Shown here: positions 1 to 64,000 of the stretch, piece after piece | Layout: every line of letters begins with the position of its first letter | Position numbering within the stretch: position 1 is the stretch's first letter | NCBI RefSeq assembly: GCF_002742265.1 | Contig: NZ_MDGL01000007.1 | Span: forward strand, 1-64,000 | Reading direction: 5' to 3' | Source of the DNA: Maribacter sp. 4G9 | GTDB taxonomy: Bacteria > Bacteroidota > Bacteroidia > Flavobacteriales > Flavobacteriaceae | Length of the DNA stretch: 64,000 nt | Translations under genes and position numbers: made by a program | Notes under the pieces: generated by a model | Database searches by the model: none | What the model was told of the DNA's origin: nothing | What the model saw: only the letters and a program-made list of their open reading frames with translations

Positions 1-207
1 CCGGGGACATGGAAAAGGTCCTGCCCGAGAAAAGATCGGTCGAACAGTGTACCTTCCAACTTCGCTTGTGTATGTCGATACCAATGAATAACTTGGGTGG
101 GGCAGTTTGTTGTGTTTTCATATCTTTTGATTTTGGTGAATCTTAAAGATACTCGACAGGCTGCTTTTACATAGATGCTATAAGTAATTGCTTGTTCTTG
201 CCTACTT

Positions 208-231
208 CTGAAAATCCTCGCGGATTTTCAG
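208..231. repeat. Perfect hairpin, 10-bp stem
   Basis: CTGAAAATCC and GGATTTTCAG pair perfectly around a TCGC loop. There is no T-run on either side, so it is not an obvious Rho-independent terminator. Similar short palindromes occur repeatedly between genes in flavobacterial genomes, so it may be a dispersed repeat. Confidence 0.6.
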
Positions 232-288
232 CTTGGTGTGTACTTGCAAAGTTAAGTGCTAACCCACGCAACCACTCATAGCCGGGAC

Positions 289-380
289 CGATGATGTACA
301 ATTCACCTAAAGGTGAACCCAAGTCGCTACATTGTCGCCAAAGGCTCCAATTCCCGCCCCTTGGGATTTGTACATCATCG
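289..380. repeat. 12-base inverted repeat around a smaller hairpin
   Basis: CGATGATGTACA at 289-300 is the exact reverse complement of 369-380, 68 bases apart. Inside lies a second hairpin at 302-317 (TTCACCT, AA, AGGTGAA). The nested arrangement suggests one folded element or the remnant of a mobile unit; I cannot assign it to a known family. Confidence 0.5.
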
Positions 381-583
381 CAGGGCCATGCCAGTTTGCA
401 TAATCCGTAGGATGAGGGACCTGCGAACTTTTATCACCTTTAGGCGCCATCGAGGAAAACTGTACATATCAACGGCTACCAGCCCGACAAAGCCTTTCTG
501 GCGGGTATGCAACCTGGCCACGTTCAACACGTATTTGTAAATTTATCCCAACAAGTTGCGTAAATTTAAAATCCGTAACGTGG

Positions 584-1392
584 CTTCACATAGCCCTGCG
601 TTGTGCTTCATTATCACAAACCGCTAACTAATGATAAAATTCTTTAGAAAAATCCGCCAAAACTTACTTATGGAAAACAAAACTGGAAAGTATTTTAAAT
701 ATGCCGTTGGAGAAATTATACTAGTAGTAATCGGAATTTTAATCGCGTTACAGATTAATAATTGGAATGAAAATAGAAAAAGCACAAAAATTCGCAATAA
801 TTACTATAGACAGGTGTTACAAGATTTAGAAAAGGACACTATTTATATTAATAGAGTAATTGTATATCTTGATTCGAGTCTTACATTATATCAAAACTAT
901 TTAGAAAAATTACCTGAAGCTGAAAGTATTAATGATGTTATACCTCTTATTGGTACACTTGATTGGGAATTTGGTTATTATACTTTCAATACAAATACAA
1001 TAGAATCTTTACTATCTACGGGAGACATTAAATTAATGCCAGATGAAATTAGGAATGCTCTACTAGATTTGAGAACTACTCAAAATGTAATTGTTAAAAC
1101 TATATCTGGGAATAATGATGTTCATTTGAAGGATAGCCAAAAAGCGGTTGGTCTTGGACCTATAAATTATATTTTAAATATAAATCCCAAACTATTGAAC
1201 CAATTAATTAGGGAGGAAGATATAATTTCAGCAATTAACATCATAAATGGAACTTTTCAATTGAGAGATTATACAGATAAGAACTTACGAAAGCAAATGC
1301 AAAATATGCTAGAATCCACAAAAGAATTATCTGAATTAATCAACGAAGAGTTAAACAAATAACGAAAGCACAACAATGGCTCCTATGAAAAG
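584..1392. repeat. Imperfect inverted repeats flanking the DUF6090 gene
   Basis: The 32 bases at 584-615, reverse-complemented, align with 1358-1392: both contain GAA, GCACAAC, GGCT and ATG(T)GAAAAG-like blocks in the same order with small gaps. The outer arm ends 15 bases before the start codon; the other overlaps the stop codon. The arrangement recalls how integron attC halves sit around a cassette gene, but canonical spacing of the core sites is missing and no integrase is in view. Confidence 0.4.
631..1362 (+). CDS. DUF6090 family protein
   Basis: A 243-residue protein with the hallmark start of the flavobacterial DUF6090 family: a basic N-terminus (KFFRKIRQNLL), a short spacer ending KYFKYAVGEI, one membrane segment at about residues 26-42 and then QINNWNE. 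The rest is a soluble, helical, charged domain. The family is common in Bacteroidetes, often in several copies and in accessory DNA, and its function is unknown. The gene is more AT-rich than the housekeeping genes of the window. It stands alone between two imperfect inverted repeats (584-615 and 1358-1392), which would fit arrival as a unit. The start is supported by the family pattern; ATG directly follows CCGCTAACTA. Confidence 0.85.
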   Translation: MIKFFRKIRQNLLMENKTGKYFKYAVGEIILVVIGILIALQINNWNENRKSTKIRNNYYRQVLQDLEKDTIYINRVIVYLDSSLTLYQNYLEKLPEAESINDVIPLIGTLDWEFGYYTFNTNTIESLLSTGDIKLMPDEIRNALLDLRTTQNVIVKTISGNNDVHLKDSQKAVGLGPINYILNINPKLLNQLIREEDIISAINIINGTFQLRDYTDKNLRKQMQNMLESTKELSELINEELNK

Positions 1393-1840
1393 CCCTAGTC
1401 CAGTTCTCTAAAGTTAGTATTTAATTTTCAATTACTTCATAATGATGGTTTTGGGGTGTTGAATCGTTGATAATTCCGAAAGGATTATCAACCATTCAAT
1501 ACCATATAACTTGCTCGGCATCCTATATGGGATACACTTATTTTTGTGTTCACCGGCATCTGAATGATCATAAGCCATAATAAGTTTGGCAACTTACAAA
1601 CCGATTTGTTTCCCGATAGCTATCGGGAATGTTCCCAATACCGTGAAAACCACGATAAACGGCCAAGGAGTGGCCGTATCGATGACCGATAATCCGGTTC
1701 AAAATATCCATATACAGCCATATAACCGAACCATCGTCACAGGTTTTCACTGTATTTCCATAAAATTCGCCACCAGCGCTTCAACTCGCACGTTGCTTTC
1801 GCAAACGCCGCGCTATGCGCGCCGTTGGTTTTAATTTGGA
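1363..1840. other. Gene-poor stretch with palindromes
   Basis: No gene can be supported here. An open frame of 82 codons (1586-1834) has low-quality composition and runs through repeats. The stretch includes a perfect 16-base palindrome, CCCGATAGCTATCGGG (1614-1629), and a GC-rich hairpin at 1804-1826 (10-bp stem with one mismatch, TAT loop) just before the ParE-like remnant. Confidence 0.5.
1614..1629. repeat. 16-base perfect palindrome
   Basis: CCCGATAGCTATCGGG is its own reverse complement. I recall this palindrome as a frequent dispersed motif between genes in flavobacterial genomes; in this window I saw one copy. It does not sit at a promoter I can recognise. Confidence 0.6.
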
Positions 1841-2043
1841 ATGACTCAAGCTGACAAATACTTTGAATCATTTTTTACATATTTCGAGATTATTGCCCAA
1901 AGACCTTTTTCATTCGAATCGGTTGACTATAAAAAAAAGACTACAGACGCTGTCTTTGTGGAGTTGATAGTATTTATTTTAAAGTAGATGAAGATATTGT
2001 TGAAATAATGGCAATTATCGGAAAATAAGATTTGAATGAAAAA
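1841..2043 (+). pseudogene. Remnant of a RelE/ParE-type toxin gene
   Basis: The first frame (ATG at 1841) reads ADKYFESFF, then AQRPFSFESVDY. The frame is lost in a run of eight A at 1931-1938 and continues in another frame as YRRCLCGVDSIYF, KVDEDIVEIMAIIGK. It then meets TAA at 2026-2028, which is one C-to-T change from the expected Gln, followed by DLNEKL. These blocks, in this order, are the conserved second half of ParE-like toxins of type II toxin-antitoxin systems. About 25 N-terminal residues are missing and there is a stop just upstream (TAA at 1832-1834). No antitoxin gene is visible. The gene is therefore broken three ways: 5' truncation, a one-base frameshift and a nonsense change. 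A sequencing error could explain the homopolymer shift but not the other two. Confidence 0.7.
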
Positions 2044-2360
2044 CTGTTGTCTACAATAGTAACCGTTGCACAAGTCTAAATTTCTAATAAAATAGGATTT
2101 TCCTGATTTTAAGAATCTGGAAGTTGCTGGTTCTTAAGTGTATATTATTTTTCGAAACTTCTATTAATTCATAATTTGATTAAAAAAGAAGTTGTGCAAC
2201 AACCACACGCTTTATAATTAATTGTGGTCTGCTTTCCCAAATGGCAATCCATTGCAATTAACTATCTTCGGTACAAGCGGACATTTTCCTGGCTTCGACT
2301 GCGCTCAGCCTACATGAAAAGTCCGCAACTAATCATAACCTCACCGTTAAATGTAGAAAT
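2044..2360. other. Intergenic stretch with inverted repeats
   Basis: No gene seen. GTTGCACAA (2065-2073) is repeated inverted as TTGTGCAAC (about 2191-2199). A longer hairpin just before the next gene joins GCGGACATTTTC (2277-2288) with GAAAAGTCCGC (about 2317-2327). These may be repeat remnants of the same kind as those around the DUF6090 gene. Confidence 0.4.
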
Positions 2361-2852
2361 ATGAAATTTAGAAAAGCTTCCAAGTTCCTTTATTGTTTGG
2401 TTTTGTTTTTTCTGTATAATTCTGTTCTATCGCAAGATTTAAAGCACGAAAAGATGGAGCAACTAAGCTTCTTGGTTGGAGAATGGGTGGGTACATCAAA
2501 AATTTATGAAAACGGGATTGTCACCAAAACAGGTTCTGCCTACGAAAAAATCTCCTATGATTTAAACAGTAGCATTCTGGTCATTGAGTTGAATACCGAG
2601 TTTCTGCAACTCCATACAATAATCCTCTACGATGAGGCGGACGAAAAATATTACTACTATCGATTTTCTAAAGAAGGGGCCGCTAGATACCCCGCAGAAT
2701 TTAAGGAGGAACAACTCATTGTGTGGAAAGATGAAAAGACCAGATTCTTTTTTGGCAGCACACCTGAAGGGGGCTTTAAAGAATATGGGGAACAATTGAT
2801 CGATGGAGATTGGGTAAAAATTTTCGAAGATACTTTTAAGAATACGCAGTAA
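2361..2852 (+). CDS. Secreted protein, DUF1579/lipocalin-like
   Basis: A 163-residue protein with a clear signal peptide (basic start, hydrophobic residues about 9-22, cleavage likely after LSQ at 25). The mature part opens with EKMEQLSFLVGEWVGTS; an 'L..L.G.W.G' opening followed by short amphipathic strands is typical of DUF1579 and related heme-binding-like small beta barrels. It would act in the periplasm or outside the cell; ligand and role are unknown. It stands alone between repeat DNA and the CAT-like fragment. Its base composition is closer to the core genes than to the upstream accessory stretch. The assignment to the barrel class is inference from the motif only. Confidence 0.75.
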   Translation: MKFRKASKFLYCLVLFFLYNSVLSQDLKHEKMEQLSFLVGEWVGTSKIYENGIVTKTGSAYEKISYDLNSSILVIELNTEFLQLHTIILYDEADEKYYYYRFSKEGAARYPAEFKEEQLIVWKDEKTRFFFGSTPEGGFKEYGEQLIDGDWVKIFEDTFKNTQ

Positions 2853-2993
2853 ATGAATTATCAAACACATCCATGGCTCTAAGCAATGGTGCCATTACCT
2901 CTTGTGTTTTTAGCTCTCTGTGTATGCCAAAAAAAAATCCATATCCTACCCATTAGTCTATTGGCAATAATTGTATTCAAAAACCTACAAAAA

Positions 2994-3071
2994 ATGTTTA
3001 ATGAAAAAATTGACTTAGCTACATGGGAAAGAAAAGAGCATTTTGATTTTTTTTCAATACTTTGTAGGTAA
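2994..3071 (+). pseudogene. 5' fragment of a chloramphenicol-acetyltransferase-like gene
   Basis: ATG at 2994 starts a short frame reading NEKIDLATWERKEHFDFF, which matches the N-terminal block of chloramphenicol acetyltransferase-type proteins (pattern ID..TW.RKEHF.FF). The match ends abruptly; the frame closes with a stop at 3069-3071 and the next gene starts 20 bases later. The usual continuation of the family is absent. I read it as the stub of a deleted catA-like gene. The longer frame beginning at 2886 adds upstream residues that do not look coding. Confidence 0.55.
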
Positions 3072-3091
3072 AACCAATAAACGACTTTAAA

Positions 3092-3742
3092 ATGAAAAAA
3101 ATATTCCTCCTTACCCTGATAGTCTCTCAACTCGGTTGGGTTTATGACATCAGGGCACAGCAAAAAGACAACTCCAAAAACAATAGATGGATTTCCCTAT
3201 TTAACGGAGAAAATCTGGATGGTTGGAAAGTAGGGGAGAATGCCACCAGTTTTTCCATTGTGGACGGGGCCATTAAGGTTCAAGGAGATGTAGGGCATCT
3301 TTTTTATAACGGTGAAGTAGAAGGCCATCAGTTCCAAAATTTTGAGTTCAAGACTACCGTGATGACCAAACCTGGGGCAAATTCCGGGATTTACATCCAT
3401 ACGAAATATCAAGAAGACGGTTGGCCCTCACAAGGCTACGAAGTTCAGGTGAATAACTCCCACACGGATTGGAAACGTACCGGAAGTCTCTATGACATCG
3501 TGGATCTAAAAGAAAACTACGTACATGATGACGAATGGTATACGGAGCACATAAAGGTAGAAGGTAACAGGGTCATTGTGAAAATTAATGATATCGTTGT
3601 TGTGGATTATACGGAACCTTCCCAGCCCAAAAGAAATGAAGGCTCCATGCGGCTATTGAAGGGAGGGACTTTTGCACTACAGGCCCATGACCCCAACAGC
3701 ATCGTATTTTTTAAGGACATTATGGTAAAACCCTTACCTTAA
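3092..3742 (+). CDS. DUF1080 family secreted protein (3-keto-disaccharide hydrolase type)
   Basis: A 216-residue exported protein: signal peptide at residues 1-22, then WISLFNGENLDGW, the classic opening of DUF1080, followed by SGIYIHTKY, GYEVQVNNSH and GSLYDIVD. The fold is a concanavalin-like beta sandwich; some members hydrolyse 3-keto-glycosides in the periplasm. Length matches single-domain members. No dehydrogenase partner for 3-keto sugar formation is nearby, so the substrate is unknown. It is preceded by the CAT-like stub and followed by the GNAT gene on the same strand. Confidence 0.88.
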   Translation: MKKIFLLTLIVSQLGWVYDIRAQQKDNSKNNRWISLFNGENLDGWKVGENATSFSIVDGAIKVQGDVGHLFYNGEVEGHQFQNFEFKTTVMTKPGANSGIYIHTKYQEDGWPSQGYEVQVNNSHTDWKRTGSLYDIVDLKENYVHDDEWYTEHIKVEGNRVIVKINDIVVVDYTEPSQPKRNEGSMRLLKGGTFALQAHDPNSIVFFKDIMVKPLP

Positions 3743-3771
3743 AAATAAAACTGACCAAATCCCAATTCGTT

Positions 3772-4266
3772 TTGCCAACTATCATAGCCGTAAGCTCAAC
3801 AGCGCATATAGCAACAGTCGCCCATTTGGCTCAAACCATCTGGACCGACCATTACACGCCCATTATTGGTTCGTTACAGGTAGATTACATGTTGGCGAAA
3901 TATCAGTCGGAAACGGCCATAAATGACCAAATTAAAGAAGGGTATCAGTATTATTTGATAAAAACCGATGTTGGTCATGCAGGCTATTTTGCCTTGAGCC
4001 TTCACAAAGATTTTCTTTTTTTGAGCAAGTTTTATGTGCTCAAAAACATGCGTGGAAATGGGTTGGGTAAATTGGCCCTTTCCTTCATCGAAAATAAAGC
4101 AATGGAATACCATTTGCCCAAAATAAGGCTCACTGTTAACAAGTACAATTCTAAGTCCATCTCCGCCTATAAAAAAATGGGTTTTGCCAATGTTGACTCC
4201 ATCGTGCAGGATATAGGGAATGGATATGTTATGGACGATTATGTTCTTGAGAAGAATATTACTTAG
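3772..4266 (+). CDS. GNAT family N-acetyltransferase
   Basis: A 164-residue protein with the GNAT fold: an N-terminal helix pair (to about residue 50), central strands around GHAGYFALS and FLFLSKFYVL, and the acetyl-CoA pyrophosphate loop RGNGLG at residues 94-99, then KIRLTVNKYN and a C-terminal KMGF motif. It transfers an acetyl group from acetyl-CoA to an unknown small molecule or protein in the cytoplasm. The only reasonable start is TTG at 3772; there is no in-frame ATG before residue 40. It lies 30 bases after the DUF1080 gene and may share its transcript. Confidence 0.88.
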   Translation: MPTIIAVSSTAHIATVAHLAQTIWTDHYTPIIGSLQVDYMLAKYQSETAINDQIKEGYQYYLIKTDVGHAGYFALSLHKDFLFLSKFYVLKNMRGNGLGKLALSFIENKAMEYHLPKIRLTVNKYNSKSISAYKKMGFANVDSIVQDIGNGYVMDDYVLEKNIT

Positions 4267-4283
4267 AAAAACGTATACAATTC

Positions 4284-4291
4284 TACTTTTG
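4284..4291 (+). promoter_or_regulatory. Candidate -7 box for the VOC gene
   Basis: TACTTTTG matches the Bacteroidetes -7 consensus TAnnTTTG and lies 20 bases before the ATG at 4312. I see no good TTG element at the right distance upstream. Confidence 0.4.
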
Positions 4292-4311
4292 CCTAACTTA
4301 TATCTAAAAAT

Positions 4312-4668
4312 ATGTTGACCGAAATCCATCCCAAATTACCCATGCGCAATAAGAACAGAACCATGAACTATTATATGGATACGTTGGGCTTTCGTAATAT
4401 AGGCGATGTAGATTATCCGGATTACTTGATGCTCGAGAAGGACAGTGTTCAAATCCATTTCTTCCTTTTTAAAGGTTTGGACCCCAAAGAAAATTACGGC
4501 CAGGTCTATATTCGCTGTAATGATATTGACCATTTTTATACAGCACTTCTGGAGCAAAATGTGGCCATTCATCCCAATGGGAAATTAACGGTAAAACCTT
4601 GGGGACAAAAGGAATTCTCCCTCCTTGATCCTGATAACAACTTGTTGACTTTTGGGCAAAGCCTCTGA
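4312..4668 (+). CDS. VOC family protein (glyoxalase/bleomycin-resistance fold)
   Basis: A 118-residue single-domain protein of the vicinal oxygen chelate superfamily. The order of motifs is that of bleomycin-resistance-like members: KLPMRNKNRTMNYYMDTLGF, then DYLMLEKDSVQIHFFLF, then VYIRCNDIDHFYTALLEQ, and finally WGQKEFSLLDPDNNLLTFGQ. Such proteins act as dimers, either binding a drug or as a metal-dependent lyase/isomerase; the exact substrate cannot be read from the sequence. The gene follows the GNAT gene by 45 bases and has its own likely -7 box. Confidence 0.88.
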   Translation: MLTEIHPKLPMRNKNRTMNYYMDTLGFRNIGDVDYPDYLMLEKDSVQIHFFLFKGLDPKENYGQVYIRCNDIDHFYTALLEQNVAIHPNGKLTVKPWGQKEFSLLDPDNNLLTFGQSL

Positions 4669-4758
4669 TTGATTTAAATAATTGTTTATCAGCATTTTAA
4701 AATAAAAATAAAAAATCCCAACGGATCGATTTTAAATCGACCTTCGCGCGAAAAATCA

Positions 4759-5361
4759 ATGACCTTACCGCAAAAAGTAACGTTGATAGAACAGTTGTTC
4801 CATCAACTGGAAAAGGAAACCGCAGCTTTTCAAAATAATACGGGTTTAAGTTGTCTTTCCGGCTGTGGAAGGTGCTGCACCCATCCAGCTATAGAAGCGT
4901 CCCCATTGGAGTTTTTACCATGGGCCTTTCACTTGTTTTTAACCGGTGAGGCAGAAAAAATGTTGCAGATCCTTAGGGAGATTCAAACCCCTACCTGCGT
5001 AAACTACCAGCCACTTACCCTTGTAGACCAAGGCCATTGCAAAACCTATAGGTATCGCGGGCTTATATGCCGGTTGTTCGGCTACGGGGCCAGTACCGAT
5101 AAATATGGCAAGCTTAGACTGGCAACTTGTAAGGTCATAAAGGAGGGGCAAGCGGAAAATTTTGCATCGGCTTCGGAAAAAATAAGCCAAGGCCTTTCCG
5201 TTCCGGTTTTTACGGAATACTACATGCAGCTCAACCAGATTGATTTTCGTTTGGGAAATATCATTGTACCCGTAAACAAGGCGTTACGATTGGCCTTGGA
5301 AGAAGTGTTGCAATACTATGCCTATAGACCCTTGCCACTTTCTGACAAGGAGTGCGTTTAA
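4759..5361 (+). CDS. YkgJ family cysteine cluster protein
   Basis: A 200-residue cytoplasmic protein. Residues 32-40 form the cysteine cluster SCLSGCGRCC (Cys32, 36, 39, 40) that defines the YkgJ/CxxCxxCC family, with further cysteines at about 80, 94, 104 and 124 that could complete a metal or Fe-S site. The biochemical role of the family is not settled. The gene stands alone; an AT-rich leader with a small palindrome (TCGATTT/AAATCGA, about 4726-4740) lies just upstream and could be an operator, though this is only a pattern. Confidence 0.88.
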   Translation: MTLPQKVTLIEQLFHQLEKETAAFQNNTGLSCLSGCGRCCTHPAIEASPLEFLPWAFHLFLTGEAEKMLQILREIQTPTCVNYQPLTLVDQGHCKTYRYRGLICRLFGYGASTDKYGKLRLATCKVIKEGQAENFASASEKISQGLSVPVFTEYYMQLNQIDFRLGNIIVPVNKALRLALEEVLQYYAYRPLPLSDKECV

Positions 5362-5503
5362 AACGCATTAGAACTAATCTTTGATTTAATGGAGTTAAGC
5401 ATAGGAATGCCCATGGCTTACCTTGTTTCTCTATTAATCCGGATGCTAATTGCTGTCTCATTTAATAAGCTGGCCAAGTTAGAGTCCCCAAAAAGATTTA
5501 GAA

Positions 5504-5968
5504 ATGAACATTTATAAAGCCATCAAGGACGATCATGATATCCAACGGGAATTATGCTCCAAAATCCTAAAAACCTCAGGAGATTCCGAAAAAAGAAGGG
5601 ATATCTGGGAGGAATTGAAGAAGGAATTGGAAGTACATGAAGTTGCGGAAGAGCGATATTTTTATTCTCCATTGATAGATTCCGATAAGATGCAGGAAGA
5701 TGCCAGACACGGCATGGCAGAACACCATGAAATGGACGAACTCATAGAAGAACTGGACGATACCGATATGAGTTCCCCACATTGGTTGGCCACTATGCAA
5801 AAACTTGCCGAGAAGGTAGAACACCACTTGAAGGATGAGGAAGAGGACTTCTTTAAAAAGGCAAAGAAAATCTATTCCAGTGAAGAAGCGGAATCCCTAG
5901 CCAAAAGCTATGGGGAAACGGTTTCAGAATATAGAAAGGGATGGCCAGAAGCCATTCCCGGCAAATAA
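5504..5968 (+). CDS. Hemerythrin domain protein
   Basis: A 154-residue, highly charged, all-helical protein. The likely iron ligands of the hemerythrin HHE fold occur in order: His11, His45 with Glu49, His74/75 with nearby Glu, and His107/108 followed by an acidic run. Such proteins bind a non-heme di-iron centre and serve in oxygen or NO sensing, storage or stress defence in the cytoplasm. It is monocistronic. The start ATG is preceded by an A-rich region typical of flavobacterial leaders. Confidence 0.9.
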   Translation: MNIYKAIKDDHDIQRELCSKILKTSGDSEKRRDIWEELKKELEVHEVAEERYFYSPLIDSDKMQEDARHGMAEHHEMDELIEELDDTDMSSPHWLATMQKLAEKVEHHLKDEEEDFFKKAKKIYSSEEAESLAKSYGETVSEYRKGWPEAIPGK

Positions 5969-5994
5969 TAAATAGTTGCTATTTCAACAAAAAT

Positions 5995-6023
5995 CCGCAG
6001 GGAGATTTTATACTCCCTGGCGG
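5995..6023 (-). terminator. Hairpin between convergent genes
   Basis: CCGC-AGGGAG pairs with CTCCCT-G-GCGG around an AT loop. Read on the minus strand it is followed by ATTTTTG, so it probably ends the lipoprotein transcript; it could also slow transcripts from the hemerythrin gene. Confidence 0.6.
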
Positions 6024-6048
6024 TTTGAACAACTAACCAACCTAAAAA

Positions 6049-6963
6049 CTATTTTGCTCGCTTCCTTACCACATCCATGGTAGGATTGGAAGTCTTTATT
6101 CTTTTCTTAGCTACGGTACCCTTGCCCGTTTTTAAATATTGCTGATATCCCCTACCCTTAAATTCGTAGATAGTTCCGCTATCTGGGTGATATAATTCTA
6201 TAGTGCCATCATTGACCACATATAGCTCAAAATAATCGTTGCCAAAAAAATCATAATCCAAGGTCAAGGTCTTTAAGGAAGTATCGTTGGCAACATCATA
6301 GACCTGATAATTCCCTTCATAATCCCACTGCAGACTACCCAAGGACGTTCCGGGAGCATCCACCGAAGAACGGAAGAAATTGGGCAAAAACTGTAGAAAG
6401 TTCTCATCGTCAAAATCGTTCAATTTCCCTTCCACACTGGTATAGGTCTTTTCCCAAGCATCGTACTCCTGGATGAAGTAGTTGATGTTATCATAAAATA
6501 CCTGGTCGTAATCAAAATTGTTTCTTTGATAACCTTGAAGTATATATGATGTGTCCGTGCTGGGGTCGTAAAGCTCTATCGTACTTCCATTAACGGCATA
6601 CACCTCCAATAACCATGTTCCGTCCACATCATGATCTATTTCTACCACGCCACGGTACGTATCATAAAAACCAACGTCGATTCCAAACCCGTTTCCGGTC
6701 TTCCCGATGCCCACAATATTGTTGTTGGCATAAAAAGTACCACGATCAAAACTAACGGTAAAGGCCCTTTGTAAAAAAGGAACTTCGCCACTTCCACGGG
6801 TTTCATTGATATCTACATACCATAGGTCATACGATTGCAAAACCTGATCCGTATTAAAGGCGGATTCCTCAATGAATTGATCCTCAATAAGTACATCTGC
6901 ATAGCAGGAAACCAATAAAGTCGCCAGTAATGCATATCCAAAAAGTAGTTTTACATGTTTCAT
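6049..6963 (-). CDS. Lipoprotein of unknown function
   Basis: A 304-residue protein starting MKHVKLLF, with a lipoprotein signal peptide and lipobox LLVSC (Cys20). The open frame extends 60 codons upstream, but that part overlaps the divergent gpsA start and lacks a signal, so the ATG at 6963 is chosen. The mature part contains two similar blocks, each with a strand-rich 'Y..NFDYD' or 'YDFFGNDYFELY' pattern and 'IELY(D/H)P', so it may be an internal duplication of a beta-rich domain. The tail is basic (KKRIKTSNP). Related flavobacterial proteins next to gpsA have, as I recall, been labelled nicotinic acid mononucleotide adenylyltransferase, which this sequence does not support. It faces away from gpsA. 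Confidence 0.8.
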   Translation of the reverse strand: MKHVKLLFGYALLATLLVSCYADVLIEDQFIEESAFNTDQVLQSYDLWYVDINETRGSGEVPFLQRAFTVSFDRGTFYANNNIVGIGKTGNGFGIDVGFYDTYRGVVEIDHDVDGTWLLEVYAVNGSTIELYDPSTDTSYILQGYQRNNFDYDQVFYDNINYFIQEYDAWEKTYTSVEGKLNDFDDENFLQFLPNFFRSSVDAPGTSLGSLQWDYEGNYQVYDVANDTSLKTLTLDYDFFGNDYFELYVVNDGTIELYHPDSGTIYEFKGRGYQQYLKTGKGTVAKKRIKTSNPTMDVVRKRAK

Positions 6964-7081
6964 AACCCTCAGTTTTAATTCTAGAACAAATAAAACAAGC
7001 ACCGTGCCAAAACAGCGAACACGTTGATTTACAGCGCATATACCACTACCAATAATTTGGTAATTTAGCGGCATTATATAA

Positions 7082-8089
7082 ATGGATATGAAGAACGAGA
7101 TGAAATTTGCGGTTTTGGGCGGAGGTAGTTGGGCAACGGCCATTGTAAAAATGTTGACCGCGAATCAAGATATGGTAGGCTGGTATATGAGAAACTCTGA
7201 TGCCATTGGTTACCTTAAAATTCAAAAGCACAATCCCAACTATCTTACCTCGGTCGAATTCAAGACGGAGCAGTTGCTCTTGACCGATGACATCAATGAA
7301 ATAGTACATTATGCCGATGTCTTGATATTTGCCATACCATCGGCTTTTTTAATGCAAGAGCTAGCTAAACTTTCCGTTGCCTTGGACGATAAAATCATAT
7401 TTTCCGCCATTAAAGGTATCGTGCCCGAAACTGGAAAAATTGTTGGCGAACATTTTCATGATACCTATAACATTCCTTTTGAGAATATTGGGGTGATTAC
7501 AGGGCCATGCCATGCGGAGGAAGTTGCCATGGAACGACTTTCGTATTTGACCATTGCCTGTGCAGATTCCAAAAAGGCTAAGTTAGTGGCCAAAAATTTG
7601 TCCAGCAATTTTATCAAGACGAAAATAACCAAGGATATTATTGGTACGGAGTATGCCGCCATGCTAAAGAACATTTATGCCATAGCTGCGGGTATTGCCC
7701 ACGGTCTTGGTTACGGCGACAACTTTCAAAGTGTATTGATGAGCAATGCCATTCGAGAAATGAAACGGTACACGAAGCGAATCCATAATATAGACCGAAA
7801 CATCAACCAATCTGCTTATTTAGGGGATTTACTGGTTACCGGATATTCCACATTTAGTAGAAATAGAATGTTTGGGAACATGATCGGAAAGGGATATACC
7901 GTAAAAAGCGCCCAAATGGAAATGAGTATGGTCGCCGAAGGGTATTACGCCACCAAAAGTGCCTACCAAATAAAGAACGATTTTAAAAAGAAGGTAAAGA
8001 CTCCCATCATCGATGCGGTGTATGAGGTGCTCTATGAAAACAAAAATGCCAAAAAAGTCTTCGCTGCTTTGACAGAGAAGCTGGATTAA
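7082..8089 (+). CDS. gpsA: NAD(P)H-dependent glycerol-3-phosphate dehydrogenase
   Basis: A 335-residue enzyme reducing dihydroxyacetone phosphate to sn-glycerol 3-phosphate for phospholipid synthesis, in the cytoplasm. The Rossmann loop LGGGSWATA lies at residues 12-20, VITGPCHAEEVA follows near 138, and the C-terminal domain has KNIYAIAAGIAHGLGYGDN with the catalytic Lys. The length is usual. Met1, Met3 and Met7 are all possible starts. Its stop overlaps the stop of the convergent glpD gene by 4 bases, so the anabolic and catabolic glycerol phosphate enzymes face each other. Confidence 0.95.
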   Translation: MDMKNEMKFAVLGGGSWATAIVKMLTANQDMVGWYMRNSDAIGYLKIQKHNPNYLTSVEFKTEQLLLTDDINEIVHYADVLIFAIPSAFLMQELAKLSVALDDKIIFSAIKGIVPETGKIVGEHFHDTYNIPFENIGVITGPCHAEEVAMERLSYLTIACADSKKAKLVAKNLSSNFIKTKITKDIIGTEYAAMLKNIYAIAAGIAHGLGYGDNFQSVLMSNAIREMKRYTKRIHNIDRNINQSAYLGDLLVTGYSTFSRNRMFGNMIGKGYTVKSAQMEMSMVAEGYYATKSAYQIKNDFKKKVKTPIIDAVYEVLYENKNAKKVFAALTEKLD

Positions 8090-9753
8090 GCTCTATTCAA
8101 TGAAAAATCCGAATGTTCCTTGATTTCATTTTCCAAGGTTTTCTGCCAAGCTTTTAGATGAGCATCGTCCGATTTCAAAATAACCTTAAATTCATTTAGG
8201 ACCGGATTCATATACTGAGTAATACTCTCAATGTCAAAATAGAGCCTACCCGTACGCCTAATAAAGAAATCCATGGGGTTTAGCACCATTTCGTTGTAGA
8301 ATCCGTACTCCAACTCCGCCAAAACAAGTTTGGTAGCATTGTCCTTTTCAGTTCTTTTTCCATAAAGCTCAAGGATTGCCTCCGTTTGCTCACCATAATT
8401 CGTAACCAAAAACCACGCGTCATGTTTGGAAAAACGTTCGGGCTTGATGCGTTCGTACACCTTGTCAATGTATTTTTTCACGTGTTTGAACTTCTTGAAA
8501 TTATCGTTTCCGCAGAGCGAAATCTTGTCCGTATAGCATTTCTTGGTTTCGGTATTGTGTTCCTGTTTCAGTTTCTCCACTACGCGGTCCACGACGCGTT
8601 CCGCCATTTTACGGTAACCCGTAAGCTTTCCACCCGCTATACTGATGAGCCCCGTATCCGAAACAAAAATCTCGTCCTTTCTAGATAATTCGGAAGCGGA
8701 TTTTCCTTCTTCATGAATCAAAGGTCTAAGACCTGCCCAGGAAGAAACAATATCATCCAGTTCCAGATTGATATCCGGGAACATATTGTTCACTGCCGAA
8801 ATAAGATAGATGGCATCGGCAATATCCGTTCGAACCTTGTCCTTATTATCGTTATAATTAGTATCCGTAGTCCCTACATAAGTTATCTTCCCCCTTGGAA
8901 TGGCGAACATCATTCGGCCATCGGGAATATCAAAATAAACAGATTGTTTTACGGGAAGCTTTTCATATGGAAAAACCAAATGGACTCCTTTTGTTAAGTG
9001 CAGTTGCTTACCTTTTTTGGAATTGTTGAGCACCCTAAGGTCGTCTACCCAAGGTCCCGCAGCGCTAATGACGTATTTGGACTTGATTTCAAAATCCGTC
9101 CCAGTAACCTCATCCCGTACTTGTACACCGGCAACCTTTTCATTTTTATACAAAAAATCGGTTACCACGGCGTAGTTCAAGGCCTGCGCGCCGAAAAGCA
9201 AGCTTGTCTTTATATTTTCAATGGTGAGCCTGGCATCGTCCGTTCTATATTCGGCATAATAACCCGCTCCGTTCAATATCTTTTTGGGCAAAAGGGGTTC
9301 CAATTTCAAGGCTTCCTTTTTCTCCAACATTTGCCGTTTATCATCTCCTGAAACCTGGGCCAAAATATCGTATACCTTTAGTCCGATGGAGGTCAGCCAT
9401 TTCCCATAGGAGCCATTCTCGATTAATGGCAACAACATTTTCTCTGGAAGCACCAAGTGAGGAGCCAATTTATGTACAATGGCCCTTTCCGAACCCACTT
9501 CCTTAACCAGCCAAAAATCGAATTGTTTTAAATAGCGTAAGCCCCCGTGTATCAATTTGGTAGACTTGCTACTGGTACCGGATGCAAAATCATTTTTTTC
9601 CAGCAAAGCTACTTTCAAGCCCCTGGACGCTGCATCCAAGGCTATACCGGCCCCGGTAATCCCTCCGCCGATAATCACCAGATCAAAAGATTCGGTTTTT
9701 AACCGTTCAATATATTTCTCGCGGTTTAAATTGGAAAACTCTATGTGCTGCAT
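8086..9753 (-). CDS. glpD: Aerobic glycerol-3-phosphate dehydrogenase
   Basis: A 555-residue flavoprotein that oxidises glycerol 3-phosphate to dihydroxyacetone phosphate and passes electrons to the quinone pool at the inner membrane. The FAD-binding motif IIGGGITGAGIALDAASRG lies at about residues 27-45, followed by SGTSSKSTKLIHGGLRYL, a signature of GlpD/GlpO. AGPWVDDLR and SVAGGKLT-like (SIAGGKLTGYRKMAE) blocks follow, and a C-terminal helical domain ends the protein. It is downstream of glpK on the same strand (83-base gap), forming a glycerol-use operon. A glycerol facilitator (glpF) is not visible here. Confidence 0.95.
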   Translation of the reverse strand: MQHIEFSNLNREKYIERLKTESFDLVIIGGGITGAGIALDAASRGLKVALLEKNDFASGTSSKSTKLIHGGLRYLKQFDFWLVKEVGSERAIVHKLAPHLVLPEKMLLPLIENGSYGKWLTSIGLKVYDILAQVSGDDKRQMLEKKEALKLEPLLPKKILNGAGYYAEYRTDDARLTIENIKTSLLFGAQALNYAVVTDFLYKNEKVAGVQVRDEVTGTDFEIKSKYVISAAGPWVDDLRVLNNSKKGKQLHLTKGVHLVFPYEKLPVKQSVYFDIPDGRMMFAIPRGKITYVGTTDTNYNDNKDKVRTDIADAIYLISAVNNMFPDINLELDDIVSSWAGLRPLIHEEGKSASELSRKDEIFVSDTGLISIAGGKLTGYRKMAERVVDRVVEKLKQEHNTETKKCYTDKISLCGNDNFKKFKHVKKYIDKVYERIKPERFSKHDAWFLVTNYGEQTEAILELYGKRTEKDNATKLVLAELEYGFYNEMVLNPMDFFIRRTGRLYFDIESITQYMNPVLNEFKVILKSDDAHLKAWQKTLENEIKEHSDFSLNRA

Positions 9754-9836
9754 AACTTTCTTTCTTCCATAAAGATAAGATGTAAGGCACCCGCATGAAC
9801 TGCCATACTTCTTAATTTAATGATAAAATAACAGGC

Positions 9837-11360
<1,524 letters not shown>

Positions 11361-11363
11361 TTA

Positions 11364-11394
11364 GAAAGATAATAGGATTTAATTAGTTTTCAAA
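11364..11394 (-). promoter_or_regulatory. Promoter of the glpK-glpD operon
   Basis: On the minus strand: TTTG, 19 bases, then TATCTTTC (7 of 8 to TAnnTTTG), 42 bases before the glpK start. Both elements and the spacing fit the Bacteroidetes primary sigma factor. Confidence 0.55.
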
Positions 11395-11427
11395 GGAAAT
11401 GGTGACTTCCCTAATATGTAAGTGATT

Positions 11428-11733
11428 TTACTTTTCCCAGGAATACTCCCGTTCTACCTTACAAATTCTAACTTTGTAGTTTTTATACCAGTCACTAATT
11501 CCTTTGGACTGCGCCAACATATGTTCAGAATTGCTTTTCCAATGGGCAATGGCCTCCAAACTTTTCCAATAACTTACCGTTATTCCGATATCTTCCCTTG
11601 CACTTTCAATACCTAGATAACCGGGTTGGGTTTTGGCCAATTCATCCATGGCCTCTGCCATTTTCGAATAACCATGATCACCATCCGTACGAACGGAAGT
11701 GAAGATTACGGCATAATAGGGTGTGGTTTTCAT
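11428..11733 (-). CDS. ABM (antibiotic biosynthesis monooxygenase) domain protein
   Basis: A 101-residue single ABM domain: YYAVIFTSVR at the N-terminus, a helix with MDELAKTQPGYLGIES, then VSYWKSLEAIAHWKSNSEHMLAQ. These dimeric ferredoxin-like proteins include monooxygenases and heme-degrading enzymes; the 'YWKS.EAI..WK....H' block is shared by small stress-type members. The substrate is unknown. Its start directly follows the stop of the upstream 118-residue gene, so the two are one operon. Confidence 0.85.
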   Translation of the reverse strand: MKTTPYYAVIFTSVRTDGDHGYSKMAEAMDELAKTQPGYLGIESAREDIGITVSYWKSLEAIAHWKSNSEHMLAQSKGISDWYKNYKVRICKVEREYSWEK

Positions 11734-12090
11734 CTAGTCAATAAACTCCTTTTCTAAAAAATAATCTACAATGGCCTCTTTCATTAAAACGGCCTGCTCA
11801 CCAGCCTTTAAAGGTGGAAGATTTTCCTTGATTTTGTAATGTGGCCAACCATCATCATCGAAAAATTCAAATTCATAATACCCATACGGTTCCAACAATC
11901 TGCAAATAGCAATATGCATCAAATCCAATTTGTCGTCTTTCTTGTACTTTCTGTGGTATTGGCCAAGTTCCTGCACACCTACCAAGTATATAATGGCATC
12001 CATCTCCAGGGGATCCCCATCAGAAAATCTATTGGACAATTTTAGCACCAATACTTCCCATCTTTCCTTCAATAAAATATCCCTGGCCAT
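11734..12090 (-). CDS. Conserved hypothetical protein, acidic
   Basis: A 118-residue soluble protein with no signal peptide or membrane segment. It contains KERWEVLVLKLSNRFSDGD, LDLMHIAICRLLEPYGYYEF and FFDDDGWPHYK; I have no family name for it, but the even, codon-rich sequence and the abutting downstream ABM gene support a real gene. The pair is transcribed divergently from cvpA. The function is unknown. Confidence 0.75.
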   Translation of the reverse strand: MARDILLKERWEVLVLKLSNRFSDGDPLEMDAIIYLVGVQELGQYHRKYKKDDKLDLMHIAICRLLEPYGYYEFEFFDDDGWPHYKIKENLPPLKAGEQAVLMKEAIVDYFLEKEFID

Positions 12091-12151
12091 AGAATTTCGT
12101 TAGAATGTATTGATAGTATTTTAAAGGTATAAAGGTACTAATCTAAAGTTT

Positions 12152-12159
12152 TATATTTG
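12152..12159 (+). promoter_or_regulatory. Candidate -7 box for cvpA
   Basis: TATATTTG matches TAnnTTTG exactly, 14 bases before the ATG at 12174; this would give a very short leader. No clear TTG partner was found. Confidence 0.35.
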
Positions 12160-12173
12160 TTGAAACTAGTGAA

Positions 12174-12677
12174 ATGAATTTTTTGGACATTGTACTGGGA
12201 TTGCTTCTTTTATGGGGTCTTTGGAAAGGACTTAGCAATGGCCTTTTAGTGGAGATAGCCTCTATCATCGCCATAATTGCAGGTATTTATGGAGCGATTC
12301 ATTTTTCTTACATCGCGGGTGATTATTTATCTGAAAGAATGGACTGGGATGAAAAGTTCATCAATATTGCCGCTTTGGTCATTACTTTTATTTTAATCGT
12401 GATGGCCGTACATCTTTTGGGAAAGATATTGACCAAAATAATCGATATAGCCATGTTGGGTATTCTAAACAAACTGGCAGGAGCCATCTTTGGTATTTTG
12501 AAGGTGGCCGTAATTCTTGGGGCGCTTTTGGTGTTCTTGGAACGCTTGAACACTAATTTTGTTTTCCCTAACCAGGAGATGAAGGCCAATTCCGTTCTAT
12601 ACGACCCTTTAATAGACATTGGTGCCTTTCTTTTTGACAATGTACTCCAAAGTGATTTAACGGAAGAACTTCCTTGA
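12174..12677 (+). CDS. CvpA family membrane protein
   Basis: A 167-residue inner-membrane protein with four predicted membrane segments (about residues 5-20, 25-45, 62-85 and 105-125). The N-terminal NFLDIVLGLLLLWGLWKGLSNG matches CvpA (colicin V production protein) well, as does the GILKVAVILGALLVFLERL region. In other bacteria CvpA is linked to envelope homeostasis and purine-dependent phenotypes. It is monocistronic here. Confidence 0.88.
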   Translation: MNFLDIVLGLLLLWGLWKGLSNGLLVEIASIIAIIAGIYGAIHFSYIAGDYLSERMDWDEKFINIAALVITFILIVMAVHLLGKILTKIIDIAMLGILNKLAGAIFGILKVAVILGALLVFLERLNTNFVFPNQEMKANSVLYDPLIDIGAFLFDNVLQSDLTEELP

Positions 12678-12884
12678 TCGACCAAAAACCCTAATTTTCA
12701 GACCAAAAACATTTTCTCCTAGATTCTAGGCATTTGGTCGAAAAATAGATGGGTTTCAACATGACCAACGTGTATTTTAAGTAATATTACAATGTTGATT
12801 TCCCCGATCAACACGAGAACAGAAACCCTATCTTACTTTCCTACGAAGCTATCCTGAACGGCCTGCTTACAAAGAGAACACTAT

Positions 12885-13364
12885 ATGAAAATGAGATTGC
12901 TATTCGCTATCCCGGTGTTGTTTGTATTGCTCCATTCTTGTACGGCCGAACCCTTGCAGGACGATACAATTATTGAGGAAGCCCAGAATAATGCATTTCT
13001 GGAACAGGAAGTACTGAGCATAGTTAACGATCACAGAGTATCTTTAGGCCTGAACAAACTTGAGTTCAGTGAAATCGCCTACAAGTATGCGAACAAGCAT
13101 ACGGACTACATGATAGCCAAAGGGAGTTTAAGCCATGACAATTTTAGCGCTAGGGCGTCCAGCATTAATTCTGAGGTTACCGTAAAGATGGTAGCGGAAA
13201 ATGTGGCCAAGGATTACGATACGGCCATGGAAGCCTTTGAGGGATGGTATCGGAGCGCCAGCCATAAAAAGACCATGGAGGGCGAATTTTCACATACAGC
13301 GGTCAGCGTTAAAAAGAACGCCCAAGGCGACTTTTACTATACACAGCTTTTCTATCAGGAATAG
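12885..13364 (+). CDS. CAP-domain lipoprotein (copy 1)
   Basis: A 159-residue lipoprotein: signal peptide ending in LLHSC (Cys19), a short linker, then a CAP/SCP-like domain with EVLSIVNDHRVSLGLNKLEF, KHTDYMIAKGSLSHDNF, AENVAKDYDTAMEAFEGW and SASHKKTMEG. Bacterial CAP proteins are extracytoplasmic; the usual His/Glu pockets are partly present (H of HTDY, H of LSHDNF). A close relative follows 204 bases downstream, so this is a tandem duplication. Biochemical role unknown. Confidence 0.87.
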   Translation: MKMRLLFAIPVLFVLLHSCTAEPLQDDTIIEEAQNNAFLEQEVLSIVNDHRVSLGLNKLEFSEIAYKYANKHTDYMIAKGSLSHDNFSARASSINSEVTVKMVAENVAKDYDTAMEAFEGWYRSASHKKTMEGEFSHTAVSVKKNAQGDFYYTQLFYQE

Positions 13365-13568
13365 GTGTAGCTTTCAATGCCCATATTCTCAATACACTTA
13401 CAGGGAACGGCTATAAAAAGTCGATAAAAAGAACATGTAGTTAGTCGATTATCGTCTATTTTACGGTGTTTGTCTTATCATCGAATTTGTTATCCACCAT
13501 AAAGATAAAATATTGATCCAGGTTTCATTTGGGGATACCTTTGCCCCATAGAATAGAAATCCCCCGGA

Positions 13569-14063
13569 ATGAGAACAATTAATAAAATGTTCTATGTATT
13601 GGTCCTTATAGCAGTTCAATCCTGTTCAAAGGACACGTATGTAGAAATGGAAGAACAAAGTAATTTGGGCTTTTCCGTTGCCTCAAATATTCAAACAACA
13701 CAGGAAAACGAGCTTTTTGATTTGGTGAACGAACATAGATTATCTTTAGGTCTAAATGAACTTCAATTTGAAATAACGAGTTATCAACAGGCAAGTGAAC
13801 ATAATGATTATATGATATCTAAGGGGCAAATAAGCCATACTAATTTTAATACACGCGCAGAAAATATTTCCGCTAAAACGGGAGCCACGGACGTAACGGA
13901 GAATGTTGCCAAAGATTATGATACAGCTGCTGAAGCCTTTGAAGCTTGGTTGGACAGCCCAAACCATAGAAAAAACTTGGAAGGGGATTACACCCATTCC
14001 GCTTTGAGTATCCTCCCTGACGAAGAGGGAGAGTTGTACTTCACACAAATTTTTATTAGATAA
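13569..14063 (+). CDS. CAP-domain lipoprotein (copy 2)
   Basis: A 164-residue paralogue of the preceding gene, with lipobox AVQSC (Cys19) and the same CAP motifs: LVNEHRLSLGLNELQFE, EHNDYMISKGQISHTNF, TENVAKDYDTAAEAFEAW and SPNHRKNLEGDYTHSA. The second half is better conserved between the copies than the linker, as expected for a folded domain with a free tether. A Rho-independent terminator follows at 14092. Confidence 0.88.
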   Translation: MRTINKMFYVLVLIAVQSCSKDTYVEMEEQSNLGFSVASNIQTTQENELFDLVNEHRLSLGLNELQFEITSYQQASEHNDYMISKGQISHTNFNTRAENISAKTGATDVTENVAKDYDTAAEAFEAWLDSPNHRKNLEGDYTHSALSILPDEEGELYFTQIFIR

Positions 14064-14091
14064 GGTTATTACTGATTTGATTTTACAATGG

Positions 14092-14118
14092 AACCCTTGT
14101 GAGAGCAGGGGTTTTTTT
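14092..14118 (+). terminator. Terminator after the CAP pair
   Basis: AACCCTT pairs with AGGGGTT (one G-U pair) around an 8-base loop, followed by seven T. Confidence 0.8.
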
Positions 14119-14173
14119 ATGACCAATTCCCAATTAGTTCTTCACTTTTTTTACCTTTAGAAAAACTAAGATT

Positions 14174-14716
14174 ATGGGAATAAAACCTCCATTCAACCTC
14201 AATCAATGGATTGAGGAAAACAGACAAACATTAAAACCCCCAGTAGGCAACAAAAACCTTTACAAAGATGCCGGGGATTACATTGTTATGGTCGTGGCAG
14301 GACCAAATGCTAGAAAAGATTACCATTATAACGAAACAGAAGAACTTTTTTATCAGTTGGAGGGTACTATTGAAGTTCACATTCAGGAGGATGGCAAAAA
14401 GAAAACCATGAAATTGGGCCCGGGAGACATGTACCTGCATCCTGCCAAGGTTCCCCATTCGCCCGTAAGGCATGAGCATTCCATTGGTCTGGTCATTGAG
14501 CGTAAGAGGGCGGACATGAATGTAGATGATGGACTTCTATGGTTTTGTGATAACTGTAACCATAAACTTTATGAGGCTTACTTTACCTTGAACGATATAG
14601 AAAAAGACTTTTTGGCCCACTTTAAACATTTTTATAGCTCAGAGGAACTACGAACCTGTGACAAATGTGGTACCGTTATGCCGGTTGACGAACGTTTCAT
14701 AGCAAAAGAAGAGTAA
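14174..14716 (+). CDS. nbaC: 3-hydroxyanthranilate 3,4-dioxygenase
   Basis: A 180-residue cupin enzyme that opens the ring of 3-hydroxyanthranilate, the step leading to quinolinate/NAD or to 2-aminomuconate. The cupin motif has DYHYNETEELFYQLEG (His and Glu ligands) and LHPAKVPHSPVRHE. The C-terminal end carries two CxxC pairs (WFCDNCNHKLYE and TCDKCGTVMP) that form the rubredoxin-like iron site of the bacterial enzymes. TACCTTTA (14152-14159) is a likely -7 box. The DUF1304 gene starts on the last base of its stop codon, so the two are co-transcribed. Confidence 0.93.
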   Translation: MGIKPPFNLNQWIEENRQTLKPPVGNKNLYKDAGDYIVMVVAGPNARKDYHYNETEELFYQLEGTIEVHIQEDGKKKTMKLGPGDMYLHPAKVPHSPVRHEHSIGLVIERKRADMNVDDGLLWFCDNCNHKLYEAYFTLNDIEKDFLAHFKHFYSSEELRTCDKCGTVMPVDERFIAKEE

Positions 14717-15090
14717 TGTTAATCTTGGCTAAAGGGATTACGGTTTTGGTTGCATTGATGCATTGTTACTTTTTATGGTTGGAAATGTTTGCCTGGACCA
14801 CCAAGGCTAAAAAGGTATTTCGAAATTTTCCTGATGAACTATTTGAACCCACCAAAAGTATGGCAGCCAACCAGGGATTGTACAATGGGTTTTTGGCCGC
14901 AGGTCTATTGTGGTCCTTAATCATATCCTCGCCGGAATGGTCCGTAAATATTGCCCTTTTCTTTTTGGCCTGCGTCTTTATTGCTGGTGTATATGGGGCA
15001 ATTTCCGTCTCAAAAAAAATATTTTACGTACAGGGACTCCCTGCATTGTTGGGAATCATCGTTTGGTCCGCCCTTAAGTTTGGTTTGTAA
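14716..15090 (+). CDS. DUF1304 family membrane protein
   Basis: A 124-residue protein with four membrane segments (about residues 5-22, 50-68, 75-95 and 100-120). The HCYFLWLEMFAWTTKAKKVF block near the N-terminus and NQGLYNGFLAAGL are the DUF1304 signature. The function of the family is unknown. The start shares one base with the nbaC stop, so translation is probably coupled. Confidence 0.88.
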   Translation: MLILAKGITVLVALMHCYFLWLEMFAWTTKAKKVFRNFPDELFEPTKSMAANQGLYNGFLAAGLLWSLIISSPEWSVNIALFFLACVFIAGVYGAISVSKKIFYVQGLPALLGIIVWSALKFGL

Positions 15091-15116
15091 AGAGCAAACT
15101 ATTCTTCGTATTTTTG
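15085..15116 (+). promoter_or_regulatory. Promoter of the aldehyde dehydrogenase gene
   Basis: TTG (15085-15087), 21 bases, TATTTTTG (15109-15116, exact TAnnTTTG). The start codon follows 36 bases later. The TTG overlaps the end of the DUF1304 gene, so the dehydrogenase can be transcribed separately. Confidence 0.55.
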
Positions 15117-15151
15117 TTTAAATATAACATCAGGGGATAAAAAAGTTACAA

Positions 15152-16705
15152 ATGTCAGAAATTGCTAAAGAATTTGGAATAGTTGATGCCTTATCGGCCT
15201 TAGGCCTAAAAGAAAACAACAACGGCTCTTCAACGGGCATAGAAAATTTTGCAACAGGAAATACTATTGAATCCTATTCGCCAGTTGACGGCTCTTTAAT
15301 AGGCAAGGTAATATCAACCTCCAGAGAGGACTATGAAAAAGTGATGGAGAAGGCCACCAATGCCTTCAAAATTTGGAGAAAAATGCCCGCTCCCCAACGT
15401 GGGGAAATTGTACGTCAATTTGGTAATAAACTTCGGGAGCTAAAGGAGCCCCTGGGGAAGCTGGTTTCCTTTGAAATGGGTAAAAGTTATCAGGAGGGCT
15501 TGGGAGAAGTTCAGGAAATGATAGACATCTGCGATTTTGCAGTGGGCCTATCACGACAACTCCACGGACTTACCATGCACTCCGAACGCCCTGGACACAG
15601 AATGTACGAGCAATACCATTCCTTGGGAGTCGTAGGGATAATTTCTGCCTTTAACTTTCCCGTGGCCGTCTGGGCCTGGAATACGGCCTTGGCCTGGGTA
15701 TGCGGAGATGTCTGTGTATGGAAGCCATCGGAAAAAACACCTTTGTGCGGTATCGCCTGCCAGAACATTGCGGCGGCCGTTTTCAAGGAAAACAATCTAC
15801 CCGAGGGTATTTCATGCCTTATCAATGGCGATTACCAAGTTGGCGAATTTATGACACAGGACAAAAGGATTCCGTTGGTATCCGCAACGGGATCTATCCG
15901 CATGGGAAAAATAGTGGCCCAAGCAGTGGCCGCTAGGCTGGGAAAATCCTTATTGGAGCTGGGCGGCAACAATGCCATTATCGTAACACCCGATGCGGAT
16001 ATCAAAATGACGGTCATTGGAGCTGTTTTTGGCGCAGTAGGTACCGCAGGACAGCGTTGCACCTCCACCAGAAGGTTGATTATACACGAATCCATATACG
16101 ATACGGTAAAGGATGCCTTGGTATCCGCATACCAACAATTGCGAATTGGCAATCCCTTGGATGAGAACAACCATGTAGGTCCACTTATTGACACCCACGC
16201 CGTCACCCTTTACAAACAAGCTCTCCAACAGGTCGTTGAAGAAGGCGGTAACCTAATCGTTGAAGGTGACGTACTTCAAGGTAAGGGCTATGAAAGTGGT
16301 TGTTATGTAAAACCCGCCATAGCGGAAGCCAAAAATGATTACAAAATCGTTCAACACGAGACCTTTGCTCCCGTCCTGTATTTGCTAAAATATTCCGGCG
16401 ATGTAGAAAATGCCATAGAAAAGCAGAATGGAGTGGTTCAAGGACTTTCATCCGCTATTATGACGAACAATTTACGGGAAGCGGAAAAATTCCTTTCCGT
16501 AGCAGGAAGCGATTGTGGCATTGCCAATGTAAATATTGGAACCTCCGGAGCAGAAATTGGTGGTGCCTTTGGTGGTGAAAAAGAAACGGGCGGTGGCCGT
16601 GAAAGTGGTTCCGATGCTTGGAAAATCTACATGAGGAGACAGACCAATACCATTAACTATACCACCGAATTACCGCTGGCCCAGGGCATAAAATTTGACT
16701 TATAA
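15152..16705 (+). CDS. ALDH7-type aldehyde dehydrogenase
   Basis: A 517-residue NAD-dependent dehydrogenase. ISAFNFPVAVWAWNTALAW, KPSEKTPLCG and VSATGSIRMGK form the cofactor site; Glu269 in LELGGNNA and the nucleophile Cys303 in GTAGQRCTSTRRL are present. This pattern is that of the ALDH7 group, which oxidises L-2-aminoadipate semialdehyde / piperideine-6-carboxylate in lysine breakdown. The nearby 3-hydroxyanthranilate dioxygenase raises the alternative of 2-aminomuconate semialdehyde as a substrate, but those enzymes belong to another ALDH group. It has its own promoter and a strong terminator. Confidence 0.9.
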   Translation: MSEIAKEFGIVDALSALGLKENNNGSSTGIENFATGNTIESYSPVDGSLIGKVISTSREDYEKVMEKATNAFKIWRKMPAPQRGEIVRQFGNKLRELKEPLGKLVSFEMGKSYQEGLGEVQEMIDICDFAVGLSRQLHGLTMHSERPGHRMYEQYHSLGVVGIISAFNFPVAVWAWNTALAWVCGDVCVWKPSEKTPLCGIACQNIAAAVFKENNLPEGISCLINGDYQVGEFMTQDKRIPLVSATGSIRMGKIVAQAVAARLGKSLLELGGNNAIIVTPDADIKMTVIGAVFGAVGTAGQRCTSTRRLIIHESIYDTVKDALVSAYQQLRIGNPLDENNHVGPLIDTHAVTLYKQALQQVVEEGGNLIVEGDVLQGKGYESGCYVKPAIAEAKNDYKIVQHETFAPVLYLLKYSGDVENAIEKQNGVVQGLSSAIMTNNLREAEKFLSVAGSDCGIANVNIGTSGAEIGGAFGGEKETGGGRESGSDAWKIYMRRQTNTINYTTELPLAQGIKFDL

Positions 16706-16722
16706 GAGATGGAACACAAACG

Positions 16723-16748
16723 GCGGCCTATACTTTAGGCCGCTTTTT
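16723..16748 (+). terminator. Terminator of the aldehyde dehydrogenase gene
   Basis: GCGGCCT pairs with AGGCCGC around a 7-base loop, followed by five T. The 3' arm also encodes the end of the candidate small minus-strand gene. Confidence 0.85.
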
Positions 16749-16869
16749 GGTTAGGCCCGTTCTGTGTCCAACTACCTTCCAATAAATTCTGGATTCCCAG
16801 AATCACGAACATACATAGCAATTTAAATGCTTCGATAATTCCTTTTTTGAGCTTTTTCATAGTGTTCAT
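16735..16869 (-). CDS. Possible small hydrophobic peptide, 44 residues
   Basis: On the minus strand, ATG at 16869 opens a 44-codon frame: a basic N-terminus (MKKLKKG with a second ATG at 16860), a hydrophobic amphipathic stretch IIEAFKLLCMFVILGIQNLL (residues 11-30) and a polar tail rich in Asn and Gln. The composition looks like a small membrane peptide and the codons look natural, but I know no family. The stop codon lies in the stem of the convergent terminator. No convincing promoter was found; an upstream minus-strand hairpin (16968-17002) would cut off read-through. It may be chance. Confidence 0.35.
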   Translation of the reverse strand: MNTMKKLKKGIIEAFKLLCMFVILGIQNLLEGSWTQNGPNQKAA

Positions 16870-16967
16870 TTTCACATCTTAAAGTAGCGCAATCAAGTAG
16901 ATGCTTTCTACATACTTGTATATTTGGAACTATAGCCTGTACATCAAGATAATTGATTATCACATCC

Positions 16968-17002
16968 AAAAAAAAGCTCCATGCTTACTACAAAGATGGA
17001 GC
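16968..17002 (-). terminator. Orphan minus-strand terminator-like hairpin
   Basis: GCTCCAT (16976-16982) pairs with ATGGAGC (16996-17002). On the minus strand the stem is followed by eight T. No minus-strand gene of 60 codons or more lies upstream, so either a short RNA ends here or the hairpin serves in the plus-strand leader. Confidence 0.45.
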
Positions 17003-17289
17003 CCTTTACTTAAACCAACTAACTCAAATATTACTATTAACTATTACAATGCCGCAACTTGGTGGGGAGTAATAGAGATCCTATTATTTGTTCAAGTAAG
17101 TTCTTAAAAATTGATTTTATTTAAAAACGGATTTATACCGATGATCACCCTAGATGTACGAATGGAAAAAATATCTGTGTAATTGGAAATTTGTTTTTTG
17201 CTGATTACTAGTGATTAAGGTGTAAAAAAACGAAAAAAATTAAGAAATTTTTAATACATTCGGTGCCAAACACTAAACTATTATGAACA

Positions 17290-18198
17290 ATGAGTAAAAC
17301 AACAACCAATCTATTGTTGATGTTGATTACCATTATTGCCGGCACTTATTTCTACATTAATTATTGTAGCGAATGTGGTACCATGGCAGTAGAGGAACCG
17401 CCCAAGGAAGCGGATATTCCAATAGAAGTGATCTCAACATCCAACCCTTTTGCCTTTAGCGACGGCGATTTTTCCTATGAAATCAATGACAACTATAATT
17501 TTAATGTCGCTTCATCATCGATTTTGATGCCACTTGCAACAGGCATTGGAACGGGTATCAACCAATTACAGAATTACTTTTCCGGGAATCCTGACAAAGT
17601 TATCAATGTAATAGGCTTTTATACAAGTGAAGAGGAGAACAACACGGCCTATCCAGATCTGGGACTTGCAAGGGCCAATGCGGTCAAAAACCATTTAGTG
17701 GCCCAGGGTATCCCGTCTGTCCATATCAACGTCCTTAGTGAACTTAAAAATGAAATGGTTGCCAAGGACGGCATCTATTACGGGCCTATTGCCTATAATA
17801 TTGATGCCAGATCTGAAACGGCGGATGAGGAGCTTTCTGCCTTGTTCGATAAAATCAATGCGGATCCCTTGATCCTGTATTTCAATACTGCAGAAGCTTC
17901 TATCAACTTGACTGCGGAGCAACGTCAAAAAGTAGCGGATATTTCCAGGTATTTGGATAAAGTGGCCGAGGCTACCGTGAGCATAACCGGACATACAGAC
18001 AATACCGGATTGGCCCAAACCAACTTGAAGCTTGGACTGGACAGGGCCATTTTTGCCAAGGACTATTTAATGGGCAATGGCATATCGGCAGAAAAGATAA
18101 CGACCTCCTCCAAAGGACAAACGGAACCCATTGCAGACAATGCCACTGAGGAAGGAAAGTCCAAGAACCGAAGAACTGTTGTAACCCTAAACAAATAA
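17290..18198 (+). CDS. OmpA family protein with two OmpA-like domains
   Basis: A 302-residue protein with an N-terminal membrane anchor (about residues 6-24), a short Pro/Glu linker, a degenerate OmpA-like domain (INVIGFYTSEEEN to HINVLSEL, about residues 95-155) and a canonical C-terminal OmpA domain (VSITGHTDNTGLAQTN, LGLDRAIFAKDYL, SKGQTEPIADN, KNRRTVVTL). The canonical domain binds peptidoglycan in the periplasm. The helix-hairpin-helix gene follows after 27 bases, so the two are likely an operon. Confidence 0.87.
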   Translation: MSKTTTNLLLMLITIIAGTYFYINYCSECGTMAVEEPPKEADIPIEVISTSNPFAFSDGDFSYEINDNYNFNVASSSILMPLATGIGTGINQLQNYFSGNPDKVINVIGFYTSEEENNTAYPDLGLARANAVKNHLVAQGIPSVHINVLSELKNEMVAKDGIYYGPIAYNIDARSETADEELSALFDKINADPLILYFNTAEASINLTAEQRQKVADISRYLDKVAEATVSITGHTDNTGLAQTNLKLGLDRAIFAKDYLMGNGISAEKITTSSKGQTEPIADNATEEGKSKNRRTVVTLNK

Positions 18199-18225
18199 AC
18201 CAACTAACTATTAAACATAAAAAAA

Positions 18226-18780
18226 ATGAATTTTGAAACAATGAATATCTGGTGCTGGTTGATACCCTTATTAGTAGGTGCAATCTGTGGAATATTGGGA
18301 TACCTAATAGGTAAATCTGGAAATAAAACCATTGACAATTCTGCCGAGATTAAAGTCCTGGAGGACAAAAACGCCAAACTGAAAGCCGAACTTGAGGCTT
18401 GTAATAAAAAAGCCACTACCTCCGTCAACCTTGGGGCATCTGCCGCTTCCTTTGCCGCTGGTGCTGCTGTGGCTTCCATTCCTTTTGATGCGGATGGCGC
18501 CAAGGCGATTTTTGGAAAGGCCATAAAACAGGACGACCTTAAAGTTGTGGAGGGAATAGGTCCCAAAATTGAAGGAATGTTCAAGGATGCAGGGATAAAA
18601 ACCTGGAAAGCCCTCTCTGAAGCTTCCGTGGCGGATTGTCAAAAAGTATTGGACGGTGGCGGAAAACGTTATCAAGTACATGACCCGGCTTCCTGGCCCA
18701 TGCAAGCCAAAATGTGCTATGAAGGAAAGTGGAAGGAATTGCTTAAATGGCAAGAAGAGCATAAACATGGAAAATTGTAA
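18226..18780 (+). CDS. Membrane-anchored helix-hairpin-helix protein
   Basis: A 184-residue protein: membrane segment at about residues 5-24, a coiled-coil-like charged stretch (AEIKVLEDKNAKLKAELEAC), an Ala-rich linker, and a C-terminal domain with DLKVVEGIGPKIEGMFKDAGI, a helix-hairpin-helix motif, followed by a conserved-looking VLDGGGKRYQVHDPASWPMQA. Such membrane plus HhH proteins occur widely with no settled role; the HhH may bind DNA or protein. Its pairing with a peptidoglycan-binding OmpA gene suggests an envelope role (inference). The start may instead be the ATG at 18241. Confidence 0.8.
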   Translation: MNFETMNIWCWLIPLLVGAICGILGYLIGKSGNKTIDNSAEIKVLEDKNAKLKAELEACNKKATTSVNLGASAASFAAGAAVASIPFDADGAKAIFGKAIKQDDLKVVEGIGPKIEGMFKDAGIKTWKALSEASVADCQKVLDGGGKRYQVHDPASWPMQAKMCYEGKWKELLKWQEEHKHGKL

Positions 18781-18800
18781 TAACCAATCCAACCTAACGA

Positions 18801-18830
18801 AAAACCCCAACCGAAATCGGTTGGGGTTTT
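18801..18830. terminator. Bidirectional terminator
   Basis: A perfect 14-bp stem, AAAACCCCAACCGA with TCGGTTGGGGTTTT, around a 2-base loop. A and T runs lie on both sides, so it can end both the ompA-HhH transcript and the convergent desaturase transcript. Confidence 0.88.
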
Positions 18831-18855
18831 TTACTATTATATCAGTGCTATAGTA

Positions 18856-19854
18856 TTACAAAGCACCATTGGCCTCCACCCATTTAAAGTGGTACTGATC
18901 CTGGGGGTACTTCATACGCTCCGCGATACGCTCCAGTCTTGCAGGCAAACTTAATAGATAGTCCCGTGCCTTTTCAGCATCTTCGTTAAGGGACCTTATG
19001 GATTCCAAATCCCAAAAGGCATTTAATTTTTTTAGGATATCTATATAATCCATGGCGGTATAAACGCCAAGACGTTGTGCACAATTGGAAAAATTCTCAA
19101 AAGCAGAACCGATCGTACCGCCAGACTCGCGTAGGAAATGGGCTGGCATGACAATTTTCTTCTTCATCATATCGGCAAATGCCAGCATCATTCCGGAAGG
19201 ATCTTCACCAAAAATCGTTTTTACGAATTCCCTGTAGGCAAGGTGGTGTCTCATCTCGTCACCTGCTATAATAGTGCACATTTTACCTAATAGGGCATTT
19301 CCCTTTTTCTTGGCCATTTGCCCAACCCGTTTGTGCGAAATATTGGTAGCCAATTCCTGAAAAGAGGTGTATACAAAGTTTTTGTAGGGATCTCTGTCCG
19401 TTCCAATGTCAAAACCATCTGAAATCAGGTGCTGGGTCGTTATTTCAATTTCCCTCATATTTACCCTGCCGGACAAGTACAAGTATTTGTTCAGCACATC
19501 GCCATGCCTATTCTCCTCACCGGTCCATGCACGTACCCATTTGGCCCATCCGTTGGTCTTAAAATCACCATGTTGGTCTATACCTACCACATCCATTAAC
19601 CAAGATTCGTATGTGGGCAATGCCTCTTCCGTAATAGTATCGGCAACCATGGTCACCCAAAAATCATAACCCAATTCCTTGGACTCCTCCCTAATCTCCT
19701 TCACTTTTTCCAAAAAACCATCTTCCTCAGAGTCGGGCAAAAAATCACTAGGCTGCCAAATCTTTTCAATGGGTACAAGAAAAGAATCCATAAATCCAGC
19801 GACTTTGGGCTCCAATGCCTGCATTACTTCCAGTCTTATATTTTTTTCAACCAT
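18856..19854 (-). CDS. Acyl-ACP desaturase
   Basis: A 332-residue soluble di-iron desaturase that inserts a cis double bond into acyl chains carried by ACP, adjusting membrane fluidity. The iron ligands are visible in order: Glu in ALPTYESWL, EENRHGD (E..H), Glu in SFQELATNISH and DEMRHH (E..H). The length fits bacterial relatives of the plant stearoyl-ACP 9-desaturase. Position of the double bond cannot be deduced. It is convergent with the HhH gene and ends at the shared terminator. Confidence 0.93.
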   Translation of the reverse strand: MVEKNIRLEVMQALEPKVAGFMDSFLVPIEKIWQPSDFLPDSEEDGFLEKVKEIREESKELGYDFWVTMVADTITEEALPTYESWLMDVVGIDQHGDFKTNGWAKWVRAWTGEENRHGDVLNKYLYLSGRVNMREIEITTQHLISDGFDIGTDRDPYKNFVYTSFQELATNISHKRVGQMAKKKGNALLGKMCTIIAGDEMRHHLAYREFVKTIFGEDPSGMMLAFADMMKKKIVMPAHFLRESGGTIGSAFENFSNCAQRLGVYTAMDYIDILKKLNAFWDLESIRSLNEDAEKARDYLLSLPARLERIAERMKYPQDQYHFKWVEANGAL

Positions 19855-19918
19855 GTCCTGTTTTTTATCAAAGTTCGGTATTAATATAATGTTTTAGTAT
19901 TAAAATCAAATTCATTTT

Positions 19919-20653
19919 TCAATTTCTACCCTTTTCGCCTGGATAATAACTATGCACTGGATCACTTTGCCAAAATTCCTTTGTATGGACATCCAATGCG
20001 GTCAAGGGTCCCTTGAAAGCTGCCCCGGTATCTATATTCCAGACGTTCGCGGCCTTCTGCGGTGTGGTCTTACCCATTCTGGTGACAGGGGTGTGACCAA
20101 TATATATTTCATCATAATGTACCAACCTTTGGGGATAGTGCTCATGGTTTTGGCTCAAGTTGGGGTTCAATGAAAGGGCGAGCTCCCAAAGCGTACGGTC
20201 CCAATAAAAGGACTTTGTAAAATATTCATGTTCAATCCCCTTTAAATGGGTAAAACCGGCATGAAGGAAGAGCTTGTTATTATCATCCAGATGATAGTTT
20301 TCCAAACTTTCGTAGAAGGAAATATGGATTTTTTTGGTTCTTTCATCGGACTTGGCATAAGATTCCGCCGTCGCCCTGCCGCCGTGCTGGAACCAAGTAG
20401 GGTTGTCCCTTCCTTGCGTAAGCCATTCATAACAGAGTTCATCGTGATTGCCCCTTAAAAAAATACAGTTGTGCGAATCCCTTAACCGTATTAGATAATC
20501 TATGGTCTCCACGGCATCGCTCCAGGCGTCTATATAGTCTCCCAAAAAAATCAAGGTATCTTCCTGTGTGACCTTTGCCCTTATCAATAAATCCTTTAAC
20601 GCCCTTAATCCCGAATGGATATCCCCTATAACTAGGGTTCTTTCTGATGTCAT
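19919..20653 (-). CDS. Metallophosphoesterase (Ser/Thr phosphatase type)
   Basis: A 244-residue cytoplasmic phosphoesterase. Dinuclear metal motifs are in order: GDIHSG (about residue 9), GDYIDAWSD (about 38), RGNHDE (about 67), HAGF (about 117) and GHTPVT (about 197). The set is that of PPP-type bacterial phosphatases and diadenosine tetraphosphatases. Its ATG overlaps the stop of the zinc-ribbon gene by 4 bases, placing it last in the SPFH operon. Confidence 0.9.
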   Translation of the reverse strand: MTSERTLVIGDIHSGLRALKDLLIRAKVTQEDTLIFLGDYIDAWSDAVETIDYLIRLRDSHNCIFLRGNHDELCYEWLTQGRDNPTWFQHGGRATAESYAKSDERTKKIHISFYESLENYHLDDNNKLFLHAGFTHLKGIEHEYFTKSFYWDRTLWELALSLNPNLSQNHEHYPQRLVHYDEIYIGHTPVTRMGKTTPQKAANVWNIDTGAAFKGPLTALDVHTKEFWQSDPVHSYYPGEKGRN

Positions 20654-21732
20654 TTTGCAAAAATCGCAAATAGTCCAATTAACACAAGGATAAAGAGTAC
20701 TAAAAAAAATATTTTCCAGAAAGAGTAGGGCCTACTTCCACTTACCGTACCCGATTGCCCGTTGATATAAAAACTATATTCCTTCCCGGAATACCGGTAA
20801 GAACTAATGTATACGGGCAACAAAACGTGTTTAAAGGTTTCGTTGGAAAGTTTAATATCTGCATGTGCTATACGCTGTGTATCCCCGCCAATATCCCTTC
20901 TGATCCAATTATAGGCTATGTTCTTGGCTTCCTGAAAAGATCTGTGGTGTCCTTCCTTTAAGGAGACCGTATATTTTTCGGTCACAAATCCAGACAAATA
21001 TTTGGTATTGAAAACGACCAGGTCCTTCAAGTTCCAAAAAGCCACTTTGGAGGGAATATCCTTGCTTTTTCGCTTTGAGGCATTGATCAGAATATCGTCC
21101 ACAAAACCATTTACGGCACCTGAAGCATATGTCCACCGGGTTTTTCTAACTTGGCGGGTCCTTTTCCCCTTATCACTATTGTAGGTCTGGGTTTCATAAT
21201 AATAATCGCCTCTTTGTCCTTGGTAGGATGCATAAAGATTGGCATCAAACGTCCAATAGGGAACGTACAATCCGTGCAGGCCTTCCGGATCTAAGGCCGC
21301 CCTTTTAAGTTTGTTGGGGGCAAACCAAAGGTTTTCCACCCAGGACTTAAAAATGCTCCTTGCCTTTTTAGAGTCCAATTGAAACGGTACGAGTGCGCCG
21401 GGCGTTATCCATCCCTCTACTTCTGCATCTTCCCGGATCAGGGGCTCACCGCAATAGACGCAATTTAACGATTTGTAGTTTTCCTCTACATGTTGGTTGG
21501 CCCCGCAGTTCTTGCAGTGTAGCAGTTCAATGGTCTCTGAATAGGCGTTCTCCCCAACAACGGTTAGATAATGAGCCAATTCCAACTCCTCAAAACTGCT
21601 TTTGGATTGTTCTATGAATTCCTCATAGCCGCAATATTCACAGATAAGCTGATGGGAACCTGGCTTAAATTTTAGTTCCGCACCACAATTGGCACATGCC
21701 TTTTTAAGTTCTGATTGTTGAATGTCTTCCAT
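20650..21732 (-). CDS. Zinc-ribbon membrane protein
   Basis: A 360-residue protein with two zinc ribbons: CANCGAEL with CEYCGYEEF (residues 14-43) and CKNCGANQ with CVYCGEPL (about 73-99). A soluble domain with YVPYWTFDANLYASYQGQRGDYYYE follows and one membrane segment ends the protein (about 337-357). Homologues are sometimes labelled 'helicase PriA', but no helicase motif is present. It lies between an SPFH protein and a phosphatase; the ribbons suggest an adaptor role for that system (inference). Confidence 0.82.
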   Translation of the reverse strand: MEDIQQSELKKACANCGAELKFKPGSHQLICEYCGYEEFIEQSKSSFEELELAHYLTVVGENAYSETIELLHCKNCGANQHVEENYKSLNCVYCGEPLIREDAEVEGWITPGALVPFQLDSKKARSIFKSWVENLWFAPNKLKRAALDPEGLHGLYVPYWTFDANLYASYQGQRGDYYYETQTYNSDKGKRTRQVRKTRWTYASGAVNGFVDDILINASKRKSKDIPSKVAFWNLKDLVVFNTKYLSGFVTEKYTVSLKEGHHRSFQEAKNIAYNWIRRDIGGDTQRIAHADIKLSNETFKHVLLPVYISSYRYSGKEYSFYINGQSGTVSGSRPYSFWKIFFLVLFILVLIGLFAIFAK

Positions 21733-21788
21733 AGCAATCGTATCCCTTATTCATGTAAGTGAAATGGGTAGCTGTTTTTATTGGGGAA

Positions 21789-22913
21789 TTAGGCCGATGG
21801 CAATGGAGGTGGTGTGTTACCACCTAAAAATGACTTAAGCTCCTCGATTTCCTTAAGCGATGTCCAATTTTCCATACCCTGCTTCCAGACCAAGGTGTCC
21901 CTATTGATGGTCCTACTGGCAAATAATTCCTTCAACCTATCGAAATTGACAGGGCCTGCCTGTTGCCCGTTCACTGCGTAAAAATAGGTTACCTGGGCAG
22001 GAATTGGCGGAGGACCTGATGGGGCTTGTTGCGGCTGACTTCCCATGGGCTGACCCATCATACTACCCATTTGTTGCGCCAACACAAAGCCCATTCCCAT
22101 GCCCATTCCGGCCCCGGCGGTCCCACCTTCATTTTTAGCGGCGGCTTCCATGGCTTTGGCGGCCTTAAATTGGGAAAGTTTGGTCATGTCCAATTTATCC
22201 AAACGGCTGTATTCGAAAATTTCCTTTTTCAAGTCTTCCGGCATGGAAACGTTCTCAATATAAAATCGCTCCAATTCGATTCCAACCCTATTGAATTCAG
22301 GTTGCATCACCTCCTGACAGGTTTCTGATAACTCACTTGTATTAGCCGCATATAGTTCTATGGGAAGGTTGGCTTCCCCTACCGTATCGGTAAATCTTGT
22401 TACTATCAAACTTTTCAGGTGTTCGTTCACCTCATAATTGGTAAAGTTACCGTCTGTACCCACTACGTCTACCACAAATTTCCCGGGATCGTTTATCCTG
22501 AAGCTGTACGTTCCAAAGGCCCTTATTTCCACTAGACCAAAACGATCGTCACTAAGCATAAAAGGATTTTTGGTGCCCCATTTTTCATCGGTGAACAAAC
22601 GGGTATTTACAAAATATACCTCCGCCTTGAACGGACTGTCAAAGCCATATTTCCATCCTTTAAGGGTGGTTAATATGGGCAGGTTTTTGGTGTTCAATGT
22701 ATACGTGCCGGGAGTAAATACATCGGCCAATTGGCCTTCATTGACAAACACTGCGTGCTGCCCCTCACGAACAATCAACTGGGCATTGTTCTTTATCTCG
22801 TTCTGATACCTTTCAAATCTGTGGACAATAGTATCGTTACTGGTGTCCAACCATTCTACAATATCTATGAACTCATGGCTCAGTTTCTTTTTTATCTCAT
22901 CGAATAGTCCCAT
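21789..22913 (-). CDS. SPFH domain protein with C-terminal GYF_2-like domain
   Basis: A 374-residue protein. Residues about 1-250 are an SPFH/band-7-like domain of the YdjI/virion-core type (QLIVREGQHAVFVNEGQ, FTPGTYTLNT, FAVR-like VEIRAFGTYSFRI). A Gly/Met/Gln-rich linker follows, and residues about 315-360 resemble the GYF_2 domain (YFYAVNGQQAGPVNFDRLKELFA, TLVWKQGMENW). It lacks a membrane segment. In other bacteria such proteins sit with zinc-ribbon partners, as here, and are linked to stress or envelope scaffolds. It is the first gene of the operon. Confidence 0.88.
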   Translation of the reverse strand: MGLFDEIKKKLSHEFIDIVEWLDTSNDTIVHRFERYQNEIKNNAQLIVREGQHAVFVNEGQLADVFTPGTYTLNTKNLPILTTLKGWKYGFDSPFKAEVYFVNTRLFTDEKWGTKNPFMLSDDRFGLVEIRAFGTYSFRINDPGKFVVDVVGTDGNFTNYEVNEHLKSLIVTRFTDTVGEANLPIELYAANTSELSETCQEVMQPEFNRVGIELERFYIENVSMPEDLKKEIFEYSRLDKLDMTKLSQFKAAKAMEAAAKNEGGTAGAGMGMGMGFVLAQQMGSMMGQPMGSQPQQAPSGPPPIPAQVTYFYAVNGQQAGPVNFDRLKELFASRTINRDTLVWKQGMENWTSLKEIEELKSFLGGNTPPPLPSA

Positions 22914-23230
22914 TTTCCTTTGTTTTTAATTGCTCTAAAAAGGTAGGGATTTATGGAATACCCACAAAAAAATAGTAGGCTTCAAAGGAGCCTTGAATCC
23001 TAAAAATAGTCCGGTTGGCCCAAGGCACAAACCTCCAATAATCAATTATTCTCAACAAAATTTACTTGAAGCTATTTTTTCTGATTACCTTAGAAATCCG
23101 AATTTTTAAAAGAGTATGGCAAGGTAGTGCCATAGCGACTTAGATTGCGGGCTGCGCAAATCATGAAAACGGCGCAAAGTCTAATGACGTTAAAGCTATG
23201 TCCAATGTTGTCCATCAATAATATAACTAG
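22914..23230. other. Divergent intergenic region
   Basis: This 317-base gap separates the divergent SPFH and fructokinase genes. A weak promoter candidate for the fructokinase is TTG (23066-23068), 17 bases, TACCTTAG (23086-23093, 7 of 8), leaving a leader of about 135 bases. GGCTGCGCAA (about 23150) and CGGCGC are the only GC-rich spots. I see no gene or structured RNA. Confidence 0.35.
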
Positions 23231-24175
23231 ATGAAGAAAGTATTTTGCATAGGTGAACTACTCATAGATTTCGTGGCAGAAAACCAAGGAAAAAACTTAT
23301 CCATTGCCAAAGAGTTTACCAAAAAGGCCGGTGGTGCCCCTGCCAACGTTGCCTGTGCCATAAGTAAATTGGAAGGCAAAAGTATATTTGTGGGGTGCGT
23401 AGGCGACGATCCCTTCGGGAATTTTTTACTGAATATTCTTGAAGAGAACAATGTGGACACTTCTATGGCCCAGAAATCTGAAGTATTTACCACCTTGGCC
23501 TTTGTTTCCATTGACGACGATGGGGAACGTGATTTTGTTTTTAGCAGAGGTGCGGACAAGGAATTAAAATATGACTCATCCCTTAAAAAGGATTTTAAGA
23601 ACAACATGGTTCATTTTGGGGCGGCAACAGCCATGCTTGGGGGTAATTTGGAGGAAGCCTACAATAGGTACTTTTTTGATGCCCTCACCCAGGACTCCTT
23701 CATAAGTTTTGATCCCAATTACAGGGAGGACCTCTGGAAACACAAAGAGGATGCCTTTATCAAGAAATGCATGCCCTTTATTCAAAAATCCCATCTGGGC
23801 AAATTCAGCCTTGAAGAGGCCCAACTATTATCCGGAAAAAAAGATATGGACGAAGCTTGCTCCTTTCTACATGAAACCGGGGTTGTCATTATCGTGGTGA
23901 CATTGGGTAAGGAAGGTACCTTGTTGAGTACAAAACAGTTTAGAAAAACCATACCAAGTATCGAGGTATCCCCTGTGGATACAACAGGTGCGGGGGACGC
24001 ATTTATTGGTTGTATGTTAAAACAGATTGCGGAGCACGACAGTCTGGAAACTTTATTGGAAAGTGAAACAGAACTTTCCCAAATAGTTTCCAAGGCCAAT
24101 AAGGCGGGTGCCATTACCACTACAAATTTTGGGGCCATTGAGTCGTTACCCACCCGAAATCAATTAGATTACTAG
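23231..24175 (+). CDS. PfkB-type carbohydrate kinase, likely fructokinase
   Basis: A 314-residue sugar kinase of the ribokinase/PfkB family. GELLIDFVAE opens the protein, GGAPANVACAISKLEG binds sugar (about residues 34-49), and DTTGAGDAF (residues 250-258) holds the anion hole and the catalytic base Asp256. The N-terminal pattern is that of fructokinases. The amylosucrase gene starts one base after its stop. Amylosucrase releases fructose from sucrose, so phosphorylation of that fructose is the natural role. Confidence 0.88.
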   Translation: MKKVFCIGELLIDFVAENQGKNLSIAKEFTKKAGGAPANVACAISKLEGKSIFVGCVGDDPFGNFLLNILEENNVDTSMAQKSEVFTTLAFVSIDDDGERDFVFSRGADKELKYDSSLKKDFKNNMVHFGAATAMLGGNLEEAYNRYFFDALTQDSFISFDPNYREDLWKHKEDAFIKKCMPFIQKSHLGKFSLEEAQLLSGKKDMDEACSFLHETGVVIIVVTLGKEGTLLSTKQFRKTIPSIEVSPVDTTGAGDAFIGCMLKQIAEHDSLETLLESETELSQIVSKANKAGAITTTNFGAIESLPTRNQLDY

Positions 24176-24176
24176 C

Positions 24177-26117
24177 ATGAACCAAGCTGCCTTGCACCAA
24201 TTACTGGCCTCCAAAAACATACTTGGAAAAGCCAAAAAAACACCCACAGAGTTATTTCAACAAAGATTTCATACAAATCTTGCGTACATCAAAGATTTGT
24301 TTTTTACGCTGTACCCAGAGGTGGATACCGTTTACTTTTCAAAGAAACTTCCTGCAAAATTGGAGTTGCTTTTTAAGGAACGTCCCTCAGAATTAAAAAA
24401 ACAGGACTTGGATAGATTACAGGAAGGTAACTGGTACCAAAGTGAGAAACTGGTAGGCATGCAGTTATATGTTGATCGGTTTAACCAAGATTTAAAAGGT
24501 TTACAGGAGAAACTGTCCTACTTTGAGGATTTGGGGGTCAACTTTCTTCATTTAATGCCCATTACCACAAGGCCTAAAGGAGAAAACGACGGGGGGTATG
24601 CCGTTAACAGCTATCATGAAATAGACCCCAGGTATGGCACCAGGGACGACTTTACGGAACTCTCAAAAAAAGCACGAGAAAATAACATCATCCTAATGTT
24701 GGATTTTGTGGTCAACCATACTTCGGATGAGTTCGCGTGGGCAAAAAAAGCGAAAAAGGGGGATATAAAATATCAGGACTACTATTACACCTTTGACGAC
24801 CGTACCATTCCGGACGAATATGAAAAGACCCTGCCTGAAATTTTCCCTGAATCGGCTCCCGGAAACTTTACCTATATTCCAGAGATGGAGAAATGGGTCA
24901 TGACCGTTTTCAACAATTACCAGTGGGACCTTAACTACAGGAACCCTGAAGTTTTCTTGGAAATGTTGGGGAATCTAATGGCCCTGGCAAACATGGGAGT
25001 AGATGTCATTCGATTTGATGCGCTCGCGTTTTTGTGGAAAAAACTAGGGACCATCTCCCAAAACCTACCCGAAGCGCACACGTTGATTTCCCTGTTCCGG
25101 ATGTGCCTGCAGGTTATAGCTCCGGGCGTTGTTCTCTTGGCCGAGGCCATTGTAGCACCGCGCAATATCCTTAAATACTTTGGTGAAAACCAGTTTGAGG
25201 GAAACGAGTGCGAAATAGCCTATAACGCATCCTTAATGGCGCTACTTTGGAACTCCATCGCCACCAAGAAAAGTTCCCTGATGATCCGAAGCCTAAAAGG
25301 AGTGCCTAACAAGCCCATTGATAGTACTTGGATCAATTATATCCGTTGCCATGACGACATAGGATTGGGGTATGACGATGATTTTGTGAGGGAAATGGGT
25401 TGGGAACCGTTTCCTCATAAACAGTTCATTCTAAATTATTACTGTGGCCGCTTGGAATGGTCCCCGGCAAAAGGACTGATGTTCATGTACAATCCAAAAA
25501 ATGGTGATGGGCGAATTACGGGAAGTGCCGCCTCGTTATTAGGGCTGGAATCCGCTATTGAACAAGGGAATAAGATCAGTATTTCCTATGCCTTGGACAA
25601 AATTATTATGATGCACGGCATCATTCTATCTTTTGGAGGGATTCCCCTTATTTATGCAGGAGATGAAATAGCCACATTGAACGACTATTCCTTTTTGGAA
25701 GACGAAAAACATAAAAATGATAGCCGTTGGGTGAACAGGCCCAAACAAAATTGGGAGGTCGTGAAAAATCTTGCTTCTTCCAAAGGGCCGGCCAGCATTA
25801 TATTCCAGGCTTTGAAAAAAATGATTGCCATACGTAAGGGTCAGGAAGTCTTTGCAGACCAAAACAATACGTTCATCCATGAAAGCCCTAACCCCCATAT
25901 TTTCGTTTTTGAACGTAAAATGGGTGAAAAATCACTTTGGGTCTTCTCTAATTTTGATGAGGTTTCACAATCCTTGGATGTTTCCTGGTTGCTGTCCAAA
26001 GGCATATTGCCAGGTGAGGCTTCCGTAGACCTTCTTTCAAAAAAAACCCTGGAATTAAACGGAAATAAGGACTTTTATATTAAACCCTTTGGCCACCATT
26101 GGATAACGAACATTTAA
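24177..26117 (+). CDS. Amylosucrase (GH13 subfamily 4 type)
   Basis: A 646-residue enzyme that would split sucrose and transfer glucose to an alpha-1,4-glucan, releasing fructose. Features: an N-terminal helical domain (1-95), MQLYVDRFNQDLKGL, HLMPITTRPKG and DGGYAVNSYHEIDPRYGT; nucleophile Asp281 in VIRFDALAF; acid/base Glu323 in LLAEAIVAP; His392-Asp393 in IRCHDDIG; and GGIPLIYAGDE. The closest family I recall is Neisseria amylosucrase; a hydrolytic sucrase or trehalose synthase is less likely. No signal peptide, so it acts in the cytoplasm. No sucrose transporter or glycogen gene is adjacent. Its stop overlaps the convergent AlbA_2 gene by 4 bases. Confidence 0.88.
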   Translation: MNQAALHQLLASKNILGKAKKTPTELFQQRFHTNLAYIKDLFFTLYPEVDTVYFSKKLPAKLELLFKERPSELKKQDLDRLQEGNWYQSEKLVGMQLYVDRFNQDLKGLQEKLSYFEDLGVNFLHLMPITTRPKGENDGGYAVNSYHEIDPRYGTRDDFTELSKKARENNIILMLDFVVNHTSDEFAWAKKAKKGDIKYQDYYYTFDDRTIPDEYEKTLPEIFPESAPGNFTYIPEMEKWVMTVFNNYQWDLNYRNPEVFLEMLGNLMALANMGVDVIRFDALAFLWKKLGTISQNLPEAHTLISLFRMCLQVIAPGVVLLAEAIVAPRNILKYFGENQFEGNECEIAYNASLMALLWNSIATKKSSLMIRSLKGVPNKPIDSTWINYIRCHDDIGLGYDDDFVREMGWEPFPHKQFILNYYCGRLEWSPAKGLMFMYNPKNGDGRITGSAASLLGLESAIEQGNKISISYALDKIIMMHGIILSFGGIPLIYAGDEIATLNDYSFLEDEKHKNDSRWVNRPKQNWEVVKNLASSKGPASIIFQALKKMIAIRKGQEVFADQNNTFIHESPNPHIFVFERKMGEKSLWVFSNFDEVSQSLDVSWLLSKGILPGEASVDLLSKKTLELNGNKDFYIKPFGHHWITNI

Positions 26118-27250
26118 CTGTATTTCACCTTTCTCATAATTCTCAATGCTTCCTTTAAGGAGATATAGGTGGTAGGGTATTTGTTTTTCACCAAGTTTTT
26201 GGCCAAGTCCATTTGGTCACGGGCCTCCTCAAAACCGTTCAAATAACATATAAGGAAGGTATCGGCCAAATAATTCAAATCGTCCATTTCCATAGGGCTC
26301 AATACCATATTGTTCTTGATTTTGGAAACCAAGGACTTACTGCTATTATATACGTGGAACAATGTCTTTTTATCGTATTGGGGCGGTTCAAACAATAATT
26401 TGGACTCAATTTTATACGTTCCATTATCATTGAAGCGGATCACTACTTTTTCCAAGGGATAATATTTTTGCTTTGATCCCAAACCAAGGTGCACATATTC
26501 CATGGTGGAGAATGAATGGTCATCATAATCGATAGTGACCTCATCCAAATCGGAATAAAATAGTTTTACCTGCTCGTTTATCAATTCTATATCTACCCGG
26601 TAATAGTACGTCTGCCCTTTAACAGCTTTTGTATTTCCGGCCCAACAAACAACAAACTGTTCCTTGAAAACCTTATAATCACTTTCAAGGTCTTTATGCC
26701 TGTTGTTCAAAAAGTCGATAACCCCGTCCAAGGTAAGTTCAATGTTGTTCCTGGCATGTTGTTCTATAGTGGCAACCGTACTGGAATTTATATCCTTCAG
26801 CGCTACCCCATAGGCCTTTGGCAAACTAATGCTACCTTCTCTAAAAAAAACCGAACCCCCATAATACTTCCATATATTCTTACGCAGGGCGCATACCTTG
26901 CCAATGGATCTAATGGTGACCAAACCCACTACCTTTCCCTCCTTTAAATGGGGAAATGGGATATTCTCATAGGAAATAATGGGTGGATTCTCTAGATAGG
27001 CGTTTACGAGATTCTGGATTTTGCTGTCATCGAAAAAATCCACGCCCACAATCGTGTTGTCCTCATCCTCAACGCCCACCACAATGAAGGAATTGTTTTT
27101 GGGGTTGCTATTGGCCAAGGCACAAACATGTTTTAGGAATTTTGCCTTACCTTCTTTTTCTCCAATGGCTATAAAACGCTTTTTGTCGTAAAAACTATTT
27201 TCATCGTTATGGGCGAGCAAGTTTTTAACAAGTAGGCGTTTATTGATCAT
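26114..27250 (-). CDS. AlbA_2 (Schlafen-like) domain protein
   Basis: A 378-residue protein. The first 130 residues match the AlbA_2 domain of COG2865-like proteins: ENSFYDKKRFIAIGEKEGKAKF, KHVCALANSNPKNNSFIVVGVED, VDFFDDSKIQNLVNAYLENPP and KVVGLVTI. The C-terminal two thirds is a soluble domain with no recognised family. Such proteins are suspected to bind nucleic acid or nucleotides; the usual C-terminal helix-turn-helix/ATPase is not visible. It overlaps the upstream SDR gene by 4 bases. Confidence 0.78.
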   Translation of the reverse strand: MINKRLLVKNLLAHNDENSFYDKKRFIAIGEKEGKAKFLKHVCALANSNPKNNSFIVVGVEDEDNTIVGVDFFDDSKIQNLVNAYLENPPIISYENIPFPHLKEGKVVGLVTIRSIGKVCALRKNIWKYYGGSVFFREGSISLPKAYGVALKDINSSTVATIEQHARNNIELTLDGVIDFLNNRHKDLESDYKVFKEQFVVCWAGNTKAVKGQTYYYRVDIELINEQVKLFYSDLDEVTIDYDDHSFSTMEYVHLGLGSKQKYYPLEKVVIRFNDNGTYKIESKLLFEPPQYDKKTLFHVYNSSKSLVSKIKNNMVLSPMEMDDLNYLADTFLICYLNGFEEARDQMDLAKNLVKNKYPTTYISLKEALRIMRKVKYS

Positions 27251-28002
27251 ACTCTTTTGTTGACTATGGTGGAGGATGCCTGGGCGGTGGGCATCACTAT
27301 AAGGTCCGCAATATTAACGTGATAGGGCCTTGTTACTACGAAGTAAATAATATCTGCAATATCCTCTGGTTTTAAAGGCTGATATCCTTTATAAACATTA
27401 TCGGCACGAGCATCATCGCCCTTGAACCTTACATTACTGAATTCAGTTTCCACCAGACCCGGATTTATGGCCCCTACCCGTATTCCGTATTGGTTCAAAT
27501 CGATACGCATACCTTGGTTTATAGCGTCTACGGCATATTTACTTGCGCAATAAACATTTCCCTTGGGATAGACTTCCTTACCTGCCGTAGAACCAATATT
27601 GATAATATGACCGTCTTTTCTTTCGATCATTTGCGACAAAATGGTTCTGGAAACATACAATAGACCTTTTACATTGATATCTATCATAGCGTCCCAATCA
27701 TCCGTAGAGCCTTCATTTATTGGGTCAAATCCATGGGCGTTCCCCGCATTGTTTATAAGGATGTCTATTTTAGAAAAAGCATCGGGTAGTGAATTTATGG
27801 CTTTCTGTACAGCTTCCTTATTCCTAACATCAAAGCAAAGGGTATGTACACCCACCTTTTTTTCAAATGTTTCCTTAAGTGCTTTCAATCTACTTTCCCG
27901 CCTTCCGCATAGGATAAGATCAATACCATTATTTGCGAAATGCTCTGCTGTTGCCTTTCCAATTCCACTGGTCGCTCCAGTAATAAATGCGGTTTTTCCC
28001 AT
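27247..28002 (-). CDS. SDR family oxidoreductase
   Basis: A 251-residue classical short-chain dehydrogenase. The cofactor loop TGATSGIG lies at residues 8-15, LINNAGNAHG near 82-91, and the catalytic Ser138, Tyr151 and Lys155 (YCASK) are present. Arg34/Arg35 (CGRRESR) after the second strand favour NADP(H). It resembles the YdfG group (3-hydroxy acid / serine dehydrogenases). It is the middle gene of an AKR-SDR-AlbA_2 operon on the minus strand. Confidence 0.92.
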   Translation of the reverse strand: MGKTAFITGATSGIGKATAEHFANNGIDLILCGRRESRLKALKETFEKKVGVHTLCFDVRNKEAVQKAINSLPDAFSKIDILINNAGNAHGFDPINEGSTDDWDAMIDINVKGLLYVSRTILSQMIERKDGHIINIGSTAGKEVYPKGNVYCASKYAVDAINQGMRIDLNQYGIRVGAINPGLVETEFSNVRFKGDDARADNVYKGYQPLKPEDIADIIYFVVTRPYHVNIADLIVMPTAQASSTIVNKRV

Positions 28003-28017
28003 TTTATTCTCTTTTAA

Positions 28018-28893
28018 TTATGCTACTTCGTTACCAATACTAGCCTCCAATAAAAGAAACCAATCTTCCAATTCCATGTGTATCTCCAATGCCGCTTTGG
28101 CCAAGGCGATCCTTTCTGGAGTGACAGTACCCACTACCGGAAATATTTTCGCAGGATGCCTTAAAACCCAGGCAAGCAATAACTGGTCTGCCGTGGCACC
28201 ATACTTTGGCACCAATTGATTAAGTATTCTTTGGATACGCTTGGTCTGGTCAGAAGATTTCCTAAAATAGGTTCCCAAAGGACTCCATGCCATGGCCATC
28301 CGTCCATTTATGACACAATCGTCAAGGATTCCGTTATCCATAACCTCGTTATTGGTCAGGGAACATTCTACTTGGTTTCCTTCAACCTTTACGGTAGTTT
28401 CCAACAATTTAATCTGTGAAGGGGTAAAGTTTGAGACGCCAAATTGCCTGATTTTTCCTTCTTGTTTCAATTTTAAAATAGCTTCATTAATTTCATGGGG
28501 ATCCATCAAAGGACTAGGTCTATGCAACAACAGAAGATCCAAATACTCCGTCCTTAATTTTTGCAATGATTGTTCCACGGACCAAATAATGTACCTACTA
28601 TTATAGTCGTAATGCTTTACTGTATTTTCCCTGGACGCGACCTTGAACTGTATACCACATTTACTTATAAATTGAACTTTTTCCCTTTTGATGGCACTTT
28701 TTTGAAAAGCGGCGCCAAAATCAGCCTCAGTGGTGTAATCGCCATAGATATCGGCATGGTCAAAAGTGGTAATTCCAAGATCCATGCAATGCTTCATCAA
28801 GAGCACCATTTCATTGGTTGAAAGTTTTTTCCCCCATTTTCCCCAGGTCATGGTACCGGCAATAATTTTAGAATAATCCGAAGCGTTTTTCAT
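28018..28893 (-). CDS. Aldo/keto reductase
   Basis: A 291-residue NADPH-dependent reductase with the AKR barrel. FDHADIYGDY holds catalytic Asp45 and Tyr50; ISKCGI (Lys about 78) and LLLLHRPSP (His about 121) complete the tetrad; FGVSNFTPSQI and MAWSPLG follow. It is of the YdhF-like group. It leads the operon, 15 bases ahead of the SDR gene. Substrate unknown. Confidence 0.92.
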   Translation of the reverse strand: MKNASDYSKIIAGTMTWGKWGKKLSTNEMVLLMKHCMDLGITTFDHADIYGDYTTEADFGAAFQKSAIKREKVQFISKCGIQFKVASRENTVKHYDYNSRYIIWSVEQSLQKLRTEYLDLLLLHRPSPLMDPHEINEAILKLKQEGKIRQFGVSNFTPSQIKLLETTVKVEGNQVECSLTNNEVMDNGILDDCVINGRMAMAWSPLGTYFRKSSDQTKRIQRILNQLVPKYGATADQLLLAWVLRHPAKIFPVVGTVTPERIALAKAALEIHMELEDWFLLLEASIGNEVA

Positions 28894-28998
28894 AAAGAGG
28901 TTAAATTAAAAAGAAATACCATAAATACTTCACAAAAATAAGGCCTTCTGGTATTTTTTAACCAATCGTTAACAGCTACTCAACCAATTAATTTTCAA

Positions 28999-29031
28999 TT
29001 TGCACAACTGTTAAATTTTTAGCTAAATTTC
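28999..29031 (+). promoter_or_regulatory. Promoter of the moxR-bat operon
   Basis: TTTG (28999-29002), 21 bases, TAAATTTC (29024-29031, 7 of 8 to TAnnTTTG), 19 bases before the start codon at 29051. Confidence 0.5.
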
Positions 29032-29050
29032 GCGAAATAGTATCTGATAC

Positions 29051-30052
29051 ATGGAAGAAAATACAACTGTAGACATAAGTGCGGTCAATGAGAAAATAGC
29101 ACAGGAAAGCGCATTTATAGATTTACTTGTTCTGGAAATGAATAAAGTCATTGTAGGACAGAAACACATGGTGGAGCGATTGTTGATAGGACTTCTGGGC
29201 CAGGGGCATATCCTTTTGGAAGGTGTTCCCGGTTTGGCAAAGACTTTGGCCATCAACACGTTGGCAAAGGCCGTAAAAGGAAGTTTTAGCCGGATACAGT
29301 TTACCCCGGACCTCCTTCCCGCCGATGTTGTGGGAACGCTCATTTACAATATTAAGGAGAACGATTTTTCCATAAAGAAGGGACCCATTTTTGCAAACTT
29401 TGTCCTTGCTGACGAAATCAATAGGGCTCCGGCGAAAGTACAGTCCGCCCTATTGGAGGCCATGCAGGAAAAACAGGTTACCATTGGGGACGAAACCTTT
29501 ATTCTCGATAAGCCCTTTTTGGTAATGGCCACCCAAAACCCGGTAGAACAAGAAGGAACCTATCCTTTGCCGGAAGCACAGGTAGACCGTTTTATGCTAA
29601 AAACGGTAATCAACTATCCCAAAATGAACGAGGAACAGTTGATTATGCGCCAAAACCTTTTGGGAGGATTCGAAAACGTTAAGCCCGTAATTTCCGTAAA
29701 TCAGATTTTAAGTGCCCAAAAGGCTGTTAGGGAAGTCTACATGGACGAAAAAATTGAAAAATATATCCTTGACATTATTTTTGCCACCCGATATCCTGAA
29801 AAGTACAACCTTGAAAAACTGAAACCCCTTATCAGCTTTGGAGCCTCACCAAGGGGCAGTATCAATTTAGGGATAGCGGCAAAATGCTATGCATTTATCA
29901 AAAGAAGGGGTTATGTTGTTCCGGAAGATGTTAGGGCCGTAGTCCATGATGTTCTAAGACATAGAATAGGGATTACCTATGAGGCGGAGGCCGAAAATAT
30001 TACTTCTGAGGAAATCATCAACAAAATCGTAAACGAGATAGAAGTACCCTAA
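29051..30052 (+). CDS. MoxR family AAA+ ATPase
   Basis: A 333-residue AAA+ ATPase. Walker A is GVPGLAKT (residues 58-65), Walker B VLADEINRAPAKVQSALLEAM (about 118-138), sensor 1 MATQNPVEQEG, and sensor 2 SFGASPRGSI. MoxR ATPases act as chaperones that mature or activate partner proteins with VWA domains. Here it is directly upstream of the DUF58 and VWA genes of the Bat cluster, its usual setting. Confidence 0.95.
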   Translation: MEENTTVDISAVNEKIAQESAFIDLLVLEMNKVIVGQKHMVERLLIGLLGQGHILLEGVPGLAKTLAINTLAKAVKGSFSRIQFTPDLLPADVVGTLIYNIKENDFSIKKGPIFANFVLADEINRAPAKVQSALLEAMQEKQVTIGDETFILDKPFLVMATQNPVEQEGTYPLPEAQVDRFMLKTVINYPKMNEEQLIMRQNLLGGFENVKPVISVNQILSAQKAVREVYMDEKIEKYILDIIFATRYPEKYNLEKLKPLISFGASPRGSINLGIAAKCYAFIKRRGYVVPEDVRAVVHDVLRHRIGITYEAEAENITSEEIINKIVNEIEVP

Positions 30053-30056
30053 AAGT

Positions 30057-30130
30057 GGGCGGTTGGCGGATGCAGTTGGCAGTACACCTCTTGTGTTCCC
30101 TACTGAATACTGCTTGCTGAAAACTGTTTA
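30057..30130. repeat. Imperfect inverted repeat between moxR and DUF58 genes
   Basis: GCGGTTGGCGGATGCAGTTG... (30059-30083) is imperfectly complementary to ACTGAATACTGCTTGC... (30102-30126). 'CAGTTGGCAGT' and 'ACTG..TACTG' blocks of this kind occur as dispersed intergenic repeats in Bacteroidetes, as I recall. It lies inside the operon and may form a weak hairpin. Confidence 0.4.
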
Positions 30131-30139
30131 CTAAACCAA

Positions 30140-31006
30140 ATGGATACCAAAGAACTACTCAAAAAAGTCCGTAAGATTGAAATTAAGACACGCCGTCTAT
30201 CCGACCATATTTTTGGTGGGGAGTATCATTCTACGTTCAAGGGAAGGGGTATGACCTTCAGTGAGGTAAGGCAGTATCAATTTGGGGACGATGTACGAAG
30301 TATCGATTGGAACGTGACCGCACGCTACAACGAGCCGTACGTAAAGGTTTTTGAGGAGGAAAGGGAACTTACCATGATGCTCATGGTGGATGTAAGTGGT
30401 TCAGAATTTTTCGGCACAAAAAATCAGTTCAAAAACGAAATTGTTACGGAAATATCGGCCACTTTGGCGTTCAGCGCCCTACAGAACAATGATAAGGTGG
30501 GGGTTATTTTATTTTCCGATAGGGTGGAACTGTTTATTCCACCAAAAAAGGGAAAGACCCATGTATTGCGTATTATCCGGGAATTACTGGAATTTACCCC
30601 ACAAAGTAACAAAACTGATATCGGCGAAGCCCTGAAGTACCTTACCAATGTAATGAAGAAAAAAGCCATAGTTTTTGTGCTTTCGGATTTCATAGCGGAC
30701 AACTACGAAAAGACCTTAAAGATAACAGGCAACAAACATGACGTAACAGGGATACGAGTGTATGACGAAAGGGAGGAAGAAATTCCAAATCTGGGCATGG
30801 TACAGATGATGGATGCGGAGAGCGGCGTGGTTGAATTGATCAACACCCAATCAAAAAAAGTACGAAATTCCTATACCGAATTCTATAGGGAACGGGTGAA
30901 TTATTTCAAGGAGAGCTTTACAAAGTCGGGATGCGGGGTTTTGGATTGCCGGGTAGATGAAAGTTATGTAAAAAAGCTATTGGGCTATTTTAAAAGAAGA
31001 GGATAG
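30140..31006 (+). CDS. DUF58 domain protein of the Bat cluster
   Basis: A 288-residue soluble protein. GMTFSEVRQYQFGDDVRSIDWN (about residues 38-59) is the DUF58 signature, and a VWA-like part with MLMVDVSGSEFFG (MIDAS-like DxSxS), VILFSDRVELFIPP and VFVLSDFIADNYE follows. DUF58 proteins are regular partners of MoxR. Located second in the cluster, 87 bases after moxR and 5 bases before the next gene. Confidence 0.93.
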   Translation: MDTKELLKKVRKIEIKTRRLSDHIFGGEYHSTFKGRGMTFSEVRQYQFGDDVRSIDWNVTARYNEPYVKVFEEERELTMMLMVDVSGSEFFGTKNQFKNEIVTEISATLAFSALQNNDKVGVILFSDRVELFIPPKKGKTHVLRIIRELLEFTPQSNKTDIGEALKYLTNVMKKKAIVFVLSDFIADNYEKTLKITGNKHDVTGIRVYDEREEEIPNLGMVQMMDAESGVVELINTQSKKVRNSYTEFYRERVNYFKESFTKSGCGVLDCRVDESYVKKLLGYFKRRG

Positions 31007-31011
31007 AAAAA

Positions 31012-32667
31012 ATGCAGCAGATTAAAACCACATATTTTTCAATTTCGTTAGTGACGAGGTATGTGATTGCCTTTTGCCTTTTTTTGACCTTTCTTAAGGG
31101 AAGTGCCCAGGACAATCCAAATATTAGTACGTCCGTAGATACCACATATATAAAGATCGGGGAACAGCTCAAATGGAAGGTTTCCGTTCAGGTCGATTCT
31201 ACGGACCAGGTCATATTCCCTGAGGGGCAGAGCTTTTCGCCGTTGGAAACTGTTGAAGCGTTCGCGACCGATACTACAAGAAAGAAGGATAGGCTAACAT
31301 TACAAAAAATATATGCCCTTACCCAGTTCGATTCCGGGTCCTATAAACTGCCCACGCAACGCATTGAAATCAATGGCATAGGCTATTTTACGGATAGCAT
31401 GACGATCTATGTGGAAACGGTACCTGTAGACACGATAGCACAGAAGATGTACGACATAAAACCCCTGATCAATGTAGATAAAAGCTACATAGATTGGTGG
31501 AAATATTTGGTAATAGGGCTATTGGTTTTATTGATTCTCGGGGGCCTTTTTTATTGGTTCTTTATCCGAAAAAAGCCCCTTACCCAAGAAGAAAAAGAAG
31601 CCTTGTTACCCCCCTATGATAGAGCGCTCTTAGAATTGAAAAGACTTGAGAATTCCAGGTATTTGATTCAGGACGAATTCAAGGAATATTATTCGGAATT
31701 GACCACGATCGTACGTGCCTATTTGGAAGAGGAGGCGAACGTAGCCGCCCTAGAAAGTACTACGGGACAATTGATAGAACGATTGGAGCTACTGAGCGAT
31801 TCTGGGGAGTTACAATTGGACAAGGATACCATCCAACAATTTAGGAATATACTACAGACCGCAGATTTGGTTAAGTTCGCCAGAACAAAACCTTCATTGT
31901 CCGTGGCGGAACAGGACCGTAAATTGGTGGAACAAATTGTGGTCAAGACCCATGAAGCAATCCCGGAACCCACGGAAGAAGAGTTGATGCAACAAGCGGA
32001 GTATCTGGAAGAGTTGAGCCGAAGAAAACAAAAAAGGAAATTGGTAATTGGACTCTCCACCTTGGCCGGAATCATTGTGTTGGGCGTAGTCATTGCCGGG
32101 TTCAAATTTGGGTTCACCTACTTAAAAGATACGGTGCTTGGCCACCCTACCAAGGAATTGTTGGAAGGGGAATGGATTTCAAGTTCGTATGGATTTCCTC
32201 CCATCCTTTTGGAAACCCCAAAAGTATTGGTACGGCAAGAGGTGAAACTACCGCCGGAAGCAAAGGCCAATATCCAAGACATACAGGCCTTTGCCTACCA
32301 TAGCCCCATAGGACTTTTTACGGTTGGGACGACTTCCGTGACCATGAACCCAGAAATGGAAGCTCCCTTTGAACAGACCATTGAACAGATCATAAAGGGG
32401 TTTGAGACACAGGGAGCAAAGAATATCATTACAAAGCAAGAGGAATTCACTACCATTAGTGGTGTAAAGGGCATTAAAGTATATGGTTCTGGGAATTTTC
32501 CGGTTCCAAATTCCAAAGAACTGGTTAAAGGTAAGTACGCCGTGCTTCTCTTTGGGGGCAAGGGTTTCCAGCAGAACGTAATCCTCACATGGTTGGAAGA
32601 CGATACGTATGCGCAAAACATTGTTGATAGGATTCTTTCCAGTGTGGAGGTAAAAACGGACGTTTAA
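31012..32667 (+). CDS. Membrane protein of the Bat cluster, two-part
   Basis: A 551-residue protein: signal peptide (residues about 14-32), a periplasmic beta-rich domain like that of BatD proteins (about 35-150), a membrane segment (about 164-184), a cytoplasmic helical domain (about 195-340, similar to DUF4381-type MoxR-cluster proteins), a second membrane segment (about 344-364) and a C-terminal domain of about 185 residues. The last domain has no name I can give. It starts 5 bases after the DUF58 gene and its stop touches the batA start. Confidence 0.78.
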   Translation: MQQIKTTYFSISLVTRYVIAFCLFLTFLKGSAQDNPNISTSVDTTYIKIGEQLKWKVSVQVDSTDQVIFPEGQSFSPLETVEAFATDTTRKKDRLTLQKIYALTQFDSGSYKLPTQRIEINGIGYFTDSMTIYVETVPVDTIAQKMYDIKPLINVDKSYIDWWKYLVIGLLVLLILGGLFYWFFIRKKPLTQEEKEALLPPYDRALLELKRLENSRYLIQDEFKEYYSELTTIVRAYLEEEANVAALESTTGQLIERLELLSDSGELQLDKDTIQQFRNILQTADLVKFARTKPSLSVAEQDRKLVEQIVVKTHEAIPEPTEEELMQQAEYLEELSRRKQKRKLVIGLSTLAGIIVLGVVIAGFKFGFTYLKDTVLGHPTKELLEGEWISSSYGFPPILLETPKVLVRQEVKLPPEAKANIQDIQAFAYHSPIGLFTVGTTSVTMNPEMEAPFEQTIEQIIKGFETQGAKNIITKQEEFTTISGVKGIKVYGSGNFPVPNSKELVKGKYAVLLFGGKGFQQNVILTWLEDDTYAQNIVDRILSSVEVKTDV

Positions 32668-33666
32668 ATGTTAGATAATATATCATTCGCAAATCCAGAT
32701 TTCTTTTGGCTGTTTTTATTACTGCCCTTAGCGATAGCATGGTATATGTTTAAGCGCAAAGAGGAAACGGCAGCCCTTAAAATAGCGACGGTAAAAAGCT
32801 TCAAACATAAAAGTTTTCTTCCAAAGTTGAAACCAGGGCTTTTTCTACTACGGCTCTTGGCATTAAGTGCCATAATTGTGGCACTTGCTAGGCCCCAAAC
32901 AGAGGATATCTCTACCCGCACCAAAACCACAAGGGGTATCGATATTGTAATGGCCATAGATGTTTCCTCAAGTATGTTGGCAAGGGATTTAAAACCAAAT
33001 CGCTTAGCGGCCCTTAAGGAGGTAGCCGCTGATTTTATCAAGAAAAGGCCCAATGACCGTATTGGTTTGGTGGCCTATGCAGGTGAAGGATATACAAAAA
33101 CACCAATAACTACAGATAAAAACATCGTTCTAAGCTCCTTGCAGGAAATAACCTATGGTCAACTTGAGGATGGGACCGCCATTGGTATGGGACTTTCCAT
33201 ATCTGTGAACAGATTAAAGGAAAGCAAGGCTAAAAGTAAAATCATCATCCTACTCACCGATGGGGTAAACAATTCCGGTTTTATTGAACCGCAGACCGCA
33301 GCGGACCTGGCCGTTGAATACGATATTAAAACATACACCATAGGTTTGGGAACGAATGGGAATGCCTTATCACCAGTCGCATATAATGCTGATGGGTCTT
33401 ACAGATATGGCATGCGCCAAGTGGAAATTGACGAAGAACTTTTGAAAAATATTGCCGATGTGACCGGTGGAAAATACTTTAGGGCGACAGATAATGAGAC
33501 CCTCGAGGAAATCTACGATGAGATCAACAAACTGGAAAAAACGGATATCGAGGAATTCAAATATTACCGATACGAGGAGAAGTTTAGACCATGGGTGTTG
33601 CTTGCAGGAGCCCTACTCCTTTTGGAATGGATTTTGAGAAATACACTATTTAGAAGTTTTATATAG
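32668..33666 (+). CDS. batA: VWA domain protein BatA
   Basis: A 332-residue inner-membrane protein: two N-terminal membrane segments (about 12-28 and 55-73), a von Willebrand A domain with an intact MIDAS (AIDVSSSMLARD, about residues 94-105; GTAIG; LTDGVNNSG) and a C-terminal membrane segment (about 308-325). Bat proteins were named for aerotolerance in Bacteroides and are thought to act in the envelope with MoxR. The gene begins directly after the preceding stop. Confidence 0.93.
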   Translation: MLDNISFANPDFFWLFLLLPLAIAWYMFKRKEETAALKIATVKSFKHKSFLPKLKPGLFLLRLLALSAIIVALARPQTEDISTRTKTTRGIDIVMAIDVSSSMLARDLKPNRLAALKEVAADFIKKRPNDRIGLVAYAGEGYTKTPITTDKNIVLSSLQEITYGQLEDGTAIGMGLSISVNRLKESKAKSKIIILLTDGVNNSGFIEPQTAADLAVEYDIKTYTIGLGTNGNALSPVAYNADGSYRYGMRQVEIDEELLKNIADVTGGKYFRATDNETLEEIYDEINKLEKTDIEEFKYYRYEEKFRPWVLLAGALLLLEWILRNTLFRSFI

Positions 33667-33669
33667 CAA

Positions 33670-34716
33670 ATGATTCAATTAGACGAGAAAATATACTTTT
33701 ATCTATTGTTCATCATACCGGTGATCATTGTCTTGTTCATGTTGCTCTTGATTTGGAAAAAAAGGACCCAAAAAAAGTTTGCTGATTCGGTTTTACTTAA
33801 GCGATTGACACCAACAAGGTCATATTATAAGGGTAGCCTAAAACTCATTTTCTTTCTTTTGGGACTGTCTGCCCTGATTATGGGACTTGTAAATCCCAAA
33901 ATAGGCACCAAATTGGAAACGGTAAAAAGAGAGGGTGTGGATATCGTTTTTGCCGTAGACGTTTCCAAGAGTATGTTGGCAGAGGATATTGCTCCCAACC
34001 GTTTGGAGAAGGCAAAGCGATTAGTTTCAGAAATCATCAATCAATTGGCAAGTGACAGGATTGGCATTATTGCATATGCGGGCCAGGCCTTCCCCCAACT
34101 GCCGATCACAACGGATTATGGAGCCGCCAAAATGTTCCTTCAAAATATGAACACGGACATGCTAACATCGCAAGGAACGGCCATCAATGAAGCCATAGAG
34201 CTGGCCGCCACCTTCTACGATGATGAGGAACAGACTAATAGGGTATTGTTTATAATATCTGATGGGGAGGACCATTCTGAAGATTCAACGATGGGTGCCG
34301 TAGAGAAAGCCGTTGAGGAGGGGATTACCATTTATACCATTGGTGTAGGGTCTGAAAAGGGATCCGTGATCCCTATCAAAAGAAATGGTATTATGGAATC
34401 CTTAAAGAAGGATGCGCAAGGTCTTGTGGTCATCACCAAACTTAATGAGGAAGTATTGAGAGATATATCCAAAGAGGGCAACGGAGATTATATTGATGGT
34501 TCCAATACGGATGCTGCCGTGGATTTCATCAAGGAAGAACTATTGCAAATGGATAAAAAAGAGTTCGAAGCCAAACAATTCGCGGAATACAAAGATCAAT
34601 TTCAATGGTTTCTAGGGGCCGGATTATTGTTTCTGTTTTTGGAAATTTTTATATTGGACCGAAAGACCAAGTGGTTAAAAAAGCTCAATCTATTCAACGA
34701 CAAACACCCGGAATAA
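33670..34716 (+). CDS. batB: VWA domain protein BatB
   Basis: A 348-residue paralogue of BatA: membrane segments at about 10-28 and 57-73, then a VWA domain with MIDAS residues in AVDVSKSMLAED, SQGTAI and ISDGEDHSED, and a C-terminal membrane segment (about 315-335) with a basic tail. It begins 3 bases after batA. BatA and BatB probably interact through their VWA domains (inference from family). Confidence 0.93.
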   Translation: MIQLDEKIYFYLLFIIPVIIVLFMLLLIWKKRTQKKFADSVLLKRLTPTRSYYKGSLKLIFFLLGLSALIMGLVNPKIGTKLETVKREGVDIVFAVDVSKSMLAEDIAPNRLEKAKRLVSEIINQLASDRIGIIAYAGQAFPQLPITTDYGAAKMFLQNMNTDMLTSQGTAINEAIELAATFYDDEEQTNRVLFIISDGEDHSEDSTMGAVEKAVEEGITIYTIGVGSEKGSVIPIKRNGIMESLKKDAQGLVVITKLNEEVLRDISKEGNGDYIDGSNTDAAVDFIKEELLQMDKKEFEAKQFAEYKDQFQWFLGAGLLFLFLEIFILDRKTKWLKKLNLFNDKHPE

Positions 34717-34717
34717 A

Positions 34718-35575
34718 ATGAGAAAATTGATATCAACATTTTTACTCCTTTTCATTTCCGTTTCTATATTTTCGCAGGAAGAGAATACAAAGGAAAAAGA
34801 AAGGGCACTTAAGACCTCTACCAACCTAACGTGGGATGGTAATAAGAATCTATCTGAAAACAATTTTGTACAGGCCGAAGTGGATTACAGAAGGGCCATT
34901 GCAAAAAGTCCGGAAAATGCAGCGGCACCCTACAATCTTGGAACGGCCTATTATAATAATGAGACCTATAGTGAGGCATTTGGAAGATTTAAGGAGGCGG
35001 GGGAAGTCGCTACGTCCAAAAAAGATAAGCACAAGGCCTATCATAATATGGGCAATGTGTTCATGAAACGAAAGGACTACCCAAAAGCGGTGGAAGCCTA
35101 CAAAGAAGCACTTAGAAACGACCCCACTGACGATGAGACCCGATACAACCTTGCCCTAGCAAAGGAAATGCAAAAAAAGGAAGAGGAGGAAAACAAGGAC
35201 AAAAACGACGACAATAAAGATCAACAGGACCAAGAGGATAAAAAGGACCAGGACCAAAATAAGGACGGGGACAATAAAGATGACCAAAACCAAGATAATA
35301 AGGATCAAGGCGAAGATGGGGATAAGGGCGACAAGGGTGACGAAAAGAAGGATGAGAACAAAGAAGGTGATGGAGACCAAAAAGAGGAGCAAAACAAGAA
35401 ACCTGAACAAGGCGACCAACCCCAGGACCAACCGCAACGAAAACCTAATCAGCTCTCCAAACAACAAGTAGAAAATCTACTCAGGGCCATGCAAAACGCT
35501 GAAAAGCAGGTTCAAGAGAAAATAGATGCCAAAAAGGTGAAAGGGGCAAAAGTGAAAAACGAAAAGGATTGGTAG
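34718..35575 (+). CDS. batC: TPR protein BatC with low-complexity acidic region
   Basis: A 285-residue exported protein: signal peptide (1-20), three TPR-like helix pairs (about 30-145: PYNLGTAYYNNETYSEAFGRF, HNMGNVFMKRKDYPKAVEAY), then about 95 residues made almost only of Asp, Lys, Glu, Gln, Asn and Gly (about 148-245). A C-terminal helix (SKQQVENLLRAMQNAEKQVQEK) follows. The charged stretch is probably disordered and is the usual mark of BatC. It starts one base after the batB stop. Confidence 0.92.
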   Translation: MRKLISTFLLLFISVSIFSQEENTKEKERALKTSTNLTWDGNKNLSENNFVQAEVDYRRAIAKSPENAAAPYNLGTAYYNNETYSEAFGRFKEAGEVATSKKDKHKAYHNMGNVFMKRKDYPKAVEAYKEALRNDPTDDETRYNLALAKEMQKKEEEENKDKNDDNKDQQDQEDKKDQDQNKDGDNKDDQNQDNKDQGEDGDKGDKGDEKKDENKEGDGDQKEEQNKKPEQGDQPQDQPQRKPNQLSKQQVENLLRAMQNAEKQVQEKIDAKKVKGAKVKNEKDW

Positions 35576-35585
35576 GCAGAAAAAG

Positions 35586-37364
35586 ATGATCAAAAAGCTA
35601 ATTTTATGGGTTCCCTTATTCTTTTTCTCCCTTTTAATATGGGGGCAGGGAGAAGATGCAGTTACCTTTGAAATACAGTTGAGCAAACCAAAACTTGGTC
35701 TAAACGAACGTCTTCGGGTCGACTTTACGATGAACAAGGACGGGGATAATTTCAATCCCCCAGACTTCAACGGGTTTCGAGTTTTAATGGGGCCCTCACA
35801 GTCGATCAGTTCTTCTTGGATCAATGGCGTTAGGAGCTATTCCAAGACCTATTCCTACACCTTGGCCCCAACGGCAAAGGGTAAGTTTACCATAGCACAG
35901 GCCACAATCGTTATAGGGGGGAAAACCTATAAATCGTTACCAAAGAAAGTAGAAGTCACGGCTGCGGTTGATAAACCTAGTGATCAAATGACCGCAGATG
36001 ACGTTGCCGACGAAAACCTACATCTAGTGGCCGAGGTTTCCAAAACAAATCCATATCTAAATGAAGCCATTAGTGTTGTATATAAACTCTATGTTAGTCC
36101 CAATATAAGTGTTTCCAATTACCAGCCACTTGACAACCCAACCTACAATAACTTTTGGAGCCAGGACATTAAAGTCTCAAGGTTAACGGCACAAAACGGT
36201 ACCTATCAAGGCAAACCTTATCGGTATGTTGTTTTGAAAAGGGTCGTACTATATCCCCAAAAAGTAGGGAAACTGGAAATTGAACCATTGTCACTGGATG
36301 TAACTGTGGATGTTCCCACAAGTAGAAGGGACTTTTTTGGGGGTAGGATCTATTCCCAAACCAATAAAACGGTATCTGCAGGAAACAGGGTCATTAATGT
36401 AAAAAGTCTTCCGGCTGCCAATCAACCTGCCAATTTTACAGGTGCCGTAGGTGAATTCGATTTTTCTGTAAGCACCTCCAAAACGGACCTTAATGCCACG
36501 GAATCACTACAGGCCACTGTGGAAGTTAATGGTAAGGGAAATTTAAAATTGTTCAAGCTTCCAGAACCGGAACTTCCTAGCTCCTTAGAGGTCTACGAGC
36601 CTGAATTTACTGAGGACGTACGAACAAACCTCAGCGGAATGCAGGGGAAAGTGAGCAATAGTTACACGATTGTTCCATCGTTTAGGGGCAAATATCCAAT
36701 TCCCGCAATCTCTTTTAGCTTCTTTAATCCAAAAACTGAAAGATATGAGACCCTCAGTTCAGACGAAATCATAATCAACGTCCTCGAAGGCCCAAATAGT
36801 GGTGGAAACTTGTCAAATACGGCAATAGCACAACCTAATAAACAACAGGTAGTTGCAACAGGGAATCAATTTAATTTCATAAAACTAACTCCAAATCTCT
36901 CCAAGATAGGAGCTTCCCATTTTTTTGGATCTAGCAATTATTATCTATGGCTTCTAGGTCCATTACTATTAATTCCGTTAGCAATTATTATTAGAAAGAA
37001 AAGGGATGCGATTGCCCAGGACGTAGTTGGCAACAAGGTAAAACGTGCCAATAAATTGGCGCGAAAATATCTTTCTGCCGCAAGAAAGGAACTTGGAAAC
37101 AAGGATGCTTTCTATATTGCCTTGGAAAGGGCCCTGCACAATTACCTCAAAGCAAGATTAAAAATAGAGACCACTGAATTCAGTAAGGACAAAATTTCGG
37201 AATTATTGTCCAAAAAGGGAATAGAACAAACTACGATAACAGAATTTATTGGATTACTGCAAAATTGTGAAGCGGCAAGATATAGCCCTTTTTCGGATGT
37301 AGAGATGCAAAGGGACTATGACAAAGCAAGTGAAGTAATATCATTAATGGACAAACAATTGTAG
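35586..37364 (+). CDS. batD: BatD family protein
   Basis: A 592-residue exported protein: signal peptide (1-20), several immunoglobulin-like beta domains (about 25-430), a membrane segment (about 452-470) and a cytoplasmic helical tail. The opening VTFEIQLSKPKLGLNERLRVDFTM and the block VAEVSKTNPYLNEAISVVYKLYV are typical of BatD (oxygen tolerance protein). It probably anchors the Bat complex across the inner membrane. Ten bases separate it from batC. Confidence 0.92.
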   Translation: MIKKLILWVPLFFFSLLIWGQGEDAVTFEIQLSKPKLGLNERLRVDFTMNKDGDNFNPPDFNGFRVLMGPSQSISSSWINGVRSYSKTYSYTLAPTAKGKFTIAQATIVIGGKTYKSLPKKVEVTAAVDKPSDQMTADDVADENLHLVAEVSKTNPYLNEAISVVYKLYVSPNISVSNYQPLDNPTYNNFWSQDIKVSRLTAQNGTYQGKPYRYVVLKRVVLYPQKVGKLEIEPLSLDVTVDVPTSRRDFFGGRIYSQTNKTVSAGNRVINVKSLPAANQPANFTGAVGEFDFSVSTSKTDLNATESLQATVEVNGKGNLKLFKLPEPELPSSLEVYEPEFTEDVRTNLSGMQGKVSNSYTIVPSFRGKYPIPAISFSFFNPKTERYETLSSDEIIINVLEGPNSGGNLSNTAIAQPNKQQVVATGNQFNFIKLTPNLSKIGASHFFGSSNYYLWLLGPLLLIPLAIIIRKKRDAIAQDVVGNKVKRANKLARKYLSAARKELGNKDAFYIALERALHNYLKARLKIETTEFSKDKISELLSKKGIEQTTITEFIGLLQNCEAARYSPFSDVEMQRDYDKASEVISLMDKQL

Positions 37365-37366
37365 AT

Positions 37367-38128
37367 ATGGCAAAGAAAGTATCCATACTGCTTGGTCTTC
37401 TCTTAGGGTTCTTTGGAAATGCTCAAAATGAGGCATTGTTCGATCAGGCTACCCAAGCCTATAATAACGGCGACTATAAAAAAGCCATAGAAGACTATGA
37501 AAGTATAATAAACAACGGCCAGCACTCTGCCGCTTTGTATTATAATCTTGGAAACGCCTATTATAAGTTAAGCGAAATACCGGAGAGTATCTATTATTAT
37601 GAGAAATCGCTTTTGTTAAATCCGGAAGACCAAGAGGTGAGGACCAACTTGGCCTATGCCCAAAATATGACCTTAGACGCTATTGATACCCTACCACAAA
37701 CAGGACTTTCTAGAATTTATAAAAGTATCACATCCAAATTGACTTTCGACCAATGGGCCTACGCCAGTATAATTTGTATGATCCTGTTCGTTCTTTTGTA
37801 CATTGCTTTTTATTACAATCAATATTCCACAAAAAAGAGGTTTGCCTTTATTGGAAGTTTGTTGGCACTTTTTCTTTGCATCGTTTTCATTGTCTTCGCT
37901 TCTGTAGAAATCAGCTCATTTCAATCGGATAATCCTGCCATAATTTTCGCCGAAGAAGTAAACGTTAGTTCCGAGCCCAATGAAACAAGTGAAAATATAT
38001 TTACCTTACATTCGGGCACAAAAGTAAATGTACTTGACAGTCTGAACAACTACAGAAAAATAAGGCTAACGGATGGCAAAACCGGCTGGATGCTTGCGAA
38101 GGACCTCAAAGTTCTTAAAGATTTTTAA
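37367..38128 (+). CDS. batE: TPR-SH3 protein BatE
   Basis: A 253-residue membrane protein: signal peptide, two or three TPR units (ATQAYNNGDYKKAIEDYESII, YYNLGNAYYKLSEIPESIYYYEKSL), two membrane segments (about 134-152 and 160-180) and a C-terminal bacterial SH3 domain (NVSSEPNETSENIFTLHSGTKVNV, DGKTGWMLAKDL). This domain order is that of BatE. It closes the cluster. Confidence 0.9.
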   Translation: MAKKVSILLGLLLGFFGNAQNEALFDQATQAYNNGDYKKAIEDYESIINNGQHSAALYYNLGNAYYKLSEIPESIYYYEKSLLLNPEDQEVRTNLAYAQNMTLDAIDTLPQTGLSRIYKSITSKLTFDQWAYASIICMILFVLLYIAFYYNQYSTKKRFAFIGSLLALFLCIVFIVFASVEISSFQSDNPAIIFAEEVNVSSEPNETSENIFTLHSGTKVNVLDSLNNYRKIRLTDGKTGWMLAKDLKVLKDF

Positions 38129-38195
38129 ATCACCTAAAAGATATTACAGGCATTCTTCTTTATTCTGTATCTTAGTAAAAAACAAACCAATAAAT

Positions 38196-38492
38196 TTGAA
38201 ATTATCCTTAATTTATTTTTTTTCCATTTTCCTATTGGTGGCCATTTTAGCTCCATCGGTTGGCGCATTGTTGGTGCTAGGTGAAGGTGAACAAATTGTA
38301 TTGGATTTTAGTGAAGAAGAGGAAAACAGCGAAAAAAACACCTTCGAGTTTACGGAAAAGTATTTAGTAGATAATCTCCAAAGTAACCTGGCTTTCATAC
38401 GTAAAGGAAATATGCTGTCTTTCGACAAAAACAGGACTAATCTAATAACTTCCATTACGAAGGAAGTGTCCCTACCTCCCCCAAAAGTATAA
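38196..38492 (+). CDS. Small secreted or membrane protein, hypothetical
   Basis: A 98-residue protein if translation begins at TTG (38196): KLSLIYFFSIFLLVAILAPSVGALL is a signal peptide or anchor, followed by an acidic stretch (DFSEEEENSEKN) and a short polar tail. The frame stays open back to 38073, but that part overlaps batE and is basic and non-native in look. The gene precedes sulP by 77 bases. I know of no named family; its position suggests a link to anion transport only by neighbourhood. Confidence 0.6.
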   Translation: MKLSLIYFFSIFLLVAILAPSVGALLVLGEGEQIVLDFSEEEENSEKNTFEFTEKYLVDNLQSNLAFIRKGNMLSFDKNRTNLITSITKEVSLPPPKV

Positions 38493-38530
38493 TTTTCCTG
38501 TCCGATAAATAACGATTCGAAAATTCACTT

Positions 38531-38546
38531 GACCACCGATGTGGTC
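38531..38546. promoter_or_regulatory. Inverted repeat before sulP, possible operator
   Basis: GACCAC CGAT GTGGTC, a 6-bp stem with a 4-base centre, begins one base after TTG-like sequence (CTTGACC) and lies 24 bases before the sulP start. The site could bind a dimeric regulator; there is no T-run, so it is not a terminator. Confidence 0.35.
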
Positions 38547-38569
38547 GACTTTAAAATAATTAAAGACAT

Positions 38570-40153
38570 ATGTTTAAACATTTAAAAAACGATATCCCTG
38601 CGAGTATCGTCGTATTTTTTGTAGCGTTGCCACTTTGTTTGGGCATTGCCTTAGCCAGTGGTGCTCCATTGTTCTCCGGTTTGATCGCCGGTATTATTGG
38701 AGGTATCGTAGTAGGTGCATTGAGCGGTTCCAAAATTGGTGTCAGTGGTCCGGCCGCCGGTTTGGCGGCAATCGTATTGACCGCCATAGGGACTCTTGGC
38801 GGATATCAGAATTTTTTGGTTGCCGTGGTTATTGGTGGGGTCATTCAGTTAATATTTGGAATTTTAAAGGCCGGGATTATTGGTTACTATTTTCCCTCAT
38901 CGGTAATAAAAGGTATGCTCACAGGAATTGGAATCATTATCATTTTAAAGCAAATACCGCATTTCTTTGGGTACGACCCTGATCCAGAAGGAGATTGGTC
39001 CTTTTTTCAAGTGGATGGTGAAAATACATTCTCGGAAATATTAAATACCGTAAACAATATAAGTCCTGGTGCGTCTTTGATAGCCATCATGGGGTTGGGT
39101 ATTTTAATTCTTTGGGACCAAGTTTTAACCAAAAAAGCTAAAATCTTTCAATTGATCCAAGGTCCGTTGGTGGCAGTAGCCATTGGAATACTTTATTACC
39201 TATTGACCGCGGACAATGAGGTGTTGGGGATTTCAAAGGAACATTTGGTAAGTGTTCCGGTACCTGAAAACGCTGCATCGTTCTTTGGGCAATTCAGTTT
39301 CCCCAACTTTTCGGCTATAACAAACCCTCAAATTTGGATAACCGGGTTTACCATAGCTCTTGTTGCCAGTCTGGAAACATTGCTTTGCGTAGAAGCGACA
39401 GATAAACTGGACCCTCATAAAAATGTTACTCCAACAAATAGGGAACTCTTGGCGCAAGGAGCAGGTAATATCATTTCAGGTATGATAGGTGGGCTGCCCA
39501 TTACCCAAGTTATAGTGCGTAGTTCGGCCAATATTCAGTCTGGTGGTAGAACCAAGTTTTCTGCCATAATCCACGGTTTCCTCCTATTGTTCTCGGTAAT
39601 ACTCATTCCAAATATCCTGAACAAGATTCCCCTTTCAGTACTTGCTGCTATCTTATTTGTTGTTGGTTATAAGCTGGCGAAACCCGCCCTCTTCAAAAAA
39701 ATGTATGATTTGGGCTGGAAACAGTCTATCCCATTTTTTGTGACCGTTCTAGGAATCATTTTTACTGATTTATTGGTCGGAATAGGTCTAGGCTTAGGTG
39801 TTGGTATTATAGTAATACTCTTAAAAAGCTATCAAAATTCACACTTTTTACATATAAAGGAGAATCAAGACGGAAAAAATAGTATAAAAATGACCCTTGC
39901 CGAGGAAGTCACTTTTTTTAATAAGGGAGCCATTCTGAAAGAATTGGATAACCTTCCTGAAAACACTTGGTTGACCATAGATGTGGTAAAGACCAAGTAT
40001 CTGGACAACGATATTATAGAAATCCTCGAAGATTTTAAAACAAAGGCTAAAGAGCGTAACATAAATATTAAACTTGTTTCAGAACGCGGAATAATAGAAA
40101 ATCCGATAAGTTTTATAGAATTTTTTTATAAATCAAAGAAAAAGTCAGCATGA
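38570..40153 (+). CDS. SulP family anion transporter
   Basis: A 527-residue inner-membrane transporter with 10 to 12 membrane segments and a C-terminal STAS-like domain (about 435-510: TFFNKGAILKELDNLP, LTIDVVKTKYLDNDIIEILEDF). The N-terminal DIPASIVVFFVALPLCLGIALASGAP is the SulP signature. Members carry sulfate, bicarbonate or other anions. Two beta-carbonic anhydrases follow directly, the first overlapping by 4 bases, which argues for bicarbonate here (inference). Confidence 0.92.
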   Translation: MFKHLKNDIPASIVVFFVALPLCLGIALASGAPLFSGLIAGIIGGIVVGALSGSKIGVSGPAAGLAAIVLTAIGTLGGYQNFLVAVVIGGVIQLIFGILKAGIIGYYFPSSVIKGMLTGIGIIIILKQIPHFFGYDPDPEGDWSFFQVDGENTFSEILNTVNNISPGASLIAIMGLGILILWDQVLTKKAKIFQLIQGPLVAVAIGILYYLLTADNEVLGISKEHLVSVPVPENAASFFGQFSFPNFSAITNPQIWITGFTIALVASLETLLCVEATDKLDPHKNVTPTNRELLAQGAGNIISGMIGGLPITQVIVRSSANIQSGGRTKFSAIIHGFLLLFSVILIPNILNKIPLSVLAAILFVVGYKLAKPALFKKMYDLGWKQSIPFFVTVLGIIFTDLLVGIGLGLGVGIIVILLKSYQNSHFLHIKENQDGKNSIKMTLAEEVTFFNKGAILKELDNLPENTWLTIDVVKTKYLDNDIIEILEDFKTKAKERNINIKLVSERGIIENPISFIEFFYKSKKKSA

Positions 40154-40776
40154 AAGCGCACACAAGAGAAACACAAGCCACAATGACCCCAAATAAGTCA
40201 TTGCAATTTTTAAAAGAAGGAAACCAGCGTTTTCAAAACAACTTAAAGGCGAACCGGAATTTACTGGAGCAGGTCAACGATACGAGTGAGGGACAATTTC
40301 CGTTTGCGACGATTTTAAGCTGTATTGACTCCAGAGTATCGGCAGAGTTGGTTTTTGATCAGGGTTTAGGGGATATTTTCAGTATTCGTATAGCAGGCAA
40401 TTTTGTGAACGAAGATATTCTAGGCAGCATGGAGTTTGCTTCTAAATTGGCAGGAACCAAACTCATTGTAGTCTTGGGCCACACCAGTTGTGGAGCTATC
40501 AAAGGTGCCTGTGACCATGCCAGATTGGGGAATCTTACGGCTTTGATAAATAAAATAGAACCTGCTGTGGCTGCTGTAAAAGAGCCTGTGGACGAAAGTC
40601 TTAGGAATTCCGGCAACTTGGAGTTTGTGGACAAGGTCGCCAAAAAAAATGTAGAAATCACCATAGAAAATATTAGGGCAAGAAGTAGGGTCCTGGCGGA
40701 GATGGAAGAAAACGGGGAAATTATGATAGTAGGTGCTATGTACGATATATCTTCTGGAGCGGTCGAATTTTATTGA
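40150..40776 (+). CDS. Beta-carbonic anhydrase (copy 1)
   Basis: A 208-residue zinc enzyme interconverting CO2 and bicarbonate. Ligands Cys58, His111 and Cys114 and the Asp60-Arg62 dyad lie in SCIDSRVSAEL and GHTSCGAIKGACD. No signal peptide is seen. Its ATG overlaps the sulP stop by 4 bases, so translation is coupled with the transporter. It differs clearly from the second copy and belongs to another clade (GHTSCGA versus GHYACGG). Confidence 0.94.
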   Translation: MKAHTRETQATMTPNKSLQFLKEGNQRFQNNLKANRNLLEQVNDTSEGQFPFATILSCIDSRVSAELVFDQGLGDIFSIRIAGNFVNEDILGSMEFASKLAGTKLIVVLGHTSCGAIKGACDHARLGNLTALINKIEPAVAAVKEPVDESLRNSGNLEFVDKVAKKNVEITIENIRARSRVLAEMEENGEIMIVGAMYDISSGAVEFY

Positions 40777-40865
40777 AATATACATTATACTGGAAAGGCC
40801 AATTTAGCTATATGGCCCTTTCATAAATTAGAAAGGATTATATTTCAGATAAACAATCGATTTCT

Positions 40866-41501
40866 ATGGCATCCCACTTTTTAGATAAGATTTTTGAAAA
40901 CAATAAAAATTGGATCGAGGACAAATTGTCTTTGCAGCCAAATTACTTCAACGATCTTGGCAAAGGCCAAAAACCAGAATTTTTATATATAGGATGTTCC
41001 GATAGCCGGGTTACAGCCGAAGAACTTATGGGACTCAATCCTGGTGAAGTATTCGTGCACAGGAATATTGCCAATATGGTCATTAACATTGACCTGAATA
41101 CGATGTCCGTAGTTGAGTATGCCGTGGAACATTTAAAGGTGAACCACCTGGTAGTCTGTGGCCATTACGCCTGTGGTGGTGTTATGGCCGCCATGCAGTC
41201 TGCAGACTTGGGCATTCTAAATCCATGGTTACGCTGTATTAGGGATGTTTATAGGCTCCACAAAGATGAATTAAATGATATTGAGAACGAAGAAAAGAAA
41301 TATGCCCGTTTGGTGGAACTTAATGTCCAAGAGCAATGTGTCAATCTTATTAAAACGGCAGTAGTCCAGAAAGCATACAGGCAACGGGAGCTTACGGTCC
41401 ATGGATGGGTTTTTGATGTACATTCTGGAAAGCTCATCGATTTGAAGATCGATTTTGAGGGAATCCTAAAGGAGATTATGGAAATATATCATTTGGATTG
41501 A
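40866..41501 (+). CDS. can: Beta-carbonic anhydrase (copy 2)
   Basis: A 211-residue zinc enzyme of the Can/CynT2 type. Cys44, His100 and Cys103 are the zinc ligands and Asp46-Arg48 the dyad (GCSDSRVTAEELMGL, CGHYACGGVMAAM). The C-terminal KLIDLKIDFEGI is typical of the group. It lies 89 bases after copy 1 on the same strand and is likely part of the same anion/CO2 module. Confidence 0.94.
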   Translation: MASHFLDKIFENNKNWIEDKLSLQPNYFNDLGKGQKPEFLYIGCSDSRVTAEELMGLNPGEVFVHRNIANMVINIDLNTMSVVEYAVEHLKVNHLVVCGHYACGGVMAAMQSADLGILNPWLRCIRDVYRLHKDELNDIENEEKKYARLVELNVQEQCVNLIKTAVVQKAYRQRELTVHGWVFDVHSGKLIDLKIDFEGILKEIMEIYHLD

Positions 41502-41569
41502 CACACTTTGAATACCTCCCATTGTATATCTTAATCCCCAAAAACATATCACACGTTTTTTAAAAGTTT

Positions 41570-41577
41570 TAAATTTG
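41570..41577 (+). promoter_or_regulatory. Candidate -7 box for pheS
   Basis: TAAATTTG matches TAnnTTTG exactly and lies 18 bases before the pheS start; a T-rich stretch takes the place of a clear -33 TTG. Confidence 0.4.
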
Positions 41578-41595
41578 CTGCCTTAATCAAGCATT

Positions 41596-42615
41596 ATGAT
41601 TGATAAAATAAAGGAACAAATTGCCGAAGTATCCTCGTTTACTGCAGACGATATGAATGCCGTAGAAGCATTTAGAATAAAGTATCTGGGCAAGAAAGGG
41701 ATATTGAACGACTTCTTTACGGAGTTCAAGAATGTGCCCAACGAACAGAAAAAGGAGTTTGGCCAAACTATAAATCAGCTTAAGCAGGCGGCTACGGAAA
41801 AAGTAGAGTTACTAAAACGCTCTTTGGAGAGCAATACATCCGAAGAAAAACTTTTTGGTGACCTTACCCGTCCCGGTAACCCTACGGAATTGGGTGCCAG
41901 ACATCCCATATCCATCGTCAAGAACAAGATTATAGATATTTTTTCAAGAATAGGGTTCAATGTTTCGGAAGGACCTGAAATTGAGGATGATTGGCATAAT
42001 TTTACCGCGCTCAACCTACCGGAATATCATCCTGCCAGGGATATGCAGGACACCTTTTTTGTCCAAACAAACCCCGATATTTTACTGAGAACACATACGT
42101 CTTCAGTGCAAGTGAGGTATATGGAAAACAACAAACCTCCCATTAGGACCATTTCACCCGGAAGGGTCTATAGAAACGAAGCTATTTCGGCAAGGTCCCA
42201 TTGCTTCTTTCACCAAGTGGAAGGACTGTATATTGATAAGGACGTATCATTTGCGGATTTAAAACAGACTTTACAGTATTTCACTACGGAACTTTTTGGA
42301 AAATCCAAGATTAGGCTTCGTCCCTCCTATTTTCCATTTACCGAGCCCAGTGCGGAGGTAGACGTATATTGGGGACTGGAAACCGAAACCGATTATAAAA
42401 TGACCAAAGGAACAGGTTGGTTGGAAATCATGGGATGCGGTATGGTAGACCCTAACGTTCTCAAAAATTGTGGCATAGACCAAGGCATTTATTCTGGCTT
42501 TGCCTTTGGAATGGGAATAGACCGGATTGCCCTATTGTTGCATCAGATAAGCGATATTCGTTTGCTGAGCGAAAACGATATCCGATTTTTAGAGCAATTT
42601 AAAAGTGCCTTATAA
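41596..42615 (+). CDS. pheS: Phenylalanine-tRNA ligase alpha subunit
   Basis: A 339-residue subunit that, with PheT, charges tRNA-Phe. An N-terminal coiled coil (1-85) precedes the class II core: LGARHPISIVKNKI, motif 1 around FNVSEGPEIEDDWHNF, motif 2 LRTHTSSVQVRYM and RVYRNEAISARSHCFFHQVEG, and motif 3 GFAFGMGIDRIALL. The length is standard. pheT is not adjacent, as is common in Flavobacteriia. Confidence 0.96.
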   Translation: MIDKIKEQIAEVSSFTADDMNAVEAFRIKYLGKKGILNDFFTEFKNVPNEQKKEFGQTINQLKQAATEKVELLKRSLESNTSEEKLFGDLTRPGNPTELGARHPISIVKNKIIDIFSRIGFNVSEGPEIEDDWHNFTALNLPEYHPARDMQDTFFVQTNPDILLRTHTSSVQVRYMENNKPPIRTISPGRVYRNEAISARSHCFFHQVEGLYIDKDVSFADLKQTLQYFTTELFGKSKIRLRPSYFPFTEPSAEVDVYWGLETETDYKMTKGTGWLEIMGCGMVDPNVLKNCGIDQGIYSGFAFGMGIDRIALLLHQISDIRLLSENDIRFLEQFKSAL

Positions 42616-42646
42616 TCTTAGCTATTTAATACCTCAAAATCATTTT

Positions 42647-43042
42647 TTGAAAAAAGATATAGAAATACCCATTGCCAAAGATGTTTACATTGCCATGGTC
42701 TATGAATGGAACGAGGAATTTTTGTCCAAGGATTGGAACGCCTACATCATCAACAACAGGAAAACCCCTATAGAGATGGCCCTTATTGTATCAAAAGGAT
42801 ACGACGACCAAATAAAGACCTCGACCATGCGACATGCCATTGGCGTAGTAGCCGCCAAATCTTTTGAAAAAGTAGAATTGGTCCAAGAAGACGTGCTTAG
42901 ACTAAACAATGAGTTTTTTGTCACCTATTATGCAGACAACAAACTTTATGAAAAAAGGTTCCTTTTTGAAAAAGGAACCGTAAACGAACAGCATCTTATC
43001 CATATTCCCTTAGTAGAAAAAGATGGAATATTCGCAAAATAA
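42647..43042 (+). CDS. Conserved hypothetical protein
   Basis: A 131-residue soluble protein starting at TTG (42647), giving KKDIEIPIAKDVYIAMVYEWN; this start is chosen because the frame upstream (to GTG at 42605) overlaps pheS and reads poorly. WNAYIINNRKTPIEMALIVSKGYD and MRHAIGVVAAKSFEKVE follow. I recall close relatives directly downstream of pheS in many Flavobacteriia, without a known function. Confidence 0.8.
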   Translation: MKKDIEIPIAKDVYIAMVYEWNEEFLSKDWNAYIINNRKTPIEMALIVSKGYDDQIKTSTMRHAIGVVAAKSFEKVELVQEDVLRLNNEFFVTYYADNKLYEKRFLFEKGTVNEQHLIHIPLVEKDGIFAK

Positions 43043-43201
43043 TCTGGGTTTTTGACAATTTCATTGTAAAATTGATAATTATCACCTCCTATTATTAAAT
43101 ATTTTAAAATTTAATTAGGTGATTTTTATCTTATTAGGATAGGATTTGCACTTCCCTATTTCTAAATTGGTCTCTATAGCTAATTAAACCATATAGAACT
43201 A

Positions 43202-44395
43202 ATGGAAACAGGAAATTTAAATCGTAGAAACTGGTTAAAGACAGGATTGCTCACGGCAGGAGGTATTACTTTATTTCCCCACTTGGGTATTTCTGAGGTC
43301 CCTAAAAATTATATTCCTTTGGACACACAAGGAAACGCCTTGTACAGCCCATTCTTCAAGGAGTTTGTACCCAAGGAATTTCCGGAGGAATCGAAGCTAT
43401 TGGCAAAATTGAATGCCAATGAAAACCCATATGGTCCTTCACCAAAAGCGGTTGAGGCATTAAAAAATGTTGCCACAAAGGGTAACCGATATGCATGGCG
43501 AGAATTATTCGATCTTATCGATAAAATCGCGGCCGAGGAAGGTGTAAGTCCAAAAAACATCATGATGGGGCCAGGTTCTTCCGATCTCTTGGAAAAAACC
43601 GGTATGGTACTGTTTCTTAATGGCGGAAATGTAGTTTCCGCTGATCCGTCCTATATGTCGCTCATGCAGGTAGCCCAAGCTACAGGAGCCAGTTGGAAAC
43701 CCGTTCCCCTCAAGGAGGATTGGTCACACGACCTAAAGGCCATGGAAGCGGCCATTGATTCAGAAACGAAACTTGTGTATATCTGTAATCCCAATAATCC
43801 TACCGGTAGTATAACGGATAGCAAGGAAATGTTGGATTTTTGTTCCAGGGTTTCTGAAAAAGTACCCGTTTTTGTGGATGAGGCGTACTTGGCCTTCCTA
43901 GAAGATGGTGCAAAACAAAGTATGGTAAGCCTTATCAACGAAGGGAAGGACGTAATCATCGCAAGGACCTTTTCCAAGATTCATGGCATGGCAGGCCTTC
44001 GCGTAGGATATATTGTAGCACAGGAATCCACGTTGGAGAAAATTCAAAAAATTACCCGAGGGGGTATGGGTATTTCCTATACGTCAATTTTCGCCGCCCT
44101 CGCTAGTATGGATGACAAGGAATTTCAGGATTCATCAAGGGAAAAAAATGCGGCCGCCAGGGAATACGTTTACAAAAGCCTTTCCAAATTAGGGTACGAC
44201 TACGTTCCATCCTCAACAAGCTTCATCATTTTTCCAATAGAAATGGACGGAAAATTGTTCTTGGATAAGATGCTTGAAAAACAAGTGGGCGTCCGGGCCT
44301 TTGAATTTATGGGAAAAAATTGGTGCAGGGTGAGTATGGGCACCATGGATGAAATGAAAATATTCACGGCTGCGCTTACAGACGTTTTGGCATAA
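43202..44395 (+). CDS. Exported PLP-dependent aminotransferase (HisC-like) with Tat signal
   Basis: A 397-residue fold-type I aminotransferase. The core has LNANENPYGPSPKAVEAL, GPGSSDLLEKTGM, YICNPNNPTGS, FVDEAYLAF and the PLP lysine Lys259 in RTFSKIHGMAGLRVGY, all as in histidinol-phosphate aminotransferases. Unusually, it begins with NRRNWLKTGLLTAGGITLF, a twin-arginine signal (Arg8-Arg9), which predicts export of the folded PLP enzyme to the periplasm. It is not next to other his genes, so HisC itself is unlikely. A permease gene starts 4 bases after its stop. Confidence 0.88.
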   Translation: METGNLNRRNWLKTGLLTAGGITLFPHLGISEVPKNYIPLDTQGNALYSPFFKEFVPKEFPEESKLLAKLNANENPYGPSPKAVEALKNVATKGNRYAWRELFDLIDKIAAEEGVSPKNIMMGPGSSDLLEKTGMVLFLNGGNVVSADPSYMSLMQVAQATGASWKPVPLKEDWSHDLKAMEAAIDSETKLVYICNPNNPTGSITDSKEMLDFCSRVSEKVPVFVDEAYLAFLEDGAKQSMVSLINEGKDVIIARTFSKIHGMAGLRVGYIVAQESTLEKIQKITRGGMGISYTSIFAALASMDDKEFQDSSREKNAAAREYVYKSLSKLGYDYVPSSTSFIIFPIEMDGKLFLDKMLEKQVGVRAFEFMGKNWCRVSMGTMDEMKIFTAALTDVLA

Positions 44396-44399
44396 TATT

Positions 44400-45542
44400 A
44401 TGGATTATACATTACAAAAAACATTTACCTTTTTGTTGTTTATTGGTATAGGTCTTCTTCTTAAATTCAAATTTGGATCAAAGGAGGAGTTGACAGGTAT
44501 CAAGAAAATAATTTTAAATCTTGCTTTGCCCGCCACTATTTTTATAGCCTTGTTGGGTGTACAATTGGATGCGGAATTGCTTTCCCTACCATTTTTGGCA
44601 TTGGGACTGAACATTCTCCTATTTGTTTTGTTTCCCTATGTAATGCCCTTAACCGGAATTAAAAAGAATTCCCCGGAATATCGTACGGCAAGATTATTGG
44701 TGCCTTCTTTGGCACCGGGTCTATCCTGTTTCCCTTTTGTTTTGGAGTTTTTGGGCGAAGCGTACTTGGCAAAGGCGGCCATGGCAGACTTGGGCAATAA
44801 AATTTTTGTTTTAATAATCCTTTACCTCGTAGCCATGAATTGGTACTATGTCAAACGGGCTATAACAGACCAATCCAGGGCATCAAAATTAAAGTCCTTG
44901 ACAATGGCAATGATCTCCGAACCCGTAAATATCTTTATAGTCATTGCCTTGATTTTGGTATTTTTTGGTTTTAAAATGGAGTCGTTGCCATTTATCATTA
45001 GTGATACGCTTACGCGACTCAGCGTCATAATGACGCCCCTTGTTCTTTTGTTTATCGGCTTGGCCATGAAAATAAAGAAACAGCAGATTTATAAAATTTT
45101 CTCATTGCTTTTTTTGAGGGCTGGATTTGTAAGTGTCCTTTCAGGAGCATTTATCCTAGTTGCAAATATTACGGTACAACAAGATATACTTGTACTGCTT
45201 TCATTTGGGCTAAGTGCCTGTAGTTTCTGGCCATTTTCGCATATTGCAGTGGTAGGCTCTCAAGAAATTGACATTAAGAAGAAACAAAAGACCTTCAATG
45301 CTACTTTTGGAGTGAATATCCTTGCCTTGTCGTTTCCTTTATCAACGATACTCATATTGGGTATTTTATCCAGCGGAAATCTTTTTTCCAATGGATATTC
45401 CGTATTGGTCTTAGGTATGATTTTTTCTTTTGTGGGCACCATACCATATTTATTCAAAGTTGTATTTAAATCACGGGAAAAAGAAGGTAGGCAGAAAGCT
45501 GGTTGGGTCATTTACAAAACCACCAGAACGGAAACAACCTGA
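44400..45542 (+). CDS. AEC-like permease
   Basis: A 380-residue inner-membrane protein with about ten membrane segments in two halves, each starting with a pattern like LNLALPATIFIALLGVQLD or LSVIMTPLVLLFIGLAMKI. The repeat of 5 + 5 segments and the PA/P..L motifs suggest the auxin efflux carrier (AEC) superfamily; substrate unknown. It directly follows the exported aminotransferase (4-base gap), so it may move the substrate or product of that enzyme (inference). The C-terminus is basic. Confidence 0.72.
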   Translation: MDYTLQKTFTFLLFIGIGLLLKFKFGSKEELTGIKKIILNLALPATIFIALLGVQLDAELLSLPFLALGLNILLFVLFPYVMPLTGIKKNSPEYRTARLLVPSLAPGLSCFPFVLEFLGEAYLAKAAMADLGNKIFVLIILYLVAMNWYYVKRAITDQSRASKLKSLTMAMISEPVNIFIVIALILVFFGFKMESLPFIISDTLTRLSVIMTPLVLLFIGLAMKIKKQQIYKIFSLLFLRAGFVSVLSGAFILVANITVQQDILVLLSFGLSACSFWPFSHIAVVGSQEIDIKKKQKTFNATFGVNILALSFPLSTILILGILSSGNLFSNGYSVLVLGMIFSFVGTIPYLFKVVFKSREKEGRQKAGWVIYKTTRTETT

Positions 45543-45582
45543 TTCTAGTAATCAATGGAATTTTTAAGCTAGACAAAGGATG

Positions 45583-46068
45583 CTATCTTAAGTGAAATCC
45601 CTTGGCCGCCCACCATGGGTGTATTTCTATGACCAATCTACCCGCATTGACCATAGGGTCCATGTGAGCAAGACTATCTGCCATTTCAATGGTTGGCGTG
45701 TTATAGATGGTAATGCCCCTAATTTCCCCATCATCCCCAAACGGTCCTGAAATATCTGCATAGCCCAATTCATACATACGCCCTAAATGTCCTAAATGTA
45801 GGGATTGGAGACTATCAGCCTCCTTCTTTGACTGACTTCTATTGGGCCCCGATTTTAAAAATGCAATGAAGTATTGCTGCATCAACACCGTATCTTTGGT
45901 TTCCGCATCTATATAATCAAAGACTTCGTAGCCCTTATCGATCAGTTCTTTCTTAATTTCTGCCCTGGTTTTGCTCGGTTCAATAATTTTGGAGTGTATT
46001 TCCCTATCCAATTTTGGATTCCCGCAAGAGACAAGCATGGTAAGAAATAAAGGTAAAATCATTTTCAT
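45583..46068 (-). CDS. YCII-related lipoprotein
   Basis: A 161-residue lipoprotein: signal peptide with lipobox MLVSC (Cys15), a linker to about residue 60, and a YCII-like ferredoxin-fold domain (QQYFIAFLKSGPNR, HLGHLGRMYELGYADISGPFGDDGEIRGITIYN, LAHMDPMVNAGRLVIEIHPWW). The catalytic-type His and Asp of YciI (H in LQSLHLGHL, D in HMDPMV) are present. Export is unusual for a family that is mostly cytoplasmic. Last gene of a three-gene minus-strand operon. Confidence 0.84.
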   Translation of the reverse strand: MKMILPLFLTMLVSCGNPKLDREIHSKIIEPSKTRAEIKKELIDKGYEVFDYIDAETKDTVLMQQYFIAFLKSGPNRSQSKKEADSLQSLHLGHLGRMYELGYADISGPFGDDGEIRGITIYNTPTIEMADSLAHMDPMVNAGRLVIEIHPWWAAKGFHLR

Positions 46069-46069
46069 A

Positions 46070-46537
46070 TTACCAGGTATTAAAGGGTTGTTTGCTTAAT
46101 TGTGAATTGTAGTATTTTATATCCCCGGTAACTTCCTCGCCAAGCCAATCCGGTTTTTGAAAGATTTCATTTTCGTTTGACAGTTCAATTTCGGCCAAAA
46201 TCAGCCCCTTGTTCTCCCCCCCGAATATGTCCACCTCAAAACTATGATCGTGAAAGGATACCAAATACCTTGTCTTGTCAATAATTCCTTTTTCACAAAG
46301 TTCAAGCAACTTTTCGGCATCCTTCAATCCAATCTCCGTTTCCCACTCAAAACGAGTAGTACCGGAATCGTTCGATTTACCTTTTACCGTCATAAAACCT
46401 TTTTCTCCCTTGATCCTGATTCTAACGGTCCTTTCTGGATGGGTGTTTAAAAAACCCTGAACAATCCTAATCTTGGAAACCGCTACACCAACAAAATTCA
46501 TGGATTTTACAAGAAACTTTCTTTCTATTTCAATCAC
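46070..46537 (-). CDS. CYTH domain protein
   Basis: A 155-residue protein of the CYTH (triphosphate tunnel) family. The EIERKFLVK block near the N-terminus is the family hallmark; RTVRIRIKGEKGFMTVKGK, LILAEIELSNENE and the acidic/basic alternation lining a tunnel follow. GTG at 46537 is chosen because it gives VIEIERKFL; an ATG at 46561 would overlap the upstream gene by 32 bases. Members hydrolyse inorganic or organic triphosphates; substrate here unknown. Confidence 0.88.
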   Translation of the reverse strand: MIEIERKFLVKSMNFVGVAVSKIRIVQGFLNTHPERTVRIRIKGEKGFMTVKGKSNDSGTTRFEWETEIGLKDAEKLLELCEKGIIDKTRYLVSFHDHSFEVDIFGGENKGLILAEIELSNENEIFQKPDWLGEEVTGDIKYYNSQLSKQPFNTW

Positions 46538-47204
46538 CTTTTGCCAAATTTTTAATTTCATCGGAAGTTATCCTTCCACTCTCCTGTTCCCTATTGGCCA
46601 ACAGAAGCATGCATTTTGCTATTTCCGATGGATGTACGGACCTATATTTTCTTAATGCGCCAATGAACAGTACCTCAAATACCTTGAACAGTTTCTTGGC
46701 CAACCATTCCCCTACCCGTTTTTCCTTCCTTTGCCCGGAAATTAATGAAGGCTGCAAGATATGGGTTTTGGGTACATCTATATCTAGGACGGCCTCCTCC
46801 ATTTCTCCCTTTATCTTATTGTAAAAAAAAGTACTATTTGGGTCTGCCCCCATTGCTGAAATAACGATAAAGGTATCAATGCCATTGGCTTTGCACATTC
46901 GAGCTGCTTCTACAGGGATTCCAAAATCTATTTTTCGATATAGTTCCCTATCGGGTGTTTTTGATTTGGTGGTACCAATACAGCAAAATACCTCATCGGC
47001 CTTAAATACAGGTTTAAAACGCTCCAAATCCAGCACATCCCCAAGATGTTCCTCTATTTTATCCGCGGAGATATTCAAAGGTCTTCTTGAAAACAATTTT
47101 AAAGTTCCGTATCGATCATCTTCCAAAAGTACCTGTAAAAGCGCGCTTCCGGTAAGCCCTGTGGCCCCAAGAATTATAGCCGATTTTTTGTGCCCCTCCA
47201 TCAA
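46530..47204 (-). CDS. NAD(P)-binding oxidoreductase, atypical SDR
   Basis: A 224-residue Rossmann protein: AIILGATGLTGSALLQVLLED (residues 9-29) binds the dinucleotide, VFCCIGTTKSKTPDRELYRKID and FIVISAMGADPNS follow, and LQPSLISGQRKEKRVGEW closes the site. It resembles the HTATIP2/TIP30-like and YbjT-like NAD(P)H-binding proteins. Its end overlaps the start of the CYTH gene by 8 bases. It is divergent from dinB across 25 bases. Confidence 0.88.
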   Translation of the reverse strand: MMEGHKKSAIILGATGLTGSALLQVLLEDDRYGTLKLFSRRPLNISADKIEEHLGDVLDLERFKPVFKADEVFCCIGTTKSKTPDRELYRKIDFGIPVEAARMCKANGIDTFIVISAMGADPNSTFFYNKIKGEMEEAVLDIDVPKTHILQPSLISGQRKEKRVGEWLAKKLFKVFEVLFIGALRKYRSVHPSEIAKCMLLLANREQESGRITSDEIKNLAKGD

Positions 47205-47229
47205 ATTAAATATACCTTAATTTTACAGG

Positions 47230-48333
47230 ATGTCCAATGAATTTCCATTACGAAAAATCATCCATGTGGATATGGATGCTTTCTATGCATCCGTTGAACA
47301 ATTGGACAACCCAGAACTAAGGGGCAAACCGATTGCCGTAGGAGGTAGTTCTGAAAGGGGGGTCGTATCCGCAGCTAGCTATGAAGCGAGGAAATTTGGG
47401 GTTAGAAGTGCCATGAGCAGTGTTTTGGCCAAACGGAACTGCCCTGAACTTATTTTTGTAAAAGCCCGTTTTGATCGTTATAAGGAAATTTCCAAACAGA
47501 TCCGTTCTATTTTTTATGACTATACAGATTTAGTGGAGCCTTTATCGCTGGACGAGGCCTATTTGGACGTTACCATAAACAAGAAAGGAAATCCTTCGGC
47601 AACGCTCATTGCAAAAGAAATTAGGCACAGAATTTTACAAGAAACCGGTCTCAATGCCTCCGCAGGTATTTCCATAAACAAGTTCATCGCCAAAGTGGCC
47701 AGTGATGTGAACAAGCCTAATGGTCAGAAGACGGTGAACCCAGAAGAAGTTCATACGTTTTTGGAGAATCTGGAAATACGCAAATTTTACGGGGTTGGGA
47801 AGGTAACTGCCGATAAGATGTACCGTTTGGGAATTTTCACGGGAAAAGACCTAAAAACAAAATCCGAGGCGTTTTTGGAAGAGCATTTTGGAAAGAGCGG
47901 AAGCTATTACTATAATGTGGTCAGGGGCATACATAACAGTCCGGTGAAACCCCAAAGAATACCCAAATCCGTTGGGGCGGAACGTACGTTCAACGAAAAT
48001 TTAAGCAGTGAAATTTTTATGTTGGAACGTTTGGAACATATTGCCAACGAATTGGAGAAACGTCTTCAAAAATCCAAAATAGCGGGTAAAACGGTAACCT
48101 TAAAGATAAAGTACAGTGACTTTACCTTGAACACGAGAAGCAAGACCCTCTCCTATTTTATTTCGGACCAAAAACTCATCTTGGAAACGGCAAAAGAGTT
48201 GTTGTACCAAGAAAAGTTACAGAACTCTGTTCGGCTTTTAGGGATTTCATTAGCCAATTTGAACACGGAAAAAAAGGAGCGGCCTAAAAAAGAGAATGAG
48301 ACCGTTTCCTATCAGCTCAAGTTTGATTTTTAG
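47230..48333 (+). CDS. dinB: DNA polymerase IV
   Basis: A 367-residue Y-family translesion polymerase. VDMDAFYASVEQ (Asp14) and SLDEAYLDVT (Asp and Glu near 108-109) carry the metal-binding acids; ASAGISINKFIAKVASDVNKPNGQ and the little-finger domain with SVGAERTF follow. The C-terminus QLKFDF is a good clamp-binding motif (QLxLF-like). It is involved in mutagenic bypass of DNA damage; no LexA-type operator is recognisable. Confidence 0.95.
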   Translation: MSNEFPLRKIIHVDMDAFYASVEQLDNPELRGKPIAVGGSSERGVVSAASYEARKFGVRSAMSSVLAKRNCPELIFVKARFDRYKEISKQIRSIFYDYTDLVEPLSLDEAYLDVTINKKGNPSATLIAKEIRHRILQETGLNASAGISINKFIAKVASDVNKPNGQKTVNPEEVHTFLENLEIRKFYGVGKVTADKMYRLGIFTGKDLKTKSEAFLEEHFGKSGSYYYNVVRGIHNSPVKPQRIPKSVGAERTFNENLSSEIFMLERLEHIANELEKRLQKSKIAGKTVTLKIKYSDFTLNTRSKTLSYFISDQKLILETAKELLYQEKLQNSVRLLGISLANLNTEKKERPKKENETVSYQLKFDF

Positions 48334-48353
48334 TTTTCCTTTAAAGGGTCTAT

Positions 48354-48809
48354 CTAAATTACTTGCATGGAGGCAAGGGTAGCCAGCCATACAATGACCG
48401 AGGAGAAAAAGATACCAATAGTATTCGCCCAAAAAGCCTTTTGCCGCTCAATTTTGAATAGATAAGCAGCTATGCTACCTGCATAAACACCAGTACCCGG
48501 GAGTGGTATCATTACGAAGAACATCAACCCAAAAAAACCAAATTTCTTGATTTTATCGCCAGAACCCATTTTTGCCCTTCTTGCAACGAATAAAGCGGAT
48601 TTTTTATAAAAGCGCCAACGTGTAAAATACACATTGATTTTATCTAAAAAAAACATCATCATGGGAAAAACAAGCACATTCGCCAAAAAGCAAAAAATAA
48701 ATACGGCGTAGATGTCCAACCCTTTAAGCACACCGTAAGGTATCCCTACCTTGGCCTCTCCAAAAGGGGAAAAACTCCACAACATTGCCAAAAGAAAATC
48801 AAGTATCAA
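48354..48809 (-). CDS. Small multidrug-export-like membrane protein
   Basis: A 151-residue inner-membrane protein with four membrane segments. FSPFGEAKVGIPYGVLKGLD near the N-terminus and MIPLPGTGVYAGSIAAYLFKI near residue 105-125 match the COG2426 / Sm_multidrug_ex family. Despite the family name, no drug export has to be inferred. It is convergent with dinB. Confidence 0.87.
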   Translation of the reverse strand: MILDFLLAMLWSFSPFGEAKVGIPYGVLKGLDIYAVFIFCFLANVLVFPMMMFFLDKINVYFTRWRFYKKSALFVARRAKMGSGDKIKKFGFFGLMFFVMIPLPGTGVYAGSIAAYLFKIERQKAFWANTIGIFFSSVIVWLATLASMQVI

Positions 48810-48970
48810 AATCAGTTTACTTTAGGTCTGCGAAGCTAGTCAACCTTGTGATTAAGGCACCTATATCAATTCATAAAAAAGAACTAAAGTTAAGGGTCGA
48901 TACAAATTCAACAATGCTCCGAAGATTGTGTCAAGAGGATAATTATTCTATCGGAACATGAAATACCTAT

Positions 48971-49006
48971 AAAAGAAAAAAAAGACCTGATGAATTCATC
49001 AGGTCT
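48971..49006 (-). terminator. Terminator of pyk
   Basis: The perfect palindrome AGACCTGATGAA/TTCATCAGGTCT (48983-49006) is followed on the minus strand by a long T-rich run. It lies 27 bases after the pyk stop. Confidence 0.85.
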
Positions 49007-49032
49007 ATGAAACGGTATTATTTTATTGTTAC

Positions 49033-50475
49033 TTAAAAATTACAGGTTTCAATTTCAGTAACCCTTAACGTGTTTACCATACCCTTTGCCTTTATGGGCA
49101 TGGCCGCCAAACTTACCAACATGTCGCCCACCTCCAAATAACCTTTTTTGCAAGCGATACCGTTCACATCCTCGATCGTTTGGTCCGTGGAAACAAATTT
49201 ATCATAATAAAACGCCTTTACGCCCCATAATAAATTCAATTGAGTAAGGATTCGTTTATTGGAAGTGAACACCAAGATATGGGCACTAGGCCTCCATGCC
49301 GAAATTTGAAATGCGGTGTAACCGCTATTGGTCAATGTAGATATGGCCTTGGCCTTAATTTCATTGGCCATTAAAGCGGCATGATAGCATATAGACTTTG
49401 TGATGTACCGATTGGTCCTTACGTGCGGTGGTTCGTGTGGTACTTTTATCAGTTCCGATGATTCAACGCTTCTTAGAATACTGGCCATTTTTTCGATTAC
49501 CTGTACCGGATAGTTTCCAACGGAAGTCTCACCGGATAGCATTACGGCATCCGCACCGTCCATAACAGAGTTGGCAACGTCATTTACTTCCGCTCTGGTA
49601 GGGGTAAGGCTCGTAATCATGGTTTCCATCATCTGGGTAGCGATAATTACCGGAATTCGTGCTTTTTTGGCTCTAAGAACCAATTTCTTTTGGATTAATG
49701 GAACCTCTTGGGCAGGAACTTCAACCCCCAAGTCTCCCCTAGCTACCATAAGACCATCACAGTAGGCAACAATTTTATCGATATTCTCAACGGCTTCCGG
49801 CTTTTCTATTTTGGCGATAATTGGAATCTTATGTTGGGAATGCTGCTTTATAATATTTTGTAGGTCAATCAAATCCTGGCTAAACCTTACGAAGGATAAG
49901 GCAATCCAATCCACCTCAAGCGCTATGGCAAATTCAGCATCCTTGATATCCTTTTTTGTAAGGGCCGGTAGTGAAATATTCGTGTTTGGAAGGTTTACGC
50001 CCTTTTTGGACTTTAATGGTCCTCCTTGAATTACCTTGGCCTTGACCTCAGACTCCCCGTTCGTGGAAACGACCTCAAAAATTAATTTACCGTCATCCAA
50101 AAGGATACGTTCTCCCGGTTTAACGTCTCTAGGGAATTCTTTGTAATTCATATATACCCTTTCAGCGGTACCCTCAAAAGGCTCCCCGGTCACAAAGGTA
50201 AGTTCGTCCCCTGGGCTCACTACAACTTCGCCGGACATTACCCCAACCCTAAGCTTGGGGCCTTGCAAATCGGCCAAAATGGCCGTATTGGTTTCCAACT
50301 CCTCGTTTAACTCGCGTATAAGATCTACACGTTCCTTTACATCATTATAATCTGCGTGGGAAAAATTTATCCTAAAGACATCCACTCCTGCCAGCATCAT
50401 GCTCCTTAGCACATCTTTCTTGCTTGTAGCGGGGCCTAAAGTTGCTACGATTTTTGTCTTTTTGTTGGTTGACAT
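49033..50475 (-). CDS. pyk: Pyruvate kinase
   Basis: A 480-residue glycolytic enzyme converting phosphoenolpyruvate and ADP to pyruvate and ATP. KTKIVATLGPATSKK opens the barrel, FRINFSHADYNDV, IAKIEKPEAVENID (catalytic Lys) and VARGDLGVEVP follow, with VIIATQMMETM and MDGADAVMLSGET. Length and order are standard. It lies 2 bases after the IPExxxVDY gene in a conserved flavobacterial run that includes rnc, fabF and acpP. Confidence 0.96.
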   Translation of the reverse strand: MSTNKKTKIVATLGPATSKKDVLRSMMLAGVDVFRINFSHADYNDVKERVDLIRELNEELETNTAILADLQGPKLRVGVMSGEVVVSPGDELTFVTGEPFEGTAERVYMNYKEFPRDVKPGERILLDDGKLIFEVVSTNGESEVKAKVIQGGPLKSKKGVNLPNTNISLPALTKKDIKDAEFAIALEVDWIALSFVRFSQDLIDLQNIIKQHSQHKIPIIAKIEKPEAVENIDKIVAYCDGLMVARGDLGVEVPAQEVPLIQKKLVLRAKKARIPVIIATQMMETMITSLTPTRAEVNDVANSVMDGADAVMLSGETSVGNYPVQVIEKMASILRSVESSELIKVPHEPPHVRTNRYITKSICYHAALMANEIKAKAISTLTNSGYTAFQISAWRPSAHILVFTSNKRILTQLNLLWGVKAFYYDKFVSTDQTIEDVNGIACKKGYLEVGDMLVSLAAMPIKAKGMVNTLRVTEIETCNF

Positions 50476-50477
50476 TA

Positions 50478-50945
50478 TTAAAAAATTAAATTGTTTCTAG
50501 ATTTTAGTTTGTTCACATCTACCTCGTAGGCCGCCATAATTTTAGGGTTGCCCAAAAGGGTTTTTATTATCGTATCTGCGTCCATCGTCTCCTCATCCTC
50601 TTCGATTTTTAGGAAATAATCCACCTCCTTAAGTTCAGGAATTAAACGAGGTCTGGAATAGGTTGTTTCATATTGAAATAAATCATTGTTGTTCACCAAT
50701 TCCTGTTTTGAGCTATGGTTGGAAATCAGAACCCAATACCTATAATTATATTCGTCTTCCCACTCGTAGTAGGGGAAGGATCTGCTATCCGATAAATCGA
50801 AATCGGCTCGGCTCCTTTTAAACTTTGCCCTTAAGACACTATTTAAACCATAGGCAATGGCATAATCCTCTAAGCTGCTATGCAATGCGACTAAAAGAAA
50901 GGAATCATCAAAATAATCATCTTTTATTTTATATACTGCCGACAT
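50478..50945 (-). CDS. IPExxxVDY family protein
   Basis: A 155-residue soluble protein carrying the motif that names the family: IPELKEVDYFLKIE (about residues 105-118). An N-terminal FDDSFLLVALHSSLEDYAIAYGLN and YEWEDEYNYRYWVLISN are also typical. The family is restricted to Bacteroidetes and has no known function. Its place between rnc and pyk is conserved, as I recall. Confidence 0.92.
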   Translation of the reverse strand: MSAVYKIKDDYFDDSFLLVALHSSLEDYAIAYGLNSVLRAKFKRSRADFDLSDSRSFPYYEWEDEYNYRYWVLISNHSSKQELVNNNDLFQYETTYSRPRLIPELKEVDYFLKIEEDEETMDADTIIKTLLGNPKIMAAYEVDVNKLKSRNNLIF

Positions 50946-51061
50946 ATGCGCTCAAAACGGTAAATATAGAACTATTAAAGTATAAAGCCTAACAGGCAAA
51001 TAAGTTTAAGATGGGGTTATAGTTACGAAAACGTTAGCGTTTTGTTGCAATTATAACGTTT

Positions 51062-51793
51062 CTACCTCATTTTATCCTGAAGGGCAAAAAAAGCCCTTTT
51101 GGAAGCTCTTTCCTCGGCCTTCTTTTTGGAGGTGGCCCTCGCTTTTGCCACTACATTATTGTCTATGGAAAGCTTTACTGCAAAGTGCTTTAACGAATCG
51201 TTTCCAGTGTCATCGTACACATTAAAATTAAAGGATTTCTTTTGCTTTTGGCACCATTCAATGATTAGACTTTTATAGCTAATGACTTTACCTTCCAACT
51301 GCTCTATATCCACATAGGGCTCTATGACCCTTTTCTTTATGAATTTTTCACAATATTTATAACCCCTATCTAGATAAATAGCCCCTACCAGTGCCTCGAA
51401 AACATTCCCGTGGATATTTTCGCCAAAGTGGGATTTTGGAATCCTGCTTTCTACGTACCTAATCAATTCCAAGTCCTTACCCAGTTCATTGAGGTGCTCC
51501 CTACTTACTATTTTGGACCTCATTTTTGTAAGATATCCTTCATCACCCTCGGGAACTTCGTTATACAAATGTTTGGAAATAATTGTTCCCAACATAGAAT
51601 CGCCCAAGAACTCCAATCGTTCGTAATTCATTGGATTTCCATTCCCGTCCTTTTGGTTCATGGACCTGTGTAGAAAGGCCTTTTTATAGTAATCCAAACG
51701 CTTGGGCGCAAAACCCAATATCCTTTTTAAACCTAAAAAAAAATCCCCATCCTGTTTAGAATGGGAATTGAAAATATTTTTAGGAAAGGTCAT
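51062..51793 (-). CDS. rnc: Ribonuclease III
   Basis: A 243-residue double-strand RNA endonuclease. The nuclease domain has the signature NYERLEFLGDSMLG (about residues 54-67) and GNVFEALVGAIYLDRG (about 128-143), with the acidic catalytic residues. A dsRNA-binding domain (about 168-240) ends KARATSKKKAEERASKRAFFAL. It is 7 bases after fabF, as in most bacteria where acpP, fabF and rnc cluster. Confidence 0.96.
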   Translation of the reverse strand: MTFPKNIFNSHSKQDGDFFLGLKRILGFAPKRLDYYKKAFLHRSMNQKDGNGNPMNYERLEFLGDSMLGTIISKHLYNEVPEGDEGYLTKMRSKIVSREHLNELGKDLELIRYVESRIPKSHFGENIHGNVFEALVGAIYLDRGYKYCEKFIKKRVIEPYVDIEQLEGKVISYKSLIIEWCQKQKKSFNFNVYDDTGNDSLKHFAVKLSIDNNVVAKARATSKKKAEERASKRAFFALQDKMR

Positions 51794-51800
51794 ATAGTTT

Positions 51801-53051
51801 TTAATCTATTTTTTTAAAGACCACACAAGCGTTATGCCCGCCAAAACCAAAGGTATTGCTCATGGCCACCCTTACATCCCTTTTTTGGGCCTTGTTGAGA
51901 GTCAAGTTTAAACTAGGGTCTATGTTTTCATCTACCGTTGTATGATTTATGGTAGGTGGTACTATTCCATGCTCCATGGCCAAAATTGAAGCAATGGCCT
52001 CTATCGCCCCTGCTGCACCCAAAAGATGTCCGGTCATGGATTTGGTAGAGTTGATGTTTATATTCTTGGCATGCTCTCCAAATACCTCTGAAATAGCCTT
52101 TAATTCAGCAACGTCTCCCAAAGGTGTAGAAGTACCATGGGTATTGATGGTATCTACCTCTTCTATACCCATTCCTGCATCCCGCAAGCAATTTTCCATT
52201 ACCCTAACAACACCAATGCCATCAGGATGCGGTGCGGTCATATGGTAAGCATCACTGGAAAGACCACCGCCAGCTACCTCAGCGTATATTTTAGCTCCTC
52301 TTGCCTTCGCATGCTCATACTCCTCAAGAATCAAAGCGCCCGCCCCTTCACCAAGTACAAAACCATCCCTAGTTGCATCAAACGGTCTTGAGGCTGTTTC
52401 CGGACTTTCATTACGGGTAGACAATGCGTGCATGGCACCAAACCCACCCATGCCGGCAATGGTAACCGCCGCCTCACTGCCACCGGATACGATTACATCG
52501 CAATGACCCAAACGGATATAGTTAAGCGCGTCTATCAAGGCGTTCGCAGAAGATGCACATGCTGAAACCGTGGTATAATTGGGCCCCATGAAACCATGTT
52601 TGATGGAAATATGACCAGGGGCAATGTCCGCAATCATTTTTGGAATAAAGAACGGATTAAACCTTGGAGTTCCATCTCCTAAGGCAAAATTCATTACTTC
52701 ATTTTGGAACGTTTCAAGGCCACCAATCCCTGCGCCCCAAATAACTCCTACCCTAAACTTATCCAGTTTATCCAAGTCCAGCTTGGAATCTTTAATGGCC
52801 TCATCCGACGATATTAATGCATATTGTGCAAACCTATCGAGCTTGCGACCTTCCTTTCGGTCGAAATAATCCTCTGTATTATAATTTTTTAGTTCGCAGG
52901 CGAATTTTACCTTAAATTTTTCAGTATCATAGTATGTTATAGGGGCGGATCCACTTTTACCATTTACAAGACCGTTCCAATACTCCTCAATATTGTTACC
53001 TATTGGGGTAAGTGCACCCAATCCGGTAACTACAACTCGCTTTAATTGCAT
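51801..53051 (-). CDS. fabF: Beta-ketoacyl-ACP synthase II
   Basis: A 416-residue condensing enzyme of fatty acid elongation. The nucleophilic Cys is in TVSACASSANALIDAL, and the two catalytic His are in NTHGTSTPLGD and STKSMTGHLLGAAGA. RVVVTGLGALTPIGNN opens the protein. Together with the upstream acpP it forms the fatty acid part of the cluster. Confidence 0.97.
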   Translation of the reverse strand: MQLKRVVVTGLGALTPIGNNIEEYWNGLVNGKSGSAPITYYDTEKFKVKFACELKNYNTEDYFDRKEGRKLDRFAQYALISSDEAIKDSKLDLDKLDKFRVGVIWGAGIGGLETFQNEVMNFALGDGTPRFNPFFIPKMIADIAPGHISIKHGFMGPNYTTVSACASSANALIDALNYIRLGHCDVIVSGGSEAAVTIAGMGGFGAMHALSTRNESPETASRPFDATRDGFVLGEGAGALILEEYEHAKARGAKIYAEVAGGGLSSDAYHMTAPHPDGIGVVRVMENCLRDAGMGIEEVDTINTHGTSTPLGDVAELKAISEVFGEHAKNININSTKSMTGHLLGAAGAIEAIASILAMEHGIVPPTINHTTVDENIDPSLNLTLNKAQKRDVRVAMSNTFGFGGHNACVVFKKID

Positions 53052-53159
53052 TGAACTTATTTTTAGTTTAGAAATAAACCGAAGGTAAATTAAAAAAAAT
53101 TATCCATGCGGAGCGTTTACCACATGGATAATTTAAAATCTGTTTAAGAAATCATCAAA

Positions 53160-53393
53160 TTACTTTGCTTCTTCTATATAGCTAATGGCTTGGCCAACTG
53201 TTGCGATATTCTCAGCTTGGTCATCAGGGATTTGAATATCGAATTCTTTTTCGAACTCCATAATCAACTCAACAGTATCCAATGAATCTGCCCCTAAATC
53301 GTTGGTAAAGCTAGCCTCTGATACCACTTCGTTTTCGTCAACTCCTAATTTATCAACAATGATAGCTTTAACTCTTGATGCAATGTCTGACAT
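53160..53393 (-). CDS. acpP: Acyl carrier protein
   Basis: A 77-residue acidic carrier. The phosphopantetheine serine is in [15 protein letters not shown] (about residues 35-49). It carries acyl chains for fabF, the desaturase and lipid synthesis. It leads the acpP-fabF-rnc run. Confidence 0.97.
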
Positions 53394-53426
53394 AATAATA
53401 TTGGTTTTAAAAATTTAAATTGAAGG

Positions 53427-53434
53427 CAAAAATA
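53427..53434 (-). promoter_or_regulatory. Candidate -7 box for acpP
   Basis: On the minus strand TATTTTTG matches TAnnTTTG exactly, 33 bases before the acpP start. Confidence 0.4.
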
Positions 53435-53650
53435 AAAAACTTTGGTTTAATAACACTAATTGTCGTTAAAATGTAAGGTAATTTAAGAAAATAAAATTCA
53501 TGCGCAGGAATTTCATAACAGAAAAATTCATCTAGTTATCCGTATTTTCATCGTTGTTTTAAAACAAATCTTTGCCGTTTATTTAATTTCTGTTTTCTTT
53601 TGCCTGAGTTATTAGGCACGGCCTTTATGTAAACCAAACCTTTCTGTCCT

Positions 53651-54220
53651 TTGAAATCTAAACAAATTGTGCTTTTTGCATCAGGATCCGGCACCAATGT
53701 TGAAAATATTGCCAATTACTTTGGCGAGCACCCTACTATTGGCATAAAGGCCGTTCTGACCAATAAACGGGATGCCCATGTTCTGGATCGATGTAACCGA
53801 CTGGATATTGACGCGCTTTTTTTCAATAAACATGCCTTTGTAAAAAGTGATTGTGTTTTGAACATCCTAAGGAGTTTTGATCCGGACTTGATTGTTTTAG
53901 CGGGCTTTCTATGGAAAATTCCAGAAAACATCATCGATGCATTTCCCAATAAGGTTGTCAACATTCACCCAGCCCTATTGCCAAAATACGGGGGGAAAGG
54001 AATGTATGGCATGAACGTACATAATGCGGTCAAGGAAAATAAAGAAACGGAAACGGGCATTACAATTCATTATGTAAATGCCAATTATGATGAAGGTGGG
54101 GTTATACAACAAGTTAAGACCAATGTTTCTGAAAGCGATTCGGCAGAAGATATCGCAAGAAAAGTGCACCAATTGGAGTATGAACATTTTCCAAAAGTAA
54201 TTGAAGACCTATTGTCCTAA
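53651..54220 (+). CDS. purN: Phosphoribosylglycinamide formyltransferase
   Basis: A 189-residue purine-synthesis enzyme transferring formyl from 10-formyl-THF to GAR. VLFASGSGTNVENI binds phosphate; VNIHPALLPKYGGKGMYG contains the catalytic His, and an Asn upstream (VLTNKRDAH region) and Asp in YDEGGVI complete the site. TTG at 53651 is the only start giving the full N-terminus. Its stop overlaps the start of the RNase H gene by one base. Confidence 0.94.
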   Translation: MKSKQIVLFASGSGTNVENIANYFGEHPTIGIKAVLTNKRDAHVLDRCNRLDIDALFFNKHAFVKSDCVLNILRSFDPDLIVLAGFLWKIPENIIDAFPNKVVNIHPALLPKYGGKGMYGMNVHNAVKENKETETGITIHYVNANYDEGGVIQQVKTNVSESDSAEDIARKVHQLEYEHFPKVIEDLLS

Positions 54221-54855
54221 TGGGAAAAAAGAAAAAGTTCTATGTGGTTTGGAAGGGTAAAAGACCTGGCATTTATGAGACATGGGAAGATTGTAAGGCC
54301 GCTATAGACGGAGTAAAAGGAGCGGAGTACAAATCATTTGCCACGTTCCAGCTTGCAAAAAAAGCCTATAACGGAAACTATGAAGAATATAAAGGAAAGA
54401 AAAAGGGCGAATCCCAGCTTTCCCCCGAAGCACTTTTAAAAATAGGCCAACCCAACTATCATTCCATTTCCGTGGATGCAGCTTCCAGCGGAAACCCAGG
54501 TATTATGGAGTACCAAGGTGTGGATACTAAAACCAAGAAAAAATTATTCAAACAAGGCCCCTTTGAGCAAGGAACGAATAATATTGGAGAGTTTTTGGCC
54601 ATTGTACATGGCCTTGCATTTCTTAAGGACCGAAATAGTGATCGAATAATTTACACGGATTCCCGCACGGCGATAAGTTGGGTTCGAAAGAAAAAATGTA
54701 ACACCAATTTACCCGAAAACCCAAAGAATAAGGCATTGTTTGACCTTATCAGTAGGGCGGAAAAATGGCTTGAAACAAATTCGTACAATACCCCCATTGT
54801 AAAATGGGAAACCAAGGCTTGGGGAGAAATTCCCGCTGATTTTGGTAGAAAGTAA
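54220..54855 (+). CDS. Ribonuclease H with N-terminal hybrid-binding domain
   Basis: A 211-residue protein: residues 1-50 form a viroplasmin/HBD domain (KFYVVWKGKRPGIYETWEDC, SFATFQLAKKAY), and residues about 80-210 an RNase H fold with the acidic site: Asp in ISVDAASSGNPG, Glu in NNIGEFLAIVHGL, Asp in IIYTDSRTAISWV and Asp in PADFGRK. It degrades RNA in RNA-DNA hybrids. It is co-transcribed with purN. Confidence 0.92.
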   Translation: MGKKKKFYVVWKGKRPGIYETWEDCKAAIDGVKGAEYKSFATFQLAKKAYNGNYEEYKGKKKGESQLSPEALLKIGQPNYHSISVDAASSGNPGIMEYQGVDTKTKKKLFKQGPFEQGTNNIGEFLAIVHGLAFLKDRNSDRIIYTDSRTAISWVRKKKCNTNLPENPKNKALFDLISRAEKWLETNSYNTPIVKWETKAWGEIPADFGRK

Positions 54856-54915
54856 TTTTTGATAACTATTCAAAATTGTACCGGTCTATCAACTACAATT
54901 CCCTTGGCAAATCAT

Positions 54916-54923
54916 TATATTTG
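54916..54923 (+). promoter_or_regulatory. Candidate -7 box for the PfkB kinase gene
   Basis: TATATTTG matches TAnnTTTG exactly and lies 22 bases before the ATG at 54946. It supports the later start, because it would lie inside a longer reading frame starting at 54859. Confidence 0.4.
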
Positions 54924-54945
54924 CAACTTCATTTTCAACCACGGT

Positions 54946-55872
54946 ATGGGCAAGCTTTTAATTGTAGGAACGGTAGCATTCGATGCCATTGAAACCCCTT
55001 TTGGCAAAACGGACAAAATTTTGGGGGGAGCCGCTACTTTTATAGGTTTGGCAGCTTCACAGTTTGACGTTGATGCCGCCATCGTTTCAGTAGTAGGTGA
55101 AGACTTTCCCAAAGCATACCTAGATCTGTTAGAGGATAGGAACATCGACATTTCCGCTCTTGAGGTAGTCAAAGGAGGTAAAACTTTTTTTTGGAAGGGC
55201 AAATATCACAACGACCTTAATTCTAGGGATACTTTGGTCACCGAGCTAAATGTGTTGGCCGATTTCAAGCCTTTGGTACCAAATAATTATAAGGACTCAG
55301 ATGTTGTTATGCTGGGAAATTTGCACCCAAATATCCAGATGAGTGTAATTGATCAAATGGAAAAACGACCAAAGATCATCATATTGGATACGATGAATTT
55401 TTGGATGGACCATACTTTGCCCGAGTTGACAGAGGTTGTTAAAAAAATAGACGTTCTAACAATTAACGATGAGGAAGCTAGGCAATTAACCGGGGAATAT
55501 TCCTTGGTAAAGGCAGCCCAGAAGATTTTTCAAATGGGTCCCGACTACGTTGTCATTAAAAAGGGCGAACATGGAGCACTCCTTTTTCATGAGGAACAAG
55601 TGTTTTTTGCCCCGGCCCTGCCCTTGGAGGATGTTTTTGACCCCACAGGAGCCGGCGACACCTTTGCCGGAGGCTTTTCTGGCTATTTGGCAGCTTCGGA
55701 GGATGTTTCCTTTGATAATTTGAAAAAAGCCGTCATACATGGCTCGAACCTCGCATCGTTCTCCGTAGAAAAATTTGGAACAGAACGGATGTTGGACCTC
55801 GGTAGGGATGAGATCAATAGTAGGTTACATCAGTTTAAAGCACTTACACAGTTTGAAATTGAATTACAATAA
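54946..55872 (+). CDS. PfkB family sugar or nucleoside kinase
   Basis: A 308-residue kinase. GKLLIVGTVAFDAIETPFG opens, LGGAATFIGLAASQFD binds substrate, and DPTGAGDTFAGGF (Asp of GAGD as base) forms the anion hole. The 'VG..A.D.I..P.G....LGGAA.F' opening is that of a subgroup sometimes annotated as sugar kinase of unknown specificity. The ATG at 54946 is preferred over an upstream in-frame start that would add 29 non-conserved residues. A terminator and purF follow. Confidence 0.88.
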   Translation: MGKLLIVGTVAFDAIETPFGKTDKILGGAATFIGLAASQFDVDAAIVSVVGEDFPKAYLDLLEDRNIDISALEVVKGGKTFFWKGKYHNDLNSRDTLVTELNVLADFKPLVPNNYKDSDVVMLGNLHPNIQMSVIDQMEKRPKIIILDTMNFWMDHTLPELTEVVKKIDVLTINDEEARQLTGEYSLVKAAQKIFQMGPDYVVIKKGEHGALLFHEEQVFFAPALPLEDVFDPTGAGDTFAGGFSGYLAASEDVSFDNLKKAVIHGSNLASFSVEKFGTERMLDLGRDEINSRLHQFKALTQFEIELQ

Positions 55873-55879
55873 TCCTCGG

Positions 55880-55900
55880 CCCCACTCTTGGGGTTTTTTT
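55880..55900 (+). terminator. Terminator between the kinase gene and purF
   Basis: CCCCA pairs with TGGGG around a 4-base loop, followed by seven T. It leaves only 13 bases before the purF start, so purF expression may depend on read-through or on a promoter inside the kinase gene. Confidence 0.75.
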
Positions 55901-55913
55901 AATATGTACACCA

Positions 55914-57812
55914 ATGAGTGACGCAATAAAACACGAGTGTGGCATATCGGTAATCAGACTGCTCAAGCCTCTTGAATATTATAAGGAAAAATATGGCTCG
56001 GCCTTTTATGGGGTAAACAAAATGTACCTCATGATGGAAAAGCAACATAACCGAGGCCAGGATGGTGCCGGTTTTGCGAGCATTAAGTTGGATGTAGAGG
56101 CAGGGCAACGGTATATGAGCAGAGTTCGTTCCTGCCAGCAACAGCCTATACAGGATATTTTTGCCCAAATCAATGAAAGGATCAATAAGGAGCTTAAGGA
56201 CCATCCGGAGTATGAGAATGACGTGAGGCTTCAAAAAAATAACATTCCATATATAGGGGAGTTGTTGTTGGGTCATGTCCGTTATGGAACATTTGGGAAA
56301 AATAGTATAGAAAGTGTCCATCCATTCTTAAGGCAAAATAACTGGATGCACAGGAACCTCATCGTGGCTGGTAATTTTAACCTTACCAATGTTCACGAGC
56401 TATTCGATAATTTGGTTCAATTGGGACAGCACCCAAAGGAAATGGCCGATACGGTGACCGTAATGGAAAAAATAGGTCACTTCTTGGACGACGCCGTTGC
56501 CAAACTTTATAAGCAGATCAAAAAGGAAGGCTTCAATAAGCAGGAGGCATCGCCTATTATAGCTGAAAGATTAAAAGTCTCAAAAATATTGAAACGGGCG
56601 GCCAAGAATTTTGATGGCGGCTTTGCCATGGCCGGACTACTGGGACATGGAGATGCATTTGTATTAAGAGATCCCGCCGGTATAAGACCCGCTTATTACT
56701 ATAAGGATGATGAAATAGTTGTGGTTGCTTCGGAAAGACCGGCCATTCAAACGGTTTTTAATGTTCCTTTTGAGGAAGTAATGGAATTGGAACCTGGAAA
56801 CGCCATTATTGTAAAAAAGAACGGTACTACTAGAATTAAGCAAATTTTGGAGCCTAGGGAGCGCAAGGCTTGTTCCTTTGAACGTATTTATTTCTCCAGG
56901 GGAAGTGACAAAGAAATTTACCAAGAGCGAAAAATGCTGGGAAAATTGGTGTTTCCACAAATTCTTAAGGCCATAGACCATGATCTTAAAAATACCGTTT
57001 TCTCCTATATCCCTAACACAGCGGAAACATCTTTCTTTGGCATGGTCAAAGAAGCCCAAAATTATCTTAACAAGAAAAAAGAAGAACAGATTCTTTCCAT
57101 AGGTGCCAATATTACAAGTGAAGAGTTACATGAAATTCTAGAGGTAAGGCCCAGAATTGAAAAAGTTGCCATTAAGGATGCCAAACTTAGAACCTTCATT
57201 ACACAGGATGACAGTAGGGATGATTTAGTGGCCCATGTATATGATATCTCCTATGGGTCCGTCAAACAGGGCGATAATTTGGTGATTATAGACGATAGTA
57301 TCGTTAGAGGTACAACTTTAAAGAAAAGTATCCTAAAAATCCTTGATAGGCTTTTACCTAAAAAAATAATTGTGGTTTCTTCGGCACCACAGATTAGATA
57401 CCCGGACTGTTATGGGATCGATATGGCCAAACTTGAAGACTTTATAGCCTTTAGGGCGGCTTTGGCACTTCATGAAGAAAACAACACATGGCAAATTATA
57501 GAGGATGTCTATAAAAAATGTGTCGAACAGGTTACAACAAGGGACAAGGATATTATCAATTATGTAAAGGAAATTTATGCTCCCTTTAGCGCGGACCAGA
57601 TTTCCAAGAAGATTGGTGAACTGTTAAGCCCCAGTGATATTAAAGCAGAAGTTCAAATAATCTATCAAGGTATTGGCAGTCTTCACCAAGCCTGTCCTAA
57701 AAATTTGGGTGATTGGTATTTCACCGGCAACTATCCAACACCGGGAGGTAATAGGGTCGTCAATAGAGCTTTTATAAATTTTTTCGAGGGAAAGAACGAA
57801 AGGGCTTATTGA
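55914..57812 (+). CDS. purF: Amidophosphoribosyltransferase
   Basis: A 632-residue enzyme, the first step of purine synthesis. The N-terminal glutamine amidotransferase site would be Cys9 (KHECGI) after removal of a short propeptide; HNRGQDGAGFA and GHVRYGTFG follow. The phosphoribosyltransferase part has the PRPP loop VIIDDSIVRGTT (about residues 458-469). It is longer than the enterobacterial enzyme (about 505), with extra segments between the two halves and at the C-terminus; this longer type is known in Bacteroidetes. purN lies three genes upstream. Confidence 0.9.
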   Translation: MSDAIKHECGISVIRLLKPLEYYKEKYGSAFYGVNKMYLMMEKQHNRGQDGAGFASIKLDVEAGQRYMSRVRSCQQQPIQDIFAQINERINKELKDHPEYENDVRLQKNNIPYIGELLLGHVRYGTFGKNSIESVHPFLRQNNWMHRNLIVAGNFNLTNVHELFDNLVQLGQHPKEMADTVTVMEKIGHFLDDAVAKLYKQIKKEGFNKQEASPIIAERLKVSKILKRAAKNFDGGFAMAGLLGHGDAFVLRDPAGIRPAYYYKDDEIVVVASERPAIQTVFNVPFEEVMELEPGNAIIVKKNGTTRIKQILEPRERKACSFERIYFSRGSDKEIYQERKMLGKLVFPQILKAIDHDLKNTVFSYIPNTAETSFFGMVKEAQNYLNKKKEEQILSIGANITSEELHEILEVRPRIEKVAIKDAKLRTFITQDDSRDDLVAHVYDISYGSVKQGDNLVIIDDSIVRGTTLKKSILKILDRLLPKKIIVVSSAPQIRYPDCYGIDMAKLEDFIAFRAALALHEENNTWQIIEDVYKKCVEQVTTRDKDIINYVKEIYAPFSADQISKKIGELLSPSDIKAEVQIIYQGIGSLHQACPKNLGDWYFTGNYPTPGGNRVVNRAFINFFEGKNERAY

Positions 57813-57845
57813 TGGAAAAGATTCTTTCAACCTAATAACTATGCG

Positions 57846-57874
57846 TTTCATCGACAAAAGATGTATTTCATCGA
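57846..57874 (+). promoter_or_regulatory. Direct repeat upstream of small RNA copy 1
   Basis: TTTCATCGA occurs at 57846-57854 and again at 57866-57874, 20 bases apart (two helical turns), ending nine bases before the TTG element of the copy 1 promoter. The geometry fits an activator binding as a dimer to direct repeats. The motif is absent before copies 2 and 3. Confidence 0.4.
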
Positions 57875-57882
57875 TGTAATGA

Positions 57883-57911
57883 TTGTTCAGGTAGCACTAA
57901 CCTTACTTTTA
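57883..57911 (+). promoter_or_regulatory. Promoter of small RNA copy 1
   Basis: TTG (57883-57885), 18 bases, TACTTTTA (57904-57911, 7 of 8). The expected start of transcription is about 57917, exactly where the conserved element begins. Confidence 0.6.
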
Positions 57912-57916
57912 AGCTT

Positions 57917-57988
57917 GCCATAGCATAAGTAGGTTAAGTTCATGGTAAGATTTGGGGCAAAAAAGGTGGAGGACTCTCCACCTTTTTT
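57917..57988 (+). ncRNA. Tandem small RNA, copy 1
   Basis: A 72-base unit. Its first 41 bases are shared with copies 2 and 3 (one difference to copy 2). GCCAU (57917-57921) can pair with AUGGU (57942-57946) to form a 5-bp stem over a 20-base loop that is identical in copies 1 and 2; copy 3 differs by one base. The single-stranded joint UAAGAUUUGGGG follows. The 3' end is a Rho-independent terminator, A6-GGTGGAG, 4-base loop, CTCCACC-T6. No reading frame of length. Function unknown; a regulatory RNA is likely. I do not recognise the family. Confidence 0.8.
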
Positions 57989-58111
57989 ATTTCCTGCCAT
58001 TTACAAATTATCCGACTTTCCCTTGCTGTAGGATAATAATACAACTTTGGCATTTCAACTAAGGTTTAGGCCGTTCAACCAATTCCTTTTTATTTGGACC
58101 TTCTTTAGATA

Positions 58112-58119
58112 TATCTTTG
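58112..58119 (+). promoter_or_regulatory. -7 box of small RNA copy 2
   Basis: TATCTTTG is an exact match to TAnnTTTG, 4 bases before the conserved element. The nearest TTG (58094-58096) is 15 bases upstream, shorter than usual. Confidence 0.55.
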
Positions 58120-58123
58120 GAGG

Positions 58124-58195
58124 ACCATAGCATAAGTAGGTTAAGTTCATGGTAAGATTTGGGGAAAAAAGGTGGAGCTATGCTCCGCCTTTTTT
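58124..58195 (+). ncRNA. Tandem small RNA, copy 2
   Basis: A 72-base unit. The 5' stem is ACCAU (58124-58128) with AUGGU (58149-58153): the first pair is A-U where copies 1 and 3 have G-U, so the pairing is kept. The terminator is A6-GGTGGAGC, TAT loop, GCTCCGCC-T6; its loop and one base differ from copy 1 but the stem is intact (U-G pair). The 41-base head differs from copy 1 only at its first base. Confidence 0.8.
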
Positions 58196-58298
58196 ATTTT
58201 GACCGCATATCAATTACATACCGTTCAAGAAATCAGGTCTCTAGTAAGGAGAAAAGAAAATTTTTTAACATTTCTTTTTTTATTTCCCACAATACCAG

Positions 58299-58306
58299 TA
58301 ATTTAG
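58299..58306 (+). promoter_or_regulatory. -7 box of small RNA copy 3
   Basis: TAATTTAG (7 of 8 to TAnnTTTG), 4 bases before the conserved element, with a T-rich stretch in place of the -33 TTG. Confidence 0.4.
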
Positions 58307-58310
58307 TCTT

Positions 58311-58382
58311 GCCATAGCATAAGTAGGTTAAGTTTATGGTAAGATTTGGGACGAAAAGGGTGGAGGTTTCTCCGCCCTTTTC
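58311..58382 (+). ncRNA. Tandem small RNA, copy 3
   Basis: A 72-base unit, the most diverged copy. Its stem GCCAU (58311-58315) with AUGGU (58336-58340) gains an extra A-U pair because C is replaced by T at 58335. The terminator stem is GAAAAGGGTGGAG with CTCCGCCCTTTTC: two positions that are A-T in copy 1 are G-C here, a double compensatory change. T-run weaker (TTTTC). The head differs from copy 1 at only two of 41 bases. Confidence 0.78.
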
Positions 58383-58393
58383 TATTATATGCA

Positions 58394-58429
58394 CAAAAAA
58401 ACCACTTACAGATCTCTCTATAAGTGGTT
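58394..58429 (-). terminator. Terminator of sodA
   Basis: AACCACTTA (58400-58408) pairs with TAAGTGGTT (58421-58429); on the minus strand the stem runs into a T-rich tract. It lies 29 bases after the sodA stop and 11 bases from the end of small RNA copy 3. Confidence 0.82.
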
Positions 58430-58458
58430 CTTGATTTAACTTCTGTATTCTTTTGAGA

Positions 58459-59067
58459 CTATTTATTGGCTTCGTACAATTTTGAAACCTCGCCCCAATT
58501 GATGATATTGAAAAATGCATTGATATAATCCGGACGTTTGTTTTGGTAGTTTAGGTAATATGCATGTTCCCACACATCCAATCCCAAAATAGGATACCCC
58601 CCACAACCTACACCGGGCATTATGGGTGTATCCTGATTAGGTGTGGAACAAATTTCCACTTTACCACCTTTATGGACACATAGCCAGGCCCAACCAGATC
58701 CAAATCTAGATCCCGCCGCATCACTGAATTTATCTTTAAAACCTTCAAAGGAACCAAAAGCACCATCAATTGCTTTTGCTAAATCTCCAGAAGGTTTTCC
58801 CCCTCCGTTTGGGGAAAGTATAGTCCAAAATAAAGAGTGGTTAAAAAAACCTCCTCCATTATTGCGGACTCCCATATTGTTCATATCCAGATTGGATAAA
58901 ATATCCTCGATTGATTTGCCATCCAGGTCTGTTCCTTCAATTGCTGCATTTAGCTTTGAAGTATACCCATTATGATGTTTGGTATGATGTATTTCCATTG
59001 TCCTAGCATCTATATGAGGTTCCAGGGCATCATATGCATAGGGCAAATTCGGTAATTGAAAAGCCAT
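58459..59067 (-). CDS. sodA: Superoxide dismutase, Fe/Mn type
   Basis: A 202-residue enzyme dismutating superoxide in the cytoplasm. Metal ligands: His in [18 protein letters not shown] (His about 27), His in [13 protein letters not shown] (about 77), Asp in [16 protein letters not shown] (about 163) and His three residues on. The GNNGGG-like motif favours the Fe/Mn class; metal specificity cannot be settled by eye. It is convergent with the small RNA array. Confidence 0.95.
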
Positions 59068-59101
59068 AATTTATTTGTTTTTAAGATTAATATTAATATC
59101 C

Positions 59102-59109
59102 CAAATTTA
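59102..59109 (-). promoter_or_regulatory. Candidate -7 box for sodA
   Basis: On the minus strand TAAATTTG matches TAnnTTTG exactly, 34 bases before the sodA start. Confidence 0.4.
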
Positions 59110-59185
59110 AGGATTTTAACATTTATATTAACCCAATTATTTGTTAAGAACTGTTTCATTATCCTTATTTTGCGGATAAAAATAG

Positions 59186-62100
59186 GTGCAAAAAAGTACG
59201 TTTAGGATATACAATGCCTCTGCAGGTTCTGGTAAGACCTATGCGCTCTCAAAGGCCTATCTTAAAATTGTTCTTTCCAGCCCCTATAGTTTTAAAAGAA
59301 TTTTGGCCATTACGTTTACCAATAAGGCGGTAAACGAAATGAAATATAGAATTCTGGACAGCCTTGATTCCTTCTCCAGGGTCAGTTTATTGGATAATGC
59401 GCCCCCGCTCTTTCTTGAACTTAAGGAAGATCTGGATTTAAGTATGGAAGCTTTGAGGGATTTATCTAAGCTCCGTTTAAAGGAAATACTTCATAATTAT
59501 GCTTTTTTTGATGTTTCAACCATTGATAAGTTTACGCACAGGGTTATTAGGACTTTTGCCAAAGACCTAAAACTATCCCAGAATTTTGAAGTGGTCCTTG
59601 ATATGGACTTGTTGCTTTCCGAAGCGGTTGCCCGCGTTTTGTCAAAAGCCGGTGAAGACCCGGAACTCACCAAAATCCTAATGGATTTTGCCATGGAAAA
59701 AATAGACGAGGATAAAAGTTGGGACATTGGATATGACCTGTTGAAAATTGGAAAACTCCTAAAAGACGAAACCAACACCTATCACCTTCAACGATTTAAA
59801 GAAAAGAAACTGTCCGATTTTATTTCATTACAAAACCACATCCAATCGCTCATTTCAATCAGTGAAAAAGAAATTCGACGTATTGCTAAAGACACGCTTT
59901 CCTTTATAAGCGCTAGTGGAATTGAAGAATCCAATTTTCCAAGACAAACACTTCCTAACCATTTTAGAAAAATTCTGGACGGGATCCTTAGTCCCAATGT
60001 CCTTTACAACAATAAATTGGAGGAAAATTTGATAGAAGGCAAAATATTAAAAGTCGGTTTGGGGAATCCATCGGAAGAATTTGCAAAAACCATTTTACAG
60101 AAATTCTTGAATATTAAAGAAAATATCTTTCAAAGAGGTTTTCTGGCCAATATTTACGTCAACCTTGTTCCCCTAACGCTTTTAAACACTATTGAACAGG
60201 AGTTAAAGCAAATTCAAACCGAGAAGGACCAACTTTCCATTTCAGAATTTAACCAAATCATTTCAAAGGAAATTAAGAATCAACCTGCCCCGTTCATTTA
60301 TGAGCGATTGGGCGAGAAATACAAACACTATTTTATAGACGAATTTCAGGACACTTCTGAAATGCAGTGGAACAATTTGATTCCCTTAATAGCAAATGCC
60401 CTGGAAGGTACGGATGACCAGGGAAGGTCAGGCTCCTTGTTCTTGGTGGGGGACGCCAAGCAGGCCATATATCGCTGGCGTGGTGGTCACGCTGAGCAAT
60501 TTTTGGATCTGGCAACAAAAAAGAACAATCCCTTTTCAATTGAAGGGGAAACCCACCAATTGCCTAAAAATTATCGGAGTCAAGACGAAATCATCAGGTT
60601 CAACAATGAATTTTTCCAGAACGTTGGCGGTCTTTTGGATAATCCAACGTATCAAGCATTTTTTAAGGCAGGGAATCAACAGGAAACGAACAATAAATCA
60701 GGTGGATACGTCAAACTAAGTTTTTTACAGGAGGAGATGGACACAGCCTATGGTGAAAAGGTTCTGCAAGCCATCGAAAACTCGTTAAAAGCGGGATTCC
60801 TATATGGGGATATCTGCATCTTGGTTCGGAAAAAGAAACATGGTGTGGCCCTTACAAATTTTTTAATGGACAAAGAGGTTCCGGTCATATCTTCGGATTC
60901 CTTATTACTCTCCACCAGCCCTAAAGTTCAGTTTTTGATTTCATTGGTCAGGTTTATGTTAATATCAGATGACCCAGCAACCAATTATGGGATTCTGGAT
61001 TATTTGTCCGGTTCAGAAGAGAACAAGCATGACTTTATCCGTTTTCACTTAAACGACCTACCACAGTTTTTAAGTACCGAGTATACGTTTGATATCGAAA
61101 AGATCAAAGGTCGGTCACTGTTGGATTCCATGGAACACGCCATTAAGGTTTTTGATTTGGCGAAAGAATCTGATGCACATCTTATGTCTTTCATGGATTT
61201 TGTTTTCGATATGGAACAGCAATACGGCACGGATGCCCAATCCTTATTGAACAATTGGGAACTTAAATCAAATACCTTAAGTATTGGCGCACCTGAGGAT
61301 TCCAGGGCAGTGCAGGTCATGACCATCCATAAATCCAAGGGGTTGGAATTTCCAGTGGTCATTTTTCCCTATGCAAACACCAACATATATGAGGAAATAG
61401 ACCCAAAACTTTGGATGCCGGTTAATCCTGAACTATTTCTAGGGTTTGATGAATTGTTGATCAGCAAAAAGCAGGAAGTCAAAAACTACGGGGAAATTGG
61501 GGCCAGACTCTTTGAGCAAGAGCACCAAAGGCTTCAATTGGATGCTTTGAACCTATTATATGTGGCCCTGACAAGAGGGGTAAACGCCCTCTACATCATC
61601 AGCTGTCAAGACTTAAAGAAAGATGGGGATTATAAACCCGAGTACTATTCCGGACTATTTATTAAATATCTGATGGATAAAGGTCTTTGGAACCAGGATG
61701 TACTTGAGTACGAATTTGGAAAAATGAACCCGCCCAAAAGGCGTCAAATTAGGGAAGGTAATACCAATACGGTTCCCTATCTTTATTCCTACAAAGATAG
61801 GGATTCCTTCAAAATAAATACCAAGGCCGGAATGCTTTGGGATACGGAAAGGGAAATCGCATTGGAACAAGGAAATGTATACCATCATATCCTACAGCAT
61901 GTTAACTCCAAAAAAGACTTGGGAGCTGCTTTGGAAAAGGCCTTGCAGAAAGGAGTTTTAAGTGGGTCTTCCTTTGAATACGTACGTGAAACACTTATTA
62001 AACTAATAGGTCATCCGGATCTGAACGAATTTTATGGGGAGGATATCATCGCCTATAATGAAAAAGAACTACTATTATCAAATGGGTCCATCTTAATACC

Positions 62101-62281
62101 GGACCGCGTTGTCCTCATGGGAAATAGTATCAGTATCATTGACTATAAGACAGGGAAAAAAAGTCCCAAATACAAAGAACAATTGGAATCCTATGCAAAT
62201 GCATATCAAGACATGGGATACAGGGTAAAAAATAAAATCATTGCTTATATTAACGAGAATATAATTGTAGAATTTATTTAA
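59186..62281 (+). CDS. AddA/RecB-like helicase-nuclease
   Basis: A 1031-residue UvrD/Rep-type enzyme for double-strand break repair. Walker A is [16 protein letters not shown] (residues 9-24); [11 protein letters not shown] is motif Ia, [14 protein letters not shown] motif [15 protein letters not shown] motif [17 protein letters not shown] motif V and [14 protein letters not shown] motif VI. A C-terminal RecB-type nuclease has [30 protein letters not shown] and [12 protein letters not shown] at 59186 is the start that preserves the N-terminal motif. The AddB-type partner is not adjacent in this window. Confidence 0.9.
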
Positions 62282-62282
62282 T

Positions 62283-63476
62283 ATGTACGGAAAAATAAAA
62301 GCACATTTAGAGGAGGAACTAAAACAAATAAAAGAAGACGGACTTTATAAAAAGGAACGAATTATAGTTTCCCCGCAGGACGCGGTAATCAAAATTTCCA
62401 CTGGGGAGGAGGTCATTAATTTTTGCGCCAATAATTATTTGGGACTTTCATCCCATCCAGATGTAATTCAAGCGGCCAAGGATACTATGGACACCCACGG
62501 CTTTGGAATGTCATCCGTGAGGTTTATATGTGGTACACAGGATATTCACAAGGAGCTCGAACGTAAGATAGCAGAATTCTACGGGACAGAAGACACCATT
62601 TTATACGCTGCCGCCTTCGATGCCAATGGCGGGGTGTTTGAACCACTTTTGGGCCCCGAGGATGCCATCATATCAGATTCCTTAAACCATGCCTCCATTA
62701 TTGACGGGGTCAGATTGTGCAAGGCCCAAAGATATAGATATGCCAACAGTGATATGGAAGACCTTGAATCGCAGTTAAAAAAAGCCAATCAAGAAGGAGC
62801 TCGTTTTAAAATAATTGTTACCGATGGTGTGTTTTCCATGGACGGTTTGGTAGCCCCATTGGATAAAATTTGTGATTTGGCCGATGCATATGATGCCATG
62901 GTCATGATAGACGAATGCCACGCTGCCGGATTTATAGGTCCAAAAGGGATTGGAACCTTAGAGGAAAAAAATGTAATGGGAAGAATCGATATCATAACCG
63001 GCACTCTAGGAAAGGCCTTGGGAGGGGCAATGGGTGGATACACAACCGGCAAAAAGGAAATCATTGAGATTTTAAGGCAGCGCTCCAGACCCTATCTTTT
63101 TTCGAATTCCCTTGCACCAGCCATTGTAGGTGCATCCATTAAGGTGTTCGACATGTTGGCCAATGACACCTCGTTGCGGGATAAGCTTCAATCCAATACC
63201 GATTATTTTAAACTAGGCATGAAAAAGGCGGGCTTTGACATTATAGACGGGGATTCAGCAATTGTTCCTGTAATGTTATATGACGCAAAGCTTTCGCAAC
63301 AAATGGCGGAAAAACTGTTGAAAGAAGGCATTTACGTAATTGGCTTCTTCTATCCCGTTGTTCCAAAAGGAAAGGCCAGAATCAGGGTGCAGTTATCCGC
63401 TGCACATGAAAAGGGACACCTGGATACAGCAATTAATTCGTTTATTAAAGTAGGCAAGGAGTTGAATATCGTTTAA
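62283..63476 (+). CDS. kbl: Glycine C-acetyltransferase (2-amino-3-ketobutyrate CoA ligase)
   Basis: A 397-residue PLP enzyme that cleaves 2-amino-3-ketobutyrate with CoA to glycine and acetyl-CoA in threonine breakdown, or the reverse. [64 protein letters not shown] and the PLP lysine Lys244 in [14 protein letters not shown] match the Kbl group of alpha-oxoamine synthases. tdh is not adjacent. The start follows the helicase gene stop by one base. Confidence 0.93.
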
Positions 63477-63524
63477 ATGCGCGTTTTATACTATTAAATG
63501 AGTTAAAAAAACAAGAAATTGATT

Positions 63525-63554
63525 TTGTTAATAATATTTAACAACTTACATTTG
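63525..63554 (+). promoter_or_regulatory. Promoter of the outer-membrane protein gene
   Basis: TTG (63525-63527), 19 bases, TACATTTG (63547-63554, exact TAnnTTTG). This is the best-matching promoter in the window, consistent with an abundant outer-membrane protein. Confidence 0.65.
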
Positions 63555-63588
63555 CAGCTAATAAACACTTAAACTTAAAAATTTGAAC

Positions 63589-64000
63589 ATGAAACATCTT
63601 AGCAAATTATTGGTTGTTGCCCTACTTGTAGTAGGATTTAACAACATACAAGCGCAAGACGAGAATAATCCTTGGCAAGTGCAGTTCGGGGCAAACGCCA
63701 TCGATGTATATCCAACTGGTGACGTAAGCTCTTTTGGTAATGAATTCTTTAATGTTACCGACCATTGGAACATTCTTCCTTCTATTTCGTATGTAGGAGT
63801 ATCTAAAAGTATTGGTGATGGTTTTTCTATTGGAGCTAGAGGTTCCTTAAACAAAATCAGCAAACTAGGTGATGTTAGCGTTGATGATCTATCTCACTAT
63901 GCTATAGATGGTACAATAAAATATAACCTGACGAAAGAAACCGTCATCCAACCTTTTATTGAAGTAGGTGGAGGTTATACTTGGGTTGATGAGATTGGTG
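63589..64000 (+). CDS. Outer-membrane beta-barrel protein, partial (OmpA/OprF-like)
   Basis: The first 137 residues of a protein cut by the window edge. A signal peptide (MKHLSKLLVVALLVVGFNNIQAQ, cleavage near 22-23) is followed by an N-terminal barrel: alternating strands such as WQVQFGANAIDVYPTGD, ILPSISYVGVSKSIGDGFSIGARGS and AIDGTIKYNL, ending VGGGYTWVDE. The style is that of flavobacterial OmpA/OprF-like porins, whose C-terminal peptidoglycan-binding domain would lie outside the window. A strong promoter precedes it. Confidence 0.8.
   Translation, partial: MKHLSKLLVVALLVVGFNNIQAQDENNPWQVQFGANAIDVYPTGDVSSFGNEFFNVTDHWNILPSISYVGVSKSIGDGFSIGARGSLNKISKLGDVSVDDLSHYAIDGTIKYNLTKETVIQPFIEVGGGYTWVDEIG

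Follow-up and report, generated by a model that had tools for sequence, protein, structure and literature searches.

What are the three short, near-identical units that stand in tandem between two protein-coding genes of Maribacter sp. 4G9? They lie in a stretch of 64,000 nucleotides (hereafter the window), behind an ORF that we take to be purF and followed by a convergent ORF that is presumably sodA. The evidence set out below makes it likely that the array consists of sibling copies of a trans-acting small RNA (sRNA) of about 72 nt, which would pair with mRNA leaders, probably repressing them, and would do so without a known chaperone.

The first unit begins about 105 bases behind the purF stop codon. 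An earlier note on this DNA had described three units of 72 bases, and all of them were found at the positions given there, except that the third is better closed at 58383 (Table 1). Its further statement that the 41-nt cores differ at one or two positions holds for copy 1 against copy 2 (one difference) and against copy 3 (two), but copies 2 and 3 differ at three. Each unit follows the same plan: a promoter box, an imperfect hairpin of 30 nt with the apical loop GUAGG, a linker of 11 nt and a strong intrinsic terminator. As had been proposed, a TAnnTTTG-type box ends 4-5 bases upstream of every unit, and a Rho-independent terminator closes all three. Chance can be excluded as the origin of the array because of its conservation: the 23 nt after the start base recur across the genomes of the genus.

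Table 1. Features of the array and its neighbours; positions are those of the window.
Feature	Position	Strand	Basis
purF (amidophosphoribosyltransferase), upstream neighbour	55914..57812	+	ORF; tblastn: same strand upstream in 158/179 loci
Promoter box TACTTTTA, copy 1, TAnnTTTG-type	57904..57911	+	sequence
sRNA copy 1, GGGGC class, likely start to terminator end	57917..57988	+	sequence, fold
Copy 1 5' hairpin, apical loop GUAGG at 57929-57933	57917..57946	+	predicted fold, covariation
Copy 1 single-stranded linker AAGAUUUGGGG, proposed pairing region	57947..57957	+	predicted fold, leader complementarity
Copy 1 intrinsic terminator	57959..57988	+	sequence, fold
Promoter box TATCTTTG, copy 2	58112..58119	+	sequence
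sRNA copy 2, GGGGA class	58124..58195	+	sequence, fold
Copy 2 linker AAGAUUUGGGG	58154..58164	+	predicted fold
Copy 2 intrinsic terminator	58165..58195	+	sequence, fold
Conserved promoter element private to last copy: AT-rich block, CACAATACCAGTAATTTAG	58262..58306	+	information content of upstream regions
Promoter box TAATTTAG, copy 3	58299..58306	+	sequence
sRNA copy 3, last-copy class, U25, GGGAC	58311..58383	+	sequence, fold
Copy 3 linker AAGAUUUGGGA (GGGA)	58341..58351	+	predicted fold
Copy 3 intrinsic terminator	58353..58382	+	sequence, fold
sodA-like superoxide dismutase, convergent neighbour	58459..59067	-	ORF; convergent downstream in 147/179 loci

The same layout was evident among 513 distinct units. 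TAnnTTnG starts within -24 to -3 of 418 of them, at -12 in 345, compared with 20 of 513 for the control stretch from -48 to -27, and downstream 489 have a hairpin of terminator type with a T-run. Judged by sequence, the array units carry the promoter and the terminator of independent transcription units. In the available part of a study on Flavobacterium psychrophilum, the sigma-A box TAnnTTTG is located at -12 to -5 (PMC9723704), and the first base of the unit is therefore the likely transcription start.

Whole units fold with z = -3.5, -4.1 and -4.5 relative to shuffled sequences, mostly due to the terminator. The 41-nt core alone was indistinct from shuffles (z of -1.0 and -1.1 in the two cores examined), so that folding energy says little about the 5' hairpin. 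The stretch formerly described as a conserved 20-base loop is not open: it is predicted to fold into an imperfect stem of AGC/GUU and UAA/UUA, closed by an apical loop of 5 nt, GUAGG. In the alignment 92% of the cells of this hairpin are paired, compared with 10-49% when it is slid; one inner pair does not form in 11 of the 33 distinct rows. Covariation, claimed earlier for the 5' stem, lends the hairpin modest support, with double changes in three of 11 pairs against a shuffled mean of 1.0, but it is thin, as 14 of 500 shuffles reach three. For the terminator stems the claim stood up to inspection by eye: the sequence changes and the pairing stays. Across the units the apical strand and the linker vary little, while the terminators drift.

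A single-base difference directly after the AUG of the 3' arm separates ATGGTAAGATTTGGG, present in 449 of the 513 units, from ATGGTAGATTTGGG, present in 57. This bears on the idea that the core encodes a very short peptide from that AUG (AUG GUA AGA UUU GGG). The common forms do contain the AUG, but the difference shifts the reading frame right after it and the terminator comes at once, which makes such a peptide extremely improbable.

To determine the distribution of the sRNA, related genomes were searched with patterns and models of increasing reach. The 23-nt pattern with up to three mismatches matched 37 of 60 relatives; 36 of these matches are genuine: they cover 35 of the 36 genomes of the genus (own genome included) and the one sampled family member outside it, in most cases with the copies in tandem. 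A match in the same-genus genome G008 was rejected as spurious, and the 23 genomes sampled from the order's other families gave no match. A 26-nt pattern reached 111 of 299 family genomes. With a covariance model built from 16 cores, matches were obtained in 238 of the 299 sampled family genomes and 191 of 236 genera, at 1-7 matches per genome, copy counts that are slightly inflated because a few matches are antisense leaders rather than sRNA genes. Among good genomes (completeness of 90% or more, contamination of 5% or less) the figure is 212 of 249, or about 85%. Many of the genomes that the model alone reached have a form of the linker that is one base shorter. When 296 genomes from the phylum were scanned, 30 had a match at E up to 0.1, 26 of them from the same family; the remaining four, at 25-29 bits, were treated as chance. 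A second model found nothing in 12 genomes of the same order, seven of the same class and 12 family genomes lacking the sRNA. Among the stretches listed (at least 120), the array occurs in Maribacter, Zobellia, Arenibacter, Flagellimonas, Robiginitalea, Cellulophaga and Kordia. The search of Flavobacteriaceae and the covariance model that had been suggested thus returned the RNA in most of the family and nothing convincing outside it. The putative sRNA is kept with few changes in most sampled Flavobacteriaceae genomes.

The genomic position is conserved as well. In addition to the counts for each neighbour (Table 1), both genes flank the sRNA in 133 of 179 loci and neither does in seven; in this set some genomes appear twice (from two collections), some loci are clipped by contig ends and two are antisense leaders (L048 and L049). 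Four of the 12 family members without a model match have purF beside convergent sodA, separated by about 20-110 bases that contain at most one simple terminator. Since this short gap contains no sRNA, its absence in these four genomes is real. In G105 (L435), also without a model match, the sequence about 180 bases behind purF reads AATTATGGTAGATTTGAG, which resembles the 3' half of the sRNA and is perhaps a remnant. Five dispersed copies (L419, L420, L421, L423 and L424) are single full units elsewhere, with promoter box and terminator kept (by eye).

These data speak to two further explanations. The units could be cis-acting elements, or mere repeated terminators between convergent genes, and have no function in trans; their place behind purF and their terminators agree with this, but the four genomes without the sRNA maintain the purF-sodA pair with at most one simple terminator, the dispersed copies retain the box and the core, and termination does not need a 41-nt core. 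We regard this explanation as very unlikely, and a cis-acting role is also disfavoured because the downstream gene sodA is convergent. Hardly conceivable is a mobile or repetitive DNA element: against the variable copy number and the few dispersed copies stands the same locus in most loci, a synteny that by itself disfavours it, and the exact 20-nt core has no match in viral contigs or plasmids and only chance-level matches in phages. Integration of a mobile element into the array was considered for the one large gap, in L416, and rejected, as no integrase was found there among ORFs of at least 100 aa; between the third and the last copy this array (L416:1326-4732) contains two surface-protein-like genes, one with a weak CarboxypepD_reg match and one with PNGase_F-II_N/Porph_ging. 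By far the best reading remains the regulatory RNA family proposed at the outset, given box and terminator in most of the 513 units, conservation throughout the family and five dispersed copies that keep both.

Which proteins might assist such an RNA? Hfq (PF17209) was found in none of 100 family genomes, including our own, and in five of 14 control genomes. RRM_1 (PF00076) matched six of 199 family genomes and had no match in our own (G000); its positive control was two of 14 control genomes, one of them a Bacteroides. The array sRNA is far commoner in the family than either protein. It appears to work without Hfq and, nearly always, without RRM proteins, and to need no known RNA chaperone.

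No family of Rfam release 15 reached threshold in the window. Flavo-1 (RF01705), the comparison suggested earlier and likewise found in Flavobacteriaceae, gave no covariance match at the array locus at E up to 10, although the same kind of scan recovers a genuine Flavo-1 of 55.2 bits at L236:2520-2606, about 1 kb from an sRNA unit. FopS (RF04319) scored 21.8 and 16.2 bits on copies 1 and 2 only, in a relaxed search and below its gathering threshold of 56 bits, and did not match any of 14 divergent loci at E up to 10. Both FopS and the array sRNA contain AGGUUAA and a CAURGUA..AGAUUU stretch. As far as the accessible text of the source goes, FopS denotes paralogous sRNAs of Bacteroides thetaiotaomicron that repress mRNAs of SusC-type transporters (PMC11697453); with about 65-70 nt, several copies, sigma-A-type promoters and pairing at the translation initiation region, they resemble what is proposed for the array sRNA. 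According to the same text, FopS genes are scattered and their RNAs are bound by the RRM protein RbpB, whereas the array sRNA is tandem and PF00076 lacks a match in 193 of the 199 genomes.

In the excerpts available, Rfp18 of F. psychrophilum affects metalloprotease mRNAs (PMC9723704). It is likewise a flavobacterial sRNA, and proteases are among the targets proposed here; its third stem-loop is described there as the pairing region, whereas the array sRNA has two hairpins, a comparison made by description only. One of the 85 RNAs newly described in that paper may be the array locus. Searches of the open-licence PMC literature returned this paper as the sole study on small RNAs of Flavobacteriaceae, no relevant paper on a purF-linked sRNA in Flavobacteri- and no occurrence of five exact core strings. 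Several near-identical sRNAs with a common seed and separate promoters are also familiar from Qrr and OmrA/OmrB. Those sibling sRNAs depend on Hfq, in contrast to the array sRNA with its 0 of 100 genomes. The nearest relatives in mode of working are sibling sRNAs such as FopS, and the array belongs neither to FopS nor to Flavo-1.

The clearest target matches come from genera other than that of our own genome. Three places among the matches listed for the 26-nt pattern fall outside sRNA genes and supplied candidates; a further one (L403) came from a search with CCCCAAATCT. On the other strand, the non-sRNA matches are leaders or leader-like: L048 and L049 (genomes G092 and G317), L477 (G288) and L476 (G229). 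In G092 and G317 the leader of a 40-aa ORF is a near-complete antisense of the sRNA before the ATG, and G182 (L403) shows the same before a related ORF of 42 aa. In these leaders CCCCAAAT comes first; the next box, CCCAAAATCTACCATAAACTTAACCTAC or CCCCAAATCTACCATAAACTTAA, stops 4-5 or about 7 bases short of the ATG, and a CAAATCTACC box follows just inside the ORF, giving three sRNA-complementary boxes around the start. G182 has sRNAs of the shorter-linker form, one C25 and one U25 copy, and its leader fits the U25 copy along an unbroken run of 23 nt that stops a little short of the ATG. Pfam and NCBIfam gave no match for the 40-42-aa ORF; in G092 the gene (L048:1533-1652) is convergent with a gene resembling a peptide ABC transporter ATPase. 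In G288 a similar complementary arrangement and a second CCCCAAAT precede a DUF5060 protein of 1310 aa with a secretion tail. An intergenic stretch of G229 (L476:1480-1590) carries two sRNA-complementary boxes and then an intrinsic terminator, and could possibly be a sponge RNA.

With an sRNA of the G182 type or that of the window as partner, these stretches gave computed interaction energies of -36.0 (L048), -26.6 (L403), -30.7 (L477) and -34.6 kcal/mol (L476), with none of 100 shuffled leaders as low in each case; alone the energies are circular evidence, because the cases were picked for their resemblance to the sRNA. The placement before the start codon and the further boxes are not circular. 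Complementarity at start codons was observed for L048, L049, L403 and L477, and for the 40-42-aa protein it is kept between two genera. Of the two regions previously proposed to bind targets, the joint UAAGAUUUGGGG is a likely one; the 'loop' is mostly stem, yet its GUAGGUUAAGUU strand is complementary to the candidate leaders. That the conserved GUUAAGUU strand sits inside a predicted stem is a point against pairing.

For our own genome, predicted pairing was examined for 670 genes (the window and 39 stretches of 20 kb). Eight leaders reached -18 or lower, compared with a mean of 2.6 and a maximum of 6 for 24 shuffled sRNAs, a mean of 1.6 and a maximum of 4 for eight sets of shuffled leaders, and one for the reversed sRNA. 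The five leaders at -20 or lower compare with a mean of 1.0 for shuffled sRNAs, whose maximum of 5 equals them. At -14 or lower there was no excess over shuffled sRNAs (20 versus 18.1; 12.0 for shuffled leaders). The strongest pairings thus exceed most controls modestly. The five belong to a polysaccharide lyase lipoprotein (L489, -23.4) and a small lipoprotein-like protein (L493, -22.8), each with one of 100 shuffled leaders as low, to a subtilase whose secretion tail is weak (L486, -21.0; none of 100 shuffled leaders as low; gene at G000:C148 near 185348, minus strand), to a protein of 276 aa that seems to resemble a universal stress protein (L296, -22.5) and to a 360-aa protein of the window, with its start near 21732 on the minus strand (-20.2). 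Most telling is the subtilase, because its leader is antisense to almost the whole sRNA, up to and past the start codon. Two of these five genes look cytoplasmic, so the theme of secreted targets is partly a matter of selection. Two other leaders were set aside: L291, with seven of 100 shuffles as low, and L306, with none as low but an energy of only -14.5.

Searches with short strings were less discriminating. A local-alignment scan of leaders gave 24 hits for the real core versus 23 for the reversed core at a score of at least 10, and a weak separation, 12 versus 6, at score 11. The 18-nt complement with up to three mismatches had ten matches in our own genome besides the sRNA versus 11 for the control; two of these lie at integrative elements, away from start codons. 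Exact CCCCAAATCT sites outside the sRNA numbered 94 in ten genomes compared with 57 for the reversed control. Of the 81 sites inspected, 43 are antisense to an open frame, 20 lie in a sense frame and 18 are intergenic. Five are located at the likely starts of five different genes (L343, L347, L380, L397 and L405). Sites recurring in two genomes each, one within a gene (L321/L365) and one intergenic (L358/L369), are not at starts, and inspection of the ten genomes by eye revealed no start-codon target common to several of them.

TonB/SusC receptors as the main target class were tried with a mostly negative outcome, one motif being weakly enriched after the fact. In duplex energy with SusC-type leaders, the whole core, its apical part and the 3' arm did no better than shuffled sRNA, and the result of the linker against 35 receptor leaders was reached by eight of 150 shuffles. 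The 14 SusC leaders come closer to AACTTAACC, one of four motifs tried post hoc, than other genes do (two of 300 shuffles as high); for CCCCAAATCTTA this does not hold (279 of 300). AACTTAA occurs at -60 to +5 in four of 14 SusC-type genes versus four of 373 others of our own genome (L261-L282 leaders) and may be a separate leader motif.

We infer that the array sRNA is transcribed, that it pairs with the candidate leaders and that the pairing represses. Each unit would have a promoter of its own to start transcription and a terminator of its own to stop it. The linker UAAGAUUUGGGG would pair with CCCCAAAU(CU) in mRNA leaders, and the GUAGGUUAAGUUYAUGGUA strand with (C)CAURAACUUAACCUAC directly before the start codon. 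Pairing at this position would block ribosome entry, for which reason repression is the most likely outcome. Targets may include secreted or surface proteins (the subtilase, the polysaccharide lyase lipoprotein and the DUF5060 protein), the 40-42-aa protein and some others, and extra copies would add dosage.

CsrB-type and 6S RNAs act by sequestering protein, and the array RNA might mainly do likewise, its near-identical hairpins titrating a translational regulator or another RNA-binding protein through the GUAGG loop and the linker. Such a role would account for a hairpin whose sequence, and not its pairing alone, is near-invariant in most units, for the thin covariation, for 1-7 model matches per genome and for the lack of Hfq, and mostly of RRM proteins, to aid pairing. 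It would not lead one to expect leader complementarity of up to 23 continuous nt before start codons, and no candidate protein is known; we consider it unlikely.

An sRNA kept with few changes in about 85% of good genomes, outside any Rfam family and in bacteria where the search for Hfq came up empty, would rank as a central regulator. It would serve as a test bed for sRNA action without a known chaperone, with concrete candidate targets and a natural experiment in copy specialisation. Members of the Flavobacteriaceae play a major part in the breakdown of algal polysaccharides and proteins. A bolder, tentative proposal, which we think has the odds against it, is that of a near-universal, chaperone-independent riboregulator of the family that exerts control by long antisense pairing over secreted degradative enzymes, among other targets, with U25 and C25 copies preferring A- and G-facing targets and sponges like that of L476 as buffers.

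Serial induction of the copies, which had been put forward earlier, would be conceivable; what the sequence offers is a conserved promoter element that belongs to the last copy. The upstream regions of the last-copy (GGGAYG) class, 40 of them non-redundant, hold 19.4 bits over -45 to -28 and 19.1 bits over -27 to -13. The corresponding values are 4.3 and 1.3 bits for the GGGGC class, 10.5 and 1.9 for GGGGA, and 8.3 and 5.8 for the shorter-linker class. With up to two mismatches, the core of this element occurs a single time, at the array locus, in 15 of 16 genomes; in the 16th (G261) it is present only as a 3-mismatch match. Because this conserved upstream element is private to it, the last copy is probably under control separate from that of the other copies. 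With its own promoter element and U25, it would probably respond to another signal than the other copies do, and its preferred targets may be those with an A facing position 25.

Finally, a short string related to the sRNA was noticed in a different setting. CCCAAATCTTACC is the reverse complement of the sRNA's GGTAAGATTTGGG, over at most 16 nt plus AAGTT. It stands beside a GCGC hairpin, with seemingly compensatory stems (by eye), at L410:3722 and 5787, L413:4326, L034:1218, L411:3216, L412:3592 and in L039, where the hairpin adjoins one of the 18-nt complement matches mentioned above. Six of these loci were scanned and gave no Rfam match, and two viral matches to the looser element pattern were dismissed as being without its hairpin (by eye). 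In L410, CCCAAATCTTACC flanks a NikA-like/relaxase gene pair on both sides, with a tyrosine integrase adjoining; elsewhere it lies directly behind an integrase (L413) or near a relaxase-like ORF (L034). The element may be an attachment site, a decoy or a coincidence.
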